Shown here in pieces: positions 1 to 64,000 of a stretch of 64,000 nt of DNA (the first letter of the stretch is position 1; each line of letters starts with the position of its first letter). The position numbers and the translations under genes are program-made. Location: positions 2,852,001 through 2,916,000 of the forward strand of contig NZ_CP071696.1 of NCBI RefSeq assembly GCF_018024495.1. The letters run 5' to 3'. The notes below the pieces were generated by a model. That model ran no database searches. It was given only the letters and a program-made list of their open reading frames with translations, and was not told the DNA's origin. The DNA comes from Agromyces archimandritae. Lineage in GTDB: Bacteria > Actinomycetota > Actinomycetes > Actinomycetales > Microbacteriaceae.

Positions 1-57
1 GTGAGTCCAAATGGTTGTCTGTACCGGAACGTGGTCGAGTTCCGCTTCAACGTGTGA
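1..57 (+). CDS. C-terminal fragment of a truncated unknown protein
   Basis: An open frame enters from the window edge and stops at TGA (55-57). Only 18 residues are visible, ending in the tail RNVVEFRFNV. The tail resembles that of the small protein ending at 1023 (RNSVEFRFAV), so the two may be related. It is followed by a hairpin that looks like a terminator, which fits a true 3' end. No function can be given from this fragment. Confidence 0.4.
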   Translation: MSPNGCLYRNVVEFRFNV

Positions 58-80
58 TGTGAGCTGATCCTGCTCCGCGG

Positions 81-109
81 GCCCCGTCGATCTTCGTGAT
101 CGGCGGGGC
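81..109 (+). terminator. Rho-independent-like terminator after the first gene fragment
   Basis: GCCCCGTCGATC (81-92) pairs with GATCGGCGGGGC (98-109), 12 bp with one G-T pair and a 5-nt loop. It is followed by a T-rich stretch (TTCGTC ... TTCTTGTCT). It sits between the stop at 57 and the fitA operator and would insulate the toxin-antitoxin pair. Confidence 0.6.
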
Positions 110-149
110 TTCGTCGCCTCGTTCTTGTCTTTCCGCATCGAGCAATCAG

Positions 150-169
150 TGCTATCATGGTTGATAGCA
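150..169. promoter_or_regulatory. FitAB-type autoregulatory operator
   Basis: TGCTATCA (150-157) and TGATAGCA (162-169) form a perfect 8-bp inverted repeat separated by four bases, ending just before the fitA Shine-Dalgarno sequence (171-177). The half-sites match, as I recall it, the inverted repeat bound by Neisseria gonorrhoeae FitAB, where the spacer is 12 nt. Autorepression by the toxin-antitoxin complex through the RHH antitoxin is therefore likely. Confidence 0.7.
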
Positions 170-185
170 AGAGGAGGTGGCTCTG

Positions 186-419
186 GTGTCATCCATCATC
201 GTGCGTGGTCTCGATGACCACGTGAAGGAACAGCTCGCATCGCAGGCGAAGGAGCACGGGCGGTCCATGGAGGCCGAGGTTCGAGACATCCTGACGAAGG
301 CCGCTCGACGGCCGCACATCGGCATGGCTCTTCTGGCCGTGGCGCGGGATGTCGGTGGGGCCGATGAGCTGCCGATTCCGACGCGCGATGATGTCGCACG
401 GGCGGCGGACTTCGAATGA
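186..419 (+). CDS. fitA: FitA/VapB-family ribbon-helix-helix antitoxin
   Basis: A 77-residue protein. Residues 1-45 look like a ribbon-helix-helix domain (strand SSIIVRGLDD, then helices ending in EAEVRDILTKA), typical of FitA/VapB antitoxins. The short C-terminal part would wrap around the PIN toxin and block its active site. I chose GTG at 186 because GAGGAGG lies at 171-177, overlapping an earlier in-frame GTG at 177 and leaving normal spacing only for 186. It overlaps the toxin gene by four bases (ATGA), so translation is coupled. With the toxin it should repress its own promoter at 150-169. Codon use is less GC-rich than in the housekeeping part of the window, as expected for a mobile module. 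Confidence 0.85.
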   Translation: MSSIIVRGLDDHVKEQLASQAKEHGRSMEAEVRDILTKAARRPHIGMALLAVARDVGGADELPIPTRDDVARAADFE

Positions 420-841
420 TCGTCCTCGACACGAACGTCATCTCGGAGATCTTTCGGCCCTCGCCGGAGCCTCGTGTCGTCGAGTGGCTCGCTTCGCTGA
501 CGGGCGACGTCGCGATCACCGCCATCACTCTCGCGGAGTTGCTTGCCGGTGTCCGAAGGCTCCCGGACGGCCGACGCAAAGACGAGCTGGCGCACGGGAT
601 CGAGGAAGCGGTAGCACTGTATCGGGGGAGCCGGTCGGTGCTCGCCTTCGATACTGGCGCGGCGGAGCGATACGCGGAGGTGCTCGCGTCGCGTGAGGCA
701 GCAGGTGCGCCGGTCAGTACCGCCGACGCCCAGATCGCCGCGATCTGCCTGGCGCACGGGGCAACCTGCGCTACGCGCAATGTGAAGGATTTCCAGCACA
801 CCGGCGTCGAACTCGTGGACCCGTGGAATGTCAACGCGTGA
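416..841 (+). CDS. fitB: FitB/VapC-family PIN-domain toxin ribonuclease
   Basis: A 141-residue single PIN domain. The acidic active-site set is in place: D5 in MIVLDTNVISE, E41 in ITLAELLAG, D104 in VSTADAQIAAI, and the late TRNVKDF motif (residues 120-126). PIN toxins of this class are Mg-dependent RNases, in known cases cutting tRNA or rRNA; the target here cannot be read from sequence. The start overlaps the antitoxin stop (ATGA), the usual antitoxin-first order. The stop overlaps a possible GTG start of the next small frame (838). Length and motifs are complete, so the toxin appears intact. Confidence 0.88.
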   Translation: MIVLDTNVISEIFRPSPEPRVVEWLASLTGDVAITAITLAELLAGVRRLPDGRRKDELAHGIEEAVALYRGSRSVLAFDTGAAERYAEVLASREAAGAPVSTADAQIAAICLAHGATCATRNVKDFQHTGVELVDPWNVNA

Positions 842-1023
842 AGCGTCATTCGATCGAGGTCCTCGCCCAGGACGAGCCTGACCCGCCGATCCTCATCCTG
901 CCAATCGCCCCGCTCGAGCTGTGGCCCGAGGGAGACATCGACCTGCGCGGACGGGCTTGGCAGTCGCTGACTGCAGATGGCCCCACGTGCCGAAACTCGG
1001 TGGAGTTCCGGTTCGCCGTATAG
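838..1023 (+). CDS. Small protein of unknown function after the toxin
   Basis: A 61-residue frame begins at GTG 838, overlapping the fitB stop (GTGA), and ends at TAG 1021-1023. Its middle is hydrophobic and proline-rich (PPILILPIAPLELW) and it ends in RNSVEFRFAV. That ending resembles the tail of the gene fragment at 1-57, which argues that the frame is genuine or a remnant of a related gene. I do not recognise a family. There is no Shine-Dalgarno of its own; translation would depend on coupling to fitB. It may also be a degraded gene end. Confidence 0.35.
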   Translation: MKRHSIEVLAQDEPDPPILILPIAPLELWPEGDIDLRGRAWQSLTADGPTCRNSVEFRFAV

Positions 1024-1070
1024 TCGGGTGCCGTGCGGCATCGTAACGTCGAGGTGAATCGGAGGCGGAG

Positions 1071-1457
1071 ATGAGACTCCACCATGTTCAGGTTTCCATG
1101 CCGCGTGGCGAAGAGGACGAGGCGCGTCGCTTCTACGGAGACGCGCTCGGCTTGCAGGAAGTGCAGAAGCCGCCGTCCCTGGCCGGCCGCGGTGGATGCT
1201 GGTTCCGCGCCTTCGACGGGGGAGCCGTCGTCGCAGAGATCCACCTCGGGGTCGATGACCCGTTCATCCCGGCGCGGAAGGCGCACCCGGGTCTGGTCTG
1301 CGGGTCGCTGGATGAGCTCGAAGCGACGGCCGCACGCATCGAACGCGGCGGCTACGAGCTCTCCTGGGCGGAGCGGGACACGTTCGAGGGGTACGTCCGA
1401 TTCCACGCTCGGGACGGCTTCGGCAACAGGATCGAAGTGCTCACGCCTGCGGAATAG
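1071..1457 (+). CDS. VOC (glyoxalase/bleomycin-resistance fold) family protein
   Basis: A 128-residue single VOC unit: MRLHHVQVSMP opening strand, the ARRFYGDALGL helix, CWFRAFDG, the AEIHLGVDD metal-face strand, and the closing motif FHARDGFGNRIEVL. In this superfamily the H near residue 4, the H of EIHLG and the last E of RIEVL are the usual metal ligands. The substrate is unknown; related small proteins include glyoxalases, dioxygenases and drug-binding proteins. GGAGGCGG precedes the ATG by about 5-8 bases. It stands alone, with no partner gene in an operon. Confidence 0.8.
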   Translation: MRLHHVQVSMPRGEEDEARRFYGDALGLQEVQKPPSLAGRGGCWFRAFDGGAVVAEIHLGVDDPFIPARKAHPGLVCGSLDELEATAARIERGGYELSWAERDTFEGYVRFHARDGFGNRIEVLTPAE

Positions 1458-1608
1458 GCGTACGTCAGGGAGGGATCCTTCCCGGCATGTCTGCAAATGA
1501 CGCTCGGATCCCCCTATCTCTCCTCCACATGAGGATTTGTGAACTCTGGTTGCCCCCAATCCTCGATATCGACGGTTGGTCGCTTGGCCTCGATGGCAGG
1601 CTCGCCGC

Positions 1609-2109
1609 ATGGGAATCAGATACTACGCATACGCTTTCGACGACGAGTTGACTGGATACGCTCTTGCCGATCCTCGCTCGTTTATCGGCAGAGATCCGCT
1701 CGCAGATGCGTGGGGCTTCCCGCCGGGAGCTTCCTCCTGGACGGGGATCACCGGGCAGGCGCTTCCCGAGAGGGACATGCTCTATCTCGACAAGGCTTGG
1801 TCGCTTCTGCAGGTGATCACCAGGCCTCGACTCCTCGGCGAGTCGCCGCGGCCTGCCTATCGGATGTTCGAAGGGGACGTTGCGTACTGCGACCTCGGGT
1901 GGGATCCCTGGGTGCGAGCCATTGCGCCCGAGGAAGTGGCCTCCATCGCCGACGACCTCGACAGCATCGACGACGAAATCATCCGCACGGCGCTGAGTCG
2001 CCGAAGTGATTCGGACATTGAATACGCATGTGACTACTTGACCATAGCGAAGCGCTTCGTACGCGGGCTCGCCGCTGATGGGCGTGGATTCGCGTACTTG
2101 ATCGGATGA
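1609..2109 (+). CDS. DUF1877 (YfbM-like) family protein
   Basis: A 166-residue cytosolic protein resembling the YfbM/DUF1877 group: N-terminal MGIRYYAYAFDDEL, the LDKAWSLLQVI helix, acidic SIADDLDSIDDEII, and a C-terminal Y-rich helix with RFVRGLAADGRGF. No enzymatic function is known for the family. I chose ATG 1609 because family members begin MGxxYxA; an in-frame upstream start at 1576 would add an unrelated 11-residue leader. Codon choice is clearly less GC-biased than downstream housekeeping genes, consistent with acquired DNA. The roughly 150 bases before it contain no recognisable gene. Confidence 0.7.
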   Translation: MGIRYYAYAFDDELTGYALADPRSFIGRDPLADAWGFPPGASSWTGITGQALPERDMLYLDKAWSLLQVITRPRLLGESPRPAYRMFEGDVAYCDLGWDPWVRAIAPEEVASIADDLDSIDDEIIRTALSRRSDSDIEYACDYLTIAKRFVRGLAADGRGFAYLIG

Positions 2110-2175
2110 AGTCGCCCCAGTCGGAGCGGGCCCGTGGCTGGTGCCTCCTTCAGATCTGTCCCGGTGGAGATCAGC

Positions 2176-2192
2176 TTAACGGCTGGCGTTAA
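2176..2192. promoter_or_regulatory. Inverted repeat upstream of higBA, candidate HigA operator
   Basis: TTAACG (2176-2181) and CGTTAA (2187-2192) form a perfect inverted repeat with five bases between, 28 bases before the higB start. HigA antitoxins bind short palindromes of this kind in their own promoter. A TTATAC hexamer (2205-2210) downstream could be the -10 element. Confidence 0.5.
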
Positions 2193-2219
2193 TGACGATC
2201 AGTGTTATACGATGTCATC

Positions 2220-2501
2220 GTGATCAGATCGTTCGATGACAAGGACACCGAGCGCATCTGGAATGAGCAGTACGTCAAACGAGTCGATCGCAACGTGCAG
2301 CGGGCGACCCTGCGGAAGCTGGAGATGATCCATGCGGCCAATGATGTCGAGGACCTTCGGATCCCGCCGGGCAACCGCCTGGAGCAGCTGACCGGCAACC
2401 GACGCGGTCAGCACTGCATCCGCGTCAACACGCAATGGCGTATCTGCTTCGTCTGGAGAAACGGAGGTGCAGAAGATGTCGAACTCGTCGACTACCACTG
2501 A
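2220..2501 (+). CDS. higB: HigB/RelE-family mRNA interferase toxin
   Basis: A 93-residue toxin of the plasmid maintenance killer (HigB) type, a ribosome-dependent mRNA endonuclease family. Recognisable parts are the N-terminal IRSFDDKDTERIWN, RATLRKLEMIHAA, the RIPPGNRLEQLTGNRRG loop and the end QWRICFVWRNGGAEDVELVDYH. I prefer GTG 2220, because the family begins MIxSFxD; GTG 2202 would add six residues. No good Shine-Dalgarno precedes 2220. TTATAC at 2205-2210 would place transcription close to the start codon, so a leaderless message is possible. The toxin-first order with a 26-base overlap with the antitoxin is typical of higBA. Confidence 0.88.
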   Translation: MIRSFDDKDTERIWNEQYVKRVDRNVQRATLRKLEMIHAANDVEDLRIPPGNRLEQLTGNRRGQHCIRVNTQWRICFVWRNGGAEDVELVDYH

Positions 2502-2796
2502 GGCCGACCTCATCGATCCGATCCACCCGGGAGAGATCCTGATGGAGGACTTCATCGAGGGTTTCGGGATCACGCAGAACAAGCTGGCGGTGTCGATCGG
2601 CGTTCCACCGCGGCGGATCAACGAGATCGTGCACCGCAAGCGGGGGATCACCGCTGATACGGCGATCCGTCTGGCGCGCTACTTCGGCACGTCCGAGGAG
2701 TTCTGGATGAACCTGCAGTCGAACTACGAACTGCGGATCGAACGACGAGAGCTGCGGGACAAGATCGCCGCGATCACGCCGCTGAAGGTCGCGTGA
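2476..2796 (+). CDS. higA: HigA-family XRE antitoxin
   Basis: A 106-residue antitoxin with a helix-turn-helix core: IHPGEILMEDFIE, GITQNKLAVSIGVPPRRINEIV and TADTAIRLARYFGTSEEFWMNLQ are the hallmark HigA motifs. It neutralises HigB and, by family knowledge, represses the pair through the upstream inverted repeat. ATG 2476 is chosen because GGAGG lies about nine bases before it; the in-frame GTG at 2467 overlaps that ribosome site. It overlaps higB by 26 bases in another frame. Nothing looks damaged, so the pair is probably functional. Confidence 0.88.
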   Translation: MSNSSTTTEADLIDPIHPGEILMEDFIEGFGITQNKLAVSIGVPPRRINEIVHRKRGITADTAIRLARYFGTSEEFWMNLQSNYELRIERRELRDKIAAITPLKVA

Positions 2797-2815
2797 AGAG
2801 ACCCGCGCGACGGCG

Positions 2816-3359
2816 CTACCGCAGCACCCGGTAGCGCAGATGGGTTTCGCTCGCGAAAGCCGAGGTGTCGAGTCGCTCGAGTTCGATGCGCTGCCCCAGA
2901 CCCGCGAACAGCGAGATGCCGTCGCCCAGGAGGACAGGGGCGACATCCAGGTGGAGTTCGTCGACGAGGCCGAGTCGCAGGCATTGCCGTGAGATGCTTC
3001 CGCCGAGGAGGCTGACCCATCCATCGCCGGCCGCCTTCCGAGGCCAGTCGGACCGCCTCGGCGATGTCGTCGACGACGAAGGTGTAGCTCGTGCCGTCGC
3101 GCTCGACGGGCTCGCTTGGCGTGCGGGTCATCAGGTAGACCGGGACTTTCAGCATGCCGCCGTACGGAAGCTCGTCGTCCTCGATGGTCCGGGTTCTGTT
3201 CGCGCCGCCGACCACGGCGCCGATGCGCCGCATCACGTTCTCCACGACCGTGTCGTCCTCCGGCGCGGACGGGCGGCCGAACATCCAGTCGACGCCGCCG
3301 TCGGCATCCGCCAAGTACCCGTCGAGGGTGATGGTCGCGTGGACGATCACGGTTGCCAT
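2816..3359 (-). pseudogene. RibD/dihydrofolate-reductase-fold reductase, frameshifted
   Basis: Read from ATG 3359 the frame gives a normal N-terminal half of a RibD C-terminal/YyaP-like reductase (ATVIVHATITLDGYLAD, GGVDWMFG, GAVVGGANRTRTIED, KVPVYLMTRTP). Near 3030-3045 homology switches to another frame, which continues as WVSLLGGSISRQCLRLGLVD, ELHLDVAPVLLGDGISLF and HLRYRVLR, stopping at TAG (2816-2818). One extra base in the GAAGGCGGCCGG stretch explains it. Joined, the product would be about 180 residues, normal for the family. It is a recent pseudogene or a sequencing error. It is the last gene of the accessory stretch. Confidence 0.75.
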
Positions 3360-3501
3360 GGTGCTCCTGTCATGCGAGTCGATGGACTCATCAAGCTACG
3401 CGAACGCGAGGCCGCGCCGTGCGGCTTGAGCGGACACACGGCTCGGAGGCGACGGGATCTGCGTATGCCGTACGCCACCCATGTCGTCGCGCATTCGGGC
3501 C

Positions 3502-4920
3502 TCATGCCCGCGGAACGCCCGGTTCGAGGGCGCGGCCGATGACACGGGCGGCTTCGGGGAACGCGCCGGGGTTCGGGCCGGAGTAGTTCAGGCGGAGGTA
3601 GGGGCCGGTGGGTTCGGCGGGGAACCAGTCGTCGCCGGTGGCGATGACGACGCCCTGGGCCTCGCACTCGCGGGCGAGCCGGTGCGGATCCGTTCCGTCC
3701 GGCAGTCGCAGCCACAGGTTCAGGCCTCCGTCGGGTATCGACTCGAGATGGGCGGCCGGCGCGTGATCGCGGAGGGCGTCGACGAGCAGGTCCCGACGCG
3801 CGGCGAGCTGCCGGCGGAGGGATCGCAGGTGCGTGCGCCAGGCGGGCTGGGTCACGACGTCGAGGGCGACCGCCTGCAGCGCGCCGCTGACGTACATCGT
3901 CTGCGCGCGGACGTCGGCGAGGATGCGGTCGCGTGCGGGGCCCCTCGCGATAAGCCCGGCGACGCGGACCGCCGGAGACAGGCTCTTGGTGAGCGAGCGC
4001 AGGTAGACGATGTGGCCGCTGTCGTCGTGGGCGGCGAGCGGTGCGGCATCGACGTCTATGCCGAAGTCGTGCGCCCAGTCGTCCTCGATGAGGAACGCGC
4101 CGTGCTCCTCGACGATCCGGCGCACACGGTCGCCGAGCTCGGCCGTCCAGCGGGCGCCGGTCGGATTCGCGAAGTTCGGCTGCGCGTAGAACGCGCGCGC
4201 CCCGGTCTGCGAGAAGGCCCGGTCGAGGTCGCCCGGATCCGGTCCGTTCGGCCCGGCGGGGATCGGGACGAGGCCGACTCCGACCTGGGCGGCGGCGAGG
4301 ATCGCACCCCAGTAACTCGGCGACTCGATGAGCAGGGGCCGCCCCGGCCCGACGAGGGTTCGGAAGAGGGTGCTGAGGCCGCTCTGGCTGCCCGGGAGGA
4401 CCACGACGTCGCTCGCGGACGGCGGGGCGAGGTCGACGCGCATGCTCGCGCCGAGCTCCGACGCGAACCAGGACTGCAGTTCGGGCATGCCGGGCGCCGG
4501 CGGGCGGCTCACCACGGCATCGCTGCGGGCGACCCGGGCGAAGGCGGCCCGCACCAGCCGTTCCGGCAGGAGTTCCTTGTCGGGGTAGCCGGAGTGGAGG
4601 GCGATCACATCGTTCGGGGTCGTGCGGAGCGCCGACGCCCGGCCCGGGATGCGGTTCGGCGGCGAGCCGAGCGCCGCCGTTTGCCAGCCGTAGTCATGGG
4701 GGCGGGCGGTGCGGATCGCGCGGACGAAGGTTCCGACGCCGGGTCGCGATTCGGTGAGGCCCTGCCCGACGAGCGTGCCGAGGGCCTTCTGCACGGTCAC
4801 GGGGCCGGCGCCGAACTGCGCGGCGATCGAGCGCGTCGAGGGCAGCCGTGCGCCAGGAGGAGCGGCGGCGATCCACTCGCGGAGTGCGGACGCGATCCGC
4901 TCACTGCTACCGTAGGACAT
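3502..4920 (-). CDS. MocR/PdxR-type GntR regulator with aminotransferase domain
   Basis: A 472-residue fusion: an N-terminal winged helix (about 1-65, with RLPSTRSIAAQFGAGPVTVQKAL) joined to a fold-type-I aminotransferase domain (about 100-465). The PLP site is complete: NPTG (252-255), D280-D281 and K312 in RSLTKSLSPAVRVAG. MocR proteins sense PLP-bound amines or amino acids and control a neighbouring gene, often divergent. Here the EamA transporter is divergent and the two ATG codons overlap in one CATG (4918-4921), so the regulatory sites must lie inside coding DNA or the messages are leaderless. Likely target: the transporter. The ligand is unknown. Confidence 0.85.
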   Translation of the reverse strand: MSYGSSERIASALREWIAAAPPGARLPSTRSIAAQFGAGPVTVQKALGTLVGQGLTESRPGVGTFVRAIRTARPHDYGWQTAALGSPPNRIPGRASALRTTPNDVIALHSGYPDKELLPERLVRAAFARVARSDAVVSRPPAPGMPELQSWFASELGASMRVDLAPPSASDVVVLPGSQSGLSTLFRTLVGPGRPLLIESPSYWGAILAAAQVGVGLVPIPAGPNGPDPGDLDRAFSQTGARAFYAQPNFANPTGARWTAELGDRVRRIVEEHGAFLIEDDWAHDFGIDVDAAPLAAHDDSGHIVYLRSLTKSLSPAVRVAGLIARGPARDRILADVRAQTMYVSGALQAVALDVVTQPAWRTHLRSLRRQLAARRDLLVDALRDHAPAAHLESIPDGGLNLWLRLPDGTDPHRLARECEAQGVVIATGDDWFPAEPTGPYLRLNYSGPNPGAFPEAARVIGRALEPGVPRA

Positions 4921-5860
4921 GTCGGAACACGATACCGCTACTCGCAGTTTCTCGAAACCGCTATCGGCGTCTCGACGGGGTCTGCTGTGGGGCCTGCTCG
5001 GCGTCGCCGCGTTCTCGTTCACGATGCCGTTCACCCGGGTCGCCGTCGAGGGCGGGGCCATGTCGCCGCTCTTCGTCGGCTCCGGCCGTGCCGTGATCGC
5101 GGCGCTGCTGGCCGGCTCGGCCCTGCTCGTCACACGCCAGCCGCCGCCGCGGGGCAGGCAGTGGCTGCAACTCGCCGTCGTCGCCGGCGGGGCGGTGATC
5201 GGCTTCCCGCTCCTGACTTCCTTCGCCTTGACGACCGCGCCCGCAAGCCACGGAGCGGTCGTGGTCGCCCTCCTGCCGGCGGCGACCGCCGTCGTCGCCG
5301 TGCTCCGCACCGGGGAACGGCCCGCCGCCTCCTTCTGGATCGCCGCCTCCCTGGGGGCGGGCGCGGCCGTCGCATTCGCCGTCGTCCAGAGCGGCGGACT
5401 CGGCGGCATCCGCACCCCGGAACTGCTGCTGTTCGCCGCCGTCGTCGCCTGCGCGATCGGCTACGCCGAAGGAGGCCTGCTCTCGCGGGCGCTGGGTTCC
5501 TGGCAGACGATCTCCTGGGCGCTCCTGCTCGCCGCACCCCTCATGATCGTGCTGACCGGCGTCGCCGTCGTCCGGGATCCGCCGACGGGCACGATGGTCG
5601 AATGGAGTGCGTTCGCCTACCTGGCGGTCGTCAGCATGTTCCTCGGCTTCGTCGCCTGGTACCGCGGCCTCGCCATCGGTCCGATGGCGAGGGTGAGCCA
5701 GGTGCAGCTCACCCAGCCGGTCATGAGCATCCTCTGGGCGTGGCTGCTGCTCGGCGAGCACATCGGGTGGCGGACCGTCGCCGGCGGCCTGGCCGTGGTC
5801 GGATGCGCGCTCCTCGCCGTGCGTGCGCGGAGCCGGCGCGCCGGGCGACACCCCGGGTAG
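4919..5860 (+). CDS. EamA/DMT-superfamily transporter
   Basis: A 313-residue membrane protein with about ten hydrophobic helices in two EamA repeats (roughly 25-150 and 165-300). Typical signatures are AAFSFTMPFTRVAV in the first helix, TTAPASHGAVVVALLP near the repeat end, and QLTQPVMSILWAWLLLGEH near the C-terminus. DMT carriers move amino acids, polyamines or metabolites; the substrate is not evident, but control by a PLP-binding MocR protein would suit an amine or amino-acid exporter. The start ATG 4919 overlaps the divergent mocR ATG. No other in-frame start fits before the first helix. A TACCGT hexamer (4908-4913) five bases upstream could be a -10 for a leaderless transcript. Confidence 0.85.
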   Translation: MSEHDTATRSFSKPLSASRRGLLWGLLGVAAFSFTMPFTRVAVEGGAMSPLFVGSGRAVIAALLAGSALLVTRQPPPRGRQWLQLAVVAGGAVIGFPLLTSFALTTAPASHGAVVVALLPAATAVVAVLRTGERPAASFWIAASLGAGAAVAFAVVQSGGLGGIRTPELLLFAAVVACAIGYAEGGLLSRALGSWQTISWALLLAAPLMIVLTGVAVVRDPPTGTMVEWSAFAYLAVVSMFLGFVAWYRGLAIGPMARVSQVQLTQPVMSILWAWLLLGEHIGWRTVAGGLAVVGCALLAVRARSRRAGRHPG

Positions 5861-5888
5861 CGCACCCGCTCAGCGGCGCCCGCCGGCA

Positions 5889-8800
5889 TCATCGCCCGAA
5901 GCGCAGCGTCACGATCTGGAACGGTCGCAGCGTGAGCGTCGCCGTCGCCCGCTCGGCCTCGACCGAACTCTCGACGAGGGCGGTGGGGGCGAGCTCGCGC
6001 TCCAGCAGATCCGTCTCGTGGATGCCGCTCGCCGCGAATCCGGCGGTGAGCCGCGCAGCGGCCCGCACCCCGAGCGCCTCGTAGAGGCGGACGACCACAT
6101 CGCCGCTGCCGTCCTCGGCGAGCTTGACGGCCTCGACGACGACGCCCGGCGCATCCACCTCGACGATCGGATCGATCCGGTCCACAGCGACACCCTCGAC
6201 GAGGCGGACCGGCAGGTTCGCCCGGTAGCCCTCCACGACCGTCTCGGTCATGTCGGCGCCGACCGCGAGCCCGACGCGCAGGGAATGCTCGCCCTGGTCC
6301 TGGGCGGGGTCGGGGAAGAGCGCGGCGCGGAGCAGCGAGAGCCCGACGACGCTCACCGTGCCGCCGCCCGGGCGGCCGTGCCGGGTGACATCGTGGCCGT
6401 AGGTGGAGTCGTTCACGATGGAGATGCCGAAGTCGGGCTCGGCGACGCGGATCCACCGCTGCGCGACCGTCTCGAAACGAGCCGCATCCCACGAGGTGTT
6501 CGTGTGCGTTGGGCGCTCCACATGGCCGAACTGGATCTCGGAGACCGCCGAATCGGTGTGCACGTCGACCGGGAAGACGAGCTTCAGCAGCTTCTGCGTC
6601 TCATGCCAGTCGAGGTCGAAGGCGAACGACACCACCCGGGAGCCACGGGCCAGCGAGATGCGCTCGGTCGCCCGCGAATCGCCGAACGCGCGCGTCACGA
6701 CGATCTCCTCGCCCTCGACGCCGATGCGCTCCACCCCGTCGAGATCGGTGACGTCGGAACGGTGCGTCACATCGACATCCCACGCATCCCACTGCGCCGG
6801 CGTATCCCGGTGCAGCTGCAGCAGCCCGGCCGCCTCGCCCGGTGCGACCGCCTCGCGCCCGGTGGCGACGTCGACGGCCGAGACGACGAGCCCGCGGCCG
6901 TCGACGACGGCACGGACGATGCCGTTGTCCAGCACCCACCCGTCGCCGTGCGGCTCCGGCATGGTGAGGGCGGCCCCGTCGACGGCACCGCCGCCGAGCG
7001 CCGCCACCCCGTCGCGGGCATGCGGCGCGGCATTGACCCGCAGCATCCGCTCACCCTCGCCGGCGAGCGCACGCAGGCTCGACGCGATGACGTCCTCCAG
7101 CTCGCGGGCGACTGCGGCGTAGCTCCGCTCGGCATCCCGGTACACCCAGGCGATCGACGAGCCGGGCAGGATGTCGTGGAACTGCAGCAGCAGCACCGTC
7201 TCCCAGGCGCGTGCGAGGCGCTCGGCCGGGTACTCGGCGCCCGTGCGCACGGCCGCCGTCGCCGCCCACAGCTCGGCCTCGCGCAGCAGGTGCTCGCTGC
7301 GACGGTTGCCCTGTTTGGCCGCGAGCTGGCTCGTGTAGGTGCCGCGGTGGAACTCGAGATACAGCTCGCCGACCCACACCTCCGGCTCGGGGTACTCGGC
7401 CTCCACGGTCTCGAAGAAGCCGCGCGGGGTGCTGTGCACCACCCGCGGCGAGCCCTCGAGCGAACCCGTGCGGGCGATCGCCTGCGTCATCTCGCGCGTC
7501 GGGCCCCCGCCGCCGTCGCCGTACCCGTACGGCAGCAGCGAAGCACCGCTCACCCCTTTATCGGCGAAGTTGCGTTCCGCATGGGCGAGCTCGGCCGCCG
7601 ACACCACCGAGTTGTAGGTGTCCACGGGCGGGAAATGCGTGTACAGCCGTGTGCCGTCGATGCCCTCCCAACGGAAGGTGTGGTGCGGCATCCGGTTCGT
7701 CTCGTTCCACGAGATCTTCTGCGTGAGGAACCAGCGGGCGCCGGCCGCCCGGGCGATCTGCGGGAACGCGCCCGTGTACCCGAAGGAATCCGGCAGCCAC
7801 ACCTCGGGCGAGTCGATCCCGAACTCGCGCATGAAGAAGCCCTTGCCTGCGACGAACTGGCGTGCGAGCGCCTCGCCGCCCGGCAGGTTCGTGTCGGACT
7901 CGACCCACATCCCGCCGACCGGCACGAAACGGTCCTCGGCGACGCGTGCGCGGATGCGTTCGAACAGTTCCGGATACGTCTCCTTGATCCACGCGTACTG
8001 CTGCGCCGAGGAGGCTGCGAAGACGAACTCCGGATCCTCGTCCATGAGCGAGAGCACGTTCGAGAAGGTGCGGGCGACCTTCCGCACCGTCTCCCGCACC
8101 GGCCACAGCCAGGCGGAGTCGATGTGCGCGTGGCCGACGGCGTGCAGGGTGTGCGCGCTCGCCGCGGCGGGGCGTGCGAGGGCCGGGGCGAGCGCCGCAC
8201 GCCCGGCCGCGGCGGTGCCGGCGACGTCGTGCGGGTCGACGGCGTCGACCATGCGTTCGAGGGCGATGAGGATCTCGGCGCGGCGCGGCGACCCGGCGTC
8301 CAATTGGTCGACGAGGCCCCGAAGCGCACGCGTGTCGGCGAGGAGGGCCGCGACCTCGAGATCGCGGAGCCGGAGGTCCACGTGCCGCAGCGTGTAGATC
8401 GGCTCGTCGCCGGCGGTGGCCGGGTCGCCGACGGGCGTCGGGTCGAAGGTGAAGAGGCTGCCGACATCGGGGTTGGATGCGCCCTCGATGAACACGTCGA
8501 CGGTGCCGTCGGCGGCGACCGCCTCGACGACCGCGTTATTGCGCGGGGCGATGCCGCGCACCGGGCGGCCGTCGGTGCTCCACACCATCGCCTCGCACTG
8601 GAAGCCGGGCTGGCCGGCCCTGAAGCCCAGGTCGACGACGACTTCGGCGCGGGTGCCGGCCGGCAGCATCCCGTCGTCGTCGCGCCAGGTGCCGGGCACT
8701 TCGCCCCGCACCCGGAACCAGGTGGTGCCCCACGGGCGGCCCCAGCGATCCCCGACCGCGATCGGCCGGTAGGCGCCGCCGGCGGCCTCCTCGAAGGCGA

Positions 8801-8927
8801 CGGGCTCGCCGGGCGCCTCCCAGGCCTCCAGCCGGAGCGGCCGGGCGTCGCGGTGCACCGCGCGTTCGAGTCGTTCGCGGACGAAGCGGTCGATGCGGAT
8901 CTCGGCGAGGGCTGAGCGGTCGTGCAT
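5889..8927 (-). CDS. GH38 alpha-mannosidase
   Basis: A 1012-residue glycoside hydrolase family 38 enzyme without signal peptide, so cytosolic. The order is typical: N-terminal beta domain (1-250), catalytic domain with GHAHIDSAWLW (metal ligands H268, D270), GGMWVESDTN, and the probable nucleophile D380 in WLPDSFGYTG, then the helical linker and beta-sandwich regions ending in a RPFQIVTLRF strand. It would hydrolyse alpha-mannosides. It is the last gene of the rok-binding protein-permease-permease-mannosidase run, suggesting that the importer brings in mannose-containing oligosaccharides that this enzyme trims. It starts at ATG 8927 with GAAAGG about 11 bases upstream, and ends convergent with the EamA gene. 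Confidence 0.92.
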   Translation of the reverse strand: MHDRSALAEIRIDRFVRERLERAVHRDARPLRLEAWEAPGEPVAFEEAAGGAYRPIAVGDRWGRPWGTTWFRVRGEVPGTWRDDDGMLPAGTRAEVVVDLGFRAGQPGFQCEAMVWSTDGRPVRGIAPRNNAVVEAVAADGTVDVFIEGASNPDVGSLFTFDPTPVGDPATAGDEPIYTLRHVDLRLRDLEVAALLADTRALRGLVDQLDAGSPRRAEILIALERMVDAVDPHDVAGTAAAGRAALAPALARPAAASAHTLHAVGHAHIDSAWLWPVRETVRKVARTFSNVLSLMDEDPEFVFAASSAQQYAWIKETYPELFERIRARVAEDRFVPVGGMWVESDTNLPGGEALARQFVAGKGFFMREFGIDSPEVWLPDSFGYTGAFPQIARAAGARWFLTQKISWNETNRMPHHTFRWEGIDGTRLYTHFPPVDTYNSVVSAAELAHAERNFADKGVSGASLLPYGYGDGGGGPTREMTQAIARTGSLEGSPRVVHSTPRGFFETVEAEYPEPEVWVGELYLEFHRGTYTSQLAAKQGNRRSEHLLREAELWAATAAVRTGAEYPAERLARAWETVLLLQFHDILPGSSIAWVYRDAERSYAAVARELEDVIASSLRALAGEGERMLRVNAAPHARDGVAALGGGAVDGAALTMPEPHGDGWVLDNGIVRAVVDGRGLVVSAVDVATGREAVAPGEAAGLLQLHRDTPAQWDAWDVDVTHRSDVTDLDGVERIGVEGEEIVVTRAFGDSRATERISLARGSRVVSFAFDLDWHETQKLLKLVFPVDVHTDSAVSEIQFGHVERPTHTNTSWDAARFETVAQRWIRVAEPDFGISIVNDSTYGHDVTRHGRPGGGTVSVVGLSLLRAALFPDPAQDQGEHSLRVGLAVGADMTETVVEGYRANLPVRLVEGVAVDRIDPIVEVDAPGVVVEAVKLAEDGSGDVVVRLYEALGVRAAARLTAGFAASGIHETDLLERELAPTALVESSVEAERATATLTLRPFQIVTLRFGR

Positions 8928-8976
8928 GGAGGGCGGGGCCTTTCGGTGGATCGGTCGGAGGTCGGAGACGGCGGCG

Positions 8977-9894
8977 TCAGCCCTTGACGGAGCCGGCGAG
9001 CGCGAACGCGCCGCCGGAGAGCCGCTGGACGATGACGTAGAGCAGGATCATGGGGGTCGCGTACAACACCGAGTACGCGGCGAGCTGGCCGTAGGCGATG
9101 GATCCGTACTGCCCGAAGAAGTTGAAGATCGACACGGCCGCGGGGAACTTCTCGGCGGTGAACAGCAGCACGAACGGCACGAAGAAGTTCCCCCACGCCC
9201 CGGTGAACACGAAGATGAACACGACGGCCAGGCCCGGCCGCATGAGCGGCAGCACGATACGGCGGAGCGCCTGCATCGAGCTCGCTCCGTCGACCCAGGC
9301 GGCCTCTTCGAGGGAGATCGGCACGGAATCCATGAAATTCTTCAGCATCCAGATCGCCATCGGCAGCGAGGTGGCCGCCATGAACACGATGACGCCCCAG
9401 GTCGAATCGAGCAGCTTCAGCGAGACGAAGAGGGCGTAGACGGGCACCATCATCGCGGTGATCGGCAGGCCGGTGCCGAACAGGATGCCGTACATGAACG
9501 AGCGCTGGAAGCGCATCCGGTACCGCGAGAGCGGGTAAGCGGCCAGCACGCCGACGACGACGGTGATGACCGCGGTGCCGAGCGAGATCGCGATCGAGTT
9601 CAGCAGTGGCTGCCAGGTCAGCTGCCAGGTCATGACCTTCGCGTAGTTGTCCAGCGTCCAGGTCTCGGGCAGGCGCATCGAGACGGTGGGGTCGCCGTCG
9701 AATGAGGCGAAGGCGATCCATAGCAGGGGGATGAGGAACAGGATGCCGACGGCCGCGAGGATGACGGACGACAGCAGGGTGTGCGCGCCGCGTCGCGGGG
9801 AGGCGACGCTGACCGGCTTGGCTCGGCGCGCCCGGTGCACGGCGATGGGCGGTGTCCGGGTGACGATGCTGATGGTCGAGGTGCGGTCGCTCAT
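8977..9894 (-). CDS. Carbohydrate ABC transporter permease (MalG type)
   Basis: A 305-residue inner-membrane protein with six predicted helices after a charged 40-residue N-terminus. The ATPase-docking EAA loop reads EEAAWVDGASSMQALRRIVL, as in MalG-family sugar permeases. It pairs with the permease immediately upstream (one base between its stop and this start) and with the lipoprotein at 10837. No ATPase gene is present in the run; many actinobacterial sugar importers share a general MsiK-type ATPase encoded elsewhere. The substrate is probably a mannose-containing sugar, judged only from the adjacent GH38 gene. Confidence 0.9.
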   Translation of the reverse strand: MSDRTSTISIVTRTPPIAVHRARRAKPVSVASPRRGAHTLLSSVILAAVGILFLIPLLWIAFASFDGDPTVSMRLPETWTLDNYAKVMTWQLTWQPLLNSIAISLGTAVITVVVGVLAAYPLSRYRMRFQRSFMYGILFGTGLPITAMMVPVYALFVSLKLLDSTWGVIVFMAATSLPMAIWMLKNFMDSVPISLEEAAWVDGASSMQALRRIVLPLMRPGLAVVFIFVFTGAWGNFFVPFVLLFTAEKFPAAVSIFNFFGQYGSIAYGQLAAYSVLYATPMILLYVIVQRLSGGAFALAGSVKG

Positions 9895-9895
9895 G

Positions 9896-10828
9896 TCAGT
9901 CGACCTCCGGCTTCAGGATCCTGATGTAGACGACCGAGAAGGCGGCGCCGATGAGGAGGGTGACGGTCGCGATGGCGGTGCCGTAGCCGAGCTGCGCGAA
10001 CTTGAACGCCTCCTGGTAGGCGAGCACCGGCAGGGTCGAGGACTGCGTGCCGGGTCCGCCGCCGGTCATCACCCAGATGAGGGTGAAGACGCCGAGGGTC
10101 TGCAGCGTCGTCAGCAGCAGGTTCGTCGAGATGGATCGGCGGATCACGGGCAGCGTCACCCGGGTGAAGCGCTGCCAGGCGCCGGCGCCGTCGATGGTGG
10201 CGGCTTCGGTGAGCTCGGGCGGTACTTCGGCGAGGGCGGCGTTGTAGACCATCATCGAGAACGCGGTGCCGCGCCAGATGTTCGCGATGATCACCGTCGC
10301 GAGCGGGAAGGAGTAGAGCCAGCTGGTGCCTTCGAGGCCGAGCCAGCCGAGCATGACGTTCAGGGTGCCGTCGGTGGAGAAGAACGCGTAGAGGGCGAAG
10401 GCCGCGACGATCTCGGGCAGCACCCAGGCGAGCACGACGAGGCCGCCGACGATGGATCGCAGCGGTTTCACGGAGCTGCGCAGCAGCACGGCCAGGGCCA
10501 TGCCGAGCACGTTCTGGCCGATCACCGCCGAGGCCAGGATGAACACGACCGTGAGCCACAGCGAGTTCCAGAAGTCGGCCGAGGCGAACAGCTCCGCGTA
10601 GTTGTCGAGGCCGATGAACTGCGGGTTCGCGGCGCGCGGGCCGGTCATCGCCCGGTCGGTCAGGGAACCGTAGAGCGAGTAGACGATGGGGCCGAGCATG
10701 AAGGCCGCGAGCAGCAGGACGGCCGGCAGCAGCGGCAGGAGCCGAGTGAGGGTGCGGCCGGCGGGCCGCGGCCGGGGGGCTGGCCCCCGGCCGCGGGCGA
10801 CCGTGCCGCGCGGGGCGACGGCGGTCAT
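9896..10828 (-). CDS. Carbohydrate ABC transporter permease (MalF type)
   Basis: A 310-residue permease with a basic, proline-rich N-terminus (about 1-28) and six or more membrane helices. The EAA loop is LTEAATIDGAGAWQRFTRVT. ATG 10828 is chosen because it begins just before the membrane-anchored region and lies eight bases after the binding-protein stop; longer upstream frames would run into the coding region of that gene. It forms the first half of the channel with the permease at 8977. Downstream linkage by a one-base gap implies tight co-translation. Confidence 0.88.
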   Translation of the reverse strand: MTAVAPRGTVARGRGPAPRPRPAGRTLTRLLPLLPAVLLLAAFMLGPIVYSLYGSLTDRAMTGPRAANPQFIGLDNYAELFASADFWNSLWLTVVFILASAVIGQNVLGMALAVLLRSSVKPLRSIVGGLVVLAWVLPEIVAAFALYAFFSTDGTLNVMLGWLGLEGTSWLYSFPLATVIIANIWRGTAFSMMVYNAALAEVPPELTEAATIDGAGAWQRFTRVTLPVIRRSISTNLLLTTLQTLGVFTLIWVMTGGGPGTQSSTLPVLAYQEAFKFAQLGYGTAIATVTLLIGAAFSVVYIRILKPEVD

Positions 10829-10836
10829 GTGCGGGA

Positions 10837-12189
10837 TCAGCCGGCCTGCGTGTTCTCCTCGCCGACGATGCCGACGAGTGCCGAGTCGTACTGTTCCTGC
10901 GCCTCGGCCGGGGTCGCCTGCCCGGTGAACACGGCCTCGGTCGCGACCGGGATGTTCGAGGAGATCTGCGAGTAGTCTGGGGTGGCCGGGCGGAAGTGCG
11001 TGTACGGCACGAGCGAGGAGAAGAACTCGAACGACGCGTTGTAGTCGAGGTACTCCTGGTTCTCGGCGACGTCGGAACGCACGGCGATCTGCCCGGCCTC
11101 CTGGTGGTAGAAGAGGGCGTTCTCGGGGGTGAGGGCCTGGGCGATGAAGTCGAACGCGGCCTGGGGGTCGTCGGCGTTGGCGCCCATCGCGAGCGTCCAG
11201 CCGCCCGACATCGAGGTGAAGCCGTCGCCGCCGCCGTCCTGCGTGGGCATCGCGGCGAAGCCGAGGGTGTCGTGCCACTCAGGCCATTCGTTCTCGCCCT
11301 CGATCCACTGGCTCGGCAGCCAGGAACCGTCGAGGGCGATCCCGAGGCCGCCGGCGGGCAGCAGCTCGGTGCTCACCTTCGTGCCCCAGTTGGCGTCGAG
11401 GGCTGCGGCGGGATCGGGCCCGAGGTCTTCCTTCGCGAGCGTCTCGTAGAAGCCGAGGGCGTCGAGGAAGCCCTTCGATCCCGTGACCCATGCGTTCGAG
11501 TCGGTGTCGAGCAGTTCGTCCTCGGTGCCGTAGAGCAGCATCTCGAAGCCCTGCATCGACGTCGCCTCGCCGAGCACGTTCGAGGCGTAGATGTTCATCG
11601 GCACGACGTCGGGGGAGGCTTTCTTGATGGTGCGGGCCGCGTCGAGGATGTCGTCCCAGCTCTTCGGCGCCCAGTCGGTCGGCAGCCCGGCCGCTTCGAA
11701 GACGTCCTTGTTGTAGTAGAGGCCGCGGGTGTCGGTGCCGAGCGAGACCCCGTAGGTCTTGCCGTCGTCGCCGAGGCCCGCCTGCCTGGAGCCTTCGTCG
11801 TAGAGCTCCCAGCCGTCCCAGTCGGCGAGGTAGTCGTCGATGGGCTGCAGGTAGCCGGCCGCGGCGTCGGAGCGGATCTGGAAGGTGTCCTCGTAGATTA
11901 CGTCGGGGGCCGTGTCGGGCGACCCGTTCATGAGCGCGAGCTTCGTGAAGTACTGGTCCTGCTCGGCTTCGATCGGGACGAGTTCGACGGTGCGGCCCGG
12001 GTTCGCGGCCTCGTACTCCTTCTTGGCCGTGTGCATGAGCTCGTCCATCGCGGTGAAGGTCGCGGTCTTCTGGTACGCGACGCGGATAGCGCCTTCGTTC
12101 GCTTCGCCCTCGCCGCCGGAGCAGCCCGCGAGGGCGGCGGTCAGGGTGACGACCCCGACCAGACCGAGCACCGTCCGTGTTCTGTTCAT
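10837..12189 (-). CDS. Sugar-binding lipoprotein of an ABC importer
   Basis: A 450-residue family 1 extracellular solute-binding protein. The signal peptide MNRTRTVLGLVGVVTLTAAL ends in the lipobox LAGC, so it is lipid-anchored outside the membrane. The body shows the usual two-lobe pattern, including YQKTATFTAMDEL, YNKDVFEAAGLPTDW and a C-terminal PAEAQEQYDSAL. AAAGGAGC precedes ATG 12189. It is the first gene downstream of a well-formed promoter with an AT-rich spacer (12233-12261), likely under control of the ROK protein encoded upstream. Ligand unknown, but the co-encoded alpha-mannosidase suggests mannosides. Confidence 0.9.
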   Translation of the reverse strand: MNRTRTVLGLVGVVTLTAALAGCSGGEGEANEGAIRVAYQKTATFTAMDELMHTAKKEYEAANPGRTVELVPIEAEQDQYFTKLALMNGSPDTAPDVIYEDTFQIRSDAAAGYLQPIDDYLADWDGWELYDEGSRQAGLGDDGKTYGVSLGTDTRGLYYNKDVFEAAGLPTDWAPKSWDDILDAARTIKKASPDVVPMNIYASNVLGEATSMQGFEMLLYGTEDELLDTDSNAWVTGSKGFLDALGFYETLAKEDLGPDPAAALDANWGTKVSTELLPAGGLGIALDGSWLPSQWIEGENEWPEWHDTLGFAAMPTQDGGGDGFTSMSGGWTLAMGANADDPQAAFDFIAQALTPENALFYHQEAGQIAVRSDVAENQEYLDYNASFEFFSSLVPYTHFRPATPDYSQISSNIPVATEAVFTGQATPAEAQEQYDSALVGIVGEENTQAG

Positions 12190-12232
12190 TCGCAGCTCCT
12201 TTGCTGTGGTGGGCGCGGGGTGCGCCGCTCTT

Positions 12233-12261
12233 TTTCTAAAGTAAATGGAGTTAAACGTCAA
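12233..12261 (-). promoter_or_regulatory. Promoter with embedded ROK-type operator
   Basis: On the minus strand TTGACG (12261-12256) and TAGAAA (12238-12233) are separated by exactly 17 bases. The spacer is unusually AT-rich for this window and includes TTTACTTTAG-like sequence resembling sites bound by ROK/NagC-family repressors. It lies between rok and the binding-protein gene and should drive the importer-mannosidase operon. Confidence 0.6.
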
Positions 12262-12319
12262 GGGTTTCGACCGGCCGGGTGTGGATCGGGTCACGGCCGG
12301 ATCCGCGCACCGCAGGCGC

Positions 12320-13525
12320 TCATCCGATCATGAGGCCCGCCGGCCTCGCCGTGAACGCGCCGTCCAGGACGAGACAGGCCGCACCGACCGCCGCGACATC
12401 CGTGTGCAGGCGCGTGCCGAGCAACTCGATGCCGCGCGTCGTGGTCGACTCGGTGCTCGTCGCGAGCGCCCTCGCCAGCCGAGGCTCGAGCGCCCGCGAG
12501 ATGCGGCTCCACATGGGGCCGCCGATGACGACGACGTCGGCATCGAGCAGATTGTTCATCGCGACCATCGCGCGGGCGAGCGACTCGGCCGTCCGGTCGA
12601 AGACCGCCCCCGCCCTCGCATCGCCGGCCAGGGCGCGCTCGGTCATCTCGCCGAGCAGCGCCCGCCACTCCGCGGGCGCGGTGCCGGCGCCGAGGCCGGC
12701 ATCCTCGATGAGCCGCTCGGGGGCGACGGCGACGCCGAGGCATCCGCGGTTCCCGCACCGGCACGCCGGGCCGCCGGGTTCGACGACGAGATGGGCGACG
12801 TCGCCGGCGTTGCCCGTCCGTCCCCGCACCGGCGTCGCATCCACTGCGAGACCGACGCCGACACCCGCCCCGTAGTAGAAGAAGATCGCCTCGCCGAGCC
12901 CCTGCGAAGCATCCACCCACAGTTCGCCGACCATGGCCGCCACGACGTCCTTCTCGACCGTCACCGGCAACCCGGTCGCCTGCTGCAGCGAATCTCGGAG
13001 CGGCACATGATGCCAGGCCGGCAGCATCGGCGGTTCGAGCAGCGACCCGCGCTCGGCATCGATCGGGCCGGGCGCGGCGACCCCGATCCCGAGCACCCGG
13101 TCCCGTCGCACGCCGGCACGGTCGAGGAGTTCATTGGCGCGGCTTGCGAGATCGGGCAGCGGCATGCCGTGCTCCGGCCCGGGATGCGGGGCGTGCTCCT
13201 CATGCGCGACGACCGTGCCGGCCAGGTCGACGAGCACGAACGTATCGACCGCAGGATCGAGGTGGATGCCGACGGCGAAACGCGACTGCGGGTTCAGGCG
13301 GAGCGGCGTCGGCGGCTTGCCCTTGCCGGCGACCACCGGGGCGCCTTCGACGACCATGCCCGTGTCGACGAGCCTGCGGGCGACGTTGCTGAGGGTCTGC
13401 GCCGAGAGCCCGGTGCGCTCGGCCAGTTCGGAACGACTGAGCCCGTCGGCGGAACGCCGGATCAGGTCGAGCACGAGGGTCTGGTTGTAGGTGCCGACGG
13501 CGGGGAGGTTGGAACCGCGTCTCAT
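12320..13525 (-). CDS. ROK-family transcriptional regulator
   Basis: A 401-residue protein: N-terminal winged helix (about 10-65, NQTLVLDLIRRSADGLSRSE ...) followed by a sugar-kinase-like ROK domain. The ROK zinc-binding signature CRCGNRGCLGV is intact, as is the DLAGTVVAHEEH phosphate-1-type motif. ROK repressors of this build release DNA when bound to a sugar or sugar phosphate. The binding-protein operon starts 131 bases downstream with an AT-rich promoter, the obvious target. ATG 13525 is preferred over GTG 13543. Two insertion sequences now sit about 50 bases upstream, so its original promoter or readthrough from the nitronate monooxygenase gene may be interrupted. Confidence 0.88.
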   Translation of the reverse strand: MRRGSNLPAVGTYNQTLVLDLIRRSADGLSRSELAERTGLSAQTLSNVARRLVDTGMVVEGAPVVAGKGKPPTPLRLNPQSRFAVGIHLDPAVDTFVLVDLAGTVVAHEEHAPHPGPEHGMPLPDLASRANELLDRAGVRRDRVLGIGVAAPGPIDAERGSLLEPPMLPAWHHVPLRDSLQQATGLPVTVEKDVVAAMVGELWVDASQGLGEAIFFYYGAGVGVGLAVDATPVRGRTGNAGDVAHLVVEPGGPACRCGNRGCLGVAVAPERLIEDAGLGAGTAPAEWRALLGEMTERALAGDARAGAVFDRTAESLARAMVAMNNLLDADVVVIGGPMWSRISRALEPRLARALATSTESTTTRGIELLGTRLHTDVAAVGAACLVLDGAFTARPAGLMIG

Positions 13526-13574
13526 GCAGCGACCGTACGCCACCGCGCCGCCGGCGCGCGCGATTCGCGCGACG

Positions 13575-13580
13575 GCTAGG
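13575..13580. repeat. Left target duplication of the IS481-like element
   Basis: GCTAGG here is repeated exactly at 14675-14680, directly flanking the element ends. The 6-bp NCTAGN form matches the target known for IS481. Confidence 0.85.
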
Positions 13581-14577
13581 TGTACTTCCCCGTGACGTTG
13601 TGAACGCGTTGTGAGGGTGTTTGGCCGCCGATGCCGGTGTGGGGTCTGTGGTGATTGTAGTCATGGAGCCAGGTGTCGTAGGCGGCGGTTCGTTCGGCTT
13701 CGCTGGTGTAGGGCTTCGCGTAGGCCCATTCGGCGGCGAGGGTTCGGTTGAACCGTTCGACTTTGCCGTTGGTCTGGGGCCGGTAGGGCTTGGTCCACTT
13801 GTGCTTCACGTTCTCGCCGAGGGCGTCGGCGAAGGCGTGGGAGCGGTAGCAGGCACCGTTGTCGGTCATTACCGCGGTCACTGTCACCCCGAGGCCGGTG
13901 AAGAACGCGTTCGCGCGGTTCCAGAACCCGGCGGCGGTCTCTTTGCGTTCGTCGTCGAGGATCTCCGAGTACGCGACCCGTGAGTAGTCGTCCACGGCGT
14001 GGTGCAGGTAGCGGTAGCCGCGTGAACCTGCCGCGCCGGCCCGGGCGGCTTTGTCGCGGGCGAGGCCAGCGTGGCGGTCCTGGGCGGACCCGCGGCCGTG
14101 GACGCGCCAGCCGCCGCCGTCGGGGATCCGGCCTTGCTTCTTGATGTCCACATGCACCAACTGACCCGGTTTGGCGACTTCGTAACGCACCGGCTTGGGC
14201 TTGCGGACGGGCAGCCCTGTGGCCTGGTCGATGTTCGCCAGCTTCGGCATCCGATACCGTGCGAGCACCCGGCCGACCGTGGAACGGTGCAGCCCCAGGT
14301 GATACGCGATCCGGTGCGGCCCCCACCGACGGACGAACCGCAACGCGAGGATTCGCCGTTCTGTCTTGCGCGGCAGCCGGCCCGGTGACGAGTGAGGCCT
14401 CGAACTACGGTCGGTCAGCGGCAGGCCGGCGCGGTACCGGCGAGCCCACCGAGATGCCGTCGCCGGCGAACACTGAAAGCGTTCGGCCGCACGGCGGACA
14501 GTCCAACCGTCATCGACGATCAGAACGGCAAGACGTCGACGCCCCTCCGGCGTCAAGGGCGCGTTAGCGTGAGTCAC
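13576..14577 (-). CDS. IS481-family DDE transposase
   Basis: A 333-residue transposase: N-terminal helix-turn-helix (RRLAVLIVDDGWTVRRAAER, then CSPATASRWARRY), a second HTH (HRIAYHLGLHRSTVGRVL) and an integrase catalytic core with D in LVHVDIKKQG, D in AVMTDNGACYRS and E in QTNGKVERFNRTL. I chose GTG 14577, seven bases from GGAGGTC. The frame runs off the element's terminal repeat (GKY then T) and ends at TAG formed by the CTAG target (13576-13578), so the last codon depends on the insertion site. No frameshift or stop interrupts it; probably active. Confidence 0.92.
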   Translation of the reverse strand: MTHANAPLTPEGRRRLAVLIVDDGWTVRRAAERFQCSPATASRWARRYRAGLPLTDRSSRPHSSPGRLPRKTERRILALRFVRRWGPHRIAYHLGLHRSTVGRVLARYRMPKLANIDQATGLPVRKPKPVRYEVAKPGQLVHVDIKKQGRIPDGGGWRVHGRGSAQDRHAGLARDKAARAGAAGSRGYRYLHHAVDDYSRVAYSEILDDERKETAAGFWNRANAFFTGLGVTVTAVMTDNGACYRSHAFADALGENVKHKWTKPYRPQTNGKVERFNRTLAAEWAYAKPYTSEAERTAAYDTWLHDYNHHRPHTGIGGQTPSQRVHNVTGKYT

Positions 14578-14674
14578 GAAGACCTCCGTGGTCAGGACGG
14601 TGAGTGTGGTAACCCACATCCTGCCCCGGAGGTCTTCACTACCTCAGCCGTTCACAACCTGTCAGGGAAGTACA
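13581..14674 (-). mobile_element. IS481-family insertion sequence
   Basis: A 1094-bp element bounded by imperfect 25-bp inverted repeats: left end TGTACTTCCC...TTGTGAAC (13581-13605) and the reverse complement at 14650-14674, with 21 of 25 positions matching. It is flanked by 6-bp direct repeats GCTAGG. It carries one DDE transposase on the minus strand. The stop codon of that gene lies in the left target repeat rather than inside the element. It is complete by all visible criteria. Confidence 0.92.
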
Positions 14675-14680
14675 GCTAGG
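14675..14680. repeat. Right target duplication of IS481-like element, shared with IS5-like element
   Basis: GCTAGG repeats 13575-13580. Its inner CTAG (14676-14679) is at the same time the left 4-bp target copy of the IS5-like element, and its last G is that element's first base. Confidence 0.85.
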
Positions 14681-15618
14681 GCGTGTTGATCAAGAGGAAT
14701 CGATGCTCGATCGGTGAGTCTTGATGGGTGACGCGACAGGAGATCTCTGACGAGGTGTGGTCGGTGATGGAGCCGTTGATGCCGACGGTGACCGGGAGGT
14801 CGCGGCCGTGGACTAATCACCGGCTCAGTGTCGAGGGGATGGCGTGGAAGTACCGCACCGGCGCGCCATGGCGGGACGTCCCGGAGCGGTTCGGGAAGTG
14901 GAACTCGATCTACAAGCGGTTCAACCGGTGGGCCGAGGACGGCACCTGGGAGAAGCTGCTGGCCGAGGTGCAGAAGCAGGCCGACGCCGCCGGGAAGATC
15001 GACTGGGTGGTGTCGATCGACTCGACGATCGCGCGTGTGCATCAGCACGGCGCGACCCTGGCCCGGGACACAGGGGGCTCTGCCGAATCACAAGAATCCG
15101 TGGTTCGAGCCGCCTGATCATGCGATCGGCCGATCCCGCGGCGGGTTGACCACGAAGCTGCATCTGGTCGCCGATGGGCGCGGCAGACCGCTCGGCATGG
15201 TGGTCACCGGCGGGAACGTCAACGACACCACGATGATGACCGCTGTGCTCGACGACATCCGCGTGCCACGTGCGGGGAAGGGCCGACCACGGACCAGGCC
15301 GGCCCGAGTGCTCGCGGACAAGGGGTATCCGTCGAAGGCGAACCGGGCCTGGCTGCGCGAACGCGGAATCGCCGCGACGATCCCCGAACGCGATGACCAG
15401 ATCGCGCACCGCCGCAAGAAGCCCGGCCGGCCGATCGACTTCGGCGACCAGCAGCAGGAGCGATACAAGGGCCGCAACGTCGTCGAACGCTGCTTCAACC
15501 GGCTCAAGCAATGGCGTGGAATCGCGATGCGCTCAGACAAGCTCGCCCGCAACTACCGCGCCGGCATCTGCCTCACCGCGACCCTGATCTGGATCAAGAC
15601 CGACTTGATCAACACGGC
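14680..15618 (+). mobile_element. IS5-family (IS427-like) insertion sequence
   Basis: A 939-bp element. The ends GGCGTGTTGATCAAG (14680-14694) and CTTGATCAACACGGC (15604-15618) form 15-bp inverted repeats with one mismatch. CTAG lies immediately outside both ends (14676-14679 and 15619-15622), fitting the 4-bp CTAG/YTAR target of this family. It contains two overlapping transposase frames on the plus strand, the usual IS427-group arrangement. Confidence 0.88.
14728..15117 (+). CDS. IS5-family transposase, first frame (orfA)
   Basis: A 129-residue frame starting at GTG 14728. The N-terminal DUF4096-type domain (SDEVWSVMEPLMP, RTGAPWRDVPERFGKWNS, VYKRF-like YKRFNRWAEDG) is followed by the first catalytic Asp in VVSIDSTIARVHQHG. 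After ARDTGG it diverges from transposase sequence and ends at TGA 15115-15117, so it is only the front part of the enzyme. The rest lies in another frame beginning around 15074. Confidence 0.85.
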   Translation: MTRQEISDEVWSVMEPLMPTVTGRSRPWTNHRLSVEGMAWKYRTGAPWRDVPERFGKWNSIYKRFNRWAEDGTWEKLLAEVQKQADAAGKIDWVVSIDSTIARVHQHGATLARDTGGSAESQESVVRAA

Positions 15619-15622
15619 CTAG
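15074..15622 (+). CDS. IS5-family transposase, second frame (orfB), read by frameshift
   Basis: The catalytic remainder of the transposase: GALPNHKNPWFEPPDHAIGR, RSRGGLTTKLHLVADG, the second Asp in VLADKGYPSK, and the Y-2-R-3-E-6-K signature YKGRNVVERCFNRLK. It has no start of its own at this point. It lies +1 (equivalently -2) relative to orfA, and the switch falls in ACAGGGGGCTCTG (15070-15082). The stop TAG (15620-15622) is in the flanking CTAG target, not in the element. The coordinate given as start is the first codon after the presumed shift. Confidence 0.75.
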   Translation, partial: GALPNHKNPWFEPPDHAIGRSRGGLTTKLHLVADGRGRPLGMVVTGGNVNDTTMMTAVLDDIRVPRAGKGRPRTRPARVLADKGYPSKANRAWLRERGIAATIPERDDQIAHRRKKPGRPIDFGDQQQERYKGRNVVERCFNRLKQWRGIAMRSDKLARNYRAGICLTATLIWIKTDLINTA

Positions 15623-16662
15623 GGCCGCACGCCCTCCGCAAGCCACCGGATGACGCCGGCCGCGGGGCCGGCGGGGGCGCTGCGCCACCCGGTTCCCGCC
15701 CAGAGGTGGAGGCGGTCGGCGTCTCCGGCCGCGCCGGCGGCCTGACGGAGCGGGCTGGTGAGATGGTGGACGGCCGGGTACGCGGTCGGTGCGGATGCGC
15801 CGTGCCGTTCGGCGAATCCGTTCCGCAGTGCGCGGGCGGGCCGGCCGGTGAACGCGCGCGTCAGCACCGTCTCGGTGAACGCGGGGTCGGCGAGCGCTCG
15901 CGCGTGGGTCGGGGAGGTGCCGGCCTCGTCGGTGCGGAGCAGGAGGGTGCCGACGGCGACGCCGTGCGCCCCGGCATCCATCAGACGGCGGACGGCGGCC
16001 GGCCCGTCCACGCCGCCTGCCGCGATCACGGGGAGGCCGACGGCGTCCAGCACACGGCGGACGAGGGCCGCCGTGTCGCCCGGCTCGGGATCGCGGGCCG
16101 GGTCGAAGGTCGCGCTGTGGCCGCCGGCATCGAATCCCTGCACGACCAGGCCGTCGACTCCGGCATCCCGTGCCGCTTCGGCCTCGGCCGGGGTCGTGAC
16201 GCTGGCGAGCACACGGCTTCCCGCGGCCTGGAGGCCTGCGATGTCCGCGGGTGCGGGCAGTCCGAAGGTGAGGGAGACGAGCGGAGCGGGACGGTCGAGG
16301 AGCAGCGCGAGCTTCTCGGCCCATCGGTCGTCGTCGGCGACGGGGGAGGGATTCGGCTCGAGCCCGTACTGCGCCGCCTCGCCGCGCACCTCTTCGGCGT
16401 ACGCCGCGAAGGCGGCGTCATCCACGGGCTGGTCCGAGGGGACGAACAGGTTGACGCCGAACCCGACGCCGATCCCGCGGACCGCTTCGATTTCGGCCGC
16501 GAGCGCTTCGGAGGTCTTGTAGCCGCCGGCGAGGAACGGGAAGCCGCCCGCCGACGCGACCGCCCGAGCCAGCGCGACCGTCGACGGCCCGCCGGCCATC
16601 GGGGCCGCCGCGATCGGCAGCGGTGAGGTCAGCAGCGGATCGGGCTCGGGGCGCCCGTACAT
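15619..16662 (-). CDS. Nitronate monooxygenase family FMN protein
   Basis: A 347-residue TIM-barrel flavoprotein of the nitronate monooxygenase/2-nitropropane dioxygenase family. Visible signatures are the opening PIAAAPMAGGPST, FLAGGYKT, VNLFVP, VVQGFDAGGHSA (with the conserved active-site His) and VIAAGGVDGPAAV followed by GAHGVAVGTLLL. Family members oxidise alkyl nitronates such as propionate-3-nitronate. ATG 16662 overlaps the stop of arr by one base (TGATG), so the two are co-translated. The stop TAG lies in the CTAG target of the IS5-like element; the insertion left the protein length unchanged. Confidence 0.88.
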   Translation of the reverse strand: MYGRPEPDPLLTSPLPIAAAPMAGGPSTVALARAVASAGGFPFLAGGYKTSEALAAEIEAVRGIGVGFGVNLFVPSDQPVDDAAFAAYAEEVRGEAAQYGLEPNPSPVADDDRWAEKLALLLDRPAPLVSLTFGLPAPADIAGLQAAGSRVLASVTTPAEAEAARDAGVDGLVVQGFDAGGHSATFDPARDPEPGDTAALVRRVLDAVGLPVIAAGGVDGPAAVRRLMDAGAHGVAVGTLLLRTDEAGTSPTHARALADPAFTETVLTRAFTGRPARALRNGFAERHGASAPTAYPAVHHLTSPLRQAAGAAGDADRLHLWAGTGWRSAPAGPAAGVIRWLAEGVRP

Positions 16663-17081
16663 CAGTTGATGATCTCGGCGTTGCTCTCGTGCAGGGCGGT
16701 GAGGCGCTCCCGCCAGGTCTCGAGCGCCTCAGAGCTCAGCCGGGTCCAGTCCGCGACCTCCTCGACGACGAGGAGCGGCGCGCTCGTCCGGTAGGAGCGG
16801 GTCGGGTTGCCGGGGAACTTCTTGTCGGTGACGTTCGGGTCGTTCTCGTACGACCCCGTGGGTTCGACGAGGTAGACGTGCGGTTCGGAGCCGTCGGCCC
16901 CGAGCATCGCGGCGATCTCCGCGGCGAGGCCCGCGCCGTCGCGGAGGGCCGTGAAGTAGACGTGGTTCATGATGATCTCGGGCCGGTAGTTCGACGGATG
17001 CCCCGCCGCGGCATGATCGCCGGGCCGCAGCACCGCCCGGGTGCCGTGGAAGAACGGGCCGTCGTCGAGTGGATCCGCCAT
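16662..17081 (-). CDS. arr: Rifampin ADP-ribosyltransferase Arr
   Basis: A 139-residue Arr enzyme, which inactivates rifamycins by ADP-ribosylating the ansa-chain hydroxyl using NAD. Nearly full signatures are seen: GPFFHGTRAVLRPGD, SNYRPEIIMNHVYFTA, VYLVEPTGSYENDPNVTD, DKKFPGNPTRSYR and VADWTRLSSEAL. The H-Y-D active-site set corresponds to H12, Y42 and D81. Length is normal for the family. It is translationally coupled to the nitronate monooxygenase downstream. No strong Shine-Dalgarno precedes ATG 17081. Chromosomal arr genes are common in environmental actinobacteria, so this is probably intrinsic rather than newly acquired. Confidence 0.92.
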   Translation of the reverse strand: MADPLDDGPFFHGTRAVLRPGDHAAAGHPSNYRPEIIMNHVYFTALRDGAGLAAEIAAMLGADGSEPHVYLVEPTGSYENDPNVTDKKFPGNPTRSYRTSAPLLVVEEVADWTRLSSEALETWRERLTALHESNAEIIN

Positions 17082-17173
17082 CGCAGCAGTCTCGCACGCT
17101 CCGGCGCGGATGCGCCCGGAACCCAGGCGCTGTTCGCGCCCTTCCCGATGGCCTGAGCCCGGACACCCGGCGG

Positions 17174-17212
17174 AGGCGGATCGGCGACCCCGGACGGGGA
17201 GCCGATCCGCCT
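17174..17212 (-). terminator. Hairpin terminator downstream of the RidA gene
   Basis: AGGCGGATCGGC (17174-17185) pairs perfectly with GCCGATCCGCCT (17201-17212), 12 bp with a 15-base loop. It lies between the RidA stop (17234) and arr start (17081). There is no clear T-run on the minus strand. Confidence 0.6.
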
Positions 17213-17233
17213 CTCGGTGTGTGGATAGTCGGT

Positions 17234-17635
17234 TCAGCGCATGACGGCGGCGACGGCGCCGATCTCCACGAGCGCGCCGGGCACCCCGAGACGGGCGACG
17301 AAGGCGGCCGTGACGAGCGGCGGCTCCTCGGCGGCGATCTTCGCGGCGATCGCGCCGTACGCGGCGCCGATATCGGTGCCGTCGGCGAGCAGTACCGTCC
17401 ACTGCACCACATCGGCGAGCCCGGCGCCTGCCGCTTCGAGGGCGGTACCCGCGTTCTGCAGCGCACGGAGCGCCTGCTCGGCGACATCGCCCTCGCCGAC
17501 GAGGCGGCCCTCGGCATCCACCGCGTTCTGGCCGCCGACGTAGACCGTCGTCGCCCCCGGCGGAACGACGGCGACATGGCTGAAGGCCGGGCTGTACACG
17601 AGGCCCGCGGGCCTCAGGCGCTGGATCTCTTCCAT
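17234..17635 (-). CDS. RidA (YjgF/UK114) family protein
   Basis: A 133-residue RidA-family protein with the typical core VYVGGQNAVDAEGRLVGEGD, AEQALRALQNAGTALEAAG, VVQWTVLLADG and PPLVTAAFVARLGVPGALVE. RidA proteins hydrolyse reactive enamine/imine intermediates released by PLP enzymes. The classical Arg of the C-terminal motif (usually R-V-A/E) is represented by ARLGVPGALVEIG, so it may belong to a RidA subfamily rather than to archetypal RidA. Start ATG 17635; a 12-bp hairpin terminator follows. It stands alone between arr and the acyltransferase. Confidence 0.85.
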   Translation of the reverse strand: MEEIQRLRPAGLVYSPAFSHVAVVPPGATTVYVGGQNAVDAEGRLVGEGDVAEQALRALQNAGTALEAAGAGLADVVQWTVLLADGTDIGAAYGAIAAKIAAEEPPLVTAAFVARLGVPGALVEIGAVAAVMR

Positions 17636-17706
17636 GCGCGCATCATCCCACCGGCCGCCGACATTCCTCCGGGAGCGTGCGAATCCGCCGGGCAGCCCGC
17701 TGGGCT

Positions 17707-18303
17707 TCAGGGGCGCGAGCTGACCGCCGGAACCGGTGCGTCCTCGGCGCTGAGCCGCGGCTCGCGGCGGAACTCCGGGCGCAGCCCGGCCTTGTCGGCG
17801 TAGAACGCGCGGATCCGATCCATGTCGGCGCGCACATCGCCGCTCAGCTCGAACGTCGGCCCGAGCCCGGTGGTCATGGTCGTGCGGTCGACGTAGCCGA
17901 GCGTGACCGGCATCCCGGCCTCCTGCGCGATGCGGAAGAAGCCGGACTTCCAGTTGCCGGTCGCCCGGCGCGTGCCGTCCGGGGTGACGACGAGGCCGAA
18001 GACCTCGCCGGAGCGGATGCGGCCGAGGACCTCGTCGACGACCCGCGAGGGGTCGTCGCGGTCGACGGGGATGCCGCCGAGGGCGCGCATGATCGGCCCG
18101 CGCCAGCCGGCGAACAGGCTCTTCTTGCCGAGCCAGCGGATGGGGATCTCGAGCCGCCAGGCGATGGCGAGCATGAGCACGAAATCCCAGTTGGAGGTGT
18201 GCGGGGCGCCGATGAGCACGGTGGGGCGGGTCGGCGCGGGTTCGCTGCGAAGCGTCCACCGACTGCACGCCCAGAAGACACGGGAAAAGAGTCGACGGAA
18301 CAT
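17707..18303 (-). CDS. 1-acylglycerol-3-phosphate acyltransferase (PlsC) family protein
   Basis: A 198-residue acyltransferase. The catalytic H-x4-D motif is PHTSNWDF, followed by IRWLGKKSLF, the third motif GGIPVDRDD, and VVTPDGTRR in the place of the EGT block. Proteins like this acylate lysophosphatidate or similar acceptors at the inner membrane. I chose ATG 18303, preceded by GGTGGG; an in-frame ATG at 18342 (MQETPYPP...) is possible. The C-terminal 20 residues are low-complexity. Convergence or operon with neighbours is not obvious; it follows the SDR gene by about 130 bases. Confidence 0.8.
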   Translation of the reverse strand: MFRRLFSRVFWACSRWTLRSEPAPTRPTVLIGAPHTSNWDFVLMLAIAWRLEIPIRWLGKKSLFAGWRGPIMRALGGIPVDRDDPSRVVDEVLGRIRSGEVFGLVVTPDGTRRATGNWKSGFFRIAQEAGMPVTLGYVDRTTMTTGLGPTFELSGDVRADMDRIRAFYADKAGLRPEFRREPRLSAEDAPVPAVSSRP

Positions 18304-18435
18304 CAACCCACCGTATGCGGGAGGGTATGGCGTTTCCTGCATATGCCGGTTCACCTGCCGCCTCAGCGGCCGGGTCAGCTCCCCGGTACGGCGGGTGCGG
18401 ATGCCGGTGCGCCCCGGCATCCGCACCCGGCATGC

Positions 18436-19188
18436 TCAGGTGAGCTTGATGGATCCGCCGTCGGCCATGATCGTCTGGCCGGTCACGTACTGCGAGGCCT
18501 CGCTTGCGAGGAAGACGACGACGGGGGCGATGTCGTCCTTCGGGTCGCCGAGGCGGCCGAGCGGCACGCCGTCGACGACCTCCCGGTATTCGGCGGGGAA
18601 CGCCTCGGCCCACTGCGCGATGCCCGGGGTGAGGGCGATGGGCGAGACGAGGTTCACACGGATGCCGTCGGCGGCCCATTCGTTGGCGGCGACGCGGGTG
18701 ATCGCGCGGATGCCCTCCTTCGCGGCCGCATAGGTGACCTGGTTCGGCAGGCCCTTGATGCCGGCGCCGGAGGCGAAGTTCACGATCGCGCCGCGGGTCT
18801 TCACGAGTTCGGGGTAGGCGGCCTGCATGAGATGGAAGGTCGCCATCATGCCGGTGCCGAGCGAGAGGTCCCACATCTCCTGCGTGGTCTCGACGATCGG
18901 GGCCTGCTTGGAGGCGTGCGCGTTGTTGACCAGGGCGTCGAGGCGGCCGAACCGTTCGACGGCGGCCGCGACGATCGCCGGCGCGTTCTCGGCGACGGCG
19001 ATGTCGGAGCGGAGGTAGGCGGCGTCGCGGCCGTCGGCGAGCTCTGCGACGAGGGCTTCGCCGGCTTCCTGCGGGACGATGTCGACGACGAGGACCTTCG
19101 CGCCCTCGTCGAGGAAGCGGCGGACGATGCCCTGGCCGATGCCGCCGGCGCCGCCGGTGATGATGGCGACCTTGTGTTCGAGTTGCAC
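18436..19188 (-). CDS. Short-chain dehydrogenase/reductase (SDR)
   Basis: A 250-residue classical SDR. Cofactor motif TGGAGGIG (near residues 11-18) and VVDIVPQEAG (D at the end of the second strand, favouring NAD), NNAHA in place of NNAG, catalytic Ser in NFASGAGIKG and YAAAK as the YxxxK pair. The C-terminus QTIMADGGSIKLT is typical of the family. The substrate is unknown; glucose dehydrogenase-like or 3-oxoacyl reductases are closest by eye. GTG 19188 has AGGAG upstream. The tetR-like gene 45 bases upstream is co-oriented and probably regulates it. Confidence 0.85.
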   Translation of the reverse strand: MQLEHKVAIITGGAGGIGQGIVRRFLDEGAKVLVVDIVPQEAGEALVAELADGRDAAYLRSDIAVAENAPAIVAAAVERFGRLDALVNNAHASKQAPIVETTQEMWDLSLGTGMMATFHLMQAAYPELVKTRGAIVNFASGAGIKGLPNQVTYAAAKEGIRAITRVAANEWAADGIRVNLVSPIALTPGIAQWAEAFPAEYREVVDGVPLGRLGDPKDDIAPVVVFLASEASQYVTGQTIMADGGSIKLT

Positions 19189-19233
19189 GGTGTTTCTCCT
19201 TGTTCCGCCGGGCGGGGCCCGGGACGTGTCCGG

Positions 19234-19854
19234 TCAGGCCGGGGCGGCCAGGCCTGCGATGAGGTGTTCGACGGTGGATGCCAGGGCCGCGGCTCCGGAT
19301 GCCTCGCCGATGCCGCGAGCACGGAGGGCCGCGGTGCGGGGGCGGGCGGATGCCTCGGGTGCGTCGGAGGGGTAGGCCACGACGGCGTCGGCGCCGGGGC
19401 CGAAGACGATGTCGGCCATGCCGATGGATGCCGCCGAGACGCCGAGGACGGCATCGACGGCGGTCTCGGCGGAGAGCCCGCCGGCCTCGAGGGCTTCGAG
19501 GAGCCGTTCGGTGCGGTCGCGGCCGGCGAGGTCGAGGAGCCGGCCGGGGGCGATGACGATGCCGAGGAGCCACGGGTGCGCGCGGAAGGACGCCCAGATC
19601 GACTGCGACATGCGGCGGAGCATGTCGGCCCAGCCGGCCTCGCCGTCCGGGAGCAGCGGTCGTTCGCGGGCGACGGCGGCGCCCATCGCGGCCAGCAGCC
19701 CGTCGCGGTCGCCGACGTGGCGGTAGAGGGCCATCGCGGTGACGTCGAGTTCGCCGGCGACGCGACGCATGGTCACCGCCTCGAGGCCTTCGCGGTCGGC
19801 GATGCCGATCGCGCATGCGGCGATCGCCGACGGATCGAGCGCACGACGGGTCAT
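19234..19854 (-). CDS. TetR-family transcriptional regulator
   Basis: A 206-residue TetR protein. The N-terminal HTH spans about residues 8-52 (AIAACAIGIADREGLEAVTM, then RRVAGELDVTAMALYRHVGDR). The ligand-binding half shows the TetR_C pattern common in actinobacteria (WADMLRRMSQSIWASFRAHP, LEALEAGGLSAETAVDAVLG). A perfect 15-bp palindrome lies directly against the ATG, between this gene and the divergent AAA ATPase, and is the likely operator. It may control itself, the SDR downstream and the ATPase. The ligand is unknown. Confidence 0.88.
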   Translation of the reverse strand: MTRRALDPSAIAACAIGIADREGLEAVTMRRVAGELDVTAMALYRHVGDRDGLLAAMGAAVARERPLLPDGEAGWADMLRRMSQSIWASFRAHPWLLGIVIAPGRLLDLAGRDRTERLLEALEAGGLSAETAVDAVLGVSAASIGMADIVFGPGADAVVAYPSDAPEASARPRTAALRARGIGEASGAAALASTVEHLIAGLAAPA

Positions 19855-19869
19855 GTATACAGTGTATAC
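19855..19869. promoter_or_regulatory. TetR operator palindrome
   Basis: GTATACAGTGTATAC: half-sites GTATACA and TGTATAC around one central G, perfectly symmetric, immediately upstream of the tetR ATG (19854). It contains TATACA hexamers on both strands that can act as -10 elements, so repressor binding would block polymerase directly; on the minus strand the message would begin at or near the start codon. Confidence 0.7.
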
Positions 19870-19926
19870 CCGAGGGCGCGCGGACGGCGCGGGCGCCTGC
19901 ACGGCATCCATCGCTCGGCTCTCCGC

Positions 19927-21381
19927 GTGGATGCCGAGCAGCAGCGCTTCATCGAAACCTTCCGCCTCTTCCTCGATGAGGTCGCGCGCAGTGCGCGACC
20001 CTCGAGACGCACGCCGCTCGGCGAACTCGTCGCCGAACATCTGGGCGCCGATCCCGAGCAGCTGCCCGTCGTCGCCGAGGCCGTCGCCTCCCACCGCTAC
20101 GCCGACGTCGACGTCGCCCTCGAGGAGCTCGCCGAGGGAGGCCGGGTCGTCGGAGTCACCGGCGGCCAGATGCGCCAGCACGAACCGTTCCCCGCGCTGC
20201 TCCGACATGAGCACGTCGCATTCGGCGTCGGACCCGTCGACTACACCGAGCTCACCGTCGGCCCTGGGCAACGCCGGCAGGCGATCGGCATGGGCGTGCG
20301 CCTCTTCGCCCACGACGGCGCCCCGATCGCCGTGCTGCAGCGCGAGGCCGCCCCGCAGTACGGCCGCGAATCGGCCGCAGTCGAGGTCGTCGCGGGCGAT
20401 CCGGGCATCGCCGCATCCTTCCTCACCGCCCTCCGCGAGCGCATGCTCGAGCGCAGCGTGCTGCGCGGCAAGGTGGTCTCGTTCGAGGGCAGCGCCTTCG
20501 GACATCAGGGGCTCGGCGTCGTCTTCCACGAGCGACCGACGGTCCCGGCCGACGACGTCGTGCTGCCCGAAGGGACGATGGAGGCCGTCACCGCCCAGGC
20601 GCTCGACATCACCCGCCTCGCGCCGCGGCTGACGGCAGCCGGCCGGCACCTGAAGCGCGGGATCCTGCTCTACGGCCCGCCCGGCACCGGCAAAACCCTC
20701 ACCGTCAGGCACCTCATCGGGCGGGCCGAGGGCGTCACGACCGTGCTGCTGACCGGCGCCGGCATCGCCAACATCCGCGAAGCCGCTGAGCTCGCCCGCA
20801 CCATGCAGCCGGCGCTCGTCGTGCTCGAGGACGTGGACCTCGTCGCCATGGACCGCGGCATGGCGGCCGGACCGCAGCCGCTCCTCTTCGCCGTCCTCGA
20901 CGCCCTCGACGGCCTCGACGGGGACGCCGATGTCGCCTTCGTGCTCACCACCAACCGGGTCGAAGTGCTCGAACCGGCCCTGGCCGAGCGGCCAGGGCGC
21001 GTCGACCTCGCCGTCGAGATCCCGCTGCCGGCCCGCGACGAGCGGCGCAGGCTGTTCGATCGGTACGCGCGCGGCACCGCGTTCTCGGCGGATGCCGTGC
21101 GCGCCGCCGCCGACCGGGCCGAAGGCACCACAGGCTCCTTCGCGAAAGAGCTCATGCGGCGCGCGACGCTCACGGCCGCGCAGGAGGAACGCGACGCGGT
21201 CGACGCGGACCTGGAGGCCGCCCTCGACGAGCTGCTGGACGCGGAGGCGGCGCTCGGCCGCAGACTGCTCGGCGGTACGGGCGGCGAGCCCGGGCAGGCC
21301 GGTTCGGCGGACCCGGGCAGCAGCGCACCCGGGGCGTTCGTCGGCCGACGACAGGGCTACCGCAGCATCATGCCGGGATAG
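19927..21381 (+). CDS. AAA-family ATPase with an uncharacterised N-terminal domain
   Basis: A 484-residue protein. Residues 245-400 are a classical AAA module: Walker A GPPGTGKT (250-257), Walker B VVLEDVD (298-304), sensor-1 LTTNRVE and the second-region ERPGRVDLAVEIPLP. Residues 1-240 do not match any family I can name; they hold VDYTELTVGPG and YGRESAAVEVVAGDPG segments and probably a substrate-recognition fold. Such ATPases remodel proteins or complexes, but no partner gene is adjacent. GTG 19927 is the first usable in-frame start after the divergent promoter and lacks a strong ribosome site. The C-terminus is Gly/Ser-rich and disordered. Confidence 0.75.
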   Translation: MDAEQQRFIETFRLFLDEVARSARPSRRTPLGELVAEHLGADPEQLPVVAEAVASHRYADVDVALEELAEGGRVVGVTGGQMRQHEPFPALLRHEHVAFGVGPVDYTELTVGPGQRRQAIGMGVRLFAHDGAPIAVLQREAAPQYGRESAAVEVVAGDPGIAASFLTALRERMLERSVLRGKVVSFEGSAFGHQGLGVVFHERPTVPADDVVLPEGTMEAVTAQALDITRLAPRLTAAGRHLKRGILLYGPPGTGKTLTVRHLIGRAEGVTTVLLTGAGIANIREAAELARTMQPALVVLEDVDLVAMDRGMAAGPQPLLFAVLDALDGLDGDADVAFVLTTNRVEVLEPALAERPGRVDLAVEIPLPARDERRRLFDRYARGTAFSADAVRAAADRAEGTTGSFAKELMRRATLTAAQEERDAVDADLEAALDELLDAEAALGRRLLGGTGGEPGQAGSADPGSSAPGAFVGRRQGYRSIMPG

Positions 21382-21399
21382 CGGGCAGCCCGGAGCCGC

Positions 21400-21822
21400 T
21401 CAGCCGGTCGCGCGCACGAAGCCCGCGTCGCCGAGGCGCCCCTCGGCCGCGGCGACGAAGGCCTGCGCGGCCGTCGCGTTGCGCGCCGGCATCCGGCAGC
21501 GGAACCGCCGGCGCGGCGAGCCGGCGAGCGGCGGCACCTCGACGTCGAAGCCGTGGCCGAGCTCCTCGGCGAGGAGGCCGGCCAGACGGTTGCCCTCGTG
21601 GGCGAAGCGGCGGGCGATCTCGGCGGAACGCCACCGACGGGTTTCGTCGACGGCGAGCCGATAGTCGGCCGCCCAGGAGCGCAGCGAATCGATGAGCGCC
21701 TCGCCGAGTCGGGTGTCTTCGTACGCGATCGGGGTCGACAGCCAGAGCGCGCTCACGGTGGAGCCGGGGTGGAGCCGGACGACACGGGTCCCGACCTCGT
21801 CTTCGAGTTCGTTGTTCGTCAT
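21400..21822 (-). CDS. Conserved-looking hypothetical protein
   Basis: A 140-residue soluble protein. The first half contains VGTRVVRLHPGSTVSALW and STPIAYEDTRLGEALIDSLR; the second has WRSAEIARRFAHEGNRLAGL, HGFDVEVPPLAG and ARNATAAQAFVAAAEGRLGD. There is no signal peptide or membrane helix. I do not recognise a family. Start ATG 21822 was chosen from the position of the coding pattern; the longer upstream frame runs antisense to the Fpg gene. It lies 18 bases from the AAA ATPase stop, convergent. Confidence 0.55.
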   Translation of the reverse strand: MTNNELEDEVGTRVVRLHPGSTVSALWLSTPIAYEDTRLGEALIDSLRSWAADYRLAVDETRRWRSAEIARRFAHEGNRLAGLLAEELGHGFDVEVPPLAGSPRRRFRCRMPARNATAAQAFVAAAEGRLGDAGFVRATG

Positions 21823-21924
21823 GAGGTGGGACCTTACGCCAGTCTCGAGGATGCCGCAGCTTCGGCGTGGACGGATGTCTCCGCGTGACGTACGGATGTC
21901 GGCGGCCGCTGCCACGATGGATCC

Positions 21925-22785
21925 ATGCCGGAGATGCCCGAGGTCGAAGCCCTCACCCGCTTCCTCCGCGAGCATGCGGGCGGTCGCACGATCGACCGCG
22001 TCTCGGTCGCCGCGATCTCCGCCCTGAAGACCGTCGACCCGCCGCCGTCGGCGCTCGCCGGCCGCGAGGCGACGGGGGTGGTCCGGCACGGCAAGTTCCT
22101 CGACCTCGACGCCGGCGGCATCCACCTCGTCTTCCACCTCGCCCGTGCCGGCTGGCTGCGCTGGTACGAACAGGTGCCGGCGACGCCCGTGCGGCCGGGC
22201 CGGTCGCCGATCGCGCTCAGGCTCCGCTTCACCGACGGCACCGGCTTCGACCTCACCGAGGCCGGCACGAAGAAGTCGCTCGCCGTCCACATCGTCCGCG
22301 ACCCCGCCGAGGTGCCGGGCATCGCCCGCCTCGGCCCCGACCCGATGGCCGAGGGCTTCACGAAGGACGACTTCGCGCGCATCCTCGCCGGGCACCGCAC
22401 GCGCATCAAGGGGCTGCTGCGCGACCAGTCCGTCTTCGCCGGCATCGGCAACGCCTACTCCGACGAGATCCTGCACACCGCGCAGATGTCGCCGTTCGCG
22501 CTCGCCGCCTCCCTCGACGACGTCGCCGTCGAACGTCTCTTCACGGCGATGCGGCGCGTGCTCGGCGAGGCGATCGTCGCGGCCGACGGCAAGCCGCCCG
22601 CCGAGCTGAAGGACGCCAAGCGCACGGGGATGCGCGTGCACGGCCGCACCGGCCGGGCCTGCCCCGTCTGCGGCGACACGATCCGGAAGGTGACGTACGC
22701 CGACTCCGAGTTCCAGTACTGCCCGACGTGCCAGACGGGCGGCAAGCCGCTCTCGGACCGCGTGCTCTCGCGGCTGCTGAAGTAG
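21925..22785 (+). CDS. Fpg/Nei-family DNA glycosylase
   Basis: A 286-residue base-excision repair enzyme. The N-terminal MPEMPEVEAL gives the catalytic Pro2 and Glu3; RHGKFLDLDA supplies the beta-elimination Lys; the helix-two-turn-helix region spans about 150-225 (with GIGNAYSDEILHTAQMSP) and the C-terminal zinc finger reads CPVCG ... CPTC. The enzyme removes oxidised purines or pyrimidines and cuts the strand. Actinobacteria have several Fpg/Nei paralogues, so I give no symbol. It appears to be followed closely by the deazaflavin reductase gene (five bases between). Confidence 0.88.
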   Translation: MPEMPEVEALTRFLREHAGGRTIDRVSVAAISALKTVDPPPSALAGREATGVVRHGKFLDLDAGGIHLVFHLARAGWLRWYEQVPATPVRPGRSPIALRLRFTDGTGFDLTEAGTKKSLAVHIVRDPAEVPGIARLGPDPMAEGFTKDDFARILAGHRTRIKGLLRDQSVFAGIGNAYSDEILHTAQMSPFALAASLDDVAVERLFTAMRRVLGEAIVAADGKPPAELKDAKRTGMRVHGRTGRACPVCGDTIRKVTYADSEFQYCPTCQTGGKPLSDRVLSRLLK

Positions 22786-22790
22786 GCCGT

Positions 22791-23234
22791 ATGGATGCCG
22801 GAGCGAGGTTTCTGACGACGCGGTGGATGGTGCGCGCGCCCATCGCGGTCTTCCGCGCAGGGTTCGGCTTCCTCTTCGGAGGTCGGCTGCTGCTGCTCGT
22901 GCACCGCGGCCGCACGAGCGGGGCAGCCCGCTACGTCGTCCTCGAAGCCGTCGACCGCCCGAGCCGCGACGTCGTCATGATCGCCGCCGGGTTCGGGCCG
23001 CGCTCGCAGTGGTACCGCAACCTCGCCGCCGAGCCGCGTTGCGCCGTCTCGATCGGCTTCCGCACCCGGGTGCCCGCGCGAGCCGAACGGCTCGGCCCGG
23101 AAGAGAGCAGCGCCGCCCTCCGCATGTATGCGGCCCGGTATCCGCGCGCGTGGCGGGCGCTGCAGCGTTCGATCGTGGATGCCACGGGCTCCGCCGACCC
23201 CGAGATCCCGATCGTCAGGCTGCACCTCGGGTGA
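22791..23234 (+). CDS. Deazaflavin (F420)-dependent nitroreductase family protein
   Basis: A 147-residue protein of the Ddn/F420H2-dependent quinone reductase type: LLLLVHRGRTSGAARYVVLE, SRDVVMIAAGFGPRSQWYRN and LAAEPRCAVSIG are characteristic. Homologues use reduced deazaflavin or flavin to reduce quinones or nitro compounds. The short N-terminal hydrophobic helix (IAVFRAGFGFLFGG) would hold it at the membrane. ATG 22791 follows the glycosylase stop by five bases, suggesting co-transcription. Confidence 0.8.
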   Translation: MDAGARFLTTRWMVRAPIAVFRAGFGFLFGGRLLLLVHRGRTSGAARYVVLEAVDRPSRDVVMIAAGFGPRSQWYRNLAAEPRCAVSIGFRTRVPARAERLGPEESSAALRMYAARYPRAWRALQRSIVDATGSADPEIPIVRLHLG

Positions 23235-23329
23235 GTCGCCGCCGGTCCGCCGGCACCGCATCGGCCCCGGATCGGTGGGGCCGGCGGCGGTGGATCGGTC
23301 AGTTCTGCGACGTGTTTGCGACTCGGAGG

Positions 23330-23358
23330 TTCACTCAGGTGCCGGCGTCGCCTATGCT
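23330..23358 (+). promoter_or_regulatory. Candidate promoter of the VWA gene
   Basis: TTCACT (23330-23335) and TATGCT (23353-23358) are separated by 17 bases, a good sigma-70-like layout, about 45 bases before the start codon. Confidence 0.5.
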
Positions 23359-23363
23359 GTTGG

Positions 23364-23400
23364 AAATCCTTCCCCGAATAGGGGAGTCCCGAGAAGGATT
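23364..23400 (+). promoter_or_regulatory. Leader stem-loop covering the ribosome-binding site
   Basis: AATCCTTC (23365-23372) can pair with GAAGGATT (23393-23400), 8 bp, with an inner CCCC/GGGG hairpin (72-75 with 81-84 of the same hundred). The Shine-Dalgarno GAAGGA lies in the 3' arm, so the structure would hide it. Confidence 0.5.
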
Positions 23401-23405
23401 CGGTG

Positions 23406-25394
23406 ATGCCCGGTGCATCCCCGAACGACGTTGGAGTTGTCGTGGGGCGTCACAGTGTCAGTAGTAGCAGCGAGGCTCGATCCCCGCTGGCGAGGTTCCG
23501 CGTGCCCATCGTGCCCCTCGTCGCAGGTGCCGCAGCGCTCGTCCTCATCGTCACCGGATCGGTGCTCTGGTTCGGCGGCTTCTTCGCCCCGTTCTTCGCA
23601 GCGGCATCCTCGGATGGCAAGTGCGAGACGACGGAGCCGATCGCGGTCGTCGCCGATCCGTCGGTCACCCCGTCGCTCGCCGACATCGCGAAGAACTTCG
23701 ACAAGGTCGACACGCACTGTTCCGATGTGACCGTGCGTTCGCAGGACTCGGCCGACACCGCGGCCGTGCTCGCCACCGGCGGCAAGCTCGACGCCGACAT
23801 CTGGGTGCCCGACTCGCGCGCCTGGGTCGACCGGGTCAACGCGATCTCGGCCTCGATCGGCCGCCCCGCGCCCAAGCTGCAGGTCGGCGAGGCCGTGGCG
23901 ACGACGCCGATCGTCTTCGCCGCCGACGCCTCGCGGATCGAGGACCTGAGCGAGGCGCCCGTCGGCTGGGGCAGCATCCTCGCGGGCCAGATCGACGCCG
24001 TGCTCGCCGACCCGGAGGGCTCGGCGGCGAGCCTGGCGAGCCTGGCCACGCTGAAGGAACGCACCGGCAAGGACGCCCGCGTCTACTCCGCGGCCGCGCT
24101 CGAACTCGGCAAGACGATCCCCGCCTCGACCGGTGCGGCGCTCGGCGCCGTGTTCTCGGCGAAGGACGAGATCGTCGCGATCACGACCGAACGCGCCGTC
24201 GCCGCCTACAACGCGACCGCCACCGAGGGTGAGCTCGCGGCCGTGTACCCGAACGACGGCACGATCATGCTCGAGTACCCCTTCATCCGCCTCGGCGGCG
24301 ACGAGCCGGCCCCGACGGGCGACGCCGAGCCGCCCGCGGAGTCCGATGAGGGCTCCGGCGATACCGAGGGCGACACGTCCAAGGGCGACACGTCCAAGGA
24401 CGACGCCGAAGGCGACGAGGCGAAAGGCGACGACGCCTCCGCGAAGGGCGACGCGGCCGAGGAAGGCGCTGCGGAGGGCGACGCCGCCGAAGAAGGCGAC
24501 TCCGCCGCGAAGGACGCGGCATCCGCGAACGCCGGCTCGAAGGTCGACGCGCACGGCAAGCCGAAGGCGCTGACCTCGAAGAAGGAGCTCATCGACGCAT
24601 TCGAGGACGCCGTGCACGCCGGTTCCAAGCGTCTCGCGAAGGCCGCGTTCCGCGACTCGAAGGGCTCCGGCGACATCAGCGCCACCGGGGTGCTCGAGGA
24701 GCCGATCGAAGCCAAGCCCGCTGCCGCCGGAGCCGCGCAGGTCGAACTCCTGCGCGAATGGAGCGTGCTCAACCTGCGCTCGCGCATGCTCGCCGTCATC
24801 GACGTCTCCGGCTCCATGGAAGAGCCGGCCGGCAACGGCCTGCGCCGCATCGACGTGTTCCAGCAGGCCGCGATCGGCGCCATGTCGAAGTTCTCGGGCG
24901 AGGTCGAACTCGGGGTCTGGGTGTTCTCGACGCTGCGCAACGGCGGCGCCGACTACGAAGACCTCTCCCCGCTCGCCCCGCTCGGCGACCCCGGCCACCT
25001 CGCCGAGGTGCAGGGCATCATCCAGTCGCTCCCGCAGCGGCTCGGCGGCGGCACCGGTCTCTACGACACGACGCTCGCCGCCGTGAAGAAGGTCACCGAG
25101 TCCTACGACCCGAACAAGGTCAACACCGTCCTGCTCATCACCGACGGCAAGAACGAAGACGAGGGCGGCGGGCTCGACCTGAACGGCCTGCTCGCAGAAC
25201 TCGACAAGATCCACGACCCGAAGCGGCCCGTCGCCGTCATCATGATCGGCTTCGGCCCCGACACCGACATGGACGCGATGACGAAGATCGCCCAGGCGAC
25301 CGGCGGTGCGGCCTATTCCGCGACGCAGCCCGAAGACCTCGGCCTCGTCCTCGTCGACGCCATCTCGCAGCGCAGCTGCCGGCCGAACTGCTGA
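23406..25394 (+). CDS. Membrane-anchored binding-protein-like/VWA hybrid protein
   Basis: A 662-residue protein. Residues 32-65 form one membrane segment (PIVPLVAGAAALVLIVTGSV). About 75-300 resemble a molybdate/sulfate-type solute-binding domain (CETTEPIAVVADPSVTPSL, DADIWVPDSRAWVDR, a typical ADPEGSAASLASLATL stretch). An acidic and Lys-rich low-complexity linker follows (about 300-385), then a VWA domain from about 455 with the MIDAS motif DVSGS at 466-470, GGGTGLYDTT and LLITDGKNEDEGGG. It ends QRSCRPNC with two cysteines. Similar actinobacterial proteins combine a binding-protein domain and VWA; their role is unknown. ATG 23406 is preferred over adjacent GTG 23403. Predicted to face outside the cell. 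Confidence 0.75.
   Translation: MPGASPNDVGVVVGRHSVSSSSEARSPLARFRVPIVPLVAGAAALVLIVTGSVLWFGGFFAPFFAAASSDGKCETTEPIAVVADPSVTPSLADIAKNFDKVDTHCSDVTVRSQDSADTAAVLATGGKLDADIWVPDSRAWVDRVNAISASIGRPAPKLQVGEAVATTPIVFAADASRIEDLSEAPVGWGSILAGQIDAVLADPEGSAASLASLATLKERTGKDARVYSAAALELGKTIPASTGAALGAVFSAKDEIVAITTERAVAAYNATATEGELAAVYPNDGTIMLEYPFIRLGGDEPAPTGDAEPPAESDEGSGDTEGDTSKGDTSKDDAEGDEAKGDDASAKGDAAEEGAAEGDAAEEGDSAAKDAASANAGSKVDAHGKPKALTSKKELIDAFEDAVHAGSKRLAKAAFRDSKGSGDISATGVLEEPIEAKPAAAGAAQVELLREWSVLNLRSRMLAVIDVSGSMEEPAGNGLRRIDVFQQAAIGAMSKFSGEVELGVWVFSTLRNGGADYEDLSPLAPLGDPGHLAEVQGIIQSLPQRLGGGTGLYDTTLAAVKKVTESYDPNKVNTVLLITDGKNEDEGGGLDLNGLLAELDKIHDPKRPVAVIMIGFGPDTDMDAMTKIAQATGGAAYSATQPEDLGLVLVDAISQRSCRPNC
24310..24545 (+). 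repeat. Degenerate acidic/Lys repeat inside the VWA gene
   Basis: Codes for a run of D/E/G/S/A/K built on units such as GDTSK, GDTSKDD, GDEAK, GDDASAKGD, AEEGAAEGD. GACACGTCCAAGG occurs twice in a row near 24373-24402. It behaves as a flexible charged linker between the two folded domains and probably varies in length between strains. Confidence 0.7.
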
Positions 25395-25416
25395 CCGAAT
25401 CGGCGAAGTCCCGGAG

Positions 25417-25459
25417 ACGATTCGCGCCCCCGTGCATAGAGCACGGGGGCGCGAATCGT
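25417..25459. terminator. Bidirectional terminator between VWA and MFS genes
   Basis: A perfect 19-bp stem (25417-25435 with 25441-25459) with a 5-base loop ATAGA. It lies between the convergent stops at 25394 and 25477 and can serve both genes. Confidence 0.85.
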
Positions 25460-25476
25460 TGCGTGGGGCGGGTCGC

Positions 25477-26967
25477 TCAGTGCGCGGCCGGCACCTCCTG
25501 ATCCGCGGGCTTGCGGATGAAGAACGACCCGACGACCGCGCCGAGCGAGACGATCGCGGCGATCAGGAACGCCGTGCGGGCACCGGCCGCGCCGGCCACC
25601 TCGACCGTCTCGCCGGCAGCCTGGCCGCTGTGGAGCAGCGCCGAATACGCCGAGATCAGGATCGCGACGCCCGCGGCACCGGCGACCTGCTGCAGGGTGC
25701 TCAGCACCGCCGAACCGTGCGAGTAGTAACGCGGCTCGAGCGAGCCGAGCGACGCGGAGAACAGCGGGGTGAACGACATCGCCATCCCCACCGACATCAC
25801 CGTCTGCGCGATGAGCACCGCCCACAGCGGGGTCGTCGCCGTCACGGTGGCATAGAACCACAGCACGAGCGAGACCACGATCGTGCCCGGCACGAGCAGG
25901 ATCCGAGGGCCCTTCGCGTCGTAGATGCGGCCGAAGACCGGGCCGAGCACGCCCATGAGCACCGAGCCGGGCAGCAGCACGAGGCCCGAGCCCAGAGCAT
26001 CCACCCCGACCACGTTCTGCAGATACTGCGGCAGGAGGGTGAGGGTGCCGAACAGGGCGAGGGCGATGACCGCCATGATCGCCACGGAGATCGTGAAGTT
26101 CTTCGAGACGAACACGCGCAGATCGAGCAGGGCGTCATCGACGCGCTGCAAGCGCAGCTGACGGAACACGAACGCCGCGAGGGCCACGACTCCGATGCCC
26201 ACGGCGAGCCATCCGAGGGCGGGGGAGGAGGAACCGCCCTCGCCGCCGCCGAACTGGCTGAGCCCGAAGACGAGGCCGCCGAACCCGAGGGCCGAGAGCA
26301 CGATCGAGAGCACGTCGATCGGCGCGCGGCGGGTCTCGCCGAGGTTCAGCATCCACTTCGCGCCGATCGCGAGGGCGACGAGCGCGATGGGCAGCACGAT
26401 CCCGAAGATCCACCGCCAATTCAGGACGTCGAGGATGAAGCCGGCCAGGGTCGGGCCGATCGCCGGGGCCAGCGACATGACGATGCCGACGCGGCCCATC
26501 ATGCGGCCGCGCGAATGCGGCGGCACCACGTTCATCATCGTCGTCATGAGCAGCGGCATCATGATCGCCGTGCCGCCCGCCTGCACGACCCGGCCGACGA
26601 GCAGGAAGCCGAAGCCGGGCGCGACCAGCGCGAGCAGGGTGCCGACGCTGAACAGGCCCATGGCGACGAGGAAGATCGTGCGCGTCGTCAGCCGCTGGAT
26701 GAGGAACCCGGTGATGGGGATGACGACGGCCATCGTGAGCATGAACGCGCTCGTCAGCCACTGGCCGAGCTCGGGCGGCAGACCCAGGTCGGCGTTCAGG
26801 TGCGGGATCGCGATGCCCATCGCGGTCTCGTTCAGGATCGCCACGAAGGCGGCGACGAGCAGCAGCCAGATGACCCGCATGCCGCGAGGGTCGATGCCGG
26901 TGCCGGCGGGCGGGGTGCCGGGCTGTTCGGAGGGGACTCGGATCGAGCCGGTATCGGTTGCGGTCAC
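25477..26967 (-). CDS. DHA2-family (EmrB/QacA-like) MFS multidrug exporter
   Basis: A 496-residue protein with about 14 hydrophobic helices, the size of DHA2 drug:H+ antiporters. Motifs include NETAMGIAIPHLNADLGL in helix 1, QWLTSAFMLTMAVVIPITGF, GRVVQAGGTAIMMPLL, and motif C-like GIVMSLAPAIGPTLAGFI. The substrate is not predictable. GTG 26967 follows GGAGCC; the first 30 residues are cytosolic. No regulator is adjacent, and the nad operon lies upstream on the same strand after a 296-base gap. Confidence 0.88.
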   Translation of the reverse strand: MTATDTGSIRVPSEQPGTPPAGTGIDPRGMRVIWLLLVAAFVAILNETAMGIAIPHLNADLGLPPELGQWLTSAFMLTMAVVIPITGFLIQRLTTRTIFLVAMGLFSVGTLLALVAPGFGFLLVGRVVQAGGTAIMMPLLMTTMMNVVPPHSRGRMMGRVGIVMSLAPAIGPTLAGFILDVLNWRWIFGIVLPIALVALAIGAKWMLNLGETRRAPIDVLSIVLSALGFGGLVFGLSQFGGGEGGSSSPALGWLAVGIGVVALAAFVFRQLRLQRVDDALLDLRVFVSKNFTISVAIMAVIALALFGTLTLLPQYLQNVVGVDALGSGLVLLPGSVLMGVLGPVFGRIYDAKGPRILLVPGTIVVSLVLWFYATVTATTPLWAVLIAQTVMSVGMAMSFTPLFSASLGSLEPRYYSHGSAVLSTLQQVAGAAGVAILISAYSALLHSGQAAGETVEVAGAAGARTAFLIAAIVSLGAVVGSFFIRKPADQEVPAAH

Positions 26968-27263
26968 TGGGGCTCCAAGCGGGGTCGTGGCGTGGTCGGT
27001 CGATGTGTGGGTCGGTCGATGGGTGGGGGCGGGCGCCGGGCCCGAGCAGGCCCACGACGATAGCGGCGCAAGGCGGCGGCGTCCTCACGGCACCGCACAG
27101 AAGAGGCCAACCGGCCCAGAGGGTCCGGCTATTCCCGGATCAGCGGAGAGGAATCCCGCCCGCGCCCCGAGTGGGCGGATGGCCTATGCGCAGCGCGATG
27201 TCGCGGCACGCAGGTGCCGAGGCACCGCGCCGGGCGGCACGGCTGCCGGTGGCCCGGTCGGGG
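26968..27263. other. Intergenic gap with no gene seen
   Basis: A 296-base stretch between the small protein ending the nad operon and the MFS start. I see no frame with convincing codon bias and no RNA gene. It must contain the MFS promoter and probably the end of the nad transcript. Confidence 0.5.
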
Positions 27264-27440
27264 TCAGGGTGCGGGTGCGGGGCCGTCGGTCGGCGTCGCC
27301 CGAGGGAGCCAGTCTTTCAGAGACTCCTCTTCGGGAGCGAGATCGCTCTGCGACTTGCGTTCGCGCTCGAGCCGTGCCTTCAGCTCGAGCGGCGTCTCGA
27401 CGGGCTCGCCTTCCCCCGGGGTGATGGTCGATTCGCTCAT
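27264..27440 (-). CDS. Small hydrophilic protein ending the nad operon
   Basis: A 58-residue, highly charged protein (ETPLELKARLERERKSQ, LAPEEESLKDWLPRA) with a Pro/Ala C-terminus and no membrane segment. Its ATG overlaps the cysteine desulfurase stop by four bases (ATGA), so it is translated as part of the NAD operon. I do not know the family or function. Good coding bias and the overlap make it a real gene; a single amphipathic helix is the only predicted structure. Confidence 0.65.
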   Translation of the reverse strand: MSESTITPGEGEPVETPLELKARLERERKSQSDLAPEEESLKDWLPRATPTDGPAPAP

Positions 27441-28573
27441 GCCTTCACGATACCGCCGACCGCCGACACGGCCGCGGGAATCGTGCCGAGCGTCTCGTCG
27501 ATCTCCGCCTGGCTCGTCGAGGGGCCGAGGGTGAAGCGCACGGCGGTCTGGGCGAGTGCGGCATCCACTCCGATCGCCAGCAGCACATGCGAGGGGTCGT
27601 CGCGGCCTGCCGCGCAGGCCGAGCCGCTCGAGGCGAGGACGCCGCGCCGTTCGAGTTCCAGCAGCACGGCCTCGCCGGCGACCCCGTCGAAGACGAAGGA
27701 GGCCGAGCCCGGCAGCCGCATTCGCGGATGGCCGGTGAGGCGTGCGCCGGGCACCCGGCCCAGCACGCCTGCGACGAGGCGCTCCCGCAAACGTTCGATG
27801 CGCGCGGCGGATGCGACGCGTTCGGCTTCGGCCAGGCCGAACGCGGTCGCCAGGGCGACGGCCGCGGCCACGTTCTCGGTGCCGGAGCGGCGCCCGCGCT
27901 CCTGCCCGCCGCCGTGCAGCACGGGTTCGAGCGGGATGCGGCCGCGCACGATGAGCGCCCCGGATCCCTTCGGTGCGCCGAGCTTGTGCCCCGAGATCGA
28001 GAGGGCGTCGACGCCGTCGCCGAGGCGGAGCCGCAGCACCCCGGCGGCCTGAACGGCGTCGCTGTGGAAGCGGGCGCCGTGCGCACGGGCGACGGCGGCG
28101 AGCGCCGCCACGGGCTGCACGGTGCCGATCTCGTTGCTGGCCGTCTGCACGCTCACGAGGCTCGTATCCGGGCGGATGACGGAGGCGAGCGCCTCGGGGG
28201 TGACGATGCCGTGCCGGTCGACCGGCGCGAACGAGTGCTCGAAGCCGTGCAGGCGGACGAGGGCGTCGGCGGAGGCGAGCACCGCCTCGTGCTCGATGGG
28301 GCTCGTGACCAAGTGTCGTCCTCGCGGTGCGGCCAGGGCGATGCCGGTGACGGCCAGGTTGTCGGCTTCGGTGCCGCCGGAGGTGAAGACGACGTCGCCC
28401 GGGCGGCAGCCGAGGAGCCTGGCGAGCCGGGCGCGCGCCTCGTCGAGGGCACGAGCGGCCTGCTCGCCGTACCCGTGCCGGCTCGACGGGTTGCCGCCGG
28501 CCAGATGCGGCCACATCGCCTCGAGCACCTTCGGGCGCACGGGTGCGGTCGCCGCGTGGTCGAGGTAGATCAT
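27437..28573 (-). CDS. Cysteine desulfurase (NifS/IscS family)
   Basis: A 378-residue PLP enzyme that takes sulfur from cysteine. N-terminal YLDHAATAPVRPKVLEAM, FTSGGTEADNLAV, the PLP lysine K197 in SISGHKLGAPKG and the persulfide-carrying C320 in SSGSACAAG are all present. It sits directly after nadC in the NAD operon. NadA is a 4Fe-4S enzyme, so a dedicated sulfur donor co-encoded with nadA is sensible and is known from other bacteria. ATG 28573 overlaps the nadC stop (ATGA), and its stop overlaps the next small gene the same way. Confidence 0.92.
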   Translation of the reverse strand: MIYLDHAATAPVRPKVLEAMWPHLAGGNPSSRHGYGEQAARALDEARARLARLLGCRPGDVVFTSGGTEADNLAVTGIALAAPRGRHLVTSPIEHEAVLASADALVRLHGFEHSFAPVDRHGIVTPEALASVIRPDTSLVSVQTASNEIGTVQPVAALAAVARAHGARFHSDAVQAAGVLRLRLGDGVDALSISGHKLGAPKGSGALIVRGRIPLEPVLHGGGQERGRRSGTENVAAAVALATAFGLAEAERVASAARIERLRERLVAGVLGRVPGARLTGHPRMRLPGSASFVFDGVAGEAVLLELERRGVLASSGSACAAGRDDPSHVLLAIGVDAALAQTAVRFTLGPSTSQAEIDETLGTIPAAVSAVGGIVKA

Positions 28574-29433
28574 CCGCCGGCGCCGAGCTCGACGTCGAGG
28601 CCGAGGTCGAGGGCCGGCGCCGAATGGGTCAGCGCGCCGACCGAGATGACGTCGACGCCGGTCTCGGCGATGGCCTGCACCGTGTCGAGGGTGACGCCTC
28701 CGGAGGCTTCGACGACGGCACGGCCGCCGATGCGGGCGACGCCGGCGCGGAGATCGTCGAGGGAGAAGTTGTCGAGCATGATCGAGTCGGGCCCGGCCGA
28801 GAGCACCTCGTCGAGCTGGTCGAGCCGGTCGACCTCGACCTCCAGGTGGGCCGTGTGCGGCATCCGCTCACGGGCCGCGCGGAGCGCTTCGGCGAGGCCG
28901 ATGCCGTTCGCGGCGAGGAAGGCGAGGTGGTTGTCCTTGGCCATGACCGCGTCGGAGAGGCTGCGGCGGTGGTTGGATCCGCCGCCGTCGCGCACGGCCT
29001 GGCGTTCGACGCTGCGGAGGCCCGGCGTGGTCTTCCGGGTGTCGACGATGCGGACGTCGGTGCCGGCGACGGCGTCGACGAAGCGGCGGGTGAGGCTCGC
29101 GATGCCGCTCATGCGCTGCACGAAGTTCAGGGCGACGCGTTCGGCGGTGAGGATGCCGCGCGCCGGCCCCGCGACGACCGCGAGCGGCATACCGGGGCGG
29201 ATCGCATCGCCGTCGGCGACGAGCGGCCTCACCCGGATGTCGGCGTCGGTCAGCCGGAAGGCGGTCGCGAACACGTCGATCCCCGAGAAGACGCCGGGTT
29301 CGCGGGCGACGAGCGTCGCCTCGGCGGCGAGGTCCGCCGGGATCAAGGTCGACGCGGTCAGGTCCCCCCACGGGCCATCCTCGTCGAGGGCGGCGCCGAC
29401 GAGTCGGTCGAGGCTGCGGCGGTCGGGGTTCAT
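28570..29433 (-). CDS. nadC: Nicotinate-nucleotide diphosphorylase (quinolinate phosphoribosyltransferase)
   Basis: A 287-residue NadC, converting quinolinate and PRPP into nicotinate mononucleotide with CO2 release. Typical segments: EDGPWGDLTAS, GILTAERVALNFVQRMSGIA, VDTRKTTPGLRSVERQAV, GGGSNHRRSLSDAVMAKDNH, LEVEVDRLDQL, IMLDNFS and VEASGGVTLDTV. The basic substrate-binding residues (the Arg of TRKT and the R of HRRSL) are in place. The start overlaps the nadB stop and the stop overlaps the desulfurase start, each by ATGA. Confidence 0.95.
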   Translation of the reverse strand: MNPDRRSLDRLVGAALDEDGPWGDLTASTLIPADLAAEATLVAREPGVFSGIDVFATAFRLTDADIRVRPLVADGDAIRPGMPLAVVAGPARGILTAERVALNFVQRMSGIASLTRRFVDAVAGTDVRIVDTRKTTPGLRSVERQAVRDGGGSNHRRSLSDAVMAKDNHLAFLAANGIGLAEALRAARERMPHTAHLEVEVDRLDQLDEVLSAGPDSIMLDNFSLDDLRAGVARIGGRAVVEASGGVTLDTVQAIAETGVDVISVGALTHSAPALDLGLDVELGAGG

Positions 29434-31007
29434 GCGGCCTCCTCGGGCGCGGGGGTGGTGGTGGATGCCCGGCGGGCGGTGGATGCCGGGAAGCCGGCCG
29501 CGGTGGATGCCGCATGCGCCGAGCCGTCGTCGTCGCTGCGATGGTGGGCCCCGAGCGACGCGGTGCGCGTGAGCGCCGCATCCACGACGAGGCGTGCGAG
29601 CTCCAGCAGGTTGCGGTCTTCGATCCCGGCCCGCGTATCGGGTCGGGGGGCATGCAAGCCGGCGAGGAGCTCGCGCGCATGCCCGAGCCCGGCGGCGTCG
29701 CGCACGAGGCCCGCGTGCCGCCACATGAGCTCCTGCAGTCCGCCGCGGTCGACGGGATCGGCGTCCGCGGCGGAGACTGCCGCGTCGGGCGCCGCATCGC
29801 GGCGGCGCCATCCGGCATCCGTCCGGGCAGCCGGCGCGGCGTCGGCGAGGATCGCCTCGGCGGCGCGGCCGGCGAACACCGCCGCCTCCAGCAGCGAGTT
29901 CGAGGCGAGCCGGTTCGCGCCGTGCACGCCGGTGCAGGCGGCCTCGCCGACGGCGTAGAGCCCGGGCAGGCTCGAACGCCCGTCGGTGTCGGTGGCGATG
30001 CCGCCCATCGCATAGTGGGCAGCCGGCGTCACCGGCACCGGTTCGCGGGCCCAGTCGAAGCCGGCTTCGCGGCAGAGGCGGTCGACGGTCGGGAACCGTC
30101 GGGAGAGGAAGGCTGCGCCGAGTCCGGTCGCATCCAGCCGCACCGGCTCGCCGCCCTGGGCGGCCATCGCCGCGTGCACGGCCCGGGCGACGACGTCGCG
30201 CGGGGCGAGTTCGGCACGCGGATCGACGTCGGGCAGGAAGCGGCGCCCCGCGGCATCCACGAGCACGGCCCCCTCGCCGCGCACCGCCTCGGAGACGAGC
30301 GGCGCCCCCGGCGCCGCGAGCGCGGTCGGATGGAACTGGGTGAACTCCACGTCGGAGATGCGCGCCCCGGCCCGGCTCGCGGCCGCGACGCCGTCGCCGG
30401 TGGCCACCGAGGGGTTCGTGGTGCGACCGTAGAGCACGCCCCAGCCGCCGGTGGCGACGACGACGGCGTCGGCCGTGAAGCGCGCGAGGCGGCCCGAGTC
30501 CGCGAGGAAGTCGGCGCCGACCGCCCGGCCCTCCTCGACGACGAGGTCGACGAGGGCGAGCTCCTCGTGCAGCGCGACCGGGCGGTGCGCGATCGCCCGC
30601 AGCAGGGCGGCGTGGATCACCCGGCCGGTCCCGTCGCCGTCGGCGTGCAGGATACGCGCCCGGGTATGCGCCGCCTCCAGCCCGCGCGCGAGCCCGGAAT
30701 CATCGTGGTCGAACGCGACGCCGTGGCGGATGAGCTCCCGCACCGCCGCCGGGCCCTCGCCGCAGAGCACCCGCACGGCATCCGCATCGGCGTGCCCGGC
30801 GCCCGCGGCGAGCGTGTCGAGCACGTGCCGCTCCACGGAGTCGCCGCCGAAGACGGCCGCCGCGATGCCGCCTTGCGCGGATGCCGTGGAGCCGTCCTCG
30901 AGTCGCGCCTTCGTCGCGAGGGTCACCCGGCATCCCGCGTCCGCCGCGCGGATCGCCGTCAGCAGACCGGCGAGCCCGCTGCCGACGACGAGGACCTCGA
31001 TCGGCAT
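29430..31007 (-). CDS. nadB: L-aspartate oxidase
   Basis: A 525-residue flavoprotein that oxidises aspartate to iminoaspartate, the NadA substrate. The FAD Rossmann motif VVGSGLAGLLTAIRAADAG opens the protein; ATKARLEDGSTASAQGGIAA, ATGGWGVLYGRTTNP, QFHPTAL, the active-site block YAMGGIATD, GVHGANRLASNSLLEA and the C-terminal LQELMWRHAGLVRDA are family marks. ATG 31007 is one base after nadA. The last 30 residues (Ala/Ser/Thr-rich with repeated AST) are encoded by a short repeated sequence and are probably disordered. Confidence 0.94.
   Translation of the reverse strand: MPIEVLVVGSGLAGLLTAIRAADAGCRVTLATKARLEDGSTASAQGGIAAAVFGGDSVERHVLDTLAAGAGHADADAVRVLCGEGPAAVRELIRHGVAFDHDDSGLARGLEAAHTRARILHADGDGTGRVIHAALLRAIAHRPVALHEELALVDLVVEEGRAVGADFLADSGRLARFTADAVVVATGGWGVLYGRTTNPSVATGDGVAAASRAGARISDVEFTQFHPTALAAPGAPLVSEAVRGEGAVLVDAAGRRFLPDVDPRAELAPRDVVARAVHAAMAAQGGEPVRLDATGLGAAFLSRRFPTVDRLCREAGFDWAREPVPVTPAAHYAMGGIATDTDGRSSLPGLYAVGEAACTGVHGANRLASNSLLEAAVFAGRAAEAILADAAPAARTDAGWRRRDAAPDAAVSAADADPVDRGGLQELMWRHAGLVRDAAGLGHARELLAGLHAPRPDTRAGIEDRNLLELARLVVDAALTRTASLGAHHRSDDDGSAHAASTAAGFPASTARRASTTTPAPEEAA
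29459..29511. repeat. Threefold GGTGGATGCC repeat in the nadB 3' end
   Basis: GGTGGATGCC occurs at about 29459, 29478 and 29502. Read on the minus strand each copy gives GGCATCCACC, encoding Ala-Ser-Thr in the NadB tail. The repeats are spaced 19-24 bases apart. Confidence 0.65.
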
Positions 31008-31008
31008 C

Positions 31009-32334
31009 TCAGGCGCCCGGCACCGGCAGCGGCTTCGGCACCGCCTGCAGCATGCGTTCGAGCGCGACCCGCGCATCGCGCGTCGTGTCTGCGTCGACCT
31101 CGATGCGGTTGACGGTGCGGCCGGCGACGAGCTCCTCGAGCACCCAGGCGAGATAGCCGGGGTGGATGCGGTACATCGTCGAGCAGGGGCACACGACCGG
31201 GTCGAGGCAGAAGATCTCGTGCTCGGGGTGCTCGGCGGCCAGCCGCTGCACGAGGTTGATCTCGGTGCCGATGCCGAAGACCGAGCCGGCCGGGGCCGCC
31301 TCGATGGCCTTCACGATGAAATCGGTGGAGCCGGCGGCATCCGCCGCGTCGACGACGGGCATCGGGCACTCCGGGTGGACGATGATCCGCACCCCCGGGT
31401 GCTCGGCGCGGGCCTGCTCGATCTGCTCGACGGTGAAGCGCTTGTGCACGGAGCAGTAGCCGTGCCACAGGATGACCTGCGCCTGCTCGAGCGTCGCCTC
31501 GTCGTTGCCGCCGAGCGCCTGCCGCGGGTTCCACATCGGCATCGCCTCGAGCGGAACGCCCATCGCCTTCGCCGTGTTGCGGCCGAGGTGCTGGTCGGGG
31601 AAGAAGAGCACGCGCTGCCCGCGTTCGAAGGCCCACTCGAGCACGGTCGCCGCGTTCGAGGAGGTGCACACGATGCCCCCGTGCCGGCCGCAGAAGGCCT
31701 TCAGCGCCGCCGAGGAGTTCATGTAGGTCACCGGGACGACCGGTGCCCGCCCGGCTTCGTCGGGCTCGGCGCCGAAGAGCTCCTCGAGCTGCTCCCAGCA
31801 CTCCTCGACCGAGTCGGCGTCGGCCATGTCGGCCATGGAGCATCCGGCGGCGAGGTTCGGCAGGATGACGGACTGGGCGGGGCCGGAGAGCATATCGGCG
31901 GTCTCGGCCATGAAGTGCACGCCGCAGAAGACGATGGCCTCGGCATCCGCCCGCGCCTTCGCCGCGTTGGCGAGCTGGAAGGAGTCGCCGACGAAATCGG
32001 CGTGCCGTACGACCTCGTCGCGCTGGTAGAAGTGGCCGAGCACGACGACGCGGTCGCCGAGGGTCTCTTTCGCGGCGCGGATGCGGCGGGTGAGCTCCGC
32101 CTCGTCGGCCTGGCGGTAGGCGGCCGGCAGGGCGCCCTGGCGCGGCGAGCCGACGGGGATGACGTCGCCCATCGAGGATCCGGGCCCGTAGCCGTCGGGG
32201 CCGGCGTCGATCTTCCACGGCGCCGTCTGCAGTTCGGGGGTGCAGGTCGAGCCGGTCGCCGCACCGGAGGCGATGCGTCGGATCGTCAACTCGACCGAGG
32301 CGGCCGGGCGGGGGGCGGGTTCGATGAGGGTCAT
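31009..32334 (-). CDS. nadA: Quinolinate synthase
   Basis: A 441-residue NadA, condensing iminoaspartate with dihydroxyacetone phosphate using a 4Fe-4S cluster. Core motifs: VVLGHFYQRDEVVRHADFVG, DSFQLANAAKARADAEAIVF, the cysteine-containing CGVHFMAETADML, CGRHGGIVCTSSNA and DPVVCPCSTMYRIH, plus FPDQHLGRNTAKAMG. About 70 extra N-terminal residues precede the catalytic part, as in other actinobacterial NadA proteins. The ATG overlaps the nrtR stop (ATGA). The neighbouring cysteine desulfurase probably supports its cluster. Confidence 0.95.
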   Translation of the reverse strand: MTLIEPAPRPAASVELTIRRIASGAATGSTCTPELQTAPWKIDAGPDGYGPGSSMGDVIPVGSPRQGALPAAYRQADEAELTRRIRAAKETLGDRVVVLGHFYQRDEVVRHADFVGDSFQLANAAKARADAEAIVFCGVHFMAETADMLSGPAQSVILPNLAAGCSMADMADADSVEECWEQLEELFGAEPDEAGRAPVVPVTYMNSSAALKAFCGRHGGIVCTSSNAATVLEWAFERGQRVLFFPDQHLGRNTAKAMGVPLEAMPMWNPRQALGGNDEATLEQAQVILWHGYCSVHKRFTVEQIEQARAEHPGVRIIVHPECPMPVVDAADAAGSTDFIVKAIEAAPAGSVFGIGTEINLVQRLAAEHPEHEIFCLDPVVCPCSTMYRIHPGYLAWVLEELVAGRTVNRIEVDADTTRDARVALERMLQAVPKPLPVPGA

Positions 32335-33203
32335 GTGCGCATCCTCGGGTGGGGTTCGATGGGGTCGTCGGAGCGGCGGCGTCGGCCGCCCGTGGCTCGG
32401 GCGGGCATACCGGGTGCGGATGCCGGGCCCGGCTGCACGGAGCGGTACAGCTTCGGCGGGCGGTGCGGGGTGCCTTCGAGGCGCTGCCCGGTCTCGACGA
32501 TCTGGCCCGACGCCTCCATGGTGCGGCGGAAGTTCGCGGGGTCGAGCGGGCGTTGCAGCACCGCCTCGTACACCTCCCGCAGTTCCGCGAGCGTGAAGGT
32601 CTCGCCGAGGAAGGCGTGCGCGATGCGGGCGTATTCGAGCTTCGTGCGGATGCGCCAGAGCGCGTACTCGACGATCTCCGCGTGGTCGAACGCGAGCTCG
32701 GGCGGGTGGTCGGCGGGGAACCAGTCGACGTTCTCGTCGGCACGGGCCTGCTCGGCCTCGGCGGACTGCACGAGCGCCCAATAGACGACCGAGACGACGC
32801 GGCGGCCGGGGGAACGGCCGGGTTCGCCGAAGGTGAAGAGCTGCTCGAGGTAGGCCGGGGAGAGCCCGGTGGTCTCGCGGAGGGTGCGCGCGGCCGTCTG
32901 CTCGAGGCCGTCGCCGGCCGGCAGCCAGCCGCCCGGCAGCGCCCAGCGGCCGAGCTCGGGTTCGCGGATGCGGCGCACGAGCGGGGTCCAGAGCGCGCGC
33001 CGGCCGGTGGCGGGGTCGGGCCTCAGGGCGAAGATGACGGTCGAGACGGCGAGGGCGGCTTGCTCGCCCTGGCGGGGCGCGCGCTCGTGCGCGCCGGCCG
33101 GGCGGACGAGTTCGCGCTCGCGGCCGTGGCGCAGGTCGCGGCGGCGAGCGCCGTCTGCGGGGCGGCCTTCGCGATCCGTCATCTCGACCTCGAACGGGGA
33201 CAC
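32331..33203 (-). CDS. nrtR: NrtR: NUDIX-domain regulator of NAD synthesis
   Basis: A 290-residue regulator: a NUDIX-like domain (about 50-165) and a C-terminal winged helix (about 200-255, FTLAELREVYEAVLQRPL then DPANFRRTMEASG), the NrtR architecture. The NUDIX box at 91-114 is degenerate: D instead of E in GWLPAGD, and RTLRET instead of REXXEE, so hydrolysis is unlikely while binding of ADP-ribose or NAD-related ligand is retained in the family. It heads and overlaps nadA (ATGA), so it is co-expressed with its target operon. I kept GTG 33203; ATG 33182, with GAGG upstream, is an alternative. The N-terminal 45 residues are charged and disordered, and the C-terminal tail is Arg/Pro-rich. Confidence 0.88.
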   Translation of the reverse strand: MSPFEVEMTDREGRPADGARRRDLRHGRERELVRPAGAHERAPRQGEQAALAVSTVIFALRPDPATGRRALWTPLVRRIREPELGRWALPGGWLPAGDGLEQTAARTLRETTGLSPAYLEQLFTFGEPGRSPGRRVVSVVYWALVQSAEAEQARADENVDWFPADHPPELAFDHAEIVEYALWRIRTKLEYARIAHAFLGETFTLAELREVYEAVLQRPLDPANFRRTMEASGQIVETGQRLEGTPHRPPKLYRSVQPGPASAPGMPARATGGRRRRSDDPIEPHPRMRT

Positions 33204-33226
33204 CTTCGGGTCACTGCGACCCGAAG
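33204..33226. promoter_or_regulatory. Inverted repeat at the nrtR start, candidate NrtR operator
   Basis: CTTCGGGTC (33204-33212) and GACCCGAAG (33218-33226) make a perfect 9-bp inverted repeat with five bases between, touching the GTG start codon. It is the only strong symmetric element in the nrtR upstream region. Confidence 0.5.
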
Positions 33227-33289
33227 TCGTGGGCCACAGCTTACAGTCGGCACGACTCGAAGGCCAAACCGCGGCCGACCCCGGACGCG

Positions 33290-33325
33290 GAACGGGCGCA
33301 CCCGGAAGCCCGGATGCGCCCGTTC
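33290..33325 (-). terminator. Hairpin terminator downstream of metQ
   Basis: GAACGGGCGCA (33290-33300) pairs with TGCGCCCGTTC (33315-33325), 11 bp with a GC-rich 14-base loop, 14 bases after the metQ stop. It separates the met transcript from the nrtR promoter region. Confidence 0.75.
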
Positions 33326-33338
33326 GGCGAAGAGAGGA

Positions 33339-34151
33339 TTACGGGGCCGGGATGACCAGGCCGGCGTACTTCTCCTCGATGAACTGCTTCGTCTCGTCGG
33401 AGGTCAGCAGCTCGTAGAGCTTCTGGATGCGCGGGTCGTCCTCGAGCTCGGCGCGCGTGGCGAGGATGTTGAAGTACTCGCTGTCGTCGCCCTCGGTGAG
33501 GATCTGCAGATCGCTGGAGAGCCCGGCCGCGCCGGCGTAGTTGAAGTTCACGATCGCGGCATCCTGCTGCTTGAGGGCCGTCGGCAGGCTCGCCGCGTCG
33601 ATCTCGGTGAACTCGAACTTCTTCGGGTTCGCGGTGATGTCGGTGATCGTCGTCGGCGCCTCGGTCGTCTCGATGAGACCGGCGGAGGCGAGCAGCAGCA
33701 GCGCGCGCGACTCGTTCGACGGGTCGTTCGGCAGGGCGATCGTCGCGCCCTCCGGCAGCGACTCGATGTCGTCGAAGCCCTCCGAGTAGAGGGCGAGCGG
33801 CGGCAGGTAGATCTCGCCGATCGAGACGAGGTCGTCGCCGGCGTTCTCGTTGTACTCCTCGAGGAACGGCCCGTGCTGGAAGAGGTTCGCGTCGTTCGCG
33901 CCCTGGCTGAGGGCCTGGTCGGGCGTGTTGTAGTCGGTGTACTCCTGGATCTCCAGGGTGAGGCCGGCGTCGGCGGCGAGCTCGTCGCGCACGAAGGCGA
34001 GGATCTCGCCGGCGGGCACGGCGGTCGCGCCGACCTTCAGGGTGCCGAGGCCCTCGCCGGCGTCGTCCGAGCCGCCGCCGGCGCATCCGGCGAGGGCGAT
34101 GGCGGTCGCGGCGGCGGCGAGCCCCGCGAGGGTCTTGGTGAGGCGGTTCAT
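33339..34151 (-). CDS. metQ: MetQ/NlpA-family substrate-binding lipoprotein
   Basis: A 270-residue lipoprotein with signal peptide MNRLTKTLAGLAAAATAIA and lipobox LAGC. Core motifs of the NlpA family are clear: VGATAVPAGEILAFVRDEL, YTDYNTPDQALSQGANDANL, FQHGPFLEEYN, ALPNDPSNESRALLLLA and DAAIVNFNYA. It captures methionine (possibly D-methionine or relatives) for the MetNI channel. ATG 34151 has AAGGAA upstream; longer in-frame starts give a Pro-rich leader that does not fit. Last gene of the metN-metI-metQ run. Confidence 0.92.
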   Translation of the reverse strand: MNRLTKTLAGLAAAATAIALAGCAGGGSDDAGEGLGTLKVGATAVPAGEILAFVRDELAADAGLTLEIQEYTDYNTPDQALSQGANDANLFQHGPFLEEYNENAGDDLVSIGEIYLPPLALYSEGFDDIESLPEGATIALPNDPSNESRALLLLASAGLIETTEAPTTITDITANPKKFEFTEIDAASLPTALKQQDAAIVNFNYAGAAGLSSDLQILTEGDDSEYFNILATRAELEDDPRIQKLYELLTSDETKQFIEEKYAGLVIPAP

Positions 34152-34239
34152 AGGGGTGGTTCCTTCCGGTGGGTGCTGCGGGGGCGGGGGTGGATGCCGG
34201 TGCGCGGCCGCTGCGGCGACGCGCGGCATCCGCACCCCG

Positions 34240-34941
34240 TCAACGATGCGAGAGGCGCTTGGCGAGCCATCCGCCGAGCGACTGCAGGGCCTGCACGAGG
34301 ATGACGAGGACGATGACGACGATGACGATGTACTGCCAGCTGTAGCGCTGGTAGCCGTACATGATCGCGAGGTTGCCGAGGCCGCCGGCGCCGACGACGC
34401 CCGCGATCGCCGAGTAGTTGATGATCGAGACGACCGTCGTCGCGAAGCCCAGGATGATCGCCGGCAGGGCCTCGGGCAGCAGCACCTTCGACAGCAGATG
34501 CCAGCGCGTCGCGCCGAGCGACTCGGCCGCCTCGACGAGGCCGGCCGGCACCTCGCGGATGCCGATCTCGACGATCCGTGCGAAGAAGGGCACCGCCGCG
34601 AAGGCGAGCGGAACCGTCGCGGCCGCGTTGCCGAAGCTCGTGCCGAGCAGCAGGTAGGTGAACGGGATGAGCGCGATCATGAGGATCACGAAGGGGACGC
34701 TGCGCAGCACGTTCACGACGAAGCCGAGCACGACGTTCACGCCGCGGCCGAGCCAGCGCTGCCCGAATGGGGCCTCGAGGATGCCGCCGCGCTCGGTGAC
34801 GACGAGGAGGACGCCGAGGGCGGTGCCGAGGATGGCCGTGATGAGCATCGTGATGCCCACCATGTAGAGGGTCTCGCCGGTGGCCTTCAGCGTGTTGGCG
34901 AAGAGGTCGGACCAGAACTGCGGAGAGTCGGTGTCGATCAC
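34240..34941 (-). CDS. metI: MetI-family ABC transporter permease
   Basis: A 233-residue permease with five or six membrane helices. The EAA loop reads LVEAAESLGATRWHLLSKVL, and IAGVVGAGGLGNLAIMYGYQ is the conserved MetI region. It starts at GTG 34941, overlapping the metN stop as GTGA, so the ATPase and permease are co-translated. Members of this family import methionine. An 88-base gap separates it from metQ. Confidence 0.93.
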   Translation of the reverse strand: MIDTDSPQFWSDLFANTLKATGETLYMVGITMLITAILGTALGVLLVVTERGGILEAPFGQRWLGRGVNVVLGFVVNVLRSVPFVILMIALIPFTYLLLGTSFGNAAATVPLAFAAVPFFARIVEIGIREVPAGLVEAAESLGATRWHLLSKVLLPEALPAIILGFATTVVSIINYSAIAGVVGAGGLGNLAIMYGYQRYSWQYIVIVVIVLVILVQALQSLGGWLAKRLSHR

Positions 34942-35930
34942 GCCGCACCCCCTCTCACGATGTCGACGACGATGCCGTGGCCCTCGAGGTCGCGGATGAC
35001 CGCGTCGCGGTCGGTGCCGGCGGGCAGTTCGAGCCGGGTGCGGCCCGTCTGCTGGCCGGCGACGGTCTCGATCGTCGCGCCGAGGATGGAGACGTCGATC
35101 TCGAACTCGCGCGCGAGCCGGGCGATGACGGCGTGCTCGCTGGCGAGCTCGGTGAAGGTGAGGTCGAGCACGGTCGTGCCGCGCTCGGCCGGCAGCTCGC
35201 CGAGCGGGAACAGGTTGCGCGAGATCCGCGAGCCCTTCGTGCGGAGCAGCTCGGTGAGGGCTCCCTGTTCGACGATGCGGCCGTCCTCCATGAGGGCGGC
35301 GCGCGTGCAGATGCGCTTGACGACCTCCATCTCGTGCGTGATGAGGAGGATCGTGAGGCCGAGCTCGCGGTTCAGGCTCGCGAGCAGGTCAAGGATCGAC
35401 TGGGTCGTCTCGGGGTCGAGGGCGCTCGTCGATTCGTCGGAGAGGAGCACCTTCGGGCGGCTGGCGAGGGCGCGGGCGATGCCGACGCGCTGCTTCTGCC
35501 CGCCGGAGAGCTGCGCGGGGTAGGACTTGGCCTTGTCGGAGAGGCCGACGAGCTCGAGGATCTCGGCGACGCGCGCCTTGCGTTCGCCGCGGGGGGAGCC
35601 GATGAGTTCGAGGGCGAGGGCGACGTTGCCGGCGACGGTGCGGCTGGAGAGCAGGTTGAAGTGCTGGAAGATCATGCCGATGTCGTGCCGGGCGGTGCGG
35701 AGCGCTTCGCCCGTGAGGCTCGAGATGGGCCGGCCGGCGACCTCGACGGTGCCCGAGTCGGGTCGTTCGAGGGCGTTGATGGTGCGGATCAGCGTCGATT
35801 TGCCGGCGCCGGACTTGCCGACGACGCCGGCGATCTCGCCGTCGCCGACCGCGAGGGAGACGTCGTCGAGGGCGCGCACGGCGGATCCGCCCGACCCGAA
35901 GGTCTTGACGAGGTTGGTTGCGGTGATCAT
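34938..35930 (-). CDS. metN: MetN methionine ABC transporter ATPase
   Basis: A 330-residue ATPase: Walker A GKSGAGKS, signature LSGGQKQRVGIARALA, Walker B VLLSDESTSALDP (with S where A is usual), and H-loop LLITHEMEV. Residues about 250-330 form the C-terminal NIL (ACT-like) domain (VLDLTFTELASEHAVIARLA), which in MetN binds methionine and inhibits transport. ATG 35930 begins MITATNLVKTF, the family start. I could not recognise a SAM riboswitch upstream. Confidence 0.93.
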   Translation of the reverse strand: MITATNLVKTFGSGGSAVRALDDVSLAVGDGEIAGVVGKSGAGKSTLIRTINALERPDSGTVEVAGRPISSLTGEALRTARHDIGMIFQHFNLLSSRTVAGNVALALELIGSPRGERKARVAEILELVGLSDKAKSYPAQLSGGQKQRVGIARALASRPKVLLSDESTSALDPETTQSILDLLASLNRELGLTILLITHEMEVVKRICTRAALMEDGRIVEQGALTELLRTKGSRISRNLFPLGELPAERGTTVLDLTFTELASEHAVIARLAREFEIDVSILGATIETVAGQQTGRTRLELPAGTDRDAVIRDLEGHGIVVDIVRGGAA

Positions 35931-36255
35931 TCGGCTTCCAGGTGACCGCGGCATGCCGATGCGCCTGGCGCACGCGCTGCCGCATCGTTGCTGTGGGGTG
36001 GTGTGCCGATTCGATCATCGAGAGCCGCACGGGGTGAAATCGCGTGTCGTCGCGTGACGGAAGACTCTTCGGTTCGAAGGGCTCATCAACCATACCCCAC
36101 CGCAGAAACTGCGCTCAGACGCGGAAATACATGGAGAAGCTGCGTTGTAGCCGGGTGCGGATGCCGGCCCGCACCGCCGCGGCGCGGCACCCCCGCGCGG
36201 CGGTCGCGCTGCTAGGATCGGCAGCACAACCGCACACCGGGCCGTCGACGCATCG
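35931..36255. other. Divergent promoter region between metN and the glycine riboswitch
   Basis: About 325 bases without a gene. On the minus side it must hold the metN promoter; I looked for SAM-type riboswitch cores and saw none. On the plus side TAGGAT (36213-36218) could be the -10 of the gcv transcript, starting the message about 30 bases before the first aptamer. Translated frames here have no coding bias. Confidence 0.5.
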
Positions 36256-36515
36256 CGGGAGAGCCGGTCGGCATCCACGGGCAGGAGTGCTCGAGACCGG
36301 CACCGAAGGAGCAAGCCTCCCCGCCAATCTCTCAGGTCACGCATACCGCGATGACGAGGCCGCTCTGAAAAGCGCTCCGGGCGGAGCGAGGAGCAGATCG
36401 AGTCGCGGCGACGAAGTCGACGCGCATCGAGATCCCCCTTCATCCGCACGGCAGCCGCCGAAGGTGAAAGCGCGACCCGTCGTGCGAAGCTCTCAGGCCG
36501 ATGACAGAGGGGGAG
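36256..36515 (+). promoter_or_regulatory. Tandem glycine riboswitch
   Basis: Two consecutive glycine aptamers. The first (about 36256-36372) starts CGGGAGAG and contains GCACCGAAGGAGCAA, CTCTCAGG and GATGACGAGGCCGCTCTG. The second (about 36380-36515) has GCCGCCGAAGGTGAAA, CTCTCAGG and GATGACAGAGGGGGAG. These blocks are the conserved glycine-binding core. The gcvT start lies about 50 bases further on, so the switch should turn on gcvTHP when glycine is high. I could not define a terminator in the expression platform; control may act on translation. Confidence 0.9.
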
Positions 36516-36566
36516 TTCCCACGCGGGCCGCAAGGCACGCGTCGCATCCGCGATCAGGAGAACTCC

Positions 36567-37748
36567 GTGTCAGATCACGACGTGTCAGACCACGACCCGA
36601 ACCCCGCGTTCGAGCGCACCTCGCCCCTCGACGCCGTCCACCGCGCCGCCGGCGCGAGCTTCACCGACTTCGCGGGCTGGCAGATGCCGCTCCGCTACGA
36701 CAGCGACCTCGCCGAGCACCACGCCGTGCGCCGCTCGGCCGGCCTCTTCGACCTCTCCCACATGGGCGAGATCCTCGTCGTCGGGCCCGAAGCGGCCGCC
36801 GCCCTCGACTACGCGCTCGCCGGCCGCCTCTCGGCGATCGCGATCGGCCAGGCGAAGTACTCGCTGCTGCTCGCGCGCACGGGCGGCATCCTCGACGATC
36901 TCGTCGTCTACCGCACGGGCGAGGACCGCTTCATGGTCGTCGCGAACGCCGCCAACCGCGACCTCGTCGCCGAGGAGCTCCGCGACCGCACGGCGCCCTT
37001 CGAGGCCGAGGTGTACGACGAGTCCGACGACGTCGCCCTCATCGCCCTGCAGGGCCCCGCCTCGCTCGCGATCCTCACCGAGACTCCCGGCTTCGGCGTG
37101 CCCGGCCCCGGCAACGACGTCGAGGACTTCCGCGAGCAGGCGGCCGCGCTGAAGTACTACCGGGCCTTCCCCGCGCAGTTCCAGGACGAACCGGTCTACG
37201 TCGCCCGCACGGGCTACACGGGCGAGGACGGCTTCGAGCTCTACCTCGCGCCCGAGGTCGCCCCGAAGCTGTGGGAGGCTCTGGCCGAGACCGGCGGTTC
37301 CCGCCTCGTCCCCGCGGGCCTGGCCGCCCGCGACACCCTCCGTCTCGAGGCGGGCATGCCGCTCTACGGCCATGAATTGGATCGCGAGACCTTTCCCGTG
37401 CAGGCCGGCCTCGGCCGGGTCGTCGCCCTCGCCAAGGAGGGCGACTTCGTGGGCCGCACCGCCGTCGAAGCCGGGCCGCCCGCCGGCGCGCGCGTGCTCG
37501 TCGGCCTCGCCGCCGAGGGTCGTCGTGCGGCACGGGCCGGCTACGAGGTCTTCGACGATGCGGGTGCGGATGCCGCGGCGCGCGGCACGGTGACGAGCGG
37601 CGTGCTCTCGCCGACCCTCGGGCATCCCGTCGCCCTCGCCTACGTCGACCCGGAGCTCGCAGAGCCCGGCACCGCCCTCTTCCTCGACGTGCGCGGCACG
37701 CGCATTCCCGCCGAGGTCGTCCGCCTCCCCTTCTACACGCGCGCGTGA
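36567..37748 (+). CDS. gcvT: Glycine cleavage system aminomethyltransferase (T protein)
   Basis: A 393-residue GcvT, transferring the aminomethyl carbon from the H protein to tetrahydrofolate and releasing ammonia. Marks include [69 protein letters not shown] and [19 protein letters not shown], with the catalytic Asp in ILDDL. GTG 36567 is used because AGGAG lies six bases upstream; an ATG at 36501 in the same frame is inside the riboswitch. gcvH starts 41 bases later. Confidence 0.94.
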
Positions 37749-37789
37749 CGCGCCCCGACCCCAGCCCGGCCGAGCAGAAAGCACGAACC

Positions 37790-38160
37790 ATGACCGATCA
37801 GACCGCCCTGAAGTACACCGCCGAGCACGAGTGGATCGCCGTCGACGGCGACATCGCCACCGTCGGCATCACCGACTACGCCGCCGGCAAGCTCGGCGAC
37901 GTCGTCTACGTCGAACTGCCGGATGCCGGCAGCACCCTGACGGCGGGCACCGTCGTCGGCGAGATCGAATCGACGAAGTCGGTCGGCGAGCTGTTCGCGC
38001 CGGTCGACGGCGAGGTCGTCGAGGCCAACCGGGCGGTCGTGGATGCGCCCGAGCTCGTCAACTCCGACCCGTTCGGGGCGGGATGGCTCGTCAAGGTGCG
38101 CTTCACGGCCCTGCCGGGCGACCTCCTCGACCACGCCGAGTACCGGGCGCTGACCGCCTG

Positions 38161-38161
<1 letters not shown>
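37790..38161 (+). CDS. gcvH: Glycine cleavage system H protein
   Basis: A 123-residue lipoyl carrier that shuttles the aminomethyl group between GcvP, GcvT and the lipoamide dehydrogenase. [34 protein letters not shown] and the lipoylation site K63 in [16 protein letters not shown] are intact. ATG 37790 fits the family N-terminus; the longer frame from 37745 is not needed. Its TGA overlaps the gcvP ATG by one base (TGATG). Confidence 0.95.
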
Positions 38162-41061
<2,900 letters not shown>

Positions 41062-41070
41062 GTCGAGCGC

Positions 41071-41096
41071 GGCGCCGCGGTGGATGCCGCGGCGCC
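41071..41096. terminator. GC-rich hairpin between gcvP and bcp
   Basis: GGCGCCGCGG (41071-41080) pairs perfectly with CCGCGGCGCC (41087-41096), 10 bp and a 6-base loop, between the two convergent stop codons. No T-run, so it may act as a barrier or with Rho. Confidence 0.65.
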
Positions 41097-41119
41097 GCCT
41101 GCCCGGCCGGGGTGCCGGC

Positions 41120-41608
41120 TCAGGCGGCGAGCTTGGCGAGTTCGGCGACGAGCTCCTCGGGCTTGGTCCAGGTGACGCCGACGATGCCGATGCGGCGGTA
41201 GCGCACGATCCCGGCGGCGTCGATGAGGAATTCGCTGCGGCGTGCGGTGAGCCCGGCCAGGCTCACCCCGTAGCGGTCGATGACCGTGCCTTCGGTGTCG
41301 GCCAGCAGCGGCATCGACAGCCGCTCTTTTCGGGCGAAGTGCTCGTGGCTCTCGAGGCCCTGGCGGCTGACGGCGACGACCTCGGCGCCGAGCTCGTCGA
41401 AGGCACCGAGCCCGGAGCTGTACGAGCACAGCTGGGCGGTGCAACCGGCGGTCTCGTCGCCCGGGTAGAAGACGAGGAGCACGGGACTGCCGCGCAGCGC
41501 GCTGAGCGTGATGTCGCGGCGGACGACGTCGTCGTCGACGAGTTGCACGCCCGGAAGCGTGAAGTCGGGCGCCTCCTGGCCGACCACGGGGGATTTCGCG
41601 CGCGCCAT
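41120..41608 (-). CDS. bcp: Peroxiredoxin of the Bcp/PrxQ group
   Basis: A 162-residue thiol peroxidase that reduces peroxides with electrons from thioredoxin. APDFTLPGVQL opens the fold, LLVFYPGDETAGCTAQLCSY contains peroxidatic C56 and resolving C61 four residues later (1-Cys/atypical 2-Cys PrxQ pattern), and VSRQGLESHEHFARKERLSM and PLLADTEGTVIDRYGV follow. The usual Pro before the peroxidatic Cys (PGC) is here an Ala-Gly (TAGC). Start ATG 41608, close behind the CPBP gene (nine bases). Confidence 0.9.
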   Translation of the reverse strand: MARAKSPVVGQEAPDFTLPGVQLVDDDVVRRDITLSALRGSPVLLVFYPGDETAGCTAQLCSYSSGLGAFDELGAEVVAVSRQGLESHEHFARKERLSMPLLADTEGTVIDRYGVSLAGLTARRSEFLIDAAGIVRYRRIGIVGVTWTKPEELVAELAKLAA

Positions 41609-41617
41609 GGCGTCAGC

Positions 41618-42382
41618 CTACGCGCCGAACAGATCCGGCCACCAGCCCACGGCGAGCGGATACCCGACGAACGAGACGATGTCGAGCACCCAGTGGGCCA
41701 CGACGAGGGGCATCGTGCGGCCCCACCGCGCGTAGCACCAGCCGAAGACGACGCCCATGGCGACGTTGCCGAGGAAGGGGCCGAAGCCCTGGTACAGGTG
41801 GTAGCTTCCGCGGAAGACGGCGCCGGCGAGGATGATCGTCCAGCGGTTCCAGCCGAGCTCGCGGAGGCGCGTGAAGAGGTAGCCGACGACGATGACCTCT
41901 TCGGTGAGGGCCGCCCGGAGCGCCGAGAGCACGAGCATCGGCACCGTCCACCAGTACCAGTCGGCGGGGGAGGCCGAGACGGCGACGGTGATGCCGAGCG
42001 CGCGGCCGGCGGCGTAGAGGGCGAGGCCCGGGATGCCGATGGCCGCCACGAGCGCGAGGCCGGCGCCGAGATCCCGCAGCGGATGCCGCAGGTCCAGCCC
42101 GATGCGGCGGAAGGCGCTCCGCCCCGGCTCCCAGAGCAGGTACAGCACGAGGGCGACGGCGAACAGCGCGAAGAAGACGTCGAGGAACTGGTACGTCGCA
42201 TCCAGCCATTCGCGCTCGGAGCGCGAGGCGTTCAGCGCCGTCGACTGCTGCCCGAGCGGCGGGCCCGCGGTGAGCTTGGCGACGAGCGAGACGATCGAGT
42301 ACACCGCGCTCGCGCCGAGCGAGAGGCCGAGGACGATGACGATCTCGGCCCACAAACGGGTGTTGCGCATGCGAGTCACCAT
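41618..42382 (-). CDS. CPBP-family intramembrane protease homologue
   Basis: A 254-residue protein with about seven membrane helices. CPBP/Rce1-type motifs are located at EE161-162 (TEEVIVVGYLF), FRGSYH (F190, H195) and HWVLD (H230, D234). In the canonical family the first motif is EExxxR; here the Arg position is Val, so activity is uncertain, although the second Glu and both His motifs remain. Such proteins cleave prenylated proteins or signal peptides, or protect against bacteriocins. It is nine bases from bcp and in the same orientation, probably one transcript. Confidence 0.82.
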   Translation of the reverse strand: MVTRMRNTRLWAEIVIVLGLSLGASAVYSIVSLVAKLTAGPPLGQQSTALNASRSEREWLDATYQFLDVFFALFAVALVLYLLWEPGRSAFRRIGLDLRHPLRDLGAGLALVAAIGIPGLALYAAGRALGITVAVSASPADWYWWTVPMLVLSALRAALTEEVIVVGYLFTRLRELGWNRWTIILAGAVFRGSYHLYQGFGPFLGNVAMGVVFGWCYARWGRTMPLVVAHWVLDIVSFVGYPLAVGWWPDLFGA

Positions 42383-42532
42383 ACTGACCGTTTGCTGGGG
42401 GACAGATTGCTCCTCGATAACGGTTTGGGCGCGGATGCGCCGCGAGCGGCGCGCATTGCCTATTCTCGGATCATCCAGCGCCGTAGTGCGTCATCGCGCG
42501 CTGCCTGAGCGCGCACTCACAGGAGGAACATC

Positions 42533-44152
42533 TTGAGAATCAAGAGAATCGGCGTCGCGGCCGTGGCTCTTGCGGCGGCGAGCGCCCTCACGCTCGCAGG
42601 CTGCTCGAGCGACTCGCCGGCGCCCAGCGCGGGTGGCGACACCGGCGCCATCATCACGACGAACGGCACCGAGCCCCAGAACCCGCTCATCCCGACCAAC
42701 ACCAACGAGGTCGGCGGCGGCAAGATCATCGACCAGATCTTCGCGGGCCTCATCTACTACGACGCCGACGGCAAGCCGATCAACGACGTCGCCGAGTCCA
42801 TCGAGTCCGAGGACAACCAGCACTTCACGATCAAGATCAAGCCCGACCTCGAGTTCACCAACGGTGACCCGGTCGACGCGGCCTCGTTCGTCGACGCCTG
42901 GAACTACGGCGCCGCGCTCGACAACGCGCACCTCTCGAGCTACTTCTTCGAGGACATCGAGGGCTTCAGCTGGGATGAGAACGTCGAGGAGATGAGCGGC
43001 CTCGAGGTCGTCGACGACACGACGTTCACCGTCGCTCTCAAGCAGCCGACGGCCGACTTCGCGCTGCGCCTCGGCTACTCGGCGTTCTACCCGCTGCCCG
43101 CCTCGGCGTGGGATGACATCGAGGCGTTCGGCCAGAACCCGATCGGCAACGGCCCGTACATGCTCGACGGCGAAGGCGCGTGGAAGCACAACGAGAAGAT
43201 CAGCCTCGTCGTGAACCCCGACTACGACGGCGGTCGCAAGGCGGCCAACGGCGGCCTCGACATCATCTTCTACGCCTCGCAGGAGGCCTCGTACTCCGAC
43301 CTCGAGGGCGGCAACCTCGACGTCGTCGACGAGATTCCGTCGAGTGCCGTCGAGAGCTACGAGGACACCTTCGGCGAGCGTGCCGTGAACCAGGCTTCGG
43401 CCCTGTTCCAGTCGTTCACGGTCCCCGACCGCCTCGCGCACTTCGCGGGCGAAGAGGGCAAGCTGCGTCGTGCTGCCATCTCGATGGCCATCGATCGCGA
43501 GGAGATCACCGAGGTCATCTTCGGCGGCACCCGCACCCCGGCGAGCGACTTCACCTCCCCGATCATCGCCGGCTGGACCGACGAGCTCGAGGGTGAAGAG
43601 GTCCTCGAGTTCAACCCCGAGGAAGCCAAGAAGCTCTGGGCCGAGGCCGACGCCATCTCGCCGTGGGAGGGCAGCTTCCAGATCGCCTACAACGCCGACG
43701 GAGACCACCAGGACTGGGTCGACGCCGTGTCGAACCAGCTGAAGAACAACCTCGGCATCGAGGCGTCGGGCGTGCCCTCGCCGACCTTCAAGGAGGTCCG
43801 CGAGACCATCACGAACCGCACGATCCAGACCGCGTTCCGCAGCGGTTGGCAGGCCGACTACCCCGGTCTGTTCAACTACCTCGGCCCGCTCTACGGCACC
43901 AACGCCGGTTCGAACGACGGCGACTACTCGAACCCCGAGGTCGACAAGCTCCTCAAGGAGGGCCAGTCGACGAGCGACGCGGACGAGCAGAACGCCAAGT
44001 TCCAGGCCGCGCAGGAGATCCTGCTGAAGGATCTGCCGGCGATCCCGCTCTGGTACCAGAACGTGAACGGCGCCTGGAGCGAGCAGGTCGAGAACGTGGA
44101 GTACGGCTGGAACTCGGTTCCGCTCTACTTCCAGGTCACCAAGGCTGAGTGA
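42533..44152 (+). CDS. Peptide/oligopeptide-binding lipoprotein (family 5)
   Basis: A 539-residue solute-binding protein. It starts at TTG 42533, six bases from AGGAGGA. Signal peptide and lipobox LAGCSS (around residue 23) anchor it outside. The family 5 pattern is clear: TNTNEVGGGKIIDQIFAGL, PDLEFTNGDPVDAASFVDAW, IGNGPYMLDGEGAWKHNEKI, and C-terminal PAIPLWYQNVNGAWSEQVE. It delivers peptides or related ligands to the DppBC-like permeases that follow. The use of a TTG start for an abundant lipoprotein is notable. A hairpin after it probably lets the binding protein be made in excess. Confidence 0.92.
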   Translation: MRIKRIGVAAVALAAASALTLAGCSSDSPAPSAGGDTGAIITTNGTEPQNPLIPTNTNEVGGGKIIDQIFAGLIYYDADGKPINDVAESIESEDNQHFTIKIKPDLEFTNGDPVDAASFVDAWNYGAALDNAHLSSYFFEDIEGFSWDENVEEMSGLEVVDDTTFTVALKQPTADFALRLGYSAFYPLPASAWDDIEAFGQNPIGNGPYMLDGEGAWKHNEKISLVVNPDYDGGRKAANGGLDIIFYASQEASYSDLEGGNLDVVDEIPSSAVESYEDTFGERAVNQASALFQSFTVPDRLAHFAGEEGKLRRAAISMAIDREEITEVIFGGTRTPASDFTSPIIAGWTDELEGEEVLEFNPEEAKKLWAEADAISPWEGSFQIAYNADGDHQDWVDAVSNQLKNNLGIEASGVPSPTFKEVRETITNRTIQTAFRSGWQADYPGLFNYLGPLYGTNAGSNDGDYSNPEVDKLLKEGQSTSDADEQNAKFQAAQEILLKDLPAIPLWYQNVNGAWSEQVENVEYGWNSVPLYFQVTKAE

Positions 44153-44195
44153 TTCTCGCATCAGTCCGCTGAGCGGTTAGACTGCTCAGTGCCTC

Positions 44196-44228
44196 GGGGG
44201 CGGCAGCCGGTTTTCGGTTGCCGCCCCC
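44196..44228 (+). terminator. Terminator/attenuator between binding protein and permeases
   Basis: GGGGGCGGCAGCCG (44196-44209) pairs with CGGTTGCCGCCCCC (44215-44228) with one G-T pair and a TTTT-containing loop, followed by TTCC. A smaller CTGAGC/GCTCAG hairpin (44169-44189) precedes it. Partial termination would explain excess binding protein. Confidence 0.75.
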
Positions 44229-44342
44229 TTCCACGTGCCTCCCACGGAGAAGGCCCGCGGCGTAGCATCGAGTCATCGGCTCGCAAACAGTGAGGGTGTC
44301 CACTTCCACATGTCCATCAACGCGGAAAGCGGGTCGTGATCC

Positions 44343-45272
44343 ATGGCCGGCTATATCCTGCGCCGACTGCTGCAGGCGATCCCTGTACTGCTCGGCACGA
44401 CCTTCCTGATCTACTTCATGGTCTTCGCCATGCCCGGCGATCCCATCGCCGGCCTCTTCGGCGAGAAGACCCCGCCGCCTGCGCTCCTCGAGCAGCTGCG
44501 CGAGCGCTACCACCTGGACCAGCCCTTCATCGTCCAGTACTTCCTCTTCCTCGGCGGCATCTTCCGCGGTGACTTCGGCGTCTCCTTCTCGGGTCAGCCG
44601 GTCACCGAGATCCTCGCCCAGACCTTCCCGGTCACCCTGCGCCTGGCGATCCTCGCGGTGTTCTTCGAACTCGTCGCCGGCATCACGATCGGCCTCATCG
44701 CGGGCATCCGCAAGGGCGGCATCTTCGACGCGAGCGCCCTTGTCATCAGCCTCATCCTGATCTCGGTGCCGATCTTCGTCATCGCGTTCGTCGCGCAGTA
44801 CGTCTTCGGCGTCGAACTCGGCTGGTTCCGAACCACGGTCGGCGCCGGGGCTCCGTGGAAAGACCTGCTCATGCCTGCGCTCGTGCTCGCGACCATCAGT
44901 TTCGCGCAGATCTCGAGGCTGACACGGTCGTCGGTCATCGAGACGTCGAGCCAGGACTTCGTGCGCACCGCGGCGAGCAAGGGCCTCTCGCGTCGGCGCA
45001 TCGTCCCCGTGCACATCCTGCGCAACTCGCTCATCCCCGTCGTGACCTACCTCGCCGTCGACTTCGGCGTGCTCATGGTCGGCGCGACCGTCACCGAGGG
45101 CATCTTCAACGTGCCGGGCGTCGGCCGCACGCTCTACCAGGCGATCCTCCGCGGCGAGGGTCCGACGGTCGTGTCGTTCGTCACGATCATGGTGCTCATC
45201 TACATCGTCATCAACCTGGTCGTCGACCTGCTCTACGCCGTGCTCGACCCGAGGATCCGCTATGCCAAGTAA
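44343..45272 (+). CDS. Peptide-type ABC transporter permease (DppB type)
   Basis: A 309-residue permease with six helices. The N-terminal YILRRLLQAIPVLLGTTFLI and FAMPGDPIAG are the DppB start; RERYHLDQPFIVQYF, GDFGVSFSGQPV and the EAA-like loop DFVRTAASKGLSRRRIVPVH follow. Pairs with the DppC-type permease, which starts 11 bases inside its 3' end. ATG 44343. Confidence 0.92.
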   Translation: MAGYILRRLLQAIPVLLGTTFLIYFMVFAMPGDPIAGLFGEKTPPPALLEQLRERYHLDQPFIVQYFLFLGGIFRGDFGVSFSGQPVTEILAQTFPVTLRLAILAVFFELVAGITIGLIAGIRKGGIFDASALVISLILISVPIFVIAFVAQYVFGVELGWFRTTVGAGAPWKDLLMPALVLATISFAQISRLTRSSVIETSSQDFVRTAASKGLSRRRIVPVHILRNSLIPVVTYLAVDFGVLMVGATVTEGIFNVPGVGRTLYQAILRGEGPTVVSFVTIMVLIYIVINLVVDLLYAVLDPRIRYAK

Positions 45273-46209
45273 CACCGACCCGAAGCATTACGTCGCGCCG
45301 GTCGAGGAGACCCCGCTCGTCGCCATCGACCAGGTCAAGGCCGAGGGCAAGCCCACGAACCTCTGGACGGACGCCTGGCGGGATCTCCGCAAGCGCCCCA
45401 TGTTCTGGATCTCCTCGATCCTCATCGTGCTCATCGTGGTCGTCGCCCTCTTCCCGGGCTGGTTCACCTCCACCCCGCCCGACAACAACTGCCACCTCGC
45501 CGACAGCAACGGCGGGCCGGCCGCAGGCCACCCGCTCGGCTTCACGAAGCAGGGCTGCGACGTGTACTCGCGCATCATCCACGGCACGTCCACGTCGCTT
45601 GCCGTCGGCATGATCGTGACGTTCATCGTCGCGTTCCTCGGGGTCATCTCCGGCGCCATCGCCGGCTACTTCGGCGGCTGGGTGGATGCCGTGATCTCCC
45701 GGATCGCGGACATCTTCTTCTCGATCCCCTACATCCTCGCCGCCGTCGTCGTCATGTCGGTGCTCTCGCGCTACGCGAGCGTATGGACGATCTCGCTGGC
45801 GATCGGCCTGTTCGCCTGGCCGACGACCATGCGTGTGCTGAGGGCCGAGGTGCTCAGGGTGAAGAACGCCGACTACGTCATGGCCTCCACGGCCCTCGGC
45901 GTCTCGAAGTTCCGCATCCTGCTGCGCCACGTGCTGCCGAACTCGATCGCGCCGGTCATCGTCGTGACGACCCTGGCGCTCGCCTCGGCGATCGTCGCCG
46001 AAGCGACCCTGTCGTACCTCGGCGTCGGCCTGCCGACCGACGTCATGTCCTGGGGCAACGACATCAGCCGTGCCCAGAACGACCTGCGCAACAACCCCAT
46101 GACCCTCATCTGGCCCTCGATCGCCCTGTCGGTGACGGTGCTGAGCTTCATCATGCTCGGCGAGGTCGCCCGGGATGCGCTCGACCCGAAATCGAGGGCG
46201 CAGCGATGA
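45262..46209 (+). CDS. Peptide-type ABC transporter permease (DppC type)
   Basis: A 315-residue permease. A cytosolic N-terminus (NLWTDAWRDLRKRPMFWISS) leads to the first helix, then the external loop with two Cys (NNCHLADS, KQGCDVYSR), and the EAA loop DYVMASTALGVSKFRILLRH. The periplasm-side PLGFTKQGCDVYSR matches the DppC LGTDxxGRD block in altered form: the usual D-x-x-G-R-D is here K-Q-G-C-D. It overlaps both neighbours (11 bases with dppB type, ATGA with the ATPase), so the three are tightly coupled. Confidence 0.92.
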   Translation: MPSNTDPKHYVAPVEETPLVAIDQVKAEGKPTNLWTDAWRDLRKRPMFWISSILIVLIVVVALFPGWFTSTPPDNNCHLADSNGGPAAGHPLGFTKQGCDVYSRIIHGTSTSLAVGMIVTFIVAFLGVISGAIAGYFGGWVDAVISRIADIFFSIPYILAAVVVMSVLSRYASVWTISLAIGLFAWPTTMRVLRAEVLRVKNADYVMASTALGVSKFRILLRHVLPNSIAPVIVVTTLALASAIVAEATLSYLGVGLPTDVMSWGNDISRAQNDLRNNPMTLIWPSIALSVTVLSFIMLGEVARDALDPKSRAQR

Positions 46210-47966
46210 GCACGGCATTCGACGAGGAGAACGGCGTGAACACCGCACCCGAGCGCCCCATCCTCGAGATCAAGGATCTCGAGGTCGGCTTCACCACCCA
46301 GAACGGGCTCGTGAAGGCCGTCGACGGCGTGAACATCACCCTGTACCGCGGGCAGAGCCTGGCGATCGTCGGCGAGTCCGGCTCCGGCAAGTCGACGACC
46401 GCGCACGCGATCATCAACCTGCTGCCGGGCACCGGACGCGTCACCGGCGGGCAGATCCTGCTCGACGGACAGGACCTCACGAAGGCCTCCGCGCGCGAGA
46501 TGGAGTCGATCCGCGGCCGCAAGATCGGCTTCGTGCCGCAGGACCCGATGTCGAACCTGAACCCGGTCTGGTCGATCGGCTTCCAGGTCGAGGAGGCCAT
46601 CCGCGCCAACGGCATCGCCAAGGGCCGCAAGGCCGTCAGGGCCCGCGCGATCGAGGTGCTGAAGCAGGCCGGCCTGCAGGATGCGGATCGCCGCCTCAAG
46701 CAGTTCCCGCACCAGTTCTCCGGCGGCATGCGCCAGCGCGTGCTCATCGGCATCGGCCTCGCCGCCGATCCGCAGCTGCTGATCGCCGACGAGCCGACCT
46801 CGGCCCTCGACGTGACGGTGCAGCGCATCATCCTCGACCACCTCGAGTCGCTCACCCGCGACCTCGGCACGACGCTGCTGTTCATCACGCACGACCTCGG
46901 CCTCGCCGCCGAGCGCGCCGAGCAGCTCGTCGTGATGTACAAGGGCAAGGTCGTCGAGGCCGGCCCCTCGGTCGAGATCCTGCAGAACCCGCAGCACCCC
47001 TACACGCAGCGGCTCGTGGCCGCCGCCCCGAGCCTCGCCTCGCGGCGCATCCAGGCCTCCGGCAGCATCCAGGAGGCCGAATCGGCCATCGCCGAGGACG
47101 CGGAGGCGGCCGCGGGGGAGTCGATCGACCTCATCGCGACCGCCGAGGCGCGCGCGGAGGCCGTCGAGGCCGCTGCGGCCCAGCCGCCGGCGATCGTGGT
47201 CGAGAACCTCACGAAGGTGTTCAAGATCCGCGGCTCCGGCGACTTCACGGCCGTCGACGAGGTCTCCTTCGACATCAGGAAGGGCACGACGACGGCGCTC
47301 GTCGGCGAGTCGGGCTCCGGCAAGTCGACGGTCGCGAAGATGCTCCTGAAGCTCGAGGACGTCACGAGCGGGCGCATCATGATCGGCGGGCAGGATCTGG
47401 CCTCGCTGAAGGGCGAGGAGCTGTTCCGGCTCCGCAGTCGCATGCAGCCGGTCTTCCAGGATCCGTACGGGTCGCTGAACCCGCTGCGCAACATCGGCAA
47501 CACGATCGGCGAACCCCTGCAGACGCACAAGATCGGCACGCGCGCCGAGCGCCGAGCCCGCGTGCTCGAACTGCTCGACCAGGTCTCGCTGCCGAAGTCG
47601 CTCGTCTCGCGCTACCCGAACGAGCTCTCCGGCGGTCAGCGGCAGCGCATCGCGATCGCCCGTGCGCTCGCGCTGAAGCCCGAGATCGTGGTGCTCGACG
47701 AGGCCGTGTCGGCCCTGGACGTGCTCGTGCAGGCGCAGATCCTCCGGCTCCTGGCGGATCTGCAGGCCGAACTCGACCTCACCTACCTCTTCATCACCCA
47801 CGACCTCGCGGTCGTGCGGGTCATCGCCGACAACGTCTGCGTGATGCAGAAGGGGCGCATCGTCGAGGCGGCATCGACCGACGAGGTCTTCGAGCGCCCG
47901 AAGGAGAAGTACACGAGGGACCTGCTCGCGGCCATCCCGGGCGCGAACATCCCCCTCGCCGGCTGA
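46206..47966 (+). CDS. Double ABC ATPase for peptide import (DppD-DppF type fusion)
   Basis: A 586-residue protein holding two complete ATP-binding cassettes. First: Walker A GESGSGKST (about 58-66), signature FSGGMRQRVLIG, DEPTSALD. Second: GESGSGKST (about 385), signature LSGGQRQRIAIARA, and a modified Walker B end LDEAVSALD. An acidic linker (about 280-325) joins them. In most bacteria these are two proteins, DppD and DppF; the fused form occurs in actinobacteria. ATG 46206 overlaps the permease stop (ATGA). Confidence 0.93.
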   Translation: MSTAFDEENGVNTAPERPILEIKDLEVGFTTQNGLVKAVDGVNITLYRGQSLAIVGESGSGKSTTAHAIINLLPGTGRVTGGQILLDGQDLTKASAREMESIRGRKIGFVPQDPMSNLNPVWSIGFQVEEAIRANGIAKGRKAVRARAIEVLKQAGLQDADRRLKQFPHQFSGGMRQRVLIGIGLAADPQLLIADEPTSALDVTVQRIILDHLESLTRDLGTTLLFITHDLGLAAERAEQLVVMYKGKVVEAGPSVEILQNPQHPYTQRLVAAAPSLASRRIQASGSIQEAESAIAEDAEAAAGESIDLIATAEARAEAVEAAAAQPPAIVVENLTKVFKIRGSGDFTAVDEVSFDIRKGTTTALVGESGSGKSTVAKMLLKLEDVTSGRIMIGGQDLASLKGEELFRLRSRMQPVFQDPYGSLNPLRNIGNTIGEPLQTHKIGTRAERRARVLELLDQVSLPKSLVSRYPNELSGGQRQRIAIARALALKPEIVVLDEAVSALDVLVQAQILRLLADLQAELDLTYLFITHDLAVVRVIADNVCVMQKGRIVEAASTDEVFERPKEKYTRDLLAAIPGANIPLAG

Positions 47967-48157
47967 GGCGCAGCGCGGGCGGATCGCTCCGGCATCCGCC
48001 CGCATACGGCGCACGTTCGGCATGGCACGGTAGGCTGTTCCAGCGCGTGCCATCGTCGCCAGCGCTCTCCCAGACTCCCATTCAGTGCGTTCGCGCAGGC
48101 GTCGTGCCCGCGAGGGTGCGAGCCGGCGGGCGCCCCCATCGCAAGGACACCACCCAT

Positions 48158-50062
<1,905 letters not shown>

Positions 50063-50071
50063 GCGGCCGCG

Positions 50072-50100
50072 AAGGGGCATCCGGGTTCCGGATGCCCCTT
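50072..50100 (+). terminator. Terminator after typA
   Basis: AAGGGGCATCCGG (50072-50084) and CCGGATGCCCCTT (50088-50100), perfect 13-bp stem, 3-base loop, nine bases after the stop. Confidence 0.88.
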
Positions 50101-50273
50101 CGTCGTTCACACGGCAATTTGCGGCCCCGCGGAGGGGTCTTTCAGGGTTGCTGCGTACGGTATCTGAGATTGCCTCACTCAATGAGGTCCGGTTCCCCGA
50201 CCGGATCCGTCCCCGATGAGTCAGGCGATCGAAACCCGAACCCGAACGCAACGAAACATACGTAACCCGAACT

Positions 50274-51077
50274 ATGACTCACGCCACTCCCGGCCGCCCC
50301 CAGGCCGGCTATGCCCGTTTCCTCCAGACCATCGACCTGCGCCGCACCCGCGGCCGTCACGCCGGCACCCGTCAGCGTCCCGTGCTGAAGCCGGCCCTCG
50401 CCGCCGTCGCGATGTCCTTCGTCGCCGGCATCGCGATCTCCACGAGCGTCCCGGCTCCCGCCCTCACGGCCACCGGCGACGCGAAGAGCGTCTACGCCCT
50501 CGGCGACGTCACCAAGGCCCCCGAACTCCAGCAGATGGCCGTGCCGGCCGATGCGCTCATCCCCTCGACGCCCGCCGAGGAGTACCAGGTCGCCGCACCC
50601 GAACCCGAGCCTGCCGCTGCCCCCGCCGCAGCCGAGCCGGCCGCGCCCGTGCAGCTCATCGTGGCGCCCGTCGACATGTCGCGCATCTCCGGCGGCTTCG
50701 GCCCCCGCGAGGCCCCCTGCGCCGGCTGCTCGACCTACCACGACGGCGTCGACTTCACGCCCGGTGAGGGCACCCCGATCGTCTCCGTCACCGACGGCGT
50801 CGTCGTCACGGCCGTGCCGTACGACGACGGCGGACTCGGCGTGCACGTCGAGGTTCAGCACGAGGTCGACGGCCAGATCGTCACCACGACGTACGGCCAC
50901 ATGCTCGAGGGCACCATGGGCGTCGAGGTCGGTCAGACCGTCACCGCCGGCCAGCAGCTCGGCCTCGTCGGCTCGACCGGCCAGTCCACCGGCCCGCACA
51001 TGCACTTCGAGATCTACTACGAAGACGGCGTGCGCTTCGACGGCCTCGCCTGGCTGCAGGAGCACATCAACGCGTAA
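50274..51077 (+). CDS. Secreted M23 (LytM) family peptidase
   Basis: A 267-residue cell-wall hydrolase-type protein. An N-terminal cytosolic basic segment and one helix (KPALAAVAMSFVAGIAISTS) act as a signal or anchor; an Ala/Pro/Glu-rich stretch (about 100-127) spans the wall; the M23 domain (about 135-260) has SGGFGPREAPCAGCSTYHDG, the first zinc ligands in YHDGVDF, TYGHMLEG and HMHFE. Zinc site residues H, D and H are present, so it should be an active endopeptidase on peptidoglycan cross-links. No obvious Shine-Dalgarno before ATG 50274; the upstream 210 bases hold a CCTCA/TGAGG repeat but no recognised riboswitch. Confidence 0.9.
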   Translation: MTHATPGRPQAGYARFLQTIDLRRTRGRHAGTRQRPVLKPALAAVAMSFVAGIAISTSVPAPALTATGDAKSVYALGDVTKAPELQQMAVPADALIPSTPAEEYQVAAPEPEPAAAPAAAEPAAPVQLIVAPVDMSRISGGFGPREAPCAGCSTYHDGVDFTPGEGTPIVSVTDGVVVTAVPYDDGGLGVHVEVQHEVDGQIVTTTYGHMLEGTMGVEVGQTVTAGQQLGLVGSTGQSTGPHMHFEIYYEDGVRFDGLAWLQEHINA

Positions 51078-51084
51078 TCGCAGA

Positions 51085-51115
51085 CTGCACCCGCCGCACC
51101 CGCGGCGCGGTGCAG
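51085..51115 (+). terminator. Hairpin terminator after the M23 peptidase gene
   Basis: CTGCACC (51085-51091) pairs with GGTGCAG (51109-51115), extended by an inner GCCGC/GCGGC pairing. A wider CCGCACCCGCGG/CCGCGGGTGCGG pair (51094-51105 with 51163-51174) spans the convergent gap and could form an alternative structure. Confidence 0.65.
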
Positions 51116-51178
51116 GCCTTCCGGTCCGTTGGTTCGGGCGGGCCGGAGGGTCTGCTCTGCGCCCGCGGGTGCGGCGTC

Positions 51179-51988
51179 TCAGCGCCCGGTGAAGGACGGA
51201 TCCCGCTTCTCGAGGAACGCGGCGATGCCCTCGCCGTGGTCCTCGGTCGCGAAGGCGCGCTCGAAGCCCTCGACCTCGATGCCGCTCGCGGTCGCCGTAT
51301 CGGTGCCGTCCGCCGCGGTCAGCACCTGCTTGGCGATCGCCACCGCCGTGTGCGCGTTCGCCGATATCTCCTCGATCACGGCCCGGGCGCCGGCCATCAG
51401 CGCCTCGCGGTCGGCGAAACGGCGCGCGACGAGCCCGAGTCGTTCGGCTTCGGCGGCGTCGATCGTGCGACCCGTGTAGATGAGCTCGCGCGCAGCCTGC
51501 GGGCCGACCGCGCGCGGCAGGCGCACGGTGCCGCCGAAGCCCGGGATGAGCCCGAGTCTGACCTCCGGCTGGCCGAACTTCGCCGCATCCGTCGCATAGA
51601 TCAGATCGCAGGCGAGCGCGAGCTCGCAGCCGCCGCCGAGCGCGAAGCCGTCCACCGCCGCGATCACGGGGGCGCCGAGGCCCTCGATGCCGGCGGCGAC
51701 CTCGTGCCCGAGGCGCGCGAGGCGCGCAGCCTCGGCGGCGGTGAGGTCCGCCATCGCGCGGATGTCGGCCCCGGCGACGAACGCCCGGCCGCCGGCCCCG
51801 GTCAGGATCACGCCGCGCACCTCCGTGCCGCGGGCGGCGAGGGCGGCGAAGGCCTCGCCGAGGGCCGTGAGCACCTCGGCCGAAAGGGCGTTCAGCGCCT
51901 TCGGCCGGTCGATCGTGACGACGGCGACGCCGTCGGACTCCTCGACCCGGACCGGCCCGGGGGTCTCGCTCGTCGCATCCTGTTGCAT
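51179..51988 (-). CDS. Enoyl-CoA hydratase/isomerase family protein
   Basis: A 269-residue crotonase-fold protein: VAVVTIDRPKALNALSAEVL, the oxyanion motif VAGADIRAMADL, AAVDGFALGGGCELALACDL, KFGQPEVRLGLIPGFGGTVR with the catalytic Glu in QPEV and the second Glu position in GFGGT (Gly, so one of the two hydratase Glu residues, normally within P-E-x-x-x-G-L/I-P-G-x-G-G-T, is retained). The closing FEKRDPSFTGR is typical. Likely hydrates 2-enoyl-CoA or acts in branched-chain or phenylacetate breakdown; substrate unknown. AGGAGG precedes ATG 51988. Confidence 0.88.
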   Translation of the reverse strand: MQQDATSETPGPVRVEESDGVAVVTIDRPKALNALSAEVLTALGEAFAALAARGTEVRGVILTGAGGRAFVAGADIRAMADLTAAEAARLARLGHEVAAGIEGLGAPVIAAVDGFALGGGCELALACDLIYATDAAKFGQPEVRLGLIPGFGGTVRLPRAVGPQAARELIYTGRTIDAAEAERLGLVARRFADREALMAGARAVIEEISANAHTAVAIAKQVLTAADGTDTATASGIEVEGFERAFATEDHGEGIAAFLEKRDPSFTGR

Positions 51989-52145
51989 GTTCGGCCTCCT
52001 CGTCGCGTGCGGTCGCCGCGGGCGTTCTCGGGGTGAGTTCGGGCGATCCACTCAACGCTAACGCCCAGGATGCCGTTCGGGCGAGGTCGTAGACTCACGA
52101 GGGTCCGGCACGCACGAGGCCGCGCAGGCGGAAGGCGGTTCGCAG

Positions 52146-52550
52146 ATGACGGCAGTGGACGAGGCGGCCCGCAGCACGGGCTCCCGCATCGGGGGAGCGG
52201 TGCTCGCCTTCGTCGTCGGCGTCGTCGCCGGGCTCATCCTGACGGTCGGCCACCACCACGTCTGGCGGATCGGCGGGGCCGAGCTGCCCTGGGGGCTCGT
52301 GCTCGCCCTGGCCGGCGTCGCGTGCCTCGTGGCCGGGCTCCGGCTCCTGGCCGCCGACCGCTGGCCGGCGATCGCCGCGGCGATCGGCATCGTCGGCACG
52401 GTCGCGGTGCTCACCCTGCCCGGCCCCGGCGGCTCGGTGCTCGTGCCGGGCGGCATCCCCGGCATCGTCTGGGCGATCGGGCCGGCGCTCGTCTCCGTCG
52501 TCGTCCTCGCCTGGCCCCGGCTGCCCGAGCGCGGCCGGCGCCACGCGTAG
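52146..52550 (+). CDS. Four-helix membrane protein, DUF6113-like
   Basis: A 134-residue hydrophobic protein with four predicted helices (GAVLAFVVGVVAGLILTVG, WGLVLALAGVACLVAGLRLL, AIAAAIGIVGTVAVL, IVWAIGPALVSVVVLAW) and an HHH motif after the first. It resembles the DUF6113 proteins found upstream of fdxA-dapC in actinobacteria. Function unknown. It starts at ATG 52146; its stop codon lies within a TAGACT hexamer (52548-52553) that may be the -10 of fdxA. Confidence 0.7.
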   Translation: MTAVDEAARSTGSRIGGAVLAFVVGVVAGLILTVGHHHVWRIGGAELPWGLVLALAGVACLVAGLRLLAADRWPAIAAAIGIVGTVAVLTLPGPGGSVLVPGGIPGIVWAIGPALVSVVVLAWPRLPERGRRHA

Positions 52551-52589
52551 ACTGAGAGTCCCGAGCCTCTCGAAGGAGCAGCGAACCAA

Positions 52590-52910
52590 GTGACCTATGT
52601 CATCGCCCTTCCCTGTGTCGACGTCAAAGACCGCGCATGCGTCGACGAATGCCCCGTGGACTGCATCTACGAGGGCGAGCGTTCGCTCTACATCCACCCC
52701 GACGAATGCGTCGACTGCGGCGCATGCGAGCCGGTCTGCCCGGTCGAGGCGATCTACTACGAGGACGACCTGCCCGAGGAATGGGCCGACTACTACAAGG
52801 CCAACGTCGAGTTCTTCGACGAGATCGGCTCCCCGGGCGGCGCGGCGAAGGTCGGCGTGATCCCGAAGGACCACCCGCTCATCGCGGCGCTTCCCCCGCA
52901 GGGGCACTGA
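52590..52910 (+). CDS. fdxA: 7Fe ferredoxin FdxA
   Basis: A 106-residue ferredoxin. Cys9, Cys17 and Cys50 are placed for a 3Fe-4S cluster and Cys21, Cys40, Cys43, Cys46 for a 4Fe-4S cluster, by alignment with the Azotobacter FdI pattern; Cys25 is extra, also as in Fd[21 protein letters not shown] and [20 protein letters not shown] are diagnostic. Electron carrier in the cytosol. GTG 52590 has GAAGGAG about 11 bases upstream. Its TGA overlaps the dapC ATG by one base. Confidence 0.95.
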
Positions 52911-54022
52911 TGGCGCGCGGGGAGCTGCCCGACTACCCCTGGGACCTCATGGCCCCGTACCGGGAGCGGGCGGCCGCGCATTCCGGCGGCATCGTGGACC
53001 TCTCGATCGGTTCGCCGGTGGATCCGACCCCGGCGCTCGTGCGCGATGCCCTCGCCGACGCGTCCGACGCCCACGCCTATCCGACGACGGTCGGCACGCC
53101 GGAGCTCCGCGCCGCGATCATCGACTGGTTCGAACGCCGCCGCGGCGTGCCCGGCCTCGAAGACCGCAATGTGCTGCCGACGATCGGCTCGAAAGAGCTC
53201 GTCGCGCTCCTGCCGTTCCTCCTCGGCCTCGGGGAGGGCGACGTCGTCGTCCACCCCCGCATCGCCTATCCGAGCTACGAGATCGGCGCCGTGCTCGTCG
53301 GCGCGACGGCGATGGCGAGCGACGACCCCTCGGAGTGGCCGGCAGAGACGAAGCTCGTCTGGCTGAACAGCCCCGGTAACCCCGACGGGCGCGTGCTCGG
53401 CGTCGAGGAGCTGCGCGCAGCACGCGAACGCGCCCTCGAACTCGGCGCCGTCATCGTCAACGACGAATGCTATGCCGAACTCGGCTGGGAGGAGCCGTGG
53501 GATCGGGAGCGCATCCCGAGCATCCTCGACCCCCGCGTCACGGGCGGCGAGAGCCGCCGCGACACGCTCGCGATCTCCTCGCTTTCGAAGCAGTCGAACA
53601 TGGCCGGCTACCGCACGGCGTTCCTCGCCGGATGCGGCGGGGTGGTCTCCCGCCTCACCACGGTCCGCAAGCACGCCGGGCTCATGGTGCCCGGGCCGCT
53701 GCAGCACGCGATGGCCGTCGCCCTCGGCGACGACGCCCACGTCGACGTGCAGCGCGAGCGCTACCGCGCCCGGCGCGAGGTGCTGAAGGCCGCGCTCGAG
53801 ACGGCCGGGTTCCGGATCGACCGGAGCGAAGCCGGGCTCTACCTCTGGGCGACGAGGGGGGCGGATGCCTGGGAGACGCTCGGCGAGCTCGCCGAGCTCG
53901 GGATCCTCGGCGGACCGGGGCATTTCTACGGGGTCCATGCGCCGGAGCATGTGCGCCTGTCGATCACGGCGAGCGACGAGCGGATCGCCGCCGCCGCCGA
54001 ACGCCTCGCCGGGGGCCGCTGA
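52910..54022 (+). CDS. dapC: Succinyldiaminopimelate transaminase
   Basis: A 370-residue class I aminotransferase, making succinyl-diaminopimelate in lysine/peptidoglycan synthesis. Motifs: LPDYPWDLMAPYRERAAAH, IGSPVDPTP, TIGSKELVALLPFLLGL, WLNSPGNPDGRVL (substrate/PLP), NDECYAELGWE and the PLP lysine in SLSKQSNMAGYR. The short (about 370) actinobacterial DapC form, usually encoded directly after fdxA, matches this one. Coupled to fdxA by TGATG. dapD and dapE lie 4-5 kb downstream, divergent from each other. Confidence 0.92.
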   Translation: MARGELPDYPWDLMAPYRERAAAHSGGIVDLSIGSPVDPTPALVRDALADASDAHAYPTTVGTPELRAAIIDWFERRRGVPGLEDRNVLPTIGSKELVALLPFLLGLGEGDVVVHPRIAYPSYEIGAVLVGATAMASDDPSEWPAETKLVWLNSPGNPDGRVLGVEELRAARERALELGAVIVNDECYAELGWEEPWDRERIPSILDPRVTGGESRRDTLAISSLSKQSNMAGYRTAFLAGCGGVVSRLTTVRKHAGLMVPGPLQHAMAVALGDDAHVDVQRERYRARREVLKAALETAGFRIDRSEAGLYLWATRGADAWETLGELAELGILGGPGHFYGVHAPEHVRLSITASDERIAAAAERLAGGR

Positions 54023-54220
54023 GCCACGGCATCCGCTCGCGCCGCCGCGGGCATGAGGACGCGGACGCCGTGCCTTTGTGCACGACGTCAAGGCGGAGGG
54101 GTGAACGATTGGCGGATGCAACAGTTGGGCTCCGATATGTCTAGGCTGTATTCGGGCCGCGGCACCCCGCGGTCCGAACCGAGGCAGGTGACCGCGAACA
54201 TGACGATCACAGGAGGCTCC

Positions 54221-55522
54221 GTGGGCGACGCCGCAACGAACGCGAACGAAGAGATCGCGACTCTGAATCATCCCGGCGGCACGGCCGAGTTCCCCATCCG
54301 GCGCTCGGCGACCGGCGCCTCGGGCCTCGACCTGTCGAGCCTCACCCGCCAGACCGGGCTCACCGGCCTCGACTACGGCTTCGTGAACACCGCCTCGACG
54401 CGCTCGGCGATCACCTACATCGACGGCGAAAAGGGCATCCTGCGCTACCGCGGCTACCCGATCGAGCAGCTCGCCGAGCACTCGACCTACCTCGAGGTCG
54501 CCTGGCTCCTGATCTACGGCGAGGTGCCCACGGCCGACCAGCTCGCCGAGTTCGACGAGAAGATCCGCCGCCACACCCTGCTGCACGAAGACCTCAAGCG
54601 CTTCTTCTCGGCACTGCCGCACACGGCGCACCCCATGTCGGTGCTCTCGAGCGCCGTCTCGGCCCTCTCGACCTACTACGAGGACTCGAGCGACCCGCAC
54701 GACCCCGAGCACGTCGAGCTCACCACCGTCCGCCTGCTCGCCAAGCTTCCGGTCATCGCCGCCTATGCGCACAAGAAGAGCATCGGGCAGGCCTTCCTAT
54801 ACCCCGACAACTCGCTCTCCTTCGTCGACAACTTCCTGAAGCTGAACTTCGGCAACATGGCCGAGCCCTACGAGATCGACCCGGTCCTCGCCAAGGCCCT
54901 CGACCGGCTGCTCATCCTGCACGAGGACCACGAGCAGAACGCCTCGACCTCCACGGTTCGCCTCGTCGGCTCGACCGGCGCCAACCTCTATGCCTCGATC
55001 TCCGCGGGCATCAACGCCCTCTACGGGCCCCTGCACGGCGGCGCGAACGAGGCCGTACTGCAGATGCTCGCGCGCATCCGCGACTCCAGCGAGGGCGTCG
55101 GCCGCTTCGTCGAGCGGGTCAAGAACAAGGAAGACGGTGTGAAGCTCATGGGCTTCGGACACCGTGTTTACAAGAACTACGACCCGCGCGCCAAGCTCGT
55201 CAAGGAGTCGGCCGACGAGGTCCTCGCCGGCCTCGGCGTGAGCGACCCGCTGCTCGACATCGCCAAGGAGCTCGAGCAGTTCGCCCTCGAGGACGACTAC
55301 TTCAAGGAGCGCCGCCTCTACCCGAACGTCGACTTCTACACCGGCGTCATCTACAAGGCGATGGGCTTCCCGACGCGCATGTTCACCGTGCTGTTCGCGA
55401 TCGGCCGTCTGCCGGGGTGGATCGCGCACTGGCGCGAGATGAACCTCGACCCGCAGACGAAGATCGGCCGCCCGCAGCAGCTGTACATCGGCGAGGCCGA
55501 GCGCCGCTTCCCGCGCGCCTGA
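54221..55522 (+). CDS. gltA: Citrate synthase
   Basis: A 433-residue type I-like citrate synthase, first enzyme of the TCA cycle. Catalytic blocks: His of NALYGPLHGGANE, His of MGFGHRVYKNYDPRA and Asp of NVDFYTGVIYKAMGF; GFVNTASTRSAITYIDGEKG and FPTRMFTVLFAIGRLPGWIA are also typical. I chose GTG 54221 because AGGAGG is four bases upstream; ATG 54200 in the same frame would add seven residues and lies before that site. TAGGCT at 54142-54147 is a possible -10. It ends nine bases from the convergent acylase gene. Confidence 0.95.
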   Translation: MGDAATNANEEIATLNHPGGTAEFPIRRSATGASGLDLSSLTRQTGLTGLDYGFVNTASTRSAITYIDGEKGILRYRGYPIEQLAEHSTYLEVAWLLIYGEVPTADQLAEFDEKIRRHTLLHEDLKRFFSALPHTAHPMSVLSSAVSALSTYYEDSSDPHDPEHVELTTVRLLAKLPVIAAYAHKKSIGQAFLYPDNSLSFVDNFLKLNFGNMAEPYEIDPVLAKALDRLLILHEDHEQNASTSTVRLVGSTGANLYASISAGINALYGPLHGGANEAVLQMLARIRDSSEGVGRFVERVKNKEDGVKLMGFGHRVYKNYDPRAKLVKESADEVLAGLGVSDPLLDIAKELEQFALEDDYFKERRLYPNVDFYTGVIYKAMGFPTRMFTVLFAIGRLPGWIAHWREMNLDPQTKIGRPQQLYIGEAERRFPRA

Positions 55523-55531
55523 CTCGCGGGG

Positions 55532-58117
55532 CTATTCGGCCGCGGGCTCGCTCGTCGCCGGCTCGGTGACGCGCGGCGCATCCGGATCGGGCCGGAGCAC
55601 CAGGCTCTCGGTCGCGGCATCGTGCACCGCTCCCTTGCTGAACGGCCAGACTCGCGTCTGCCCCGATGCCCACAGCTCGGCCTGATCGACGTAGTTCGGA
55701 TGGAAGGCGTGGCCTGAGGCCCCGGTGAGGTTCACCCAGCGCGAGCGGTCGAAGTTCTTCAGATCGACGACCATGCGCATCGAGGGGATCCAGTTCACCT
55801 CGTAGCCCTCGCGCGCGTTCCAGCCGACGGCGTCGACGATCGCCGACCCGCCGCCGAGCTCGTACGGTCCCCGGTTGAACATCCACTCGACGGGGCCGAT
55901 GCCCGAGGTGCCGAACGACTGGTTCGTGATCGTCAGCGTGTGCAGCCGCCCCCACTGCCAGCGCTTCGGATTCGCGCCGAGCCGTTCGCTCGTCTCGGTC
56001 CAGGCGTCGTCCAGGGCGGCGAGGAGCATCTCGTCCCGGCCGGCGATGCCGGCCTGCTCGTCGCTCCACCAGGCCGAGTCGGGTTCGTCGAGCAGGGTGC
56101 CGACGACCGAGAACCAGCGGTCGCCGCCGACCGGCTGGGTGCCGTCGGGCAGCTTCTCGGCGAACATCCGCTCGAGCAGGGTGCGCCAGAACACGGCGAA
56201 GTAGGCGGCTTCGGCGCTGTCGGCGTCGGCACGGGCATCCCAGCCGTCGAGCAGGCGGATGCCGCGGGCGGCGTCGCCGTCGGCGTCGAGTCCTGCCAGC
56301 ACCGGCAGGAAGCGGGCCGCGTTCGCATCGTAGGTGTCGGCCTGCACCTCGGACATGAAGTCGAGGTCGATCTGCGTGCCGGAGGCGATGCGTTCGTCGA
56401 TCCGCTGCGAGATCCGCGTGGCTCGGTAGCCGAGGTCCCAGTCGGCGGTGAGGAAGGGGCCGTTCGTCGTGACGGCGTTGTTCGCCGTGACGATATAGCC
56501 GCGTTCGGGGTCGAAGCTGTTCGGCAGCTGTTCGAAGGCGAGGTATCCCGACCAGCCGTTCGCGCTCGTCCAGCCGGGCAGGGGCACCGTGCCGTCGCCC
56601 TGTTTGCGGATCGGCACACGGCCGGGCGCCTGGTAGCCGATATGGCCGTGGATGTCTGCGTAGACGAGGTTCTGCGAGGGCACGTCGAACATGGCGGCCC
56701 CTTCGCGGAAGGAATCCCAGTCCCACGCCCGGTTGATGCGGAAGACGGCTTCGGCCGTACGGCCGGGCTCGAGGGCCGTCCATTGCAGCGAGAGCGCGTA
56801 CTCGCCGCCGTCGGCCGCGGCCTCGGAGCCGTCGACGATGCGTGCGTAGTCGCCGCCGACGTCGGAGACGATCGGTCCGCGCCCGGTCGCGCGCACCTCG
56901 ACGACGACGGGGTCGCCGCCGGCGACCTCGATGGTCTCCTCGCGCGTCTTGAAGGGCAGCACGGCGCCGTCGAGCTCGTAGCCCTGCTCGTTCACGCGTT
57001 CGAGGTAGAGGTCGGCGACGTCGGGTCCGAGGTTCGTCAGCCCCCAGGAGATCCGGGAGTTGTGTCCGATGATGATGCCGGGGAAGCCGGAGAAGGAGTA
57101 GCCGGCGACGTCGTAGCGGCAGTTCGCGTCGACGGTTTCGCAGTGCAGGCCCATCTGCGTCCAGATCGAGGGCATCGCCGGCCCGAGGTGCGGATCGTTG
57201 GCGAGGTAGGGGCGGCCGGTCTCGGTGTGGATGCCGGAGACGACCCACGAGTTCGAGCCGATGTCGCCGCCGGCCGGCCCGAGGAGCTCCGGCAAGCCGT
57301 CGATGACCGTGGAGAGGCGGCGCAGGGGGTCGGCGGAGGCGTCGCTGCCGACCCCCGTCAGGGCCCGTTCCGAGAGTGCGGCGGGCGCGGCCGCCGGGGT
57401 GCCTTCGATGATCGTCGCCGCCGACTCGGACGGGAAGCCGGGGTGCAGCCGGGCGACCTCCTCCTCGGGCAGCTCGGTCGACAGCAGGGCTCGATCGATC
57501 TCGTCGTCGAGGTTGGAGCGCAGATCCCACGCCATCGCCTTCAGCCAGGCGACCGAATCGACCGGGCTCCAGGGTTCGGGGGAGTACCCGGGCAGCTGCA
57601 GGCCGAGCACGGCGTATTCGAGCGAGAGGTCGGCGCCGTTCCGGCCCTCGAGGTAGGAGTTCACCCCGTCGGCGTAGGCGTCGAAGGCGGCCTTCGAGTC
57701 GGCGTCGAGCGCCTCGTATTCGCGTTCGGCGACCTGCCGCCAGCCGAGGGTGCGGATGAAGACGTCGGTGTCGACCTGGGATGCGCCGAAGAGTTCGGCG
57801 AGGCGGCCGCTCGTGACGTGGCGGCGGAAGTCCATCTCCCAGAAGCGGTCCTGGGCGTGGACGTACCCCTGGGCGAAGAACAGATCGTGCTCGGTCTTGG
57901 CGACGAGCTGGGGGATGCCGGCGTCGTCGCGGTAGACGGTGACGGAGTCGTCGAGGCCGGTGAGATCCATCCGCCCGCTCGTGGCGGGGAAGGAGCGCTG
58001 CACCGTCCACCAGCCGAAGCCCGCGGCGGCCACGGTGAGCACGAGCACGCCGACGATGACGCCGACGAGCAGCTTGAGTCCGCGGCGTCGGCTGGTTCTG
58101 GGTGCGTCGGTGCCCAC
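55532..58117 (-). CDS. Penicillin acylase family N-terminal nucleophile hydrolase
   Basis: An 861-residue precursor anchored by one N-terminal helix (LLVGVIVGVLVLTVAAAGFG). The family pattern is complete: VYRDDAGIPQLVAKTEHDLF, FAQGYVHAQDRFWEMDFRRH, autocleavage before S288 in GGDIGSNSWVVSG (giving the N-terminal Ser nucleophile of the beta chain), YLANDPHLGPAMPSIW, GFPGIIIGHNSRISWGLTN and ANGWSGYLAFEQLPN. Homologues cleave penicillins, acyl-homoserine lactones or other amides; the substrate here is not evident. GTG 58117 has AAGGAG upstream. A Glu/Pro/Ala tail ends the protein. Confidence 0.92.
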   Translation of the reverse strand: MGTDAPRTSRRRGLKLLVGVIVGVLVLTVAAAGFGWWTVQRSFPATSGRMDLTGLDDSVTVYRDDAGIPQLVAKTEHDLFFAQGYVHAQDRFWEMDFRRHVTSGRLAELFGASQVDTDVFIRTLGWRQVAEREYEALDADSKAAFDAYADGVNSYLEGRNGADLSLEYAVLGLQLPGYSPEPWSPVDSVAWLKAMAWDLRSNLDDEIDRALLSTELPEEEVARLHPGFPSESAATIIEGTPAAAPAALSERALTGVGSDASADPLRRLSTVIDGLPELLGPAGGDIGSNSWVVSGIHTETGRPYLANDPHLGPAMPSIWTQMGLHCETVDANCRYDVAGYSFSGFPGIIIGHNSRISWGLTNLGPDVADLYLERVNEQGYELDGAVLPFKTREETIEVAGGDPVVVEVRATGRGPIVSDVGGDYARIVDGSEAAADGGEYALSLQWTALEPGRTAEAVFRINRAWDWDSFREGAAMFDVPSQNLVYADIHGHIGYQAPGRVPIRKQGDGTVPLPGWTSANGWSGYLAFEQLPNSFDPERGYIVTANNAVTTNGPFLTADWDLGYRATRISQRIDERIASGTQIDLDFMSEVQADTYDANAARFLPVLAGLDADGDAARGIRLLDGWDARADADSAEAAYFAVFWRTLLERMFAEKLPDGTQPVGGDRWFSVVGTLLDEPDSAWWSDEQAGIAGRDEMLLAALDDAWTETSERLGANPKRWQWGRLHTLTITNQSFGTSGIGPVEWMFNRGPYELGGGSAIVDAVGWNAREGYEVNWIPSMRMVVDLKNFDRSRWVNLTGASGHAFHPNYVDQAELWASGQTRVWPFSKGAVHDAATESLVLRPDPDAPRVTEPATSEPAAE

Positions 58118-58230
58118 GTCACTCCTTCGTGCATCCGAGCGACCGGGCGGCCGCGGTGCGGTCACACTGTATCGCCATGCCGGCGTCGAACGGGAGTGCC
58201 GGTGCGGCGCGCGGGGAAGCGGGCGGCCGC

Positions 58231-59187
58231 TCAGGCGTGCAGTGCGTCGTTCAGGGCGGTGGATCCGCCCTCGCGGGCCAGCACCTCGACGCCGCCGTCG
58301 AGCGAGTTGCGCCGGAAGAGGAGTTTCGGCACGCCCGAGAGCTCGGAGGCCTTCACCGAGCGCGGGCCGGTCTCGCCGGGCATGAGCACGCGCACCTTGG
58401 TGCCGGCCGTGACGTAGAGGCCGGCTTCGACGATGGAGTCGTCGCCGAGGGAGATGCCGATGCCGGCGTTGGCGCCGAGGAGGACCCGTTCGCCGATGGA
58501 GACGCGGTGCATGCCGCCGCCCGAGAGGGTGCCCATGACGGAGGCCCCGCCGCCGATGTCGCTGCCTTCGCCGACGACGACGCCCTGGGAGATGCGGCCC
58601 TCGATCATGGCCTGGCCGAGGGTTCCGGCGTTGAAGTTCACGAAGCCCTCGTGCATGACCGTGGTGCCGGGGGCGAGGTGGGCGCCGAGCCGCACACGCG
58701 AGGCGTCGGCGATCCGTACCCGGTCGGCGGGCGCGACGTAGTCGGTGAGCCTGGGGAACTTGTCGAGGCCGGTGGGGTGGATGCCGGCCCGCTGCAGCAC
58801 GGGACGGCGCACCGCGAACTCCTCGGGGTCCATCGGTCCGGCGTTCGTCCAGAGCACGGTCGGCAGCTGGGCGAAGATCCCGTCGAGGTTGATCGTGTTC
58901 GGGCGGGCGAGCAGGTGCGAGAGCACATGCAGGCGGAGGTATGCGTCGGGGGTGGACGCCGGGGCGGCATCCAGATCGATCTCGACGGTGACGAGCTCGG
59001 TGCGCACGTTCCGCCGCGAGTCCATGCCGGTCTCCTCGTCGAGGCGGTCGGCCGGCAGCGCTTCGGCGGATCCGAGCGCCGGCGCCGGGAACCAGGCGTC
59101 GAGGACGCGGCCGTCGTGGGTGACGGTCGCGAGGCCGCGTGCGGCGGCGAGGCGTGCGGCGGCTGGGGTGTCGCGGGGCTCCGGCAT
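58231..59187 (-). CDS. dapD: 2,3,4,5-tetrahydropyridine-2,6-dicarboxylate N-succinyltransferase (DapD)
   Basis: A 318-residue left-handed-helix acyltransferase that succinylates tetrahydrodipicolinate. The actinobacterial DapD features are seen: [74 protein letters not shown], the [20 protein letters not shown] loop and VTAGTKV. It is divergent from dapE with only 22 bases between the start codons, so the two lysine-pathway genes share a compact promoter zone. Start ATG 59187. Confidence 0.94.
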
Positions 59188-59197
59188 CCCTCAACCG

Positions 59198-59203
59198 TAC
59201 AAT
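59198..59203 (+). promoter_or_regulatory. -10 element of a leaderless dapE transcript
   Basis: TACAAT lies exactly six bases before the dapE ATG (59210). The expected transcription start falls on or next to the A of ATG. No Shine-Dalgarno is present in the 22-base gap. Confidence 0.65.
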
Positions 59204-59209
59204 GGGCAG

Positions 59210-60310
59210 ATGCCCGACGCGCCCGCCTCAGCCCTCCGGCCGCTCGATCTCGGCGAGGGGGTCGTGGAGATCAGCCGGCGCCTCGTCGACGTGCCCTCGG
59301 TCTCCGGCGACGAGGCATCCCTCGCCGACCTCATCGAGGCGGCGCTCGCCGGCGCGGAGCATTTGGAACTCGTGCGCGACGGCGACGCGATCGTCGCCCG
59401 CACCGGGCTCGGCCGGCCCGTGCGCGTCGTGATCGCCGGCCACATCGACACCGTGCCGATCAACGGCAACGTGCCGGGCGAGATCCGCACCGTCGACGGC
59501 GAGGAGGTGCTCTGGGGGCGCGGCTCGGTCGACATGAAGGCCGGCGTCGCCGTGCAGCTGAAGCTCGCCGCCGAGCTCGTCGCCCCCGCCGTCGACGTCA
59601 CCTGGATCTGGTACGACCACGAGGAGGTCGAGGCGAGCAAGAACGGCCTCGCCCGGCTCGCGCGCACGCGCCCCGAGCTGCTCGCCGGCGACTTCGCGGT
59701 GCTCGGCGAGCCGACCGCCGGCGAGGTCGAGGGCGGCTGCAACGGCACCTTGCGCGTCGTGCTGACCGCGCGCGGGCGGCGGGCCCACTCGGCCCGCGCC
59801 TGGATGGGCGAGAATGCGATCCACGCCCTCGCCCCGGCCCTCGAACGCCTCGCCGCCTACGAACCGGCGACGATCGAGGTCGACGGGCTCGCCTACCGCG
59901 AGGGGCTGAACGCCGTCGCGATCGGCGGCGGCGTCGCCGGCAACGTCATCCCCGATCTCGCGACGCTCACCGTGAACTACCGTTTCGCACCCGACAAGAC
60001 GGCCGCCGAGGCCGAGGCGCGCATGCGCGAGCTCTTCCCCGAGTACGAGCTCGTCGTCGACGACGCCTCCGAGGGGGCCAGGCCGGGCCTCGACGCCCCG
60101 ATCGCGCAGGAGTTCCTGCGGGCGGTGGATGCCGTGGCGCGGCCGAAGTACGGCTGGACCGACGTCGCCCGGTTCAGCGCCCTCGGCATCCCGGCGGTCA
60201 ATTTCGGCCCGGGCGACCCGTCGCTCGCCCATGCCGACGACGAGCGGGTGCCGTCGGCTCAGATCGAGCACTGCGAGCGGGCGCTGCGGGCGTGGCTGAT
60301 CGGGGGGTAG
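59210..60310 (+). CDS. dapE: Succinyl-diaminopimelate desuccinylase
   Basis: A 366-residue M20 metallopeptidase-type enzyme that removes succinate from N-succinyl-L,L-diaminopimelate. Metal and catalytic motifs: AGHIDTVPINGN (His, then the Asp relay), WGRGSVDMKAGVAVQ (bridging Asp), WYDHEEVEASKNGL (Glu pair) and GEPTAGEVEGGCNG. VPSVSGDEASLADL at the N-terminus and GWTDVARFSALGIPAVNFGP near the end also fit. It starts at ATG 59210, probably on a leaderless message. Two bases separate its stop from the following membrane protein. Confidence 0.93.
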   Translation: MPDAPASALRPLDLGEGVVEISRRLVDVPSVSGDEASLADLIEAALAGAEHLELVRDGDAIVARTGLGRPVRVVIAGHIDTVPINGNVPGEIRTVDGEEVLWGRGSVDMKAGVAVQLKLAAELVAPAVDVTWIWYDHEEVEASKNGLARLARTRPELLAGDFAVLGEPTAGEVEGGCNGTLRVVLTARGRRAHSARAWMGENAIHALAPALERLAAYEPATIEVDGLAYREGLNAVAIGGGVAGNVIPDLATLTVNYRFAPDKTAAEAEARMRELFPEYELVVDDASEGARPGLDAPIAQEFLRAVDAVARPKYGWTDVARFSALGIPAVNFGPGDPSLAHADDERVPSAQIEHCERALRAWLIGG

Positions 60311-60312
60311 CC

Positions 60313-61530
60313 GTGGACGGCGCCGGTCCGGGCTCCACGAGGGTGGGGCGGGATTCATGGCGGGTGCGCCTGCGGCTCGTGCCGTGGTGGATGCGGGTGC
60401 TCGCCGTCTTCGTCGGAGGCCGGGCGGTCTCCACGGTGCTCGTGCTCGCGCTGGCGAACGTGCAGGGGGCGAATCCGTGGACGGCGGCGCGGCCCGACTA
60501 CTGGTCGTTCGCGAATCTGTGGGACGCCCGCTGGTTCCAGCTCATCGCGTACTGGGGGTATCCGTCCGAGCTGCCGCTCGACGATGCGGGGCACGTCGCC
60601 GAGAACGCCTGGGCGTTCATGCCGGTGTATCCGTTCCTCGTGCGGATCGCGACCCTCACCGGTCTGCCGTGGAACGTCGCCTCGGTGCTGGTCTCCGTCG
60701 CCGCCGGGCTCGGGGCGGCACTCGTGCTGTACCGGCTGATGACGCGGTTCCTGGATGCCGGGCAGGCCCTCTTCACGGTCGTGCTCTTCTCGGTCGCGCC
60801 GGTCTCGGCGATCATGCAGTTCGGCTATGCCGAGGCGCTCAGCTACCTCTGCATCGGCCTCGCCCTGCTCTTCCTCGTGGATCGGCGCTACGCCCTGATC
60901 TTCCCGGTGGTGGCGGTGTGGTCGGTGACGCGGCCGGGGGCGCTGGCCTTCGCGCTCGCGCTCGGCTTCCACTTCCTGCTGCGGCTGCGCCGGCGCAGGG
61001 TGGATCCGTTCCCGGCCCGCGAGCGGTGGCTGCTCGTCGCGCTCGGCCTCTTCACGGCCGTCGCGGGCCTGGCCTGGGCGGGGATCGCCTGGGCCGTGAC
61101 CGGGTCGATGACGGCATACACGGACACGGAGCTGGCCTGGCGGGCCGCCTACATCGGGCCGGGGGAGCTCGCGCCGTTCACCCCCTGGTTCACCTCGGCG
61201 GACTGGTGGCTCGGGCAACCGCTCGGCACGGTCGCCGTCATCGCGCTCGTCATCGCCTTCGCGCTGCTGCTGGTGACGCCGTGGGTGCGCCGACTCGGCC
61301 CGGATCTGCGCTTCTGGTTCGTCTCGTACGGGCTCTACCTGCTCGCGGTGTTCTTCCCGCAGTCGAGCGTGTTCCGGATGCTCTCGCCCATGTTCCCGAT
61401 GCTCGGCGCGCTCGCCGTGCCCCGCTCGAGGGCCTTCCGCGTCGCAGCCGTGGTCGTCTCGATCGCGCTGCAGCTCGGCTGGCTCATGCTGTGCTGGGCG
61501 GTCGACGGCCGCGATTGGACGCCGCCGTGA
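60313..61530 (+). CDS. GT-C-like membrane mannosyltransferase (PIG-V-like)
   Basis: A 405-residue protein with about nine to ten hydrophobic helices and the extracellular-loop motif FANLWDARWFQLIAYWGYP, where the WD-x-RWF Asp corresponds to the catalytic acidic residue of GT-C/PIG-V mannosyltransferases. AFMPVYPFLVRIATLTGLPW and VAPVSAIMQFGYAEALSYLC also resemble that family. It likely transfers a sugar from a polyprenyl-phosphate donor outside the membrane; acceptor unknown. GTG 60313 is two bases after dapE; GTG 60364 is an alternative start. Two segments of the N-terminus are basic. Confidence 0.75.
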   Translation: MDGAGPGSTRVGRDSWRVRLRLVPWWMRVLAVFVGGRAVSTVLVLALANVQGANPWTAARPDYWSFANLWDARWFQLIAYWGYPSELPLDDAGHVAENAWAFMPVYPFLVRIATLTGLPWNVASVLVSVAAGLGAALVLYRLMTRFLDAGQALFTVVLFSVAPVSAIMQFGYAEALSYLCIGLALLFLVDRRYALIFPVVAVWSVTRPGALAFALALGFHFLLRLRRRRVDPFPARERWLLVALGLFTAVAGLAWAGIAWAVTGSMTAYTDTELAWRAAYIGPGELAPFTPWFTSADWWLGQPLGTVAVIALVIAFALLLVTPWVRRLGPDLRFWFVSYGLYLLAVFFPQSSVFRMLSPMFPMLGALAVPRSRAFRVAAVVVSIALQLGWLMLCWAVDGRDWTPP

Positions 61531-61648
61531 CCCCCATACCAGGGGTGGTGATGCTTCGGTAGTGCTGAACGGTTCCGTTCATCGCCGGTGGGCTTTGTCG
61601 TTCATCCACAGCTCGGCTCCCGATTTCCCGGCGGCAGGCGGGATGGCG

Positions 61649-61654
61649 GATAAT
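61649..61654 (+). promoter_or_regulatory. Candidate -10 element of the DUF3117 gene
   Basis: GATAAT, five of six consensus bases and unusually AT-rich for this region, lies 31 bases before the start codon at 61686. No clear -35 is visible. Confidence 0.45.
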
Positions 61655-61685
61655 AGAACCCTCGCAGCCACGAAAGGGGTATTCA

Positions 61686-61859
61686 ATGGCGGCCATGAAG
61701 CCACGCACCGGAGACGGACCAATGGAGGCCGTGAAGGAGGGTCGCCTCATCATCGTGCGCGTTCCTCTCGAAGGCGGCGGCCGGCTCGTCGTCTCGGTGA
61801 ACGATGCTGAGGCGAAGGAGCTCTACGACGTCCTCGGGGGCGTCGTCGGCGCCGCCTGA
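61686..61859 (+). CDS. DUF3117 family small protein
   Basis: A 57-residue protein, MAAMKPRTGDGPMEAVKEGR then LIIVRVPLEGGGRLVVSVND and AEAKELYDVLGG, the standard length and sequence of the actinobacteria-restricted DUF3117 family. Function unknown. AAAGGGG lies about eight bases upstream of ATG 61686. It is a stand-alone gene with its own promoter candidate and a strong terminator, so it is probably well expressed. Confidence 0.9.
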   Translation: MAAMKPRTGDGPMEAVKEGRLIIVRVPLEGGGRLVVSVNDAEAKELYDVLGGVVGAA

Positions 61860-61875
61860 CCCGAGCGATACCGGC

Positions 61876-61908
61876 AAGCGGCCGAGAGCATGGTGCTCTC
61901 GGCCGCTT
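61876..61908. terminator. Bidirectional terminator after the DUF3117 gene
   Basis: AAGCGGCCGAGAGCA (61876-61890) and TGCTCTCGGCCGCTT (61894-61908) form a perfect 15-bp stem with a 3-base loop between convergent genes. Confidence 0.88.
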
Positions 61909-61932
61909 CGTCGTCCTCGTGGGCCCGGCGCG

Positions 61933-62565
61933 TCAGACGCCGAGCTTGACGATCTGCAGGAGGCCGTCGCCGGCGGGGGAGACGGCGGTGGCGACCGCGC
62001 TGGATGCGGCGAGCTCGGCGATGAGGGTGCGGAAGGCGGTGGCGGCCTCGTCGCGGCGGGCCGGATCGGCCACGCGGCCCTTCCAGAGGGCATGCGCGAC
62101 GAGCACCGTGCCCCCGGGCTTGGCGAGACGGAGGCCGTGCTCGACGTACTCGATGACGGCCGCCGGGTCGGCGTCGACGAAGACGAGGTCGTAGCTCGCC
62201 TCGTTCATCCTCGGCAGCACCTCGGCGGCGCGGCCGGCGATGAGACGGATCCGGGCCGGCGGGATGCCCGCGTCGGCGAAGTTCTCCCGGGCATGCTGCT
62301 GGTACTCGGTCTCGGCGTCGATCGAGGTCAGATGCACGCCCGGCACGGTCTGCAGCATCCACAGGCCCGAGACGCCGACGCCCGTGCCGACCTCGATGAC
62401 GGACTCGGCGCGCACGGCGGCGGCCATCACGGCGAGCTGTGCGCCGACCGCGGGGGAGACGGCGTCGATGCCGAGCTCGAGCGACTGCTGCGCCGCGCGG
62501 GCGATCCCCTCGCTCTCGACGACCGCCTCGTCGACGTACTTCCAGTTCAGGTCATGGTCCGACAT
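61933..62565 (-). CDS. Class I SAM-dependent O-methyltransferase
   Basis: A 210-residue methyltransferase of the CCoAMT-like O-methyltransferase group: VIEVGTGVGVSGLWML (SAM motif I), VHLTSIDAETEYQQHARENF, LVFVDADPAAVIEYVEHGLR and LRLAKPGGTVLVAHALWKG. The catalytic D-x-DP region (FVDADP) is intact. The acceptor is unknown. ATG 62565 is six bases from GGGGAG and is preferred over the in-frame ATG 62589. It is divergent from tatB. Confidence 0.88.
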   Translation of the reverse strand: MSDHDLNWKYVDEAVVESEGIARAAQQSLELGIDAVSPAVGAQLAVMAAAVRAESVIEVGTGVGVSGLWMLQTVPGVHLTSIDAETEYQQHARENFADAGIPPARIRLIAGRAAEVLPRMNEASYDLVFVDADPAAVIEYVEHGLRLAKPGGTVLVAHALWKGRVADPARRDEAATAFRTLIAELAASSAVATAVSPAGDGLLQIVKLGV

Positions 62566-62643
62566 CAGGGCTCCCCGGGAATCTGTCAACGCCCCAGCCT
62601 ACGTCGCCGCATCCGCCGCGATCGCCGCGCCTCGCCGCCCGGC

Positions 62644-62649
62644 TATCCT
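62644..62649 (+). promoter_or_regulatory. -10 element of a leaderless tatB transcript
   Basis: TATCCT lies exactly six bases before the GTG start (62656), the same geometry as dapE. GAGGGG directly abuts the start codon and is too close to act as a ribosome-binding site. Confidence 0.55.
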
Positions 62650-62655
62650 TGAGGG

Positions 62656-63048
62656 GTGTTCGGTGGTCTGACGTTCGACAAGCTCCTCCTCATCGGGGTG
62701 ATCGCCGTCTTCCTCATCGGCCCCGATCGTCTGCCGCACTACGCCGCGCAGCTCGGACGCCTCGTCCGCTCCCTGCGCGACCTCGCGAGCGGTGCGAAGA
62801 ACCGGATGCGCGAAGAGATGGGCCCCGAATTCGACGAGGTCGACTGGCAGCAGCTGGATCCGCGCCGCTACGACCCGCGGCGCATCATCCGCGACGCCCT
62901 CTCGGATGCAGACCCGTTCGCCGAGCCCGGCGCGCCTTCGATCGGCCGCTCCGCACAGGCGACGGCCGCCCCGGCGACCGCTTCGGGATCCCGCCCGGAA
63001 CCGCTCGCCCCCGGAGAACCGGCACCGTTCGACGCCGAAGCGACCTGA
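62656..63048 (+). CDS. tatB: Twin-arginine translocase subunit TatB
   Basis: A 130-residue protein: one N-terminal membrane helix (FDKLLLIGVIAVFLIGPDRL), the GPDRLP hinge of TatB, and an amphipathic helix (YAAQLGRLVRSLRDLASGAK), followed by a charged stretch and a Pro/Ala-rich tail. With TatC it binds twin-arginine signal peptides. TatB rather than TatA is supported by the polar residue near the start (GLTFDKLL) and the long cytosolic part. GTG 62656. Confidence 0.9.
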   Translation: MFGGLTFDKLLLIGVIAVFLIGPDRLPHYAAQLGRLVRSLRDLASGAKNRMREEMGPEFDEVDWQQLDPRRYDPRRIIRDALSDADPFAEPGAPSIGRSAQATAAPATASGSRPEPLAPGEPAPFDAEAT

Positions 63049-63057
63049 GCGGCCGGC

Positions 63058-64000
63058 TCAGCGACGGCGGATCGCGCGCAGCGCACTGGCGAGCAGCACC
63101 ATGAGGGAGGCGAGCGCCGGATAGTCCCGACCCTCCCGCGCGAACGGCAGCACGCCCGTCATCGCCGAGATCGTCACCGGCTCGACGAAGCGCAGCAGCC
63201 CCTCGGGGCCGTTCCGACGCCCGAGGCCCGACTGCTTGGCCCCGCCCATCGGCGCATCCACCGAGGAGAAGCTCGCCCGGTAGCCCTCGTTGATGTTCAC
63301 CGAACCCACCTCGAGGCGGTCGGCGATGCGCTGGGCGCGGCGCACCGAGCCCGAGAGCACGGCCGCGTTCAGCCCGTACTCGCTGCGGTTCGCGGCGAAG
63401 ATCGCCTCTTCGTCGTCCTCCGTGAGGTACAGGGAGGCGATCGCGCCGAAGGTCTCCTCCGCGTAGACGGTCATCTCGGGTGTGACGCCGGTGAGGATCG
63501 TCGGCTCGAAGAACCACGGGCCGATGTCGGGTCGCGGCCGGCCGCCGACGAGCACCGTCGCACCCTTCGCGAGCGCATCCTCCAGGTGGGCGGTGACGCG
63601 CTCCAGCTGCTTCGCGGAGGCCAGCGAGCCGAAATCGGCCGAGTAGTCGTGCGCCGAGCCGAGCGTCGCGTGCCGGAGCCGATCCACCAGGGCCTCCGTG
63701 TAGGCGCCGGCGACCTTGCGGTCGACGTAGATCCGCTCGACCGAGACGCACAGCTGCCCCATGGCGGCGAAGCACGCGTATGCGGAATCGGCGGCCGCGG
63801 TCGCCGGATCCACATCGTCGGTGACGATCATCGCGTTCTTGCCGCCGAGCTCGAGGGAGGCGCCCACGAGGCGACGCCCGGCCTTCTCGGCGATGCCGCG
63901 GCCGGTGGCCGTCGACCCCGTGAAACAGATGTAGTCGGCCTCGTCGGTGAGGCTCTCGCCGACCTCGCCGGCGGTGCCGCACACGACCGCCCATACGGTC
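63058..64000 (-). CDS. Succinate-semialdehyde/aldehyde dehydrogenase, C-terminal part
   Basis: The frame is open at the window edge, so the N-terminus is missing; about 313 residues are visible. Motifs: ICFTGSTATGRGIAEKAGRR, catalytic Glu in VGASLELGGKNAMIV, catalytic Cys in CFAAMGQLCVSVERIY, VYAEETFGAIASLYL and GGAKQSGLGRRNGPEGLLRF. This fits the succinate-semialdehyde dehydrogenase (GabD2-like) branch. In place of the usual GQxC, GQLC is present. Its stop is nine bases from tatB, convergent. A short hydrophobic tail (YPALASLMVLLASALR) ends it, which is unusual for a soluble dehydrogenase but seen in GabD2-type proteins. Confidence 0.88.
   Translation of the reverse strand, partial: TVWAVVCGTAGEVGESLTDEADYICFTGSTATGRGIAEKAGRRLVGASLELGGKNAMIVTDDVDPATAAADSAYACFAAMGQLCVSVERIYVDRKVAGAYTEALVDRLRHATLGSAHDYSADFGSLASAKQLERVTAHLEDALAKGATVLVGGRPRPDIGPWFFEPTILTGVTPEMTVYAEETFGAIASLYLTEDDEEAIFAANRSEYGLNAAVLSGSVRRAQRIADRLEVGSVNINEGYRASFSSVDAPMGGAKQSGLGRRNGPEGLLRFVEPVTISAMTGVLPFAREGRDYPALASLMVLLASALRAIRRR

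Follow-up and report, generated by a model that had tools for sequence, protein, structure and literature searches.

The window (the whole stretch of 64,000 nucleotides of Agromyces archimandritae contig NZ_CP071696.1 that was analysed, positions 2,852,001 to 2,916,000) contains, between a gene for a nitronate monooxygenase and one for a ROK-family regulator, two insertion sequences of different families that adjoin three copies of the tetranucleotide CTAG (starting at 13576, 14676 and 15619). The features concerned, in window positions, are the following.

12320..13543, minus strand: ROK-family regulator gene (Pfam ROK)
13575..13580, no strand: left target copy GCTAGG, whose CTAG (13576-13579) is the source of the IS481 transposase stop (minus strand)
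13576..14619, minus strand: IS481 family transposase, 347 aa, with the last codon in part and the stop derived from the target (NF033577; Pfam rve, rve_3)
13581..14674, minus strand: IS481-family element, 1,094 bp, with inverted ends and a GCTAGG direct repeat; one of five full copies in the genome
14675..14680, no strand: middle target copy GCTAGG, common to both elements, whose CTAG (14676-14679) is the left duplication of the IS5-family element
14680..15618, plus strand: IS5-family (IS427-type) element, 939 bp, the only full copy in the genome, with inverted ends and a CTAG repeat (14676-14679/15619-15622)
14728..15117, plus strand: IS5 transposase ORFA (N-terminal part; Pfam DUF4096; NCBIfam NF033580 positions 2-114)
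14828..15622, plus strand: IS5 transposase ORFB frame, homologous from near 15095 (NF033580 positions 114-258; Pfam DDE_Tnp_1)
15071..15078, plus strand: CAGGGGGC tract, near which a frame change of +1 (or -2), at a place that we infer, joins ORFA to ORFB
15619..15622, no strand: right target copy CTAG, providing the stop for IS5 ORFB (plus strand) and for the nitronate monooxygenase (minus strand)
15619..16662, minus strand: resident nitronate monooxygenase, 347 aa, an open coding sequence (Pfam NMO, E 7.2e-72)

The preliminary description had an IS481-like element (GCTAGG duplication) and an IS5-like element (CTAG duplication) share one target copy, which agrees base for base with what is found at 13575-15622, and this observation of the site is thereby confirmed. 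Both duplications are perfect (i.e. GCTAGG/GCTAGG for the IS481-family element and CTAG/CTAG for the IS5-family element), while base 14680 has a double role, being the last of the middle GCTAGG and the first of the IS5-family element. As had also been stated, the order of insertion cannot be told, because this base is G under either history, whether it derives from the target or from the IS5-family element. The IS481 transposase stop is TAG 13578-13576 (minus strand) inside the left CTAG, as claimed, whereas the right CTAG contains both the ORFB stop (TAG 15620-15622, plus strand) and, on the opposite strand, that of the monooxygenase (TAG 15621-15619, minus strand). Two formulations had to be narrowed. 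That one CTAG gives three stops is correct in that all three are derived from the target, but there are three CTAG copies, of which only the outer two carry stops and the middle one none. Likewise, the IS5 transposase stops in the right CTAG as far as ORFB is concerned; since the transposase is split into ORFA and ORFB, only the latter uses the borrowed stop. Element boundaries, duplications and stops were read directly from the DNA, as were the genome copies and relatives counted below.

Terminal inverted repeats in the IS481 family start with TGT. The ends of the present element (TGTACTTCCC...GGGAAGTACA) are paired at 22 of 26 positions, with TGTACTTCCC found at both ends, and its transposase (with HTH, LZ_Tnp_IS481 and rve domains, the last being the DDE core) scores 344.9 bits with the IS481 model NF033577 of NCBIfam, against a cut-off of 224, which places it in the family. 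The NCTAGN direct repeat of CTAG-targeting IS481 members is present as GCTAGG. Inside the element the transposase frame contains no in-frame stop, and the other copies bear out that the stop is borrowed: all five full copies in the genome (each 1,094 bp) have CTAG on both sides and terminate at its TAG, the identity of the final residue (T, S, S, I and S) following the base of the target, and a copy with an inner stop inserted elsewhere was not found among these five. Among related IS481 loci, the transposase also ends on the TAG of the flanking CTAG in 67 of 79, or in 64 of 75 when identical contexts are counted once. In a family sample of 29 loci (L040-L068), both element ends were recognised in 12 by an exact pattern (two of these places being already among the 79 loci), and in 11 of the 12 a long frame runs into a stop in the target.

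Equal six-mer flanks are found in four of the five genome copies, the exception being L005 (GCTAGC/GCTAGA), and the flanks are unequal at 17 of 53 IS481 insertion sites overall (48 of the 79 related loci plus the five of this genome; the other 31 loci, in which recognition failed for either the 5' CTAG or the CTAG stop, were kept out of the empty-site count). Simple insertion therefore does not account for every copy, and recombination between IS copies, which would yield such unequal flanks, has to be weighed as the origin of the arrangement in place of two insertions. Here, however, both duplications are perfect, the outer flanks of the double insertion are compatible with one uninterrupted target, and the genome contains no other full copy of the IS5-family element that could act as a partner, which makes recombination extremely improbable.

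The ends of the IS5-family element (GGCGTGTTGATCAAG...CTTGATCAACACGGC) are paired at 14 of 15 positions, and its two halves score 119.5 (ORFA) and 152.5 bits (ORFB) with NF033580 (cut-off 110), an IS5 model that does not name the IS427 group. The CTAG on both sides fits the duplication length of 2-4 bp given for that group in a table of PMC3281130. As the transposase halves lie in different frames, the copy could be dead, a mutation having placed ORFA and ORFB in different frames. However, 37 of the 45 loci that match both halves (window copy counted) share this +1 offset, in most cases at a G run but in three loci at A6G3, and PMC3281130 reports that members of the IS427 group have two overlapping frames and a frameshift motif, so that a dead copy seems unlikely. 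Past the G run, the ORFB frame has no in-frame stop inside the element, which, together with the IS481 frame, upholds the claim that both transposases take a TAG from the target. The IS5 family also includes IS870. According to the title of Fournier et al. 1993 (cited in PMC6471742), this element depends on a CTAG target for the stop codon of its large ORF1. Going by that title, ORFB resembles it in that its frame has no inner stop and ends on the TAG of a CTAG provided by the target.

Besides the copy in the window, only a 117-bp stretch at 71% and no second full copy of the IS5-family element was found in the genome, and the target rule is therefore drawn from relatives. Leaving out the window's own copy, matches short of the end, 5 identical tails and 3 contig ends, 44 distinct tails were obtained, of which 18 stop in the target (17 of the 44 on the TAG of CTAG and one on CTAA, all at a recognised end), 10 stop inside the element, 3 read past and 13 are without a recognised end. 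Stop-borrowing thus applies to 18 of 31 recognised ends, whereas 10 of 31 have a stop of their own and 3 of 31 read past. Inner stops, one half of what had been named as evidence against the claim, were found, yet all 10 of these relatives are still flanked by CTAG and not at unrelated sites, which means that targeting is independent of stop-borrowing. Insertion at CTAG does complete the frames of both elements here, as had been proposed, but in the IS5 family this is a by-product and does not explain why CTAG is chosen.

Stop-borrowing from a CTAG target is already published. In the IS481 family, TnRErm46/ISRe46 of Rhodococcus equi makes an NCTAGN duplication whose flanking copy supplies, with its TAG, the stop of the transposase, and some target genes (e.g. 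parB) retain their stop via the other copy, as in the present case; unlike here, it is a transposon with cargo genes, and the available part of the source describes no second IS family on its target copy (PMC6794481). ISLxc2 (1,105 bp) and ISLxx4 of Leifsonia xyli, of the same family, likewise combine an NCTAGN target with a transposase stop within the host insertion site, according to the sections available of PMC2516522, but ISLxc2 has an in-frame stop near the transposase start, and the IS5-family element IS1237 enters it at TTA, 13 bp upstream of the transposase gene. Considering these precedents and IS870, stop-borrowing in the window is a fresh example and not a new mechanism. For an IS5 and an IS481 element on one CTAG, no description was found in the literature on stacking, as judged mostly by titles and the openings of abstracts. 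A second such stack is present, however, at locus L161 of Rhodococcus phenolicus, where both elements have one CTAG in common and the IS481 transposase ends on the target TAG. That stack differs from the one in the window in that its two elements are co-oriented, no called gene has its stop at the joint empty site, and the IS5 frame reaches a TGA of the element itself, four codons short of the target, which leaves the IS481 stop as the only borrowed one. Four stacks of two IS481 elements were found in Microbacterium lacticum (L120, L121, L122 and L174).

The C-terminus of the monooxygenase is near that of its relatives, whose stops (15 readable) are TGA in 12, TAA in one and TAG in two cases, none in a CTAG. 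An empty site was found neither by protein search in 59 other genomes of the genus (closest monooxygenase 53% identical) nor by DNA search in a subset of 398 family genomes taken from a larger group (best relatives 74% identical), and no ROK gene turned up in the short flanks of these relatives. The pre-insertion state is therefore read from the duplications alone, according to which the empty site at the monooxygenase stop would be expected to read GGCTAGGGCC. In the joined flanks the ROK gene starts 32 nt past the monooxygenase stop, while it now starts 32 nt past that of the IS481 transposase. That insertion spares the resident gene is thus true of its coding sequence, which keeps its stop, but 2 kb now lie between the monooxygenase and the ROK gene.

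In 464 kb of sampled sequence, CTAG occurs 63 times, compared to 1,211 expected from base composition (a 19-fold deficit) and 290 from a second-order Markov model; 9 of these lie at stops, 5 in genes and 49 between genes. Considering this rarity, it is target specificity and not chance that explains how two elements came to lie flush against one CTAG, each with a matching duplication. Whether such elements seek gene stop codons as such (e.g. via termination-linked DNA or RNA features) is a separate matter. Insertions are about twice as frequent at called resident stops (15 of 53 sites) as other CTAGs in the same flanks (30 of 202, P = 0.027), also when only equal duplications are considered (11 of 36, P = 0.030), and 12 of 14 resident genes at these stops have a Pfam match (one site with a transposase as resident gene left out). 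However, these counts rest on gene calls from a simple script and include several sites of one genome, and with in-gene CTAGs set aside the excess is not significant (15 of 48 versus 30 of 146, P = 0.17; equal duplications 11 of 33, P = 0.17), so that a preference for stop codons has no support beyond CTAG placement. Avoidance of genes (5 of 53 sites inside genes versus 56 of 202 other CTAGs, P = 0.006) could in fact account for it. Stop-seeking is therefore very unlikely, and the hit on a stop codon is mostly explained by the supply of CTAG.

Altogether, the site is very probably the result of two CTAG-choosing insertion sequences inserted successively at one CTAG, being the TAG stop of the nitronate monooxygenase. 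Two unrelated DDE elements would have landed one after the other on this CTAG, neither with a stop of its own for the frame reaching its end. As the element end is flush with the target, the transposase frame runs directly into the duplicated CTAG and is closed by its TAG. CTAG being palindromic, each of the duplicated copies offers a TAG in one frame per strand, by which the resident gene would retain its stop and the incoming transposase acquire one. The rarity of CTAG in the genome and its near absence from coding sequence are the probable reason why the site was available, and the second element may have taken the target copy made by the first as neutral ground; both the two separate events and neutrality as the cause of stacking are inferred.

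Knowledge of the IS481 and IS5 families is not changed by the site, which presents, in a single place, one palindromic target that simultaneously serves two transposases and a host gene. It also supplies counts for a trick previously described in individual cases. It is conceivable, though rather doubtful, that in high-G+C actinobacteria unrelated IS families have converged on the scarce, non-coding CTAG as a low-harm address. Each insertion would then make another CTAG that can be hit again, by which sites grow into stacks, and the missing stop of IS481 elements would serve as a check, because only copies placed at CTAG give a transposase of native length. The scarcity of CTAG and the repeated stacks provide a testable account of the low harm and the clustering of such elements.

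In the single-contig, 3.45-Mb genome of A. archimandritae, positions 13575-15622 of the window hold a pair of insertion sequences that lie back to back on a single target, with the following features:

13581-14674 (1,094 bp): left element, IS481, direct repeat GCTAGG
14676-14679: middle CTAG, common to the left and right elements
14680-15618 (939 bp): right element, IS5, direct repeat CTAG
13578-13576, minus strand: TAG stop of the IS481 transposase (left element)
15620-15622, plus strand: TAG stop of the second IS5 frame (right element)
15621-15619, minus strand: TAG stop of the nitronate monooxygenase

The left transposase matches the NCBIfam model of the IS481 family and each half of the right one (ORFA and ORFB) that of the IS5 family, with Pfam in agreement in both cases. 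Within the elements, the IS481 frame has no stop, nor does the ORFB frame downstream of its G run. Were the target TAG read through, the reading frame would next be closed after 17 codons in IS481, after 40 in IS5 and, for the monooxygenase, after 21 in the present context or 17 in the joint empty site (i.e. the target reconstructed without both elements). Coordinates, duplications and stop positions confirm the preliminary description of stacked IS481 and IS5 elements with three stops in CTAG; its "one CTAG" holds for the single target, but three copies are present and only the outer two contain stops. The whole 64-kb window contains just five CTAGs, three being the copies at this site.

The right element appears to follow the two-frame plan that PMC3281130 reports for IS427, a group within the IS5 family. 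ORFA runs to 15117, and ORFB, in its homologous part, is one base ahead in frame, the two joining near CACAGGGGGC (window 15061-15090), where a frame change of +1 or -2 is required. The same offset occurs in 37 of the 45 loci that match both transposase halves, a set that includes the window copy (L192), one place represented twice (L072 and L212) and two loci matched in two frames (L076 and L081). Its usual place is a G run, but in L089, L214 and L220 it is AAAAAAGGG; the remaining eight loci show the same frame, -1, or mixed frames. This suggests that RNA polymerase or the ribosome slips at a run of G or A. Programmed shifts in IS elements are usually -1.

Of the IS481 element, the genome contains five full copies, at most two positions different from the window copy, plus two short partial matches. 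The other copies conform to what had been proposed: all five have CTAG on both sides and encode a 347-residue transposase that stops on the flanking TAG, its last residue varying with the target base (T, S, S, I and S), and the flanking six-mers are equal in four. One further copy (L004) likewise occupies a resident gene's stop codon, that gene encoding a DUF4232 protein. The copy with unequal flanks (L005, G000:C1:1718181-1722285; GCTAGC/GCTAGA) combines the two single-base variants carried singly by copies L002 and L003 (element positions 584 and 290) and might be the product of recombination between IS481 copies; a remnant of another IS481 element (L006) lies 2 kb from it. For the IS5 element, the genome yielded one 117-bp stretch at 71% and no second full copy.

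Scanning one genome per species (84,980 species) for the IS481 transposase, the best 80 of 173 related stretches gave 79 loci with named records, several per genome in places and ten from Microbacterium lacticum. Among these best 80 stretches, the stop is the TAG of the CTAG at the element end in 67 of 79 loci, or in 64 of 75 once identical contexts are merged. The other 12 comprise two contig ends (L153, L154), four shortened matches (L123, L140, L181, L183), three stops at the same place on a variant target (CATAG in L132, CTTAG in L148, CTAA in L152), and three loci (L128, L145, L146) reading on past the target by 2, 12 and 17 codons respectively, as would be predicted for an element that lacks a stop of its own. 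In a family sample of 29 loci, both ends were recognised in 12 (two of which, L040 and L046, are places already among the 79), all with CTAG flanks, as the end-recognition pattern itself requires; a long frame (at least 230 codons) runs into the CTAG in 11 of them. Records titled Mycobacterium, Tsukamurella and Gordonia (L189, L190, L191) share the same IS481 end and flank (60 nt identical), which could stem from a shared plasmid or contamination.

For the IS5 family the picture is mixed. Of 44 distinct tails, the target supplies the stop in 18 (CTAG in 17, CTAA in one), as had been claimed for the window copy, but ten carry their own stop 12-15 bases before the element end; three read past the target and 13 have no recognised end (one, L078, also stopping on CTAG). 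Since CTAG also flanks all ten relatives that have an inner stop, this family chooses CTAG irrespective of any need for the stop.

CTAG is scarce in this genome, which bears on why the hit fell on a stop codon. In a 464-kb sample (the window and 20 further 20-kb stretches; G+C 71%) it occurs 63 times, versus 1,211 expected from base composition (a 19-fold depletion) and 290 from a second-order Markov model; roughly 450 are estimated genome-wide. According to our own simple gene finder, 49 lie between genes, nine on stop codons and five inside genes (48, seven and five without the three copies at this site; n = 60). Of 53 IS481 sites (the five in A. archimandritae and 48 from the 79 loci), called stops account for 15, intergenic DNA for 33 and genes for five, versus 30, 116 and 56 for the other CTAGs of the same flanks (n = 202). 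Stops are thus about twice as frequent among the insertions (P = 0.027; equal duplications only, 11 of 36, P = 0.030; P = 0.06 without L122, where the resident gene is itself a transposase), and the insertions avoid genes (P = 0.006); with genic CTAGs removed the stop excess is not significant (P = 0.17, for all sites and the equal-duplication set alike). The resident gene has a Pfam match at 12 of 14 stop sites (L122 excluded), and four of the 15 are less safe, having unequal flanks. At L172 and L177, two convergent called genes end on one CTAG on opposite strands, with IS481 there; both have unequal flanks, and one gene in L172 matches just part of a relaxase.

That the resident gene was spared holds for the monooxygenase coding sequence, which is open; among its relatives, the 15 whose stop could be read terminate 0-16 codons beyond the matched region, close to where this monooxygenase ends. 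Its neighbour, however, has been displaced: in the joint empty site the ROK-family regulator gene follows after 32 nt on the same strand; today 2 kb lie between them. Standing in the monooxygenase's place is the IS481 transposase, which runs in the same direction and ends exactly where the old stop was, 32 nt short of the regulator. After the ROK gene, on the same strand, come genes that by eye resemble a sugar ABC transporter (putative binding protein frame 10837-12294, putative permease frame 9896-11278; with the ROK gene, window 9896-13543), the IS pair now being upstream of this group.

Stacking also occurs elsewhere. Among the 79 loci, one from Rhodococcus phenolicus (L161) has an IS5-family and an IS481 element on one CTAG (copies at 2854, 3901 and 4975); here the IS481 transposase borrows its stop, whereas a TGA within the element closes the IS5 frame, so the threefold use of the target seen in the window has no repeat there. 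Microbacterium lacticum has four IS481 pairs, each sharing a CTAG (L120, L121, L122, L174). At L157 the sequence directly after the target resembles another element end, but no neighbouring transposase was matched there. The search was confined to relatives of the window's two transposases at distances of up to 400 bp, which makes the number of stacks a minimum. Every insertion turns one CTAG into two. With five IS481 copies and ~450 sites, insertion into CTAGs at random would hit one carried by an IS in roughly 2% of cases (10 of some 460); a stack by chance would be uncommon, yet not remarkable for a case chosen as striking.

IS870 is an IS5-family element, and the title of the paper on it states a CTAG-target stop rule. 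According to PMC6794481, an IS481-family element of Rhodococcus equi targets CTAG, whose TAG ends its transposase, and some target genes, e.g. parB, retain their stop. PMC2516522 describes stop-borrowing of this kind in the Leifsonia elements ISLxc2 and ISLxx4 and points to earlier descriptions in the IS481 family. Given these precedents, the stop-borrowing mechanism is not new; the present contribution is the double case, with R. phenolicus as a partial counterpart, together with counts across relatives and the argument from CTAG supply.
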